Shown here: positions 1-21,141 of the stretch, in pieces | How the letters are laid out: every line of letters starts with the position of its first letter | Numbering within the stretch: position 1 is the stretch's first letter | DNA from: a virus | Length of the DNA: 21,141 nucleotides | Virus record (IMG/VR): IMGVR_UViG_3300028393_000385 | Location: 1-21,141 of that record | Strand: one strand, 5' to 3' | The notes under the pieces: generated by a model | Seen by the model: only the letters and a program-made list of their open reading frames with translations | The model's database searches: none | What the model was told of the DNA's origin: nothing | Program-made: the position numbers and the translations under genes

Positions 1-116
1 GTTTATTGAACCCCACTTTGTTGGTATTTCTCCAACTCAACTGTCTCACAGGACAGGTGGACCTCATCAACAAGGTTTCATTAATAACTATAAGGTAATT
101 TGTTTTTTTGTGAAGG
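1..116 (-). ncRNA. Partial structured non-coding segment at window edge
   Basis: No convincing gene. On the minus strand it can form a hairpin with arms CTGTC/GACAG (6-nt loop) and one with arms GTTGG/CCAAC (7-nt loop). It lies downstream of the 117-437 gene and runs off the window. A plus-strand reading frame is open here but has no start in the window and no recognisable product, so a partial plus-strand gene is not excluded. Confidence 0.3.
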
Positions 117-437
117 TTATTTATAATAATACACAACTATGTCTGATTGGACATCAACCATAGTATACTCAGCACCAATTTTATTCTCAACCCAGTGAGC
201 AATTGCCGAAATAGAATCATTATTATCTAACGAGAAAAAACTAGAAATTTCTTTCATCAAATCTCTACTAATCGTAATCCAACCTCTAATTGGGTTATAT
301 TTAATCTGAGCATATAAATCTTCCTTTGAATTAACGAAAAACGTATACTCTCCATAGTCCTTCTGAATAAAGTCCTGATTGTCAAGATACTTAAATATTA
401 CCTTTTCTCGTTGTGATTCTGTGATTAGATATTTCAT
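117..437 (-). CDS. Hypothetical phage protein with N-terminal ITE motif
   Basis: 106-residue protein of unknown function. It starts MKYLITESQ, the same kind of N-terminal leader seen in the genes at 12174-12731, 14305-15348, 15348-16229 and 16229-16546, although the bodies are not similar. The (I/L)-x-E pattern resembles sites cut by T4-type prohead proteases in packaged internal proteins; that link is inference. The rest is a mixed, slightly acidic soluble protein without membrane segments. A TATTTAT element lies directly upstream at 444-450 and a minus-strand terminator (462-492) isolates it from the tRNA-Tyr unit, so it is probably its own transcription unit. Confidence 0.75.
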   Translation of the reverse strand: MKYLITESQREKVIFKYLDNQDFIQKDYGEYTFFVNSKEDLYAQIKYNPIRGWITISRDLMKEISSFFSLDNNDSISAIAHWVENKIGAEYTMVDVQSDIVVYYYK

Positions 438-450
438 TATATAATAAATA
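438..450 (-). promoter_or_regulatory. TATTTAT-type promoter candidate
   Basis: On the minus strand this reads TATTTATTATATA, ending right at the ATG of the 117-437 gene. It belongs to the same AT-rich family as the elements before the endonuclease genes, but with shorter spacing to the start. Assigned by similarity only. Confidence 0.35.
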
Positions 451-461
451 CATTACACAAT

Positions 462-492
462 AAAAAAACCCCATTCTTTTGGAACGGGGTTT
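462..492 (-). terminator. Rho-independent terminator of the tRNA-Tyr unit
   Basis: On the minus strand a hairpin with arms AACCCCGTTC and GAATGGGGTT (4-nt loop, one G-U pair) is followed by a run of seven T. It would end the transcript that begins near 805 and carries tRNA-Tyr and the structured segment 493-715. Confidence 0.85.
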
Positions 493-715
493 AATTTCAA
501 AACACTGCGTGGAAGCATCATCCACATCCGACCCAAACATTTTATTACCCCACCGGAGTTTGGTGGTCTTTATTATTGTTATGAGGTTTTCGTAATTGGG
601 TTAGCTAAACCCTACTTATTCCCTCCTCACCGCAACAGTCGTTAAGCGCGCACTCGTACTGTGTTTTGGTGTCGTAATAACAGGAGCTTTAAATCCTATA
701 TCCGTCGTGTTTTTG
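493..715 (-). ncRNA. Structured non-coding RNA downstream of tRNA-Tyr
   Basis: About 220 nt without a credible gene, between tRNA-Tyr and a terminator, so it should be transcribed with the tRNA. Minus-strand hairpins visible by eye are GTGGA/TCCAC and CCACC/GGTGG (each 5 bp with a 7-nt loop), GGGTT/AACCC (5-nt loop) and a longer ACAGT/ACTGT enclosure. It has no T-arm, so it is not a further tRNA. Function unknown. Confidence 0.5.
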
Positions 716-797
716 TGGGAGTAGGAGGACTCGAACCTCCGAAACCTATCGGTGAGACATTTACAGTGTCTTGCAATTGCCGCTATGCGATACTCCC
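716..797 (-). tRNA. tRNA-Tyr(GTA)
   Basis: Class II cloverleaf: 7-bp acceptor GGGAGTA/TACTCCC, anticodon arm AGACA-CTGTAAA-TGTCT giving anticodon GTA, an extended variable arm as expected for Tyr, and T-arm GGAGG-TTCGAGT-CCTCC. Discriminator A. No encoded CCA. First gene of a short unit with its own host-type promoter. Confidence 0.95.
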
Positions 798-810
798 CTT
801 AATTCTTTTA

Positions 811-841
811 CAAAGATACTATAAATATTTGAAAAAACAAG
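811..841 (-). promoter_or_regulatory. Host-type promoter for tRNA-Tyr
   Basis: Minus-strand -33 CTTG (838-841), 19-nt spacer, -7 TATCTTTG (811-818). This matches the Bacteroidetes TTTG/TAnnTTTG promoter; start expected near 805, just upstream of the tRNA. Confidence 0.75.
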
Positions 842-882
842 AAAAAAATGATTAGGACAACTGACTTTTGATAAGAGTTTGT

Positions 883-896
883 ATATTTATAATAAA
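883..896 (+). promoter_or_regulatory. TATTTATAATAAA promoter candidate of the DUF559-type endonuclease
   Basis: The plus strand reads TATTTATAATAAA at 884-896, ending exactly 8 nt before the ATG at 905. The identical 13-mer at the same distance precedes the HNH gene and the GIY-YIG gene on the other strand, which makes chance unlikely. Confidence 0.55.
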
Positions 897-904
897 AGAG
901 TGTT

Positions 905-1804
905 ATGGAATGTAAAATTTGTGGTAAAGAAATTAAAGGTAATGGGGGGTTGGTATCTCATCAAATAAAATGTTCGTATGCTGAATCAGTTAAAGATGAG
1001 GTATTTGAATCATATACTAAAGATTTTTTATCAATAACTAAAATTAGAAAAAAATATAAATTACAAGACACTGACATTTACATAATTTTAGGAAATTCTT
1101 TGAGGGGTAAATCGGATTCAGGGAAACTTGCTCATAAAAAATATCCCGATTCATTTAAACATTCTGATGAGACAAAACAAAAAATTAGAGAAATCAGGAT
1201 TAAGTTTATGAAAGAAAATCCGGAACAAACTGCTTGGAGGACCAAGAATCTATCATACCCCGAAAAACTATTTTTGGAAAAGATATATGAATTAGGTTTA
1301 GATAAAAAATATTCAATAGTTAGAGAATATTCCGTATTCCCTTACTTTATTGATTTTGCGTTTGTTAATGAAAAGATTGCAGTTGAGATTGATGGTTCAC
1401 AACATTTACTACCTGAAAGAAAAGAAAGGGACGATAAAAAAGATGTATTATTAAAGGAAGATGGTTGGTTTATTTTACGTGTTAGTGAAAACGAAGTTAA
1501 AACAAATATCAATTCGGTCTTTAACACAATAATCACAATAATTAATGATAGACCAAAAATACAATCTATGAAACTTGGTGTTGTTAAGTTCCCAAAGAAA
1601 AGACAAATAAAGGAAAGAGAATCTTGTGGTTTAACAAAGGGTGAAATTGAAAGGTCAATTAAACAAAGAAGAGTTACTCGTCCTCCATATCAAGAATTAA
1701 TTGATTTAATTAAAACCAATGGATATAGTAAAACAGGAAAAATGTTTGGTGTTTCAGACAATTCAATCCGAAAGTGGATTAAATCCTATGAAAAAAATTT
1801 GTAG
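905..1804 (+). CDS. Homing-type endonuclease: zinc finger, DUF559/Vsr-like nuclease, C-terminal HTH
   Basis: 299 residues, one of only two plus-strand genes. The N terminus carries a C2H2-like zinc finger (C3, C6, H19, C23). The centre holds a Vsr/DUF559-type PD-(D/E)XK nuclease core: Y118-P-E120, D150, then E161-I-D163-GSQH167, followed by the GWFILRVSE strand (about 187-195). Residues about 253-297 form a helix-turn-helix with VSDNSIRKW. This last module is nearly the same as the C terminus of the HNH endonuclease at 6291-6944 although the catalytic domains differ. Such genes usually act as site-specific homing nucleases that spread between phages. It converges on tRNA-Glu: its TAG stop (1802-1804) overlaps the tRNA 3' end. 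Preceded by the shared TATTTATAATAAA element. Confidence 0.88.
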   Translation: MECKICGKEIKGNGGLVSHQIKCSYAESVKDEVFESYTKDFLSITKIRKKYKLQDTDIYIILGNSLRGKSDSGKLAHKKYPDSFKHSDETKQKIREIRIKFMKENPEQTAWRTKNLSYPEKLFLEKIYELGLDKKYSIVREYSVFPYFIDFAFVNEKIAVEIDGSQHLLPERKERDDKKDVLLKEDGWFILRVSENEVKTNINSVFNTIITIINDRPKIQSMKLGVVKFPKKRQIKERESCGLTKGEIERSIKQRRVTRPPYQELIDLIKTNGYSKTGKMFGVSDNSIRKWIKSYEKNL

Positions 1805-1873
1805 CCCGACGGAGAATCGAACTCCGATTGTATGAATGAAAATCATATTTCCTAGCCATTAGAAGACCGGGCC
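1802..1873 (-). tRNA. tRNA-Glu(TTC)
   Basis: Acceptor GGCCCGG/TCGGGCT with G-U ends, anticodon arm TATGA-TTTTCAT-TCATA giving TTC, T-arm CGGAG-TTCGATT-CTCCG, discriminator A. Its 3' end overlaps the stop codon of the convergent endonuclease gene. Confidence 0.9.
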
Positions 1874-1994
1874 AAATAAAAAAAGATAGCTTATAATGTC
1901 CACATTATACCACTATAAGAAGTAACGACCAGTCAAGTTGTGATTCTTACTTTACGTTGCCTGCAACAGGTGTAACTTACTTCTATCCTTTAGA
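1874..1994 (-). other. Inter-tRNA spacer with inverted repeats
   Basis: No gene seen. Contains the inverted repeat TATAATG/CATTATA (around 1890-1907) and a short GTTG/CAAC hairpin. Probably transcribed between tRNA-Met and tRNA-Glu and removed by processing. Confidence 0.35.
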
Positions 1995-2074
1995 TGCGGG
2001 AGTGGGACTCGAACCCACGAGGCTTTCGCTGAGGCTTATGAGACCTCCCAGATACCAACTTCTGACACCCCGCA
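1995..2074 (-). tRNA. tRNA-Met(CAT) with enlarged variable arm
   Basis: Acceptor TGCGGGG/TCCCGCA, D-arm with TTGGTA loop, anticodon arm GAGGT-CTCATAA-GCCTC giving CAT, T-arm GTGGG-TTCGAGT-CCCAC. The acceptor resembles initiator tRNA (GCGGGG core), but position 1-72 is a U-A pair. The variable region is about 12 nt instead of 5 and holds a GC-GAAA-GC mini-hairpin, unusual for Met. CAT could also be read as Ile after lysidine modification. Confidence 0.8.
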
Positions 2075-2119
2075 TTATAATATTTCAATTTAACATTCAG
2101 TCGTTCCTGAATTGTTTTA

Positions 2120-2151
2120 CAAATGTAAGTAATAAATACTCTCGTGTCAAG
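2120..2151 (-). promoter_or_regulatory. Host-type promoter for tRNA-Met/tRNA-Glu
   Basis: Minus strand: -33 CTTG (2148-2151), 20-nt spacer, -7 TACATTTG (2120-2127). Start expected near 2114, just upstream of the tRNA pair. Confidence 0.75.
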
Positions 2152-2158
2152 AAAAATC

Positions 2159-2641
2159 TTATTTAACTTCCCAAGAATATAAAATAACTCGTTTTTTCAT
2201 CTTAGAATCTTCTGTGTTTCCAACAACAACCCCATCAATGATTGAAAAAGCGTGTCCACGAACAACAACAAGATATCTACCTACAGGATACTTCTTAATG
2301 AAAGTTCCTGTGGTCATGCTACGTTTAACAATTTCACCTTTAACCTTAACATCATATTTCATATGTCCGTTTTGGTCACCCAAATTGGAGAATGATTTAC
2401 CATTAATCAAAACTCCTCTTCTAACCATACTACGCATACCTCCAACAAAGTTTCTTGTCCCCTCACGATTTCCACGAAACCATTTTTTCGCAACGAACTT
2501 GTGAGCTTCATCGTAATGCATTTCAAACGAAGACGCTATAGCTCTAACCGCACAATCATTACTTTCACTTTGAGCGATTTTAGAATCACTGTATCCAATA
2601 ATCGCATCTTTTGTAGGTATGTACTTTATTTCGTTATTCAT
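2159..2641 (-). CDS. Papain-like cysteine protein (putative peptidase)
   Basis: 160 residues. The pattern NDC30-AVRAIA followed about 100 residues later by VVVRGH130-AFSIIDG is the Cys...His arrangement of papain-fold peptidases and related phage proteins; D136 or a nearby residue could complete the site. There is no signal peptide, so it should act in the cytoplasm or virion. Peptidase activity is inferred from motif spacing, not from overall similarity. The host-type -7 box TATATTTG ends only 4 nt before the ATG, so the mRNA is probably leaderless. The gene is a single unit, followed by the promoter of tRNA-Met. Confidence 0.75.
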   Translation of the reverse strand: MNNEIKYIPTKDAIIGYSDSKIAQSESNDCAVRAIASSFEMHYDEAHKFVAKKWFRGNREGTRNFVGGMRSMVRRGVLINGKSFSNLGDQNGHMKYDVKVKGEIVKRSMTTGTFIKKYPVGRYLVVVRGHAFSIIDGVVVGNTEDSKMKKRVILYSWEVK

Positions 2642-2645
2642 ATCA

Positions 2646-2677
2646 CAAATATAAGGCGAAATACTTTACCCCACAAA
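2646..2677 (-). promoter_or_regulatory. Host-type promoter, leaderless arrangement
   Basis: Minus strand: -33 TTTG (2674-2677), 20-nt spacer, -7 TATATTTG (2646-2653). Only 4 nt separate the -7 box from the ATG at 2641, so transcription should begin at or next to the start codon. Confidence 0.8.
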
Positions 2678-2681
2678 TTTT

Positions 2682-3407
2682 TTATCCGATTGACAATACA
2701 CTCTTTTTGTAGTAGTCATCAAACCCGTCAAGCATTTCAGTAATTGTTTTGGTTCCATCATTTTTGATAACCTCGTCAATCAAACCAAACTCTTTTGCTT
2801 CGTCTGAATTATACCATCTGTCACGTGCAGAGAACTCCAATACCTCATCAATAGTTTTTCCACAATTCTCAGCCAACATCTTAAATAAGATATAGTTATA
2901 CTTCTCAGCTTCCATCTGGTTGATACGAGTATCTTGGATGTTACCACTTGTTCCGTGACTAACTTGGTGGGTCATAACCTTTGAATATACTAGTGATGAA
3001 CGTTTACCTTTGGTTCCTGATGAAAGTAATACCGAACCCATAGATGCACACATACCAATATTTGTGGTAACAACATCTGACTTAATGTAGTTCATCAAAT
3101 CCACAATACCAAGACCACACAATACTGAACCACCTGGTGAGTTAATATATAAGGTAATATCTTTCTGTTCAACCGAATCCAAGAATAACATCTGAGCTTG
3201 AACGATGTCGGACATACGTTGGTTTACCGCTCCTGATACCCACAGGATACGTTCTCTCATCAATCGTGAGAAGATATCAATCTGTGTTGCTCTCATCTCT
3301 CTTTCCTCTAACACATAAGGTGTTAATGAGTTCTCAAACGCATCAAGGCTCGTTGATGAAATCCCTTCACTTAAAGCAAACTTTCTAAATTCTTTTCCGT
3401 AATCCAT
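2682..3407 (-). CDS. clpP: Phage ClpP-family serine protease
   Basis: 241 residues. The ClpP/crotonase fold is clear: YINSPGGSV (87-95) forms the oxyanion region, S122 in GMCASMGS is the nucleophile, H147 in MTHQ the general base, D196 in ARDRW the third catalytic residue, followed by the usual EA..GLIDEV end. The N-terminal 45 residues are phage-specific. Host ClpP forms tetradecamers with Clp ATPases; a phage copy may redirect host proteolysis or process virion proteins, neither of which can be told from sequence. It ends an operon (4296 gene, structured RNA, tRNA-Phe, two small genes, clpP), starting 6 nt after the previous stop. Confidence 0.95.
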   Translation of the reverse strand: MDYGKEFRKFALSEGISSTSLDAFENSLTPYVLEEREMRATQIDIFSRLMRERILWVSGAVNQRMSDIVQAQMLFLDSVEQKDITLYINSPGGSVLCGLGIVDLMNYIKSDVVTTNIGMCASMGSVLLSSGTKGKRSSLVYSKVMTHQVSHGTSGNIQDTRINQMEAEKYNYILFKMLAENCGKTIDEVLEFSARDRWYNSDEAKEFGLIDEVIKNDGTKTITEMLDGFDDYYKKSVLSIG

Positions 3408-3413
3408 ATTATA

Positions 3414-3575
3414 TTATTTTATTCCTTTACAAATTTGTTTATCGTCCGATGTGTCCCATAGTTTGGGATTAACCATATGACAGGTATGTTTTCTACCTGT
3501 TCGTTGAACAAAGTTTTTTAACTTACTGTTGTGATTATTTTCAACCTTCCAAGGACATTCCTTACAACAAGACAT
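3414..3575 (-). CDS. Small Cys-rich protein, DUF6283-like
   Basis: 53 residues from the ATG at 3575. A longer frame starts 30 nt upstream but would overlap the preceding gene, whereas this ATG lies directly after that gene's stop. It has a CCKECPW cluster near the N terminus, an HTCH motif in the middle and a C-terminal CKG, the spacing of small phage zinc-binding proteins such as DUF6283 (assignment from memory, moderate confidence). Probably binds one zinc ion; role unknown. Lies just upstream of clpP. Confidence 0.72.
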   Translation of the reverse strand: MSCCKECPWKVENNHNSKLKNFVQRTGRKHTCHMVNPKLWDTSDDKQICKGIK

Positions 3576-3576
3576 A

Positions 3577-3786
3577 TTATATCTTTTCGTATTTAATATT
3601 ATCAAGTTTTTCCATGAGTTGGTAATAGATGGTAAGGTCCATACTTACAATTTCTTTTTCATATTTCGCAAGATATAGTTTTACCAATTTCTTTGCAGCA
3701 ACTCCTTGTAAGGGTGTCTTACAGGACTTTATTACCTCCTCAACCCATAATAGGGTGTCATACCAATTTTTTCCTTTTGCCGCCAT
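3577..3786 (-). CDS. Small hypothetical protein
   Basis: 69 residues starting MAAKGKNWYDTL at 3786. The open frame extends upstream, but that part would lie inside tRNA-Phe, so the internal ATG is preferred. Mostly helical and basic (AAKKLVKLYLAKYEKE), no membrane segment, no family recognised. It sits between tRNA-Phe and the Cys-rich gene and is cotranscribed with clpP. Confidence 0.7.
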   Translation of the reverse strand: MAAKGKNWYDTLLWVEEVIKSCKTPLQGVAAKKLVKLYLAKYEKEIVSMDLTIYYQLMEKLDNIKYEKI

Positions 3787-3800
3787 AATTTTAAAATTTG

Positions 3801-3874
3801 TGAAGAAGACGGGAATCGAACCACGTGGCACAAGATGTTTCAAACCTTTGCTCTACCGACTGAGCTACTTCTTC
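3801..3874 (-). tRNA. tRNA-Phe(GAA), first copy, bulged T-stem
   Basis: Acceptor GAAGAAG/CTTCTTC, D-arm GCTC...GAGC, anticodon arm AAGGT-TTGAAAC-ATCTT giving GAA, discriminator A. The 5' side of the T-stem has six bases, ACG(T)GG, against CCCGT, so one U bulges out. The second Phe copy (10713-10788) has the same bulge. Confidence 0.85.
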
Positions 3875-3884
3875 ATATAAGTTA

Positions 3885-4290
3885 AAGGTCGTCTTCCCTG
3901 TCCGTGTGGTATTTCACGAGACGACCTTTGGTGTAGTATTTACCATCAATAGTATTTCTTCGGATATGCCCCAAGAGAGTGAGGCCGTAGTAACCATCCA
4001 CCGAAGACTTGTACTCTCACCCATATTACAGGGTTACCCTCAGGACATCTTCTCCATACCCCCAAAGTTACCTGGGTGGTCTCACTCGTAAGAAGAGTGT
4101 ATATTGTAGAATTGTCCAGTATTTCTACAACTTGTGGATTGTATTACAACCATTTAAGGCCCCTAACCCCTTCCATCCATAATGGGGAATCCTATTTAAC
4201 TCGTGTAGCCTCCCCCATAGCCTTGAAGCTCTCAAGTCAGGTTCACACGCCATAACAGTCGGATATCTCTGTTAATCGTGGGGTCTTATT
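3885..4290 (-). ncRNA. Large structured non-coding RNA with pseudoknot
   Basis: About 400 nt without a credible gene between the 4296 gene and tRNA-Phe, transcribed with both. Strong helices: 3885-3894 with 3919-3928 (10 bp), 4104-4111 with 4123-4130 (8 bp), TAACAG/CTGTTA closing a loop with ATATCCGA near 4256-4277, and CTTGA/TCAAG. The helices 3957-3963/4001-4007 and 3975-3980/4013-4018 interleave, giving a pseudoknot. It lacks a T-arm, so it is not tmRNA, and I could not match RNase P conserved regions. No family recognised. Size and context resemble phage ornate RNAs located beside tRNAs. Confidence 0.6.
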
Positions 4291-4295
4291 TTTAA

Positions 4296-4664
4296 TTAGA
4301 TTACTCCGACCTCAGACATTACCTCGTCAGCACAATCCATTATAATATCTGAGTGAATTTCACCAGTAGCACTTACGAATGCGTCTCTCAAAGCATCTTC
4401 GTCAATACTTGGGATGATTAAACGACCATCAACTTCAAATGTTACCACATCATTAGCTTCTAATGAATTAATCATTTCATCAAAGATACATTCATTAATT
4501 TTACCGGTGTATTCAATCAAGAAATCTTCTAATTGTTCTCTTGTGAAAACAATATCACCTTCAACTTCAACACCTGCTTCAGATTTAACTTCATTTAATT
4601 GTGATTGGATTTCAATTAATTTCTCAATCAACTCTTCGTTTTGTTTTTTGTTCTTCTTAGCCAT
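4296..4664 (-). CDS. Acidic hypothetical protein with N-terminal coiled coil
   Basis: 122 residues. A Lys-rich start (MAKKNKKQ) leads into a likely coiled coil (about 9-30, ELIEKLIEIQSQLNEVKSE) and then a strongly acidic, helix-rich body. No catalytic motif, membrane segment or family seen. First gene of the operon leading to the structured RNA, tRNA-Phe and clpP. The host-type promoter leaves a leader of about 25-30 nt. Confidence 0.75.
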   Translation of the reverse strand: MAKKNKKQNEELIEKLIEIQSQLNEVKSEAGVEVEGDIVFTREQLEDFLIEYTGKINECIFDEMINSLEANDVVTFEVDGRLIIPSIDEDALRDAFVSATGEIHSDIIMDCADEVMSEVGVI

Positions 4665-4694
4665 ATTATTCTTTTTTTGTTTTTATTTCTTTTA

Positions 4695-4726
4695 CAAATA
4701 TACTTCTAATTTTTGGTTATATCAAA
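4695..4726 (-). promoter_or_regulatory. Host-type promoter of the clpP/tRNA-Phe operon
   Basis: Minus strand: -33 TTTG (4723-4726), 20-nt spacer, -7 TATATTTG (4695-4702). Drives the 4296 gene and probably everything down to clpP. Confidence 0.8.
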
Positions 4727-4728
4727 TT

Positions 4729-5328
4729 TTATCTAACCAAACTTACAAAACCTCTTTGGTAATGTGGGGTTCCTTTTTCATCACGGTAATACATCTTCCA
4801 AGTGTATATACCTGACTCACAATAGTATCCACTGTTATTCACATTACCAGTCCAATATTGTGATAATGATTCAATAACACAAACCATTTCACCCCACTGC
4901 GTATAAATCTCTAATCGTGGATTAAATACACTGGTTCCCTTGAAGGAAAATATATCATTCAACCCATCGTTGTTAGGTGAAAACGAATTGGGAACATAAA
5001 GTTTATGACAGGTAGTTGTGGTAATAGTTAAAGACGCTGTGTCAGTACTACACCCATTTAAATCCACACCATACACTTCAATCAAATGACTATCAGTGGT
5101 ATCATCCCAAGTCAATGAAATATCATTGTCGGACTCAACCTGTCCCACACTATCTACGGTCCAGTAATAAACAACATTGTCTATGTTCTCAACAGAATAG
5201 TTATGTGTCTTAAACTCTGAACACATATCAAGTACATTACCATCGTGTGTTATCGTTAGTGGTAAGGTGTCACACTGTCCAAAGAAGTGTGAGGGAATAA
5301 ATAATAATACAAATAAAAGTTTTTTCAT
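4729..5328 (-). CDS. Secreted protein with type IX secretion (type B, gliding-type) C-terminal domain
   Basis: 199 residues. Signal peptide 1-18 (MKKLLFVLLFIPSHFFGQ, then C). Residues about 45-105 look like one PKD/Ig-like repeat ending in a GC...TASLTI strand. Residues 111-199 match the gliding-motility-associated C-terminal domain (TIGR04131-like): VPNSFSPNNDGLNDIF, then IYTQWGE, a W-x-G region, SGIYTWKM and the final RGFVSLVR. In Bacteroidetes this domain sends cargo through the type IX system to the surface or medium. The mature part has room for little else, so a binding or surface role is more likely than an enzyme. Its presence in a phage segment is unusual; host origin is inferred. 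Own promoter, near-leaderless. Confidence 0.9.
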   Translation of the reverse strand: MKKLLFVLLFIPSHFFGQCDTLPLTITHDGNVLDMCSEFKTHNYSVENIDNVVYYWTVDSVGQVESDNDISLTWDDTTDSHLIEVYGVDLNGCSTDTASLTITTTTCHKLYVPNSFSPNNDGLNDIFSFKGTSVFNPRLEIYTQWGEMVCVIESLSQYWTGNVNNSGYYCESGIYTWKMYYRDEKGTPHYQRGFVSLVR

Positions 5329-5335
5329 ACGAAAT

Positions 5336-5367
5336 CAATTATACACATTAGACTTTGTAAAGTCAAA
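5336..5367 (-). promoter_or_regulatory. Host-type promoter of the type IX cargo gene
   Basis: Minus strand: -33 TTTG (5364-5367), 20-nt spacer, -7 TATAATTG (5336-5343). Seven nt separate it from the ATG at 5328, so the leader is nearly absent. Confidence 0.7.
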
Positions 5368-5375
5368 AAAAATTG

Positions 5376-5447
5376 AGGTCGGAGTTGGAATCGAACCAAC
5401 GTGGATGGTTTTGCAGACCACCTCCTGAGCCACTCGGACATCCGACC
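5376..5447 (-). tRNA. tRNA-Cys(GCA)
   Basis: Acceptor GGTCGGA/TCCGACC, anticodon arm GTGGT-CTGCAAA-ACCAT giving GCA, T-arm GTTGG-TTCGATT-CCAAC. Discriminator U, the identity base for Cys. Confidence 0.93.
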
Positions 5448-5456
5448 TTAATATAG

Positions 5457-5529
5457 TACCCCCGGAAAGATTCGAACTTCCACCTTATCATCCGTAGTGA
5501 TAGATTCTAATCCATTAAACTACAGGGGC
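5457..5529 (-). tRNA. tRNA-Arg(ACG)
   Basis: Acceptor GCCCCTG/CGGGGGT, anticodon arm TATCA-CTACGGA-TGATA giving ACG (A34 normally becomes inosine), T-arm GGAAG-TTCGAAT-CTTTC, discriminator A. Confidence 0.9.
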
Positions 5530-5533
5530 AAAA

Positions 5534-5621
5534 CGGAGAGCAGTGGACTCGAACCACGCCCAACTTAATGGGTTACTGTTTAGCAAACAGTCGGGGTCAC
5601 CATTACCCTCCTTTACTCTCC
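5534..5621 (-). tRNA. tRNA-Ser(GCT)
   Basis: Class II: acceptor GGAGAGT/GCTCTCC, anticodon arm ACTGT-TTGCTAA-ACAGT giving GCT, long variable arm with CCCA/TGGG, T-loop TTCGAGT, discriminator G as in Ser tRNAs. One mismatch at the T-stem base. Confidence 0.92.
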
Positions 5622-5628
5622 ATGTTAG

Positions 5629-5700
5629 TGTGTCTAACCAGATTTGAACTGGTGCTAACAGAACCACAATCTGTCGTGCTCGCCGCTACACCATAGACAC
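5629..5700 (-). tRNA. tRNA-His(GTG)
   Basis: Acceptor GTGTCTA/TAGACAC, anticodon arm ACAGA-TTGTGGT-TCTGT giving GTG, T-arm ACCAG-TTCAAAT-CTGGT. The base before position 1 is G, as needed for the extra G of His tRNA, but the discriminator is A instead of the bacterial C. Confidence 0.92.
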
Positions 5701-5710
5701 CGTGTAAAAA

Positions 5711-5785
5711 AACCCAATTAATCAAGGGGATTCAAACCCTTCTTGAAACCTGAGCGCCCTGTTCTTATGGGTAAGGGGTTGGGTG
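5711..5785 (-). other. Degenerate tRNA-like element or decayed tRNA
   Basis: It lies between tRNA-His and the long tRNA-like element. Minus strand: ends pair as ACCCAA/TTGGGT (5712-5717 with 5779-5784), and a T-arm-like hairpin AAGGG with loop TTTGAAT lies at 5724-5741, but about 7 extra bases separate T-arm and acceptor and no canonical anticodon arm can be drawn. It may be a decayed tRNA or a structured spacer; the T-run after it would also allow weak termination. Confidence 0.35.
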
Positions 5786-5792
5786 TGTTTTG

Positions 5793-5909
5793 TAATCAGG
5801 ACAGGATTCGAACCTGTAAATCTCCAAAATAAAATTATCTCGAGTTCATTTTATTTCTTAAGGAGTCCATTTAATTAGATGGAGCGTCTACCAGTTCCGC
5901 CACCTGACT
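5793..5909 (-). tRNA. tRNA-like element F: Leu-type D-arm, 8-nt anticodon loop, giant variable arm
   Basis: 117 nt. Acceptor AGTCAGG/CCTGATT, Leu-like D-arm GGCGGAACTGGTAGACGC, arm TCCAT-CTAATTAA-ATGGA with an 8-nt loop, then about 48 nt before T-arm ACAGG-TTCGAAT-CCTGT. The insert has nested stems CTCC/GGAG and AAATAAAAT/ATTTTATTT. Acceptor and T-arm are shared with elements A-E at 7.4-8.6 kb. The anticodon is ambiguous because the loop is one base too long, so charging cannot be predicted. Confidence 0.6.
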
Positions 5910-5915
5910 ATGTTA

Positions 5916-6164
5916 CTACTTATTTAAGAGGTCTAAGTTTGGAGTGAAACGCTCTGCCGCTTCCTTGTAGATAGACATCTGAGTCATCATCAAGTGGGCA
6001 TAAACATTACCACCAACAATCTCGTTAACCATTTTGCATCGTTCTCTAACAACACCTTCTGTACGGACAAATCCTTGTGGTCCATCTTCTTTCATTTCTC
6101 TAACCGCTTGAGCCAATTCCAAGTTAGTCATATCAGAGAATACTTTTGTTACTGCGTTTTCCAT
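5916..6164 (-). CDS. Small hypothetical protein, first gene of a tRNA operon
   Basis: 82 residues, helical, no membrane segment: MTNLELAQAVREMKEDGPQ, then a middle part rich in R, V and E, then MMTQMSIYKEAAERF. No family recognised. It is led by a host-type promoter and followed after 6 nt by tRNA-like element F, then the degenerate element and tRNAs His, Ser, Arg and Cys. It therefore heads a mixed protein/tRNA transcript. Confidence 0.75.
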   Translation of the reverse strand: MENAVTKVFSDMTNLELAQAVREMKEDGPQGFVRTEGVVRERCKMVNEIVGGNVYAHLMMTQMSIYKEAAERFTPNLDLLNK

Positions 6165-6184
6165 AGTTTGTTATTTTGATTTGA

Positions 6185-6215
6185 CAAATCTACGGCAAAA
6201 ATCCTCTCAAACAAA
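6185..6215 (-). promoter_or_regulatory. Host-type promoter of the His-Ser-Arg-Cys operon
   Basis: Minus strand: -33 TTTG (6212-6215), 19-nt spacer, -7 TAGATTTG (6185-6192). The stretch TTTGCCGTA before the TTTG of the -7 box is shared with the promoter at 20635-20666. Confidence 0.75.
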
Positions 6216-6232
6216 ATTTATTTTAAGAAAAG

Positions 6233-6308
6233 TACCCCCTGAGAGACTCGAACTCTCACTAAAACATCGTTCTAAGCGATGCGCGTCTGCCTATTCCGCC
6301 AAGGGGGT
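6233..6308 (-). tRNA. tRNA-Leu(TAG)
   Basis: Acceptor ACCCCCT/AGGGGGT, Leu-like D-arm, anticodon arm CATCG-CTTAGAA-CGATG giving TAG, T-arm GAGAG-TTCGAGT-CTCTC, discriminator A. The variable region is only about 6-7 nt, short for a class II Leu tRNA. Its 5' part encodes the last codons and stop of the HNH gene. Confidence 0.88.
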
Positions 6309-6944
6309 ATTTAAAACTTCTTTTTCGTAAAATTTAACCCATTTACGAATTGCATTATCACTAACATTATATTTTCTACCAATCGCACTATATCCAAATT
6401 CATTAATCTCGTCAATTAACTTTTGGTGGGGTGGTCTTTCAACTTTTCTCGGTCTTTCTTTTTTTATTTTAACTTTTTTGACTTTGTCTTTTTTATGTAA
6501 TTTTTTTGTATTAGAGTAATTGTGAGTCTGCATATGACAATTAGAACATAATATCTGTAAATTTTCTAACCGGTTGTTGAATCTGTTTTCGTCAATATGA
6601 TGTAGTTCTAATGGTATTGGTTTATCCATCCAACTATCTAATCCACAAATCTCACATTTTTTTTCTTTAACACCCTGTCTAATTAACTTTATTCTTAATT
6701 TAGACGCGATTATATTCTTACCATTCTCAGTATATTCAGTATAATGAGTCATTTGTTCGTAATGTGGAATACCTTTACGATTCCGATTCCCTACATAGAC
6801 GATATCATACTTTTTCAAATAACGATTAAGAGTGTCTTGTTTAATACTAAGTAAACGACACATATTTGTTTTTGGTTCGTTATTTTCAATCATTTCTAAA
6901 ATTTTAGAAAGATTTTCTTTAAATTTTTTTTCAGTCTTATTCAT
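6291..6944 (-). CDS. HNH homing-type endonuclease with N- and C-terminal HTH modules
   Basis: 217 residues from the ATG at 6944. An ATG 9 nt upstream exists, but it lies inside the conserved promoter element, and the chosen start gives the same 8-nt spacing as in the two other endonucleases. N-terminal HTH-like segment (about 8-50); HNH domain with C97/C100, LELHHID (residues 113-119), N128, C133/C136 and H137/H141; C-terminal HTH (about 171-210) with RPPHQ...GYS...VSDNAIRKW. The last part is almost the same as in the DUF559-type nuclease at 905-1804, showing module exchange. The final codons and TAG stop lie inside the 5' end of tRNA-Leu, so the gene has inserted tightly against the tRNA and reads into it. 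Confidence 0.93.
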   Translation of the reverse strand: MNKTEKKFKENLSKILEMIENNEPKTNMCRLLSIKQDTLNRYLKKYDIVYVGNRNRKGIPHYEQMTHYTEYTENGKNIIASKLRIKLIRQGVKEKKCEICGLDSWMDKPIPLELHHIDENRFNNRLENLQILCSNCHMQTHNYSNTKKLHKKDKVKKVKIKKERPRKVERPPHQKLIDEINEFGYSAIGRKYNVSDNAIRKWVKFYEKEVLNTPLAE

Positions 6945-6952
6945 AATACTCA

Positions 6953-6965
6953 TTTATTATAAATA
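6953..6965 (-). promoter_or_regulatory. TATTTATAATAAA promoter candidate of the HNH gene
   Basis: The identical 13-mer found before the other two endonuclease genes, ending 8 nt before the chosen ATG at 6944. It decides the start: the upstream ATG (6951-6953) overlaps it. Confidence 0.55.
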
Positions 6966-6975
6966 TCACGAAAAT

Positions 6976-7026
6976 TAAAAAAGGAAGACACAGAGTGAAA
7001 AAAAACTTTGTGTCGTCCTTTTTTTT
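6976..7026 (-). terminator. Terminator of the tRNA-like/tRNA-Ser operon
   Basis: Minus-strand hairpin with arms AAGGACGACACA and TGTGTCTTCCTT (one mismatch), a 16-nt loop and a following T-run. The T/A runs on both sides make it potentially bidirectional. Confidence 0.8.
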
Positions 7027-7027
7027 G

Positions 7028-7114
7028 AGGAAAGAGAGGGATTTGAACCCCCGGACCTTTTACAGTCTTCGGTTTTCAAGACCGATGCAATAAACCAAAC
7101 TCTGCCATCTTTCC
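7028..7114 (-). tRNA. tRNA-Ser(TGA)
   Basis: Class II: acceptor GGAAAGA/TCTTTCC, anticodon arm TCGGT-CTTGAAA-ACCGA giving TGA, long variable arm with GACT/AGGTC-like pairing, T-loop TTCAAAT. The discriminator reads U, not the usual Ser G. Last tRNA before the terminator. Confidence 0.9.
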
Positions 7115-7375
7115 AAGTTCCCCACCTGAGATTCCAGTGAGTAGATTTTAACGGGTTTCTCTCTGTTTCGAGAACCATATCCCCTTCTGCCTTTCGCTCA
7201 GTAGGTCTTTTTCATTAGTGTCTTACCACATAAAAACTTGTCAATCCTTTACGTCGGAGCTGCGGATATGCCTCACTTTAACCCGAATCGATTCCCCATT
7301 AAGGTCGGGGGCTTTTTACTACCACTACTTTTTTACAGAATGTAGCCAATCTTACTGAGTATCTCTTACTCATTG
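7115..7375 (-). ncRNA. Structured non-coding segment between tRNA-Ser and element A
   Basis: About 260 nt without a gene. Minus-strand hairpins: GAGTA/TACTC, CCCGA/TCGGG-type arms around 7278-7306, GGTTCTC/GAGAAACC around 7154-7177 (one bulge), and a GCGAAAGGC stretch that could form a GNRA loop. The string GGCATATCCG also occurs in the structured RNA at 3885-4290. Function unknown; it should be cotranscribed with the tRNA-like elements. Confidence 0.45.
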
Positions 7376-7471
7376 CAATCAGGACAGGATTCGAACCTGT
7401 AATACCGGTTTGGGTCAACCTTAACGTTTCAGCGACTACCTCTCCGAGTGTTACCATTACACCACCTGACT
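7376..7471 (-). tRNA. tRNA-like element A: no canonical anticodon arm
   Basis: 96 nt. Acceptor AGTCAGG/CCTGATT, good D-arm GTGT-AATGGTA-ACAC, T-arm ACAGG-TTCGAAT-CCTGT. Between D-arm and T-arm lie 47 nt that fold as one long interrupted arm (TCGG/CCGG, then GG/CC and GTC/GAC) rather than an anticodon arm plus variable loop. No anticodon assigned. Its first two transcribed bases (AG) complete the stop codon of the upstream 36-residue peptide gene. Confidence 0.55.
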
Positions 7472-7580
7472 ATTTGTTTTTCCACGGATTGTCTTTATCA
7501 GTATCATAACCCCCAACCAATCCAATCGTAATATATACTACAAATATAAACGCAATTCCATAAATTAATATCTCTTTCAT
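7470..7580 (-). CDS. 36-residue single-pass membrane peptide
   Basis: Reads MKEILIYGIAFIFVVYITIG then a short GG turn and a charged tail ending DNPWKNK. Residues about 4-22 form one hydrophobic membrane helix, with the polar tail at the C terminus. The TAG stop (7470-7472) overlaps the first bases of tRNA-like element A. Lies inside the tRNA-like operon, just downstream of another tiny frame. Small phage membrane peptides can act as toxins or holin-like proteins, but nothing here decides it. Below usual gene-caller length. Confidence 0.55.
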   Translation of the reverse strand: MKEILIYGIAFIFVVYITIGLVGGYDTDKDNPWKNK

Positions 7581-7585
7581 AACTT

Positions 7586-7690
7586 TTATTTCAATAACCT
7601 AGACCAAATCTTAATTACCATATCTCTTTGTGGTGATGGTTTTAGTTTCGACCACCTATCTATCCAATTCTTTATTTGTTCCTGTGTCAT
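7586..7690 (-). CDS. 34-residue soluble peptide
   Basis: Starts MTQEQIKNWIDRWSKL and continues with a basic, Trp-containing amphipathic stretch ending IKIWSRLLK. No membrane segment or known family. It begins 16 nt after tRNA-like element B and ends 5 nt before the ATG of the membrane peptide gene, so the two may be translated from the same processed RNA. Confidence 0.45.
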   Translation of the reverse strand: MTQEQIKNWIDRWSKLKPSPQRDMVIKIWSRLLK

Positions 7691-7705
7691 TCTTATTTAA
7701 TTTTG

Positions 7706-7818
7706 TAGTCAGGACAGGAATTGAACCTGCACGTGGACCTTGTGTGTATCTCAACTATATTGCGGTTTGTCCCACTCCGTTTAACTATTCAGTGCGTTTA
7801 CCATTCCGCCACCTGACT
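7706..7818 (-). tRNA. tRNA-like element B: expanded anticodon and variable regions
   Basis: 113 nt. Acceptor AGTCAGG/CCTGACT, D-arm GCG...CGC with GGTAAA loop, T-loop TTCAATT. The anticodon position has a CACT/AGTG stem closing a 14-nt loop, and about 45 nt follow with a GTGG-GAC/GTC-CAC stem. No normal anticodon. Discriminator A. The TAG stop of the 30-residue peptide uses its first bases. Confidence 0.55.
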
Positions 7819-7909
7819 ATTGTTCATCTTTTCCGTGTATAGTTATTTTAATTCCGAAGAATGTAAAAAATACTATAACAAAAATAAATCCTATAATTAT
7901 TAATTTCAT
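7817..7909 (-). CDS. 30-residue single-pass membrane peptide
   Basis: Reads MKLIIIGFIFVIVFFTFFG then a short tail ending GKDEQ. Almost the whole peptide is one hydrophobic helix. It has the same layout as the 36-residue peptide: follows a tRNA-like element (C), and its TAG stop (7817-7819) overlaps the 5' end of the next one (B). The repeated arrangement argues that both short frames are real, though coding needs proof. Confidence 0.5.
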   Translation of the reverse strand: MKLIIIGFIFVIVFFTFFGIKITIHGKDEQ

Positions 7910-7926
7910 AACTTTTTAATTTTTTG

Positions 7927-8002
7927 AAGTCAGGACAGGATTTGAACCTGTGAATCACTCTCTTTCAAAGAGAGTTGTGTTTCCCTATCTCACTACCTGA
8001 CT
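7927..8002 (-). tRNA. tRNA-like element C: tRNA with anticodon TGA, short variable loop
   Basis: 76 nt, the most normal of the family. Acceptor AGTCAGG/CCTGACT, D-arm GTG...CAC, anticodon arm CTCTC-TTTGAAA-GAGAG giving TGA, 6-nt variable loop, T-arm ACAGG-TTCAAAT-CCTGT. TGA would mean Ser, but Ser tRNAs need a long variable arm and this one lacks it; the acceptor is the family stem. Amino acid uncertain. Confidence 0.7.
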
Positions 8003-8219
8003 ATATTAAAACACCCTTATCTATCCAACTTACAGGTGTTATGGCTGTCCTCATTGCTGAGTTAGGAATAAACTGTCTTGCTCCCCTTCGTGATGGGTTT
8101 TACCGACCTTAGTAGTCAACTAGAAGGTAATATATATACAAACCTTCAACTCTCCCCTATGGTTATCATACCATTTCTCATCGTATGGGACATACTATCT
8201 GATGATTAGTCAGAACGTG
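8003..8219 (-). ncRNA. Structured spacer between elements C and D
   Basis: 217 nt without a credible gene. Minus-strand hairpins: GAAGGT/ACCTTC (6 bp), GTATG/CATAC (3-nt loop), ATGG/CCAT, and ACACC/GGTGT near its end. Presumably a transcribed part of the tRNA-like operon. Confidence 0.4.
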
Positions 8220-8286
8220 TAGTCAGAACAGGATTCGAACCTGCAATCTTCCTTGTTAGGAGCTCTGCCAATTGAGTTACCTGACT
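8220..8286 (-). tRNA. tRNA-like element D: shrunken anticodon region
   Basis: 67 nt. Acceptor AGTCAGG/TCTGACT, D-arm around ACTC/GAGC, T-arm GCAGG-TTCGAAT-CCTGT, discriminator A. Only 17 nt lie between D-arm and T-stem, enough for an arm but not arm plus variable loop; the best fold is TCCT-AACA-AGGA with a 4-nt loop. No anticodon assigned. Confidence 0.55.
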
Positions 8287-8477
8287 ATATTACTATCAGC
8301 TCTTCGGCATTCTACTCCCCGCAACACGGAATTGTATCTTACTTAGCCCATCGTCAGCGGTATGGGTACCGAAGTTCACTAATAGTTTGAGGATGAGAAG
8401 TCCTCTGTGTTGTTGATGAAAGAACGTTATCCGTTCACACACTCCTTCACTCCTTTCTCAAGGGAACAACACGTTTG
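8287..8477 (-). ncRNA. Structured spacer between elements D and E
   Basis: 191 nt without a gene. Minus-strand hairpins: GAGGA-CTTCTCA-TCCTC (5 bp and 7-nt loop, anticodon-arm-like), GAACG-GATAA-CGTTC, and CGGTA-CCCA-TACCG. No D- or T-arm around them, so not a tRNA. Function unknown. Confidence 0.4.
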
Positions 8478-8592
8478 TAGTCAGGGCCGGACTCGAACCG
8501 GATAAGTAACCTTACTTCTAATGGAATCTCCAAGTGTCGAGAACCACTAGCTCTATGGATTTGGGACCGTCCCTCATTACACCCACCTGACC
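8478..8592 (-). tRNA. tRNA-like element E: multi-stem anticodon domain
   Basis: 115 nt. Acceptor GGTCAGG/CCTGACT, T-loop TTCGAGT with CCGG/CCGG stem. Between them are an enlarged D-like arm, a stem AATCCA/TGG..ATT enclosing hairpin AGTG-GTTCTCGA-CACT (8-nt loop), and a variable-arm hairpin AAGTA-AGGT-TACTT. First tRNA-like element of the operon starting near 8678. Confidence 0.5.
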
Positions 8593-8683
8593 CAAGATAT
8601 GACGAACCCATCTGTCATTTACGCCTCTTGTAGCCTACTTATCTAGATTCATACCGTTACTACTGGGGCATCGTCTTGTTTTT
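8593..8683 (-). other. 5' leader of the tRNA-like operon
   Basis: About 85 nt of untranslated leader between the promoter and element E. No gene and no strong hairpin recognised apart from short local pairings. Confidence 0.35.
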
Positions 8684-8715
8684 CAAAGATACAACAACTT
8701 TCTTATTCTACCAAA
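8684..8715 (-). promoter_or_regulatory. Host-type promoter of the tRNA-like operon
   Basis: Minus strand: -33 TTTG (8712-8715), 20-nt spacer, -7 TATCTTTG (8684-8691). The -33 box lies inside the 3' end of the 8703 gene. It would transcribe elements E-A, the small peptides and tRNA-Ser down to the terminator at 6976-7026. Confidence 0.78.
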
Positions 8716-9008
8716 TCTTTTTCCACATCTTCGTACCATTCTTCAACCGCAAACATTAATTGAATAAACTCGCCTCCATTAGCGTCCGAATCATATCTTA
8801 CGTGGAATCCACCTGTTGATGTGTTTGTTTTTTCTTGGAACGCCATCTTCAATAAACGTCTAGCTTGTTGTCTTAATTCAGGAAGAGTTGGGATGCCTTC
8901 TTCAGCATCCTGCCACTCCCATTCCAATAGTTCCATTACTTTTAGGACTTTTTCAAAATTGAAGTAATCCATTATACCGTCAATCGCGTCTTGTTGTTTC
9001 TGTGTCAT
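8703..9008 (-). CDS. Conserved-type small phage protein, unknown function
   Basis: 101 residues starting MTQKQQDAID at 9008. An ATG 21 nt upstream would overlap the previous gene, while this one lies 1 nt after its stop. The body has WEWQ, then LPELRQQARRLLKMAFQE, then STGGFHVRYD, then FAVEEWYEDVE. I recall similar phage hypothetical proteins, but no function. Soluble, acidic. Second gene of a two-gene unit. Confidence 0.75.
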   Translation of the reverse strand: MTQKQQDAIDGIMDYFNFEKVLKVMELLEWEWQDAEEGIPTLPELRQQARRLLKMAFQEKTNTSTGGFHVRYDSDANGGEFIQLMFAVEEWYEDVEKDLVE

Positions 9009-9009
9009 A

Positions 9010-9432
9010 TTATTTATCTTTATCGTCATTATCCAAATTCATTAAATCAATAAGAATCTCCTTTTGTTTCTCTTTCTTCACCATCTCAATCATCTTCTTG
9101 ATAACCTCAATGTTTCCTTCTCTCTTATCTTTGAAGAAATCAAAATACATCGGTGGAAACTTCCAACTCTTAATCGTATAATCAAATCCCAAAATCTCAT
9201 TTGGTGTGGTGTCAGTTTTAATATCCACAAAATATGAATAATTCTCTTCAAACCATCTAAATGCCTGTGAGAAGATTGGTGCCGCAATATTTTCAGATAC
9301 TCCGTTGGTGTATACTCTACTTGTCCGCAACTCCCTGTTGTCCAAATGACTGAAACATCCATAACAACGCTCGTTAAATCCAAGATTCTTGAGTTCTAAA
9401 CCAATTTCGTATGTTACAAATTCTTTTTCCAT
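9010..9432 (-). CDS. Conserved-type phage protein, unknown function
   Basis: 140 residues starting MEKEFVTYEIGLELKNLGF at 9432; the longer frame would start inside the promoter -7 box. Notable segments: NERCYGCF, AAPIFSQAFRWFEENY (about 54-69) and a Lys/Glu-rich end. The AP-x-x-QAFRWF pattern is familiar from phage proteins of unknown role. Only 4 nt separate the -7 box from the ATG, so its mRNA is probably leaderless. Followed directly by the 8703 gene. Confidence 0.78.
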   Translation of the reverse strand: MEKEFVTYEIGLELKNLGFNERCYGCFSHLDNRELRTSRVYTNGVSENIAAPIFSQAFRWFEENYSYFVDIKTDTTPNEILGFDYTIKSWKFPPMYFDFFKDKREGNIEVIKKMIEMVKKEKQKEILIDLMNLDNDDKDK

Positions 9433-9436
9433 AGGA

Positions 9437-9468
9437 CAAAGATAAAGCAAGTTTATTAATAAAACAAA
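9437..9468 (-). promoter_or_regulatory. Host-type promoter, leaderless arrangement
   Basis: Minus strand: -33 TTTG (9465-9468), 20-nt spacer, -7 TATCTTTG (9437-9444); 4 nt to the ATG at 9432. It overlaps the T-run just downstream of tRNA-Gln. Confidence 0.8.
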
Positions 9469-9474
9469 AAAAAG

Positions 9475-9545
9475 TTATCCCGTCTGGACTCGAACCAGAA
9501 ATACAACAGTCAAAGTGTTGTGTGATGCCATTTCACTACAGGACA
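9475..9545 (-). tRNA. tRNA-Gln(TTG)
   Basis: Acceptor TGTCCTG/CGGGATA with G-U pairs, D-arm GTGA-AATGGCA-TCAC, anticodon arm CAACA-CTTTGAC-TGTTG giving TTG, T-arm TCTGG-TTCGAGT-CCAGA, discriminator A. Confidence 0.92.
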
Positions 9546-9550
9546 ATATG

Positions 9551-9588
9551 GAGCGTAGTGGGGCTGCAGTCCCCTGAGGCACCTACGC
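9551..9588 (-). other. Compact stem-loop between tRNA-Gln and tRNA-Asp
   Basis: A bipartite hairpin: outer arms GCGTAG/CTACGC and inner GGGG-ACTGCAG-CCCC (minus strand). The inner loop contains TGC where an Ala anticodon would be, but position 33 is C and there are no D- or T-arms, so it is not a tRNA. Possibly a processing signal or tRNA relic. Confidence 0.4.
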
Positions 9589-9605
9589 AAGTTATTCCTC
9601 TTTAG

Positions 9606-9678
9606 CGGCTCCAACGGGATTCGAACCCGTACCACACGGCGTGACAAGCCGGCATTGTAGCCATTCAACCATGGAGCC
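9606..9678 (-). tRNA. tRNA-Asp(GTC)
   Basis: Acceptor GGCTCCA/TGGAGCC, anticodon arm CGGC-TTGTCAC-GCCG (outer pair mismatched) giving GTC, T-arm ACGGG-TTCGAAT-CCCGT, discriminator G as in Asp. Confidence 0.92.
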
Positions 9679-9684
9679 AAAAAG

Positions 9685-9758
9685 AGAGGGTAGTCGGTCT
9701 CGAACCGACCCTATTTCACATTGGAAGTGTGATGCCATACCTACTAGGCGATACCCTC
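9685..9758 (-). tRNA. tRNA-Gly(TCC)
   Basis: Acceptor GAGGGTA/TACCCTC, anticodon arm TCACA-CTTCCAA-TGTGA giving TCC, T-arm GTCGG-TTCGAGA-CCGAC, discriminator U as in Gly. Its 5' end overlaps the TGA stop of the GIY-YIG gene by 2 nt. Confidence 0.93.
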
Positions 9759-10434
9759 ATTTTAACATTGTTCTCCCTAATTTCCATTCGGGGTACAAAT
9801 GTATGTCATTTTTTTTGATTTTAATATTCTTCTCACCATTAGTTAACCAACAAGTACCAAATTGTGAATTCTTTTCACCTTTTTGGTTTATTGAATTTTT
9901 CATTCCTATAATTTCTTTACTCTCTTCAGTATGTGTTCTCCCATAAAAACCCCAAGGACCTTCGTTCTCATATTTATCTTTAAGAGTTTTAGATATCTTA
10001 TCATAATATTTCTTCTTATCTTCTTCACTTAAACCATTATGGAATTTTTTAGATATCTCACTTTTAAAGTTTTTACCATATTTTTGTAGTAATATCTCAT
10101 CCGTCTTTCTTCTACCCTTTTTAACCCCATCAGGACTTATAAATCCACCTGACCCTCCAAAGGCAATATTAAGACACTTTTCGTCATTTAGTAATTCTTG
10201 ATTAACAATCTCTTTTTCTTTTTCCTTTAAAATTTCTCTGTTTGGGTAAAAATCAATTATTTCCATTTTGAAGTTTTCTTTACCATATTTCTTCAAACTT
10301 CTTTTAATTCTGTAACCACTACCCATATAACCATCATTTAGGTCATTTGTCGAGTGCATTCCAACATAAAATTCGTCATTTAATAAATTTACAATTTTAT
10401 AAATGTAATGGGTTTTGTAAGGTTTTCTCGGCAT
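9757..10434 (-). CDS. GIY-YIG homing-type endonuclease
   Basis: 225 residues. N-terminal GIY-YIG nuclease: HYIYKIVN (9-16), FYVGMHST (22-29), then YMGSGYRIKRSLKKYG with the catalytic Arg region and later Glu. The middle has a NUMOD-like GVKKGRRKTDEIL segment and a THTEESKE motif; the end (NSQFGTCWLTNGE..., EWKLGRTM) is a DNA-binding tail common in phage GIY-YIG enzymes. Expected to cut a specific site in related phages that lack the insertion. The TGA stop (9757-9759) overlaps the 5' end of tRNA-Gly(TCC). Preceded by the shared TATTTATAATAAA element exactly 8 nt before the ATG. Confidence 0.93.
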   Translation of the reverse strand: MPRKPYKTHYIYKIVNLLNDEFYVGMHSTNDLNDGYMGSGYRIKRSLKKYGKENFKMEIIDFYPNREILKEKEKEIVNQELLNDEKCLNIAFGGSGGFISPDGVKKGRRKTDEILLQKYGKNFKSEISKKFHNGLSEEDKKKYYDKISKTLKDKYENEGPWGFYGRTHTEESKEIIGMKNSINQKGEKNSQFGTCWLTNGEKNIKIKKNDIHLYPEWKLGRTMLK

Positions 10435-10442
10435 AATCTTGT

Positions 10443-10455
10443 TTTATTATAAATA
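10443..10455 (-). promoter_or_regulatory. TATTTATAATAAA promoter candidate of the GIY-YIG gene
   Basis: Identical 13-mer and identical 8-nt spacing to the ATG as in the HNH and DUF559-type genes. Confidence 0.55.
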
Positions 10456-10482
10456 TCACAAGTAGGAACAAAATCAAGCAAG

Positions 10483-10555
10483 AGCGGTGAAATGGAATCG
10501 AACCATCGTTTCTGAATTGGCAATCCAGTGTAATAAACCTCTATACGACCACCGC
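10483..10555 (-). tRNA. tRNA-Gly(GCC)
   Basis: Acceptor GCGGTGG/TCACCGC, anticodon arm CTGGA-TTGCCAA-TTCAG giving GCC, T-arm GATGG-TTCGATT-CCATT, discriminator U as in Gly. Last tRNA of the 11.4-kb operon before the GIY-YIG gene. Confidence 0.9.
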
Positions 10556-10712
10556 AGTTTGGGTGGAATCAGAGGCCTTCTGTCCACCGAGACCTCGTCG
10601 TTGACTTTCGTCAGAGCGTACCGAGACACATTTTAAAAACCCCATCTTCGTCGGATTAACGGACCGACTGCCATATCGGAGGTGGGGGTTGTCCTGTTAA
10701 TTCAGGACCTCG
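10556..10712 (-). ncRNA. Structured non-coding segment with GNRA hairpin
   Basis: 157 nt between tRNA-Phe and tRNA-Gly. Minus-strand hairpins: GTCCTG/CAGGAC (6-nt loop), an AACCCC/GGGGTT enclosure with an internal GTCGG/CCGAC, TGAC-GAAA-GTCA with a GNRA tetraloop, and GGTGGA/TCCACC containing CAGA/TCTG. The GNRA loop exists only on the tRNA strand. No T-arm. Function unknown. Confidence 0.5.
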
Positions 10713-10788
10713 TGGGGTGAGTGGGAATCGAACCACACATCTTCGGTTTTTCAGACCGACGCGAACTGACCGCCTGCGCTATCACCCC
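10713..10788 (-). tRNA. tRNA-Phe(GAA), second copy, bulged T-stem
   Basis: Acceptor GGGGTGA/TCACCCC, anticodon arm TCGGT-CTGAAAA-ACCGA giving GAA, discriminator A. The T-stem 5' side is GTG(T)GG against CCCAC: a bulged U at the same place as in the copy at 3801-3874, although most other stems differ. Confidence 0.9.
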
Positions 10789-10795
10789 ATTATAG

Positions 10796-10870
<75 letters not shown>

Positions 10871-10877
10871 AATTAAG

Positions 10878-10952
10878 TTCTCACGGTTGGAATCGAACCA
10901 ACGACCTTTTGTGTATCAGACAAATGCTCTAAGCCAACTGAGCTACGTGAGA
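10878..10952 (-). tRNA. tRNA-Ile(GAT)
   Basis: Acceptor TCTCACG/CGTGAGA, D-arm nearly the same as that of tRNA-Pro, anticodon arm TTTGT-CTGATAC-ACAAA giving GAT, T-arm GTTGG-TTCGATT-CCAAC, discriminator A. Confidence 0.93.
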
Positions 10953-10959
10953 ATGTTAG

Positions 10960-11030
10960 CACAACAGCAGGGATTTGAACCCCGAACAACGGTTTTGGAG
11001 ACCGGTATGATACCATTTCACCACTGATGT
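10960..11030 (-). tRNA. tRNA-Trp(CCA)
   Basis: Acceptor ACATCAG/CTGTTGT with one U-U mismatch, anticodon stem CGGT/ACCG with loop CTCCAAA giving CCA, T-arm CGGGG-TTCAAAT-CCCTG, discriminator G as in Trp. Confidence 0.9.
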
Positions 11031-11037
11031 GTTTAAG

Positions 11038-11125
11038 TGACCCCGGTGGGACTCGAACCCACAACGGCTATACAGCTTCCCTACTGATTAAAAGTCAGTT
11101 GCGCTACCAATTGCGCCACGAGGTC
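11038..11125 (-). tRNA. tRNA-Lys(TTT) with inserted variable arm
   Basis: Acceptor GACCTCG/CGGGGTC, D-arm GCGC...GCGC, anticodon arm ACTGA-CTTTTAA-TCAGT giving TTT, T-arm GTGGG-TTCGAGT-CCCAC, discriminator A. The variable region is about 20 nt instead of 5 and can form GCT-GTAT-AGC, an insertion not expected in a class I Lys tRNA. Confidence 0.9.
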
Positions 11126-11134
11126 ATTAAATTG

Positions 11135-11206
11135 CGGTGATGGGGAATTTCGAAATCCCGACCCTCTGATTAACAATCAGAAGCTCTCCCTCTGAGCTAC
11201 ATCACC
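11135..11206 (-). tRNA. tRNA-Asn(GTT)
   Basis: Acceptor GGTGATG/CATCACC, anticodon arm TCTGA-TTGTTAA-TCAGA giving GTT, T-arm GGGAT-TTCGAAA-TTCCC with one mismatch, discriminator G as in Asn. First tRNA after the attenuator-like leader. Confidence 0.93.
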
Positions 11207-11230
11207 ATTTTCCCAATATGTCAAAGAACC

Positions 11231-11264
11231 AAAAAAAAACCCTGAACTTTTTGTAGTCCAGGGT
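11231..11264 (-). terminator. Intrinsic terminator inside the tRNA operon leader
   Basis: Minus strand: arms ACCCTGGACT (11255-11264) and AGTTCAGGGT (11239-11248), 6-nt loop, then nine T. It stands between promoter and tRNA-Asn, so full termination would silence the tRNA operon. Confidence 0.85.
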
Positions 11265-11424
11265 CTCTTTATATATTTGATGATACGATTACATCTTATT
11301 AAGAACCCTGAACTTACGGCAATCCTGCCCCTTAATCGTAAACCATGATTGGTCCACGTTTGTCGGGAGATTACTTACGTTATGTGTTGAGTTCTGTTTC
11401 ATTGTTTTCTTATTAAATATCAAT
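11265..11424 (-). promoter_or_regulatory. Attenuator-like structured leader
   Basis: About 160 nt. A second copy of the terminator arm, AAGTTCAGGGT on the minus strand (11305-11315), lies upstream and can pair with the same ACCCTGGACT segment, which would block the terminator. This copy sits inside a fold closed by ATTAAG/CTTAAT with a GGCA-GGAT-TGCC hairpin, so an event that frees or sequesters it could switch read-through. No short leader peptide or known riboswitch was recognised. Confidence 0.5.
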
Positions 11425-11431
11425 TGTTTTA

Positions 11432-11463
11432 CAAAAGTACTGCTATTTTTGAGTTATGTCAAG
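11432..11463 (-). promoter_or_regulatory. Host-type promoter of the Asn-Lys-Trp-Ile-Pro-Phe-Gly operon
   Basis: Minus strand: -33 CTTG (11460-11463), 20-nt spacer, -7 TACTTTTG (11432-11439). Start expected near 11426. Confidence 0.78.
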
Positions 11464-11517
11464 TTTTTTTTCATTTTAGTTTCAAATTTTAAATAAAATT
11501 ATTACTATTTACATAAT

Positions 11518-12183
11518 ATGAACACTAGTGAATTACAACTAAAAAGATTAATGGACACTGTTGTTAAAATGTTATCTGTAATTAATGCAGATGGTATAAC
11601 ATTGCGTTTAACAGGTGAATATAAAAAATCATTTCATTACAAAAAAGCACCTGTCTATACAATAGAAAACCCTAAAAACTTATCATACACCCATGAAGCT
11701 CTCTCAGGTTACATTGATGAAGAAATACATTCGTTAAGAAAATTTTTTCCTGAGGTTAACATCGCTCCACAATTTTTATATTATTTAGATTGCGATGGTT
11801 TATATATCCCACAAAAAAGTTTAAATGAAATTAGTAGTTGTCTTGTGGGAAAACCATTTAAATTAGATACTCAATATGAACGTAAAAAAATAACGATTGA
11901 AGGTCGTTTTTCTAAAGACTTTTATATTCAAGTTGATGCCGAAATGATTGTCATAGACGTTAATTTATTAGTTAAATCTATGGAAATAACATTAGATGGT
12001 GAAGTTTACGATGAATTTGATGAAGATGAAATACTTGATATACTTCACGATATGTTTGACCAAGATATTGATGAACTAATTTGGGGATGTCTAACTGATG
12101 ATATAAGAAACAACAAATCTTTTGTTGATTTTAACTGGATGGGTTGGCATGTGAATACTAACTATATGTTACCTTACTCCTGA
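11518..12183 (+). CDS. Hypothetical acidic protein
   Basis: 221 residues, on the plus strand. Very acidic C-terminal part (DEFDEDEILDILHDMFDQDI) and no membrane segment or recognised motif. It diverges from the tRNA operon promoter and overlaps the convergent 12174 gene by 10 nt at its end. A TATTTACA element at 11506-11513, 12 bases ahead of the ATG, may be its promoter. Function unknown. Confidence 0.75.
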   Translation: MNTSELQLKRLMDTVVKMLSVINADGITLRLTGEYKKSFHYKKAPVYTIENPKNLSYTHEALSGYIDEEIHSLRKFFPEVNIAPQFLYYLDCDGLYIPQKSLNEISSCLVGKPFKLDTQYERKKITIEGRFSKDFYIQVDAEMIVIDVNLLVKSMEITLDGEVYDEFDEDEILDILHDMFDQDIDELIWGCLTDDIRNNKSFVDFNWMGWHVNTNYMLPYS

Positions 12184-12731
12184 ATAATAAGTGTTTCTAA
12201 ATCCACAACAACACCAGTCCTATAGGTAATTTCTTCTGTGAAAATTTCATCAATAATTTCCTTCACTTCTCTTTCAATTTCAAATCCAATAGATTGGTCG
12301 TTAAGAGCTTGTTTTAAATCACGAACTCCGTCACCTGTCATTATTAAATCCACCTCACTACCCGGTAAAATATAAACGTCTACTTTAATATATTCTCCAT
12401 CTTCTTGGTCTATTATTTCAGCTTTGAAATCAAATCTGTATCCACCTGAAAAGTTATATCGGTCTGTTTTGAAGGTTTTCTGTAATAGTTCTTCAGTCAA
12501 TTTAACCGATTGTTCCCTACCCAAGAAATCCCTTAACGATTCAATCAGGATATTAAAATCTCTTTCCCACACATCAACTTCAAAAAAATCCATAATCATA
12601 TTATCAATATGTGGTTGTTCACCTCTACTAACTTGTTTCTCAAACAATTTCTTAGCCAACCTTTCAAAGTTTGGTCTATCCAACTCTTCCTTCAAAAATT
12701 TATTTTGTTCCTCAGATATTAGGTATTTCAT
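12174..12731 (-). CDS. Hypothetical protein with N-terminal ISE motif
   Basis: 185 residues beginning MKYLISEEQNKFLKEE, closely matching the start of the 117-437 protein. The body has IDNMIMDFFEV, DFNILIESLRDFLG, then FSGGYRFDFKAEII with a beta-rich centre and an acidic end. No family recognised. If the ISE sequence is a prohead-protease-type site the mature protein would be packaged; this is inference. A TATTTAT element lies at 12737-12743. It is the last gene of a minus-strand run and overlaps the convergent 11518 gene. Confidence 0.75.
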   Translation of the reverse strand: MKYLISEEQNKFLKEELDRPNFERLAKKLFEKQVSRGEQPHIDNMIMDFFEVDVWERDFNILIESLRDFLGREQSVKLTEELLQKTFKTDRYNFSGGYRFDFKAEIIDQEDGEYIKVDVYILPGSEVDLIMTGDGVRDLKQALNDQSIGFEIEREVKEIIDEIFTEEITYRTGVVVDLETLIIQE

Positions 12732-12743
12732 ATTACATAAATA

Positions 12744-13316
12744 TTACCCTTCCAAAAAGGACAATACCTTTTCTTTAACTCCAAGTTGTTTGATACCCTC
12801 ATTGTTCAAAGATGTTAAGACAAAGTTATCAAGTCCCCATTCGTGTTCATATTCCATTGAGTAACGTAGTCCAGTCTTTCCCATCTCCAAATCATCAATT
12901 GCCACCCAATGTGTTACCTCAGGATGGTTTGATAACCAATCTTGGATTTCCAAACTTCTTGTTCCTTCTAAATCCCAATTACGATGCCAAGTAACTCTTG
13001 ACCCATCAAGTAAAGTATCTGTAAAGTCAATTGGTCGTTTGATGATACCCTGTTTTTCGTAGTAATCACCCATTTCTTTAACATTAGCCCAACGTTTCCA
13101 ATCAGAAGATACAACGATTTCAGCACCTGTCTGTTCCAAGATTTCATTTAATACCTTGATTGCCTTCTTGTCAAAGTTGTCAAAACGAGAATCAACAGGT
13201 AAAGTCATCACATCTTGACTTAATTTTCTTTTAGCCTTTGTTTGTTTTTTAAATCGTGACCCCCAGTTACCTGATAAACAGATAACTCCATCGTGGTCTA
13301 AAAATATTACTTTCAT
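12744..13316 (-). CDS. HAD-superfamily phosphatase-like protein
   Basis: 190 residues. HAD motif I is FLDHDGVI (D7 and D9), motif II the strand IVVSSDW (67-73), and the late acidic motif AIDD (139-142). A conserved R120 with EIQDWL follows. The order and wording resemble the HAD domain associated with Swiss-army-knife RNA repair proteins (PF18143-like), where it may remove phosphates from nucleic acid ends; this subfamily call is from memory. A role in repair of cleaved tRNA would suit a phage with so many tRNAs, but is speculative. It overlaps the upstream small gene by 4 nt. Confidence 0.85.
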   Translation of the reverse strand: MKVIFLDHDGVICLSGNWGSRFKKQTKAKRKLSQDVMTLPVDSRFDNFDKKAIKVLNEILEQTGAEIVVSSDWKRWANVKEMGDYYEKQGIIKRPIDFTDTLLDGSRVTWHRNWDLEGTRSLEIQDWLSNHPEVTHWVAIDDLEMGKTGLRYSMEYEHEWGLDNFVLTSLNNEGIKQLGVKEKVLSFLEG

Positions 13317-13483
13317 TTTTTCTTTGAGTATTTTTCCCTGTTGGAAAGTTTCCTGTCAGGGTCGTATTTGTATTTGATGTCAACAGAAATCGGGCCGTTC
13401 TTGAACTTATCCAAATCATAAGTCCAAACAGCAATGGTCTCGTCCGTTTCGTAGGTTCTTGTAAATTTAGTTTTGTCGCTCAT
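13313..13483 (-). CDS. Small basic hypothetical protein
   Basis: 56 residues starting MSDKTKFTRTYETDE at 13483. A longer frame begins inside the promoter, so this ATG is preferred. The tail is very basic (DRKLSNREKYSKKK). No family recognised. The -7 box ends 7 nt before the ATG, so the leader is nearly absent. Overlaps the HAD gene by 4 nt, suggesting coupled translation. Confidence 0.7.
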   Translation of the reverse strand: MSDKTKFTRTYETDETIAVWTYDLDKFKNGPISVDIKYKYDPDRKLSNREKYSKKK

Positions 13484-13490
13484 AAGGGAG

Positions 13491-13522
13491 CTAAGATACA
13501 AAATTATTCCTTATCTTCCAAA
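13491..13522 (-). promoter_or_regulatory. Host-type promoter of the small gene/HAD unit
   Basis: Minus strand: -33 TTTG (13519-13522), 20-nt spacer, -7 TATCTTAG (13491-13498), one change from the consensus. It lies across the end of the upstream 13504 gene. Confidence 0.6.
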
Positions 13523-13917
13523 TTAATTAATGGAACAAAATCTTTTGACGGGGCAAATTCAAAGTTATCTACAACAACAGGCATATCAATACTAAAGAAT
13601 TTAAGAAAATTCTGAATATCGTCCCCAATTTGAATTGAAAACTCAAACCATTTTTTATTAACAATGTCTCTTCCAAAACACTTTTCTTTATTACCAAAAG
13701 CACATAAATAATAATTAACCATCCCTTCACCATTAACCAATTTAACCGAAACAAAAAGATGGTCATTCATCTCACCAATACTTCTTAACAGAGCAACTTT
13801 ATCAATATGAAACTGATAGTAAGCCTTTACAGGTTTTTCACTGAAACTAACACGATGGTCGTAAACAAAAGTTTTACCATCAATGAATTTATTTATCCCG
13901 TTAAGTTGTTTATTCAT
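13504..13917 (-). CDS. Hypothetical protein
   Basis: 137 residues, soluble, mixed alpha/beta: a central VSVKLVNGEGMVNYYLCAFG strand-turn-strand region, a KKWFEFSIQIGDD segment and a PLINLEDKE end. No motif recognised. Its ATG overlaps the stop of the lipoprotein gene (ATGA), so the two are translationally coupled. Confidence 0.72.
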   Translation of the reverse strand: MNKQLNGINKFIDGKTFVYDHRVSFSEKPVKAYYQFHIDKVALLRSIGEMNDHLFVSVKLVNGEGMVNYYLCAFGNKEKCFGRDIVNKKWFEFSIQIGDDIQNFLKFFSIDMPVVVDNFEFAPSKDFVPLINLEDKE

Positions 13918-14324
13918 CGTCTCACACCAGGTTTAGTATTATCTCTCTGTGGTTCATTAGTTCTATGATAATGAGTTACATTTGGTTTAGGAGTGTTAAT
14001 AGTCGGTGAAGGGTTGTTGTGTTGTGGTGGTGTTTGTTGTTGATAGTTATACGTTGGGTAATAATTGTTGTTTCTATTATAGTAGTTATAATCAGGATAG
14101 TTGTTGTAATATGTTACAGGTAATACAGTTCTGTTACCGTAATAATCCTCACTTGATACTGGTCTTGCTTTAGGTTCGTGATGTGTTACCCAAAACTCTT
14201 CAGTCCTGTTCCAATACATCTCATCATCCTCAGGTCTTGTTCTGTCATCAGTTAGATTTTCAAAACTAGTACAAGATGTGAATAGTAAGATAAAAAATAA
14301 TATGTTAAGATTTTTCAATTCCAT
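13914..14324 (-). CDS. Phage-encoded lipoprotein with Tyr/Asn/Pro-rich tail
   Basis: 136 residues from the ATG at 14324 (a GTG two codons upstream is possible). MELKNLNILFFILLFTSC is a lipoprotein signal peptide with lipobox FTSC, so the mature protein begins at Cys18 and is lipid-anchored. The mature part is low complexity: an acidic start, then YYNNY/NYYNRNNNYY runs and a Pro/His/Asn-rich end, probably disordered. No family recognised. A surface role such as superinfection exclusion is possible but unsupported. Overlaps the metallopeptidase gene upstream by 20 nt. Confidence 0.78.
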   Translation of the reverse strand: MELKNLNILFFILLFTSCTSFENLTDDRTRPEDDEMYWNRTEEFWVTHHEPKARPVSSEDYYGNRTVLPVTYYNNYPDYNYYNRNNNYYPTYNYQQQTPPQHNNPSPTINTPKPNVTHYHRTNEPQRDNTKPGVRR

Positions 14325-15348
14325 AAACACGACCTAAATTTCTTTTTAATTTTTTACCAGCTTTGTTAATTCTTGGTTCATACATTTTAAACAAATCGTA
14401 GATACTATTTGTTTTCTCTATGTCCTTTGGCACTGGTTTATTATTTTGTTTAGCAATTTGTCTATACTGTTTCATATAGAACTTATGTAAATTACTTAAA
14501 TGATAAACAAGAGTATCCTCACCACTTCTTTGTTTGATAACATCTACCAACCCATCAAAGAACTGGTCAGCGTTAAACTTTTCCATTTTATCTGCAGCAA
14601 TCCAATAAGGTGATTTTGTAAACTCTTCAGGTGTCATCTTAAATGATTTTGAATAAGCCTCTTGTGACATTGCGTTTAATTCATATGGTTCAGAATAATA
14701 AACCAAATCTAAAAAATCACTATAATATTTGAAAATCTTTTTAGGGACATTTGGGTTAATTCCACCCGCAAATGTTTTAGTTAAATCAATCTCACCCTTA
14801 CCCGTTGACTCCCATCTTTTATAGAACTCATATAGATGTAACATTTCATGAGTAATACTATCTCTTAAATCATCAATCAAATCATCAATATCTTTAGGTT
14901 CAAATGTTGGGGTAATTAAAACTTCAACCTCCATTTTACCTATGATAGTTTTATTAATTTCTTTCAGTATTTTTTCAGGTATTTCAAGTGAGGGAAGTTT
15001 CATGTAAGATTCACCATTAGATTCTTTCTTAATCTGATACATCGCCCCACCTGTTTTAAACTTAGCATTACTATTAGGTTTTTTCACATAACCAAATTTA
15101 ATTTCAATATCCATTCCTTCAACAGGAAACTCAATAAATGAATCAGGTTCTGACTTAACAACTTGTTTCATTGTGTTGTAGTCTAAATTAATTGTCTCCA
15201 AATCATTTTTTTTATTGAATGTCATGTCTTCAACAATTGGTGTAACCTCATTAAGGACAATATTAATAAAAGGAATTGTCGCACGACTAACACCCAAATC
15301 TTCATTTAACATTTGTTTGTATTGTTCTTCGGTAATTACTACTTTCAT
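14305..15348 (-). CDS. Putative zinc metallopeptidase with N-terminal ITE motif
   Basis: 347 residues. Starts MKVVITEEQYKQML. Residues 167-171 are HEMLH, a zincin HExxH motif within DSITHEMLHLYEFY, and about 50 residues on comes SEPYE223-LNAMSQEAY, whose Glu could be the third zinc ligand; ELNA/EINA motifs after HExxH are familiar from phage peptidases. No signal peptide, so it acts in the cell or virion. With the shared N-terminal leader, a packaged enzyme or maturation factor is plausible but not proven. Its ATG overlaps the stop of the upstream gene (TAATG). Confidence 0.8.
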   Translation of the reverse strand: MKVVITEEQYKQMLNEDLGVSRATIPFINIVLNEVTPIVEDMTFNKKNDLETINLDYNTMKQVVKSEPDSFIEFPVEGMDIEIKFGYVKKPNSNAKFKTGGAMYQIKKESNGESYMKLPSLEIPEKILKEINKTIIGKMEVEVLITPTFEPKDIDDLIDDLRDSITHEMLHLYEFYKRWESTGKGEIDLTKTFAGGINPNVPKKIFKYYSDFLDLVYYSEPYELNAMSQEAYSKSFKMTPEEFTKSPYWIAADKMEKFNADQFFDGLVDVIKQRSGEDTLVYHLSNLHKFYMKQYRQIAKQNNKPVPKDIEKTNSIYDLFKMYEPRINKAGKKLKRNLGRVYGIEKS

Positions 15349-16229
15349 TATAACAATGTATTAACTAAATTTTTAAATTCTTCTTTATTTTGTTGAATCC
15401 AATTTAAAATATCAGGTCTAATCTTTTCACCATAAGGACCAAAAATTTTAGCAACTTCTATATCTCTTTGGGTAACATTCATATATTCTTCATATTCTTC
15501 TGGTTTTACTTTTGCTTTAATAATGTCGAAAGAATTTCCATCATTAATAAAAACATCAGAAGACGCTCTTAACTCATTGGAACTTAATTTTCTTGGTTTT
15601 CTTATGTTATTAGCGTCTGAAAATAATTCAACAGCGTTTTCTTTTGTTAAATAATATGTTTTTAATCTATCTACAGAATCAAATGTAATACATGTAATAT
15701 CAACAAGTATCTTTCTTAAAATTTCTCTCTTATATTCAGTTAAACTATCGTCATTTATCAAAAATAAATTGGTCCCTGTTATCCCATAATTTGATAGGGT
15801 ATTTTTAATATCTTTAACCGCATCTGTTCCCAAACTATTTAAAGCATTTGTAAAACCTCCTATTGACGGACTTTCTTGACTATCATTTAAAAATTTCTGT
15901 TCAACTTGTCCTTGTCTAATTTCGTAATCCCATACCCCACTTTTACTTTCATTAAGAACCCCTCCAAATAAACCAGCCATTAATCCTTCAATCGCATGTC
16001 CTCTAATCTCTTTATACTTAACGACACGATTAATATAATCTTTAAACCTCATTCGGTTAACCACATCAAAAGTATTTAAATCAACATTTTCCCCCCATTC
16101 AAAATTCAAATTGCGACTTTTTAAAATTTCTTGAATAACAAATACTGCCTCCTGTTTAACAATAGGAATAGGATTGTATAGGTAAAATTTATTTTTACCT
16201 TCTTCAGTTATAAGTTTTTTATTTTTCAT
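15348..16229 (-). CDS. Hypothetical protein, possible PD-(D/E)XK nuclease fold
   Basis: 293 residues from the ATG at 16229 (a GTG codon directly before it is also possible). Starts MKNKKLITEEGKNKF, sharing the (L/I)xE leader. Counting from that ATG, E81 (GHAIEG), D101 (VWDYEI) and E110-Q-K112 (VEQKF) follow the E...D...ExK order and spacing of PD-(D/E)XK nucleases, with small-residue turns (GLFGG) between. This is a motif-based suggestion only. It overlaps genes on both sides by a base or so, consistent with one operon (16229, this gene, metallopeptidase, lipoprotein). Confidence 0.75.
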   Translation of the reverse strand: MKNKKLITEEGKNKFYLYNPIPIVKQEAVFVIQEILKSRNLNFEWGENVDLNTFDVVNRMRFKDYINRVVKYKEIRGHAIEGLMAGLFGGVLNESKSGVWDYEIRQGQVEQKFLNDSQESPSIGGFTNALNSLGTDAVKDIKNTLSNYGITGTNLFLINDDSLTEYKREILRKILVDITCITFDSVDRLKTYYLTKENAVELFSDANNIRKPRKLSSNELRASSDVFINDGNSFDIIKAKVKPEEYEEYMNVTQRDIEVAKIFGPYGEKIRPDILNWIQQNKEEFKNLVNTLL

Positions 16230-16546
16230 CACTTACCAATAACAATATCATTGTAGTTTAAGGTTTCCATACCTTTCATATTGTCAACCACTTCGTCATA
16301 CATATATGCTTTAACTACTGAGGTAATTGATTGTTCCGCTTGAGCAATTTTAGATTCCATCCAGTCATCCAACTGTTCATCATCTTCCATAATCTCCCAC
16401 ATTTGTAATGCTAAAGTACCAATGGTAAATAACTGTTGTTTTGCCATATAGTTACCATCTTTATCTTCTGTAATTGATTTAACATCTTCAGACAAAGTGT
16501 TTTTCAATTTTTTCAATTGTTCTTTAGTTATAATAATTTTAGACAT
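16229..16546 (-). CDS. Small hypothetical protein with N-terminal IIITKEQ motif
   Basis: 105 residues starting MSKIIITKEQLKKLKNTL at 16546. The open frame extends further upstream, but that part reads through a terminator hairpin, so the internal ATG is chosen. The leader resembles the other (I/L)T(E)-type N termini but has K where the others have E. The body is acidic and helical (MWEIMEDDEQLDDWMESKIAQAEQ). First gene of a four-gene overlapping operon. A TATTTATA element lies at 16562-16569. Confidence 0.75.
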   Translation of the reverse strand: MSKIIITKEQLKKLKNTLSEDVKSITEDKDGNYMAKQQLFTIGTLALQMWEIMEDDEQLDDWMESKIAQAEQSITSVVKAYMYDEVVDNMKGMETLNYNDIVIGK

Positions 16547-16561
16547 AGTAATAGTTTTATA

Positions 16562-16569
16562 TATAAATA
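16562..16569 (-). promoter_or_regulatory. TATTTATA promoter candidate
   Basis: On the minus strand TATTTATATATAAAA, about 22 nt ahead of the ATG at 16546, close to the spacing seen at the endonuclease genes. Lies just downstream of a terminator, as expected for a new transcription unit. Confidence 0.45.
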
Positions 16570-16580
16570 CAAATAAAAAG

Positions 16581-16608
16581 AAAAAAGGGAACACTAATGT
16601 TCCCTTTT
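16581..16608 (-). terminator. Terminator of the 16652 gene
   Basis: Perfect hairpin with arms GGGAACA/TGTTCCC and a 4-nt loop, flanked by A and T runs on both sides, so it could work in both directions. Confidence 0.85.
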
Positions 16609-16651
16609 GAGCCCAACCCGGAAGTTGGTCCACCACTTTGTTTAACAAAGA

Positions 16652-16912
16652 TTATTTAACCTCACCTACTTTAGCCAATACTTGTTCAGAAAATGTCACA
16701 AACTCCATTTCAGTCGTGATTAAAGATTCAACTAAAATCTTGTTAGGAATATGTACTAATGTATCAGTCACGTTGAAGTATCTGAACGCGACTCCGTTAT
16801 CAATAGCATCATTCACAAGTTTTAAAAATAACTTTGTCTGAATTGCATCAACAAAAGACATTGTTAATACTTTACCGAATTTTTCGTGTTGGATGTTTAA
16901 TGTTACTTTCAT
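16652..16912 (-). CDS. Small hypothetical protein
   Basis: 86 residues: MKVTLNIQHEKFGKVLTMSF, then a helix-rich middle (TKLFLKLVNDAIDNG) and an amphipathic end. No family recognised. Monocistronic: own host-type promoter with the -7 box 4 nt before the ATG (leaderless) and a strong terminator after it. Confidence 0.75.
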   Translation of the reverse strand: MKVTLNIQHEKFGKVLTMSFVDAIQTKLFLKLVNDAIDNGVAFRYFNVTDTLVHIPNKILVESLITTEMEFVTFSEQVLAKVGEVK

Positions 16913-16916
16913 AACA

Positions 16917-16948
16917 CAAATATAGTCAGACTATTCCTCATTTCCAAA
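16917..16948 (-). promoter_or_regulatory. Host-type promoter, leaderless arrangement
   Basis: Minus strand: -33 TTTG (16945-16948), 20-nt spacer, -7 TATATTTG (16917-16924), 4 nt before the ATG at 16912. The -33 box lies inside the 3' end of the dehydratase gene. Confidence 0.8.
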
Positions 16949-17899
16949 CTTTTTGAAATAAAAATCAATCGTTCTATCTAACCCTTCATCAAAATTAACT
17001 TTAGGTTCCCACCCAATTTGTTCTTTTACCTTGGTTGAGTCAATAGAGTATCTAAAATCATGTCCTTTTCTATCTTCAACAAATGTAATTAAGTCCTGTG
17101 AGTTTTGTTCCCATTGTTTAATATTGTCAATCTTATCACAAATCAACCTAACCAGTCTTAAATTGTTTAGTTCATTACGTCCACCGATACAATAGGTTTC
17201 ACCCACCTTACCTTTGTGGAATATCATATCAATTGCATCCACATGGTCCTGAACATATAACCAATCCCTCACATTCTGTCCGTTACCATAAACTGGTATT
17301 GGTTTACCATTAAGGATACTTTTAATGATTGTAGGAATTAATTTTTCTTGGTGTTGGTTTGGCCCAAAGTTATTTGAACAGTTTGATATCACAACAGGTA
17401 ATCCGTAAGTGTGATAATACGCTCTAACAAAATGGTCGGATGATGCCTTTGATGCTGAGTAAGGACTTCTTGGGTCGTAAGCAGTTTTCTCATCAAAAGA
17501 ACCCACCGCTCCTAAATGTCCGAAAACCTCATCAGTTGATATGTGATAGAATAATTTAATACCATACTTAATTGAAGCATCCAACAAATTCAACGTTCCA
17601 ATAATATTTGTTTGAACAAACTCCATCGGATTTAATATTGAGTTATCAACATGTGATTCAGCTGCGAAGTGTATTACCGAGTCAAACTTGTAATTTTCAA
17701 ATAACTCAAATAATCTTTCTCGTTCAGTAATACTGAATTTGATTATTCTAGAACTTCTAACATCTTCAATGTTATCTTCATCCGCTGCGTATGTCTCACT
17801 ATCAAGGATGACTAAATTATAGTCAGGATATTTCTTTTTAAAGGTATTATAAAAATTAGAACCAATAAAACCTAATCCACCAGTTATTAATATATTCAT
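16931..17899 (-). CDS. rfbB: dTDP-glucose 4,6-dehydratase
   Basis: 322 residues, close to the family's usual length. Extended SDR: NAD-binding GGLGFIGSN (7-15), HFAAESHVDNS (77-87), catalytic T122-D123-E124 in ISTDEVFG, Y147-xxx-K151 in SPYSASKAS, then NCSNNFGP and RDWLYVQDH for substrate binding. It converts dTDP-glucose to the 4-keto-6-deoxy sugar, first committed step to rhamnose and related sugars. In a phage it may modify host surface glycans (receptor masking) or supply sugars for virion or DNA decoration; no partner sugar genes are in the window. Overlaps the upstream gene by 4 nt (ATGA). Confidence 0.95.
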   Translation of the reverse strand: MNILITGGLGFIGSNFYNTFKKKYPDYNLVILDSETYAADEDNIEDVRSSRIIKFSITERERLFELFENYKFDSVIHFAAESHVDNSILNPMEFVQTNIIGTLNLLDASIKYGIKLFYHISTDEVFGHLGAVGSFDEKTAYDPRSPYSASKASSDHFVRAYYHTYGLPVVISNCSNNFGPNQHQEKLIPTIIKSILNGKPIPVYGNGQNVRDWLYVQDHVDAIDMIFHKGKVGETYCIGGRNELNNLRLVRLICDKIDNIKQWEQNSQDLITFVEDRKGHDFRYSIDSTKVKEQIGWEPKVNFDEGLDRTIDFYFKKFGNEE

Positions 17900-18159
17900 T
17901 TCTCTATTTCTATTTTAAATTCAGTCTTGTTTTTACTGAAGTTTTCTTTAATTATGGAATTCCAACTCAATTCTGTTATAAATTTTTTGAACTCCTCGTC
18001 TTTAATTTTCTTAATATAAGAAAGTAATTCTTGTTCAGTACAATTAGGGTTTACATCCATATATTGTTTGATTATTGGAAACTTTTCTAAATCAATTTCC
18101 TCAAACTCTCTAACTCCCTCATAGTAGTGTTTCTCAACTACACCTAATTTAATTTTCAT
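17896..18159 (-). CDS. Small hypothetical protein coupled to the dehydratase
   Basis: 87 residues, Lys/Glu-rich: MKIKLGVVEKHYYEGVREFE, then EQELLSYIKKIKDEEFKKFI and a KNKTEFKIEIEK end. No motif or membrane segment. Its stop overlaps the start of the dehydratase, so the two are cotranslated. No clear host-type promoter ahead of it. Confidence 0.72.
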   Translation of the reverse strand: MKIKLGVVEKHYYEGVREFEEIDLEKFPIIKQYMDVNPNCTEQELLSYIKKIKDEEFKKFITELSWNSIIKENFSKNKTEFKIEIEK

Positions 18160-18250
18160 ATCCCAATATAAAAATTATAATCCCCATGTTTTATGTTTTT
18201 TTGTTTAAATAATGATAGAATAATTGAATTATATAATCAACACATTAATC

Positions 18251-18275
18251 AAAAACCCCCTGTTTAGAGGGGGCT
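18251..18275 (-). terminator. Terminator of the endolysin gene
   Basis: Minus strand: five C, an 8-nt loop, five G, then five T, directly after the endolysin stop at 18280. Confidence 0.87.
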
Positions 18276-18279
18276 TAGA

Positions 18280-19113
18280 TTATTTAAGTAAGTTGTAATA
18301 CTCATTAAAGTGTTTTATTCTGTCATTAAGACCCAAAATTCCACCATTTACTCTCTTTGTAACTGCCGTGACTGTTGCTTCATCATCCCCCTTATCACAG
18401 ATTGACCAAAGTTTATTTGAATCAAAGAAGAAAGCTGCCGATGCCAAAGGATATTTGGTAGCAACCAAGTCAGGATTGGATACAGTATCTTCACCAATGA
18501 ACTTAGCGAAGTTTGTATAGTTTTGTTTTCCTGTCAATTGGATATATCCTCTTCCTCGGAATTTAAAACCTTCACCAGTTGATTCATCACCATTACCCAT
18601 TCTACTTCCGTAAACACGTGAAGCAATCTTTTCAGGTTGTTTAGCGTATGATTCATTTAGATTACCAGGGAAATACTTACCAAAGATTTTCTTAAGTCCG
18701 TCAGCAGAATAGTTAAGGTTCTCAGAAACAGATTTAAACCCACCTGACTCGTGACCACACTGAGCCAAGAAATGAGCTAATCTTAATGGGTTAGTAATAT
18801 TGAATTTTTTAGCAGTGTCAGGGATTTGAGCAATTACTGCGTCAGGAACATGTCCTTTTAGATTTTGTAATTTGAATTCAGAACTTGTTGGTATAACAAC
18901 ATCTTCTTTAACTACTTGAACTGGTTGAGTTGTTGGAAACATTTTAGACCAAGTACCATCACCAACGATACCGTCAGCAGTTAGTCCGTTAGCCGATTGC
19001 CATTCTTTAACTAATTTTTCTGTACCAGGACCGAAACTTCCGTCTGCAGTGGTACCTAATTTTGATTGGAGTTTTTTAACGTCTTCTCCTTTTGACCCAA
19101 TTTTTAGTAACAT
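18280..19113 (-). CDS. Endolysin: peptidoglycan-binding domain plus GH19 glycosidase
   Basis: 277 residues, no signal peptide. Residues about 3-58 are a PG_binding_1 repeat (GEDVKKLQSKLG, ADGSFGPGTE, DGIVGDGTWSKMF). Residues about 85-277 are a chitinase-19/lysozyme domain: AQCGHE122-SGGF with the catalytic Glu, a second acidic E131 in SVSENLNY, and FRGRGYIQLTGKQNY (185-199). GH19 phage endolysins cleave the peptidoglycan glycan strand at lysis. The lack of a signal means it needs a holin or other export. The one-TM gene upstream is a candidate. A TATTTATAGTAAA element precedes it. Confidence 0.95.
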   Translation of the reverse strand: MLLKIGSKGEDVKKLQSKLGTTADGSFGPGTEKLVKEWQSANGLTADGIVGDGTWSKMFPTTQPVQVVKEDVVIPTSSEFKLQNLKGHVPDAVIAQIPDTAKKFNITNPLRLAHFLAQCGHESGGFKSVSENLNYSADGLKKIFGKYFPGNLNESYAKQPEKIASRVYGSRMGNGDESTGEGFKFRGRGYIQLTGKQNYTNFAKFIGEDTVSNPDLVATKYPLASAAFFFDSNKLWSICDKGDDEATVTAVTKRVNGGILGLNDRIKHFNEYYNLLK

Positions 19114-19122
19114 AATTTATAA

Positions 19123-19135
19123 TTTACTATAAATA
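19123..19135 (-). promoter_or_regulatory. TATTTATAGTAAA promoter candidate of the endolysin gene
   Basis: One base different from the element of the endonuclease genes, 9 nt before the ATG at 19113. Confidence 0.5.
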
Positions 19136-19152
19136 TGTTTGAAGTCAGGAAA

Positions 19153-19338
19153 TTAAACGGTTACAATCCAAGTTAGAAGTGAAGCAAATATGAAAAAGAA
19201 TAAAATTCCTATCCACAGAACACCAGAATTAAAATTTTTTTGTTCTTTATTTTTATAATAAATTTTTTTAACTTCCTCACCCAACTCGTAACTGTTAGGG
19301 TATTTGTTAACCAATTCTTTAAGTTTTTCTTGTGTCAT
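19153..19338 (-). CDS. Small membrane protein, holin candidate
   Basis: 61 residues. A charged helical N-terminal half (MTQEKLKELVNKYPNSYELG) and one C-terminal membrane segment (about 40-60, VLWIGILFFFIFASLLTWIV). Position beside the endolysin suggests a lysis role, but one-TM holins usually have the membrane segment nearer the N terminus, so an anchor protein is equally possible. Has its own TATTTATACTAAA element 8 nt before the ATG. Confidence 0.7.
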   Translation of the reverse strand: MTQEKLKELVNKYPNSYELGEEVKKIYYKNKEQKNFNSGVLWIGILFFFIFASLLTWIVTV

Positions 19339-19340
19339 GA

Positions 19341-19565
19341 TTACTTTTTAGTATAAATATAAAAGTGTTCACCAATATCCACAGTATATCTTTCCATAAA
19401 CTTACCCTGACAAGCCTCCTTAAGTTTTGGTGTTAACGCAAAATGTTCATCTTCATCCAAAGTAGGTTGAAGTCTAATCTCATACTCCATCTTATATGGT
19501 AGTTCCTTTTGTGTTACCACCGCCCATGATGGTAATACCTCTTTAAGATTTTCTAATATTGTCAT
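19341..19565 (-). CDS. Small hypothetical protein
   Basis: 74 residues: MTILENLKEVLPSWAVVTQK, then an EIRLQPTLDEDEHF segment and a short beta-rich end (VDIGEHFYIYTKK). No family recognised. Starts downstream of the terminator of the large non-coding RNA and ends 2 nt before the ATG of the small membrane protein gene. Confidence 0.72.
   Translation of the reverse strand: MTILENLKEVLPSWAVVTQKELPYKMEYEIRLQPTLDEDEHFALTPKLKEACQGKFMERYTVDIGEHFYIYTKK
19347..19359 (-). promoter_or_regulatory. TATTTATACTAAA promoter candidate
   Basis: Differs by one base from the endonuclease element and ends 8 nt before the ATG at 19338. It lies within the 3' end of the 19341 gene. Confidence 0.45.
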
Positions 19566-19586
19566 AGTTCATAAGTATCTGTAAAT

Positions 19587-19610
19587 AAAAAAACCTGTCA
19601 ATTGACAGGT
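19587..19610 (-). terminator. Terminator of the large non-coding RNA
   Basis: Perfect 18-nt palindrome ACCTGTCAATTGACAGGT (19593-19610) followed on the minus strand by seven T. Marks the 3' end of the 0.95-1.05 kb transcript. Confidence 0.88.
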
Positions 19611-20625
19611 CAAATTAGAAAAGCCTGAGATTATAGCTTATGTTAAGAAACTTTTGAAGGATTATTGTTTCCCTTCGTATCCACCACCTTTTGGGTAGTA
19701 TTTCTTAGTGACGGTATTTTAGGTGTACCACTCCTTAAGGTTTGAATTACTCTATCAATACTTAACTCTTTCCGAGGTTGCCACCCCAGTTCGTCCTTGC
19801 GGGACTAAAGGTTTTTCTTAACAATACACATTGACTTGGGGTCTCTGTATGCAATGAACGGCTCATTACTATGTAGTCACCTTTCACTCAAACCTGATGG
19901 ACACTTTTCCTTTGTTATTTTGTAATAATTTTAGGTTTGTGTTGTAGATGTGTCAGAGTAGTGGTCCAACGTAAGCTCCGTCTCCTTTTGAGAAACGAAA
20001 TACTAAACTACTCCGTGAAGTGTCCCCACCTCCATATTCCAAGATTACTTCATAAAGAGACCTTGGTAGGTCTTCCTTAGGGATAGTAGCGGCACCACTC
20101 GTTCTCTATCTTACCTTTCGGTTTTAAGTCCTCTATCATATTGGGACCCGCAATTATGTAACTGGATGGTCACATTTCTTACAGAGTTCCTATGGGTTAT
20201 TCTTATCGTTCTTCCGAACTCAACCTGACAATCTACTTTGCCATGTCACCCTACCATTTTCCCTACGAAGTTATCCTCGGTACTAAAGGTTTGGTGATAT
20301 CCCACTTGTGTACTTGAGTTCAATCACCCTTACGGGGTTTCAAACCGCAGTTTCCTCAACACGAGGGAAACCACTTTATCCTACTTTCGTAGTTTATTTA
20401 AGGACCATACACGGCCCATTATCATTTATCAGATTAAATGTCTCATAATCAACCCGAAGGTTTCATAATCAACTACTGAATGGATAATCTTTTTGTTTCA
20501 AAGAACGTTTCGGACATTTCCGATTTGTTTTACAAATTTACGACTTTTTTTTCTTTCTGTCAAGTAGTTTGTAAACTTTTTTTTTGATTTAACTACCGAG
20601 TATCTTTCATTCCCTATGAGTGTTA
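19611..20625 (-). ncRNA. Giant structured non-coding RNA (GOLLD/ROOL-like size class)
   Basis: About 0.95-1.0 kb with no credible gene on either strand, bounded by two host-type promoters and a strong terminator. Minus-strand hairpins: AACC-UUCG-GGUU at 20451-20462 (cUUCGg), CUAC-GAAA-GUAG at 20381-20392 (GNRA), a GTTTC..GGAAAC stem at 20350-20371, AGACC/GGTCT near 20057-20072, GTCC/GGAC near 19793-19805, a 7-bp long-range helix 19956-19962 with 20007-20013, and GGTGAT/ATCACC 20293-20298 with 20323-20328. UUCG and GNRA loops appear only in the minus strand, fixing the direction. GOLLD and ROOL RNAs are of this scale, phage-associated and often near tRNAs, but I cannot align to their consensus; it may be a new family. 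The start is near 20527 or 20629 depending on the promoter. Confidence 0.7.
20533..20564 (-). promoter_or_regulatory. Host-type promoter P1 of the large non-coding RNA
   Basis: Minus strand: -33 CTTG then ACA (20561-20564 and on), 20-nt spacer, -7 TAAATTTG (20533-20540). It combines the Bacteroidetes elements with a TTGACA-like upstream hexamer. Confidence 0.8.
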
Positions 20626-20634
20626 AATCTTTTA

Positions 20635-20666
20635 CAAACTTACGGCAAATATTCCGTAGTGTCAAA
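20635..20666 (-). promoter_or_regulatory. Host-type promoter P2 of the large non-coding RNA
   Basis: Minus strand: -33 TTTG (20663-20666), 20-nt spacer, -7 TAAGTTTG (20635-20642). Lies about 100 nt upstream of P1; shares the TTTGCCGTA stretch with the promoter at 6185-6215. Confidence 0.75.
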
Positions 20667-20683
20667 TAAATATATCAAAAAAA

Positions 20684-21094
20684 TCAAAAGTTTAATACAT
20701 CAGTTAAAACTTCCTTAATACCTGATGACATAGTAAGCCCTTTAATTTGGTCTAAAGTCATATACTCACATTCTGTGTGTTCAAAACCATCCACAGCACC
20801 ATCTAAATCAGGAATGATTTCAGTATCGGTTTTAAAAATAAAAACATGTAAAATACTTTTTATGTTTCCCAACTTATTATAACGATTAATCCTAACTAAA
20901 GGTTTAATAACGCCATCAACTGAAACACCCATCTCCTCATAGAACTCTCTGTAAGCAGCCTCTTTAGGGTCTTCACCCTCATCTATCCCACCCATAGGTA
21001 TCGCCCACTTTGCCGGTTCATTAACATCTGAAGCCCTCTTACAAACCAGACATTTATCATTTACTTTCACAATAATTCCCGCACTTTCTTTCAT
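20684..21094 (-). CDS. Nudix hydrolase
   Basis: 136 residues. A perfect Nudix box G35-x5-E41-x7-R49-E50-x2-E53-E54-x-G56-V57 places it in the Nudix family, which hydrolyses nucleoside diphosphates linked to another group, using Mg2+ bound by the box. Substrate cannot be read from sequence; possibilities include oxidised or modified dNTPs, ADP-ribose derivatives or capped RNA. The N-terminal SAGIIV strand and PMGG are typical. It stands alone, with promoter P2 of the non-coding RNA starting just after its stop. Confidence 0.93.
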   Translation of the reverse strand: MKESAGIIVKVNDKCLVCKRASDVNEPAKWAIPMGGIDEGEDPKEAAYREFYEEMGVSVDGVIKPLVRINRYNKLGNIKSILHVFIFKTDTEIIPDLDGAVDGFEHTECEYMTLDQIKGLTMSSGIKEVLTDVLNF

Positions 21095-21141
21095 AGAAAT
21101 ATTTATTAATAAGTATGTTATTAAAAATAAAAAAAAATAGT
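21095..21141 (-). other. AT-rich upstream region of the Nudix gene
   Basis: Very AT-rich 47 nt. No complete promoter of either class can be recognised before the window ends. Confidence 0.3.

Follow-up and report, generated by a model that had tools for sequence, protein, structure and literature searches.

A structured RNA between a protein gene and tRNA-Phe

Do the roughly 400 nucleotides that separate a small protein gene from tRNA-Phe in a tRNA-rich virus record specify an RNA, and if so, how might that RNA work? The window (the whole stretch of DNA analyzed here) is a 21,141-bp virus record whose genes lie mostly on the minus strand and which carries more than 20 tRNA genes. The initial annotation, made from this one sequence, proposed a structured RNA of about 400 nt at 3885-4290, between a coding gene and tRNA-Phe. 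The analysis bears out the RNA, now placed on the minus strand at 3882-4287, together with its flanking genes:

4296..4664, minus strand: gene for a 122-aa protein, upstream of the RNA
3882..4287, minus strand: the whole RNA, beginning at a conserved 5' AAGACCCCAC and finishing with the 3' hairpin (boundaries from alignments A1 and A2)
3800..3874, minus strand: tRNA-Phe, immediately downstream of the RNA (ARAGORN and Rfam)

Relatives were gathered through neighboring proteins first and through conserved DNA patterns second. Some 50 viral contigs, the longest of 294 kb, contain the RNA, which measures 400-560 letters among these phages, with a core of about 365-500 nt. We aligned 18 sequences including the 3' hairpin (A1) and 37 distinct cores (A2). 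In the paired columns of A2, G.U cells exceed A.C cells by 188 to 7 across the 37 sequences, which identifies the minus strand as the sense strand. The minus-strand frames contain 6-9 stops, with a longest open stretch of 65 codons, and indel lengths among relatives are not multiples of three; the RNA is therefore not protein-coding.

A fold supported by covariation

Single-sequence folding energy gives z = -0.87 for the minus strand and z = -2.81 for the plus strand; thermodynamic stability is uninformative by itself, and our case is built on comparing relatives. A model of 70 pairs was assembled by hand from RNAalifold, covariation scores and inspection, and predicts a compact fold with 12 helices or more. 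On A2 (37 distinct copies) 98.9% of its cells are paired, against 36-45% in slid versions and 89.1% in shuffled versions, and 33 of the 70 pairs show compensatory changes on both sides. The model, derived from the same alignment on which it was scored, has a covariation score of 0.337, which falls to 0.150 after shuffling and to at most 0.091 with partners slid by 1-3 columns. Under a self-made null, in which the parsimony changes of each column are placed randomly on the tree, significant covarying pairs occur in H1, H3, H4, H5, H6, H9, H11, H12, PK1 and PK3, whereas H2 and PK2 barely vary and so carry no covariation test. Alternative long-range stems that RNAalifold offered on A2 were set aside because they clash with H4 and PK1, which covary better. 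The helices, in 5' to 3' order of the RNA, are:

4269-4273/4254-4258, minus strand: hairpin H1, both-side changes in 4 of 5 pairs; column pair 18-32 has E=2e-5 among 70 pairs, with a few rows apparently misaligned
4245-4248/4203-4206, minus strand: stem H2, nearly invariant, enclosing hairpin H3 and contact PK3
4237-4241/4221-4226, minus strand: hairpin H3, column pairs 51-68 and 53-65 covary
4185-4188/4167-4170, minus strand: hairpin H4, column pair 188-203 covaries
4158-4161/4148-4151, minus strand: hairpin H5, both-side changes in 3 of 4 pairs
4123-4131/4103-4111, minus strand: long hairpin H6, compensatory changes in 3 pairs, lowest E 2e-5
4095-4099/4083-4087, minus strand: hairpin H7, 100% paired, both-side change in 1 pair
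4031-4034/4019-4022, minus strand: stem H9, column pair 345-413 covaries, E=2e-5
4001-4007/3957-3963, minus strand: stem H11, 100% paired, compensatory changes in 6 of 7 pairs
3980-3985/3968-3973, minus strand: hairpin H12, 100% paired, both-side changes in 5 of 6 pairs
3920-3929/3884-3893, minus strand: 3' hairpin of type A, AAAGG...CCUUU, whose stem covaries

The 10-bp helix of the initial annotation is the stem of this 3' hairpin, and its other long hairpin is H6. In many relatives H9 bears an insertion, exchangeable and roughly 50 nt long, and an almost invariant motif, GGAYGGUUACUA, sits between H11 and H12. The structure is well supported, and this is a real structured RNA family that matches no catalogued family.

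These data bear directly on whether the locus is merely intergenic DNA or decayed genes that fold by chance and have no RNA function. The ordinary minimum free energy of the minus strand, the lack of the RNA in some relatives and an internally deleted copy would suit such an origin, but compensatory changes run throughout the 37 copies and loop partners co-evolve. Chance folding is contradicted by this covariation, would survive only if one alignment error were common to all helices, and is in our judgment scarcely credible.

Crossing helices and loop contacts

The initial annotation had placed a pseudoknot here, formed by two crossing helices, and only the first of these stands. The helix at 3957-3963/4001-4007 is H11 and covaries strongly. 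Its proposed partner, 3975-3980/4013-4018, is 68.5% paired across 37 sequences and no pair covaries significantly; three of its pairs are broken in 17, 17 and 21 of the 37 sequences and the remaining three in 3, 6 and 6. It thus fails the test that the annotation had itself named, a search for compensatory changes in an alignment of homologs. The stretch 3975-3980 is partly taken up by the local and strongly covarying hairpin H12. We reject 3975-3980/4013-4018 as a conserved feature, although sequences of the type A lineage, the window among them, could still form it. The other contacts are:

4114-4117 x 4043-4046, minus strand: PK1, GGAC in the H6 loop with GUCC, 99.3% paired
4279-4283 x 4213-4217, minus strand: PK2 (possible), CCCCA with UGGGG, complementary and invariant in 37 of 37
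4228-4229 x 4208-4209, minus strand: PK3, a small contact in which column pair 62-84 covaries, E=4e-5
3974-3978 x 3895-3899, minus strand: PK4, UCUCU in the H12 loop with AGGGA in the internal loop of the 3' hairpin, partners changing together

Covariation in PK1 is carried by column pairs 257-334 and 258-333 (E=0.048 and 0.003, respectively). Column pair 62-84 of PK3 is GC in 27 sequences, UA in 8, AU in 1 and GU in 1, and the neighboring 63-82 pairs in 33 of 37.

PK4, which in the window includes one U.G pair, involves a 3' module that exists in three types, the hairpins of types B and C replacing that of type A in other lineages. The type B hairpin is mostly followed by a U run. Pairing is possible in all 36 loci that have 3' hairpin sequence, with 4-6 pairs each, and the partners co-change across the three lineages. 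Type A combines the loop UCUCU (UCUUU in L100) with the internal loop AGRGA; type B mostly has GAAUC/GAUUC, with AAAUC/GAUUU in L122, GUAUC/GAUAC in L124 and GAAUU/AAUUC in L144; type C has the loop ACUC(A) and the partner (U)GAGU. Summed over the 16 distinct combinations, helix length comes to 80, whereas shuffling gives a mean of 57.2 and never more than 75 (0/5000), and within type B alone a fraction of 0.007 of shuffles reaches the observed value; these shuffles ignore relatedness, and the fractions are not strict probabilities. Reduced forms also occur. An internally deleted copy (L031/L099, the same contig) retains AAGACCCC on the 5' side together with the complete 3' module (H11, H12 and the 3' hairpin), and in L120 the type A hairpin stands alone at about 3475-3520, between a protein gene and tRNA-Arg, with the rest of the RNA absent.

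Association with tRNA arrays

Across the 37 loci, 450 tRNAs lie on the same strand as the RNA and none on the opposite strand. A tRNA directly abuts the RNA in 23 of 37 loci, with a gap of 0-2 nt in some, and in L124, L134, L145, L154 and L155 the 5' start of the RNA comes right after a tRNA. The protein neighbors are not constant. Only among type A loci (14 of 16) does the 122-aa gene adjoin the RNA, the encoded protein has no match in Pfam or PHROG, and among protein clusters within 5 kb none spans most loci of all three lineages. The clpP operon to which the initial annotation assigned the RNA is a fair description of the window, but what persists from relative to relative is the tRNA array.

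Could the RNA be a cis-acting leader or attenuator, controlling a downstream tRNA or gene with its 3' hairpin as terminator? That hairpin is terminator-like and often stands right before a tRNA. However, the identity of the next tRNA varies (Phe, Ser, Glu, Asp, Ile, Thr, Met or Leu), clpP or another protein gene follows in some loci instead, and we saw no covarying alternative pairing of the anti-terminator kind. Because what lies downstream is not the same gene or tRNA from one locus to the next, a cis-regulatory role is quite unlikely, and cis regulation of clpP in particular was rejected, the neighbor of the RNA not being constant.

Sequences upstream of the RNA were also inspected. A Bacteroidota-type promoter, TTG...N20...TACATTTG, lies about 20 nt ahead of the RNA in L150 and L153, and only 3 such sites were found in all, against about 1.6 expected. 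Two conserved elements recur upstream of the RNA. The first, of about 65 nt, reads GAGAGAACCGTGAGTYYGCGGATGGAAACAACTATAGGACGAGCATACGTCATACTC with small variations (L122, L133, L137, L139, L142, L144 and L156) and has no Rfam match in L144, L137 or L142 at E<=1e-4. The second, of about 80 nt, reads GTAGGATGAGGCCGCAATCGGATTCCTTTGAACAACGCGTGAGGGGCGGCTTTCACGATGTGGCTGATAACC, again with small variations (L136, L138, L148, L151, L152 and L153), and has no Rfam match in L148 at the same threshold.

The surroundings hold further features of their own. HNH and GIY-YIG endonuclease genes, possibly encoding homing endonucleases, lie inside the tRNA array of the window (6291-6953 and 9757-10434, both minus strand), and the product of 4729-5328 (minus strand) carries at its C terminus a CHU_C (type IX secretion signal) domain, which is unusual in a phage. 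One phage tRNA (L017, 2707-2792) scores just over the cut-off as tRNA-Sec and is called tRNA-Ser by ARAGORN, and another (L154, 2506-2580), called tRNA-Pyl, has a CTA anticodon and is possibly a suppressor tRNA.

Distribution and host

A covariance model built on the central part of the RNA (R1) detects the RNA once, and only once, in each of 13 carrier records and not at all in 17 other records, mostly relatives obtained through ClpP. Elsewhere in the window R1 gives weak matches (best 18.6 bits, against 167.8 for the RNA) that we take as chance. It finds none in 395 Bacteroidota genomes, a search with stricter filters and no positive control that is weak evidence of absence. An exact-pattern scan of GTDB genomes returned no match to the RNA, BLASTN with three divergent copies against 50,697 phage records returned chance matches only, and a literature search, mostly without subscription papers, found no description of it. 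Some close relatives (L004-L011), in which the same protein gene and tRNA-Phe are separated by just a short hairpin, lack the RNA, and it is thus dispensable. The cellular relatives of the window's ClpP in GTDB genomes all belong to Bacteroidota or its subgroups, which suggests this phylum as the host of the window phage; the carriers are large, uncultivated phages that probably infect Bacteroidota.

A working model

Our preference, a modest one, is for a free-standing, trans-acting structured phage RNA, processed from the tRNA array and most likely GOLLD/ROOL-like in its working. From the spacing and the shared strand, we infer co-transcription with the tRNAs and release by tRNA maturation. 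The RNA would be transcribed as one member of the array, with perhaps a promoter of its own in occasional cases, and its transcript would end in a hairpin that is terminator-like in many relatives. Enzymes that process tRNAs would cut at the neighboring tRNAs, probably releasing the RNA, whose predicted fold would be tied by the H6 loop with the strand before H9, by the 5' loop contact and by the H12 loop with the 3' hairpin. The lack of a constant protein neighbor, together with the elaborate fold, suggests that activity resides in the RNA itself, and by analogy it may act as a multimer or scaffold during infection.

To our knowledge, few large ornate RNAs have been described from bacteria and phages, and their functions are open questions. 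The present RNA adds a family with a covariation-supported fold, a single copy per phage and natural pairs of presence and absence. Its three exchangeable 3' modules, and the natural deletion down to the 3' module, provide an independent system for work on large RNAs in phage tRNA arrays.

Comparison with known RNAs

An Rfam scan, which the initial annotation had proposed as a check, places no family at 3882-4287 at gathering score and, when relaxed, gives one meaningless match at E=1.5. The annotation had also held that the RNA is neither tmRNA nor a recognizable RNase P, and both judgments agree with our searches. It resembles tmRNA and permuted tmRNA in its comparable size and its pseudoknots, but has no tRNA-like domain or tag frame (ARAGORN, in the window and relatives, with no tmRNA called at the RNA itself); a permuted tmRNA match in L154 reaches 18.9 bits against a cut-off of 47 and overlaps the adjoining tRNA. 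It resembles RNase P RNA in size and tRNA context, but no RNase P family matches in Rfam at gathering or relaxed thresholds. Covariance models of group I and II introns do not match either (window E<=10, L154 E<=5).

These searches weigh on a ribozyme, in which the conserved core with its invariant internal loops would catalyze cleavage or another reaction, such as maturation of the tRNA transcript. Large invariant unpaired segments between covarying helices, of which GGAYGGUUACUA is an example, several pseudoknots and the position inside tRNA arrays are consistent with catalysis. However, known families, RNase P and the introns included, do not match even at relaxed thresholds, we saw no precise insertion site or exon pairing, and empty sites are simply without the RNA. 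We regard a ribozyme as unlikely.

The window also contains a GOLLD RNA (RF02032) at 19622-20015 on the minus strand (318.9 bits), with a long 5' part reaching to about 20500. The GOLLD model (gathering cut-off 150 bits) does not match the RNA at 3882-4287 even at E<=10, and direct comparison of the two gave nothing with nhmmer at E<=100 and, as best blastn piece, 21 nt at E=0.014. GOLLD co-occurs in 9 of 14 tested carrier records, some of them near-identical and so not independent, and is also found in three tested records that do not have the new RNA (G015, G016 and G019). The two coexist and neither depends on the other, and this coexistence lets both be studied together. Another catalogued RNA, freshwater-1 (RF02979), was seen in two carriers (L028, 10573-10635; L148, 8418-8479).

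Both GOLLD and ROOL, which phages encode and which often lie close to tRNA islands, assemble into cages made of RNA alone (PMC12286853), and ROOL has a complex secondary structure with multiple pseudoknots and no known protein partner (PMC12286853). Ribosome binding has been reported from GOLLD pull-downs (PMC12286853). That report, and the location of the new RNA among the tRNA genes of tRNA-rich phages, would fit an RNA that binds host ribosomes, tRNAs or tRNA-processing enzymes as a decoy, chaperone or hijacking factor with host protein partners, but the new RNA is not tRNA-like and we consider such a translation-related role improbable. Tentatively, the RNA could represent a new class, unrelated in sequence to GOLLD and ROOL, of independently evolved protein-free RNA machine, whether cage, scaffold or ribozyme, in tRNA-rich phages of Bacteroidota, often alongside GOLLD in the same genome.

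For the trans-acting reading that we prefer, GOLLD and ROOL are the systems to be compared. GOLLD, like the new RNA, is a large structured phage RNA beside tRNA genes, but it is larger, many members exceeding 800 nt (PMC12286853), and its Rfam model does not match. ROOL shares a phage-encoded origin, a tRNA-island setting and pseudoknots, and the new RNA has no conserved protein partner gene; unlike ROOL, however, it is shorter, and the ROOL model gives no Rfam match to it at E<=10. The traits of ornate phage RNAs, namely proximity to tRNAs, a covarying pseudoknotted structure and no conserved partner gene, are all found in the new RNA, which belongs to neither GOLLD nor ROOL and would be akin to them by context and complexity alone.
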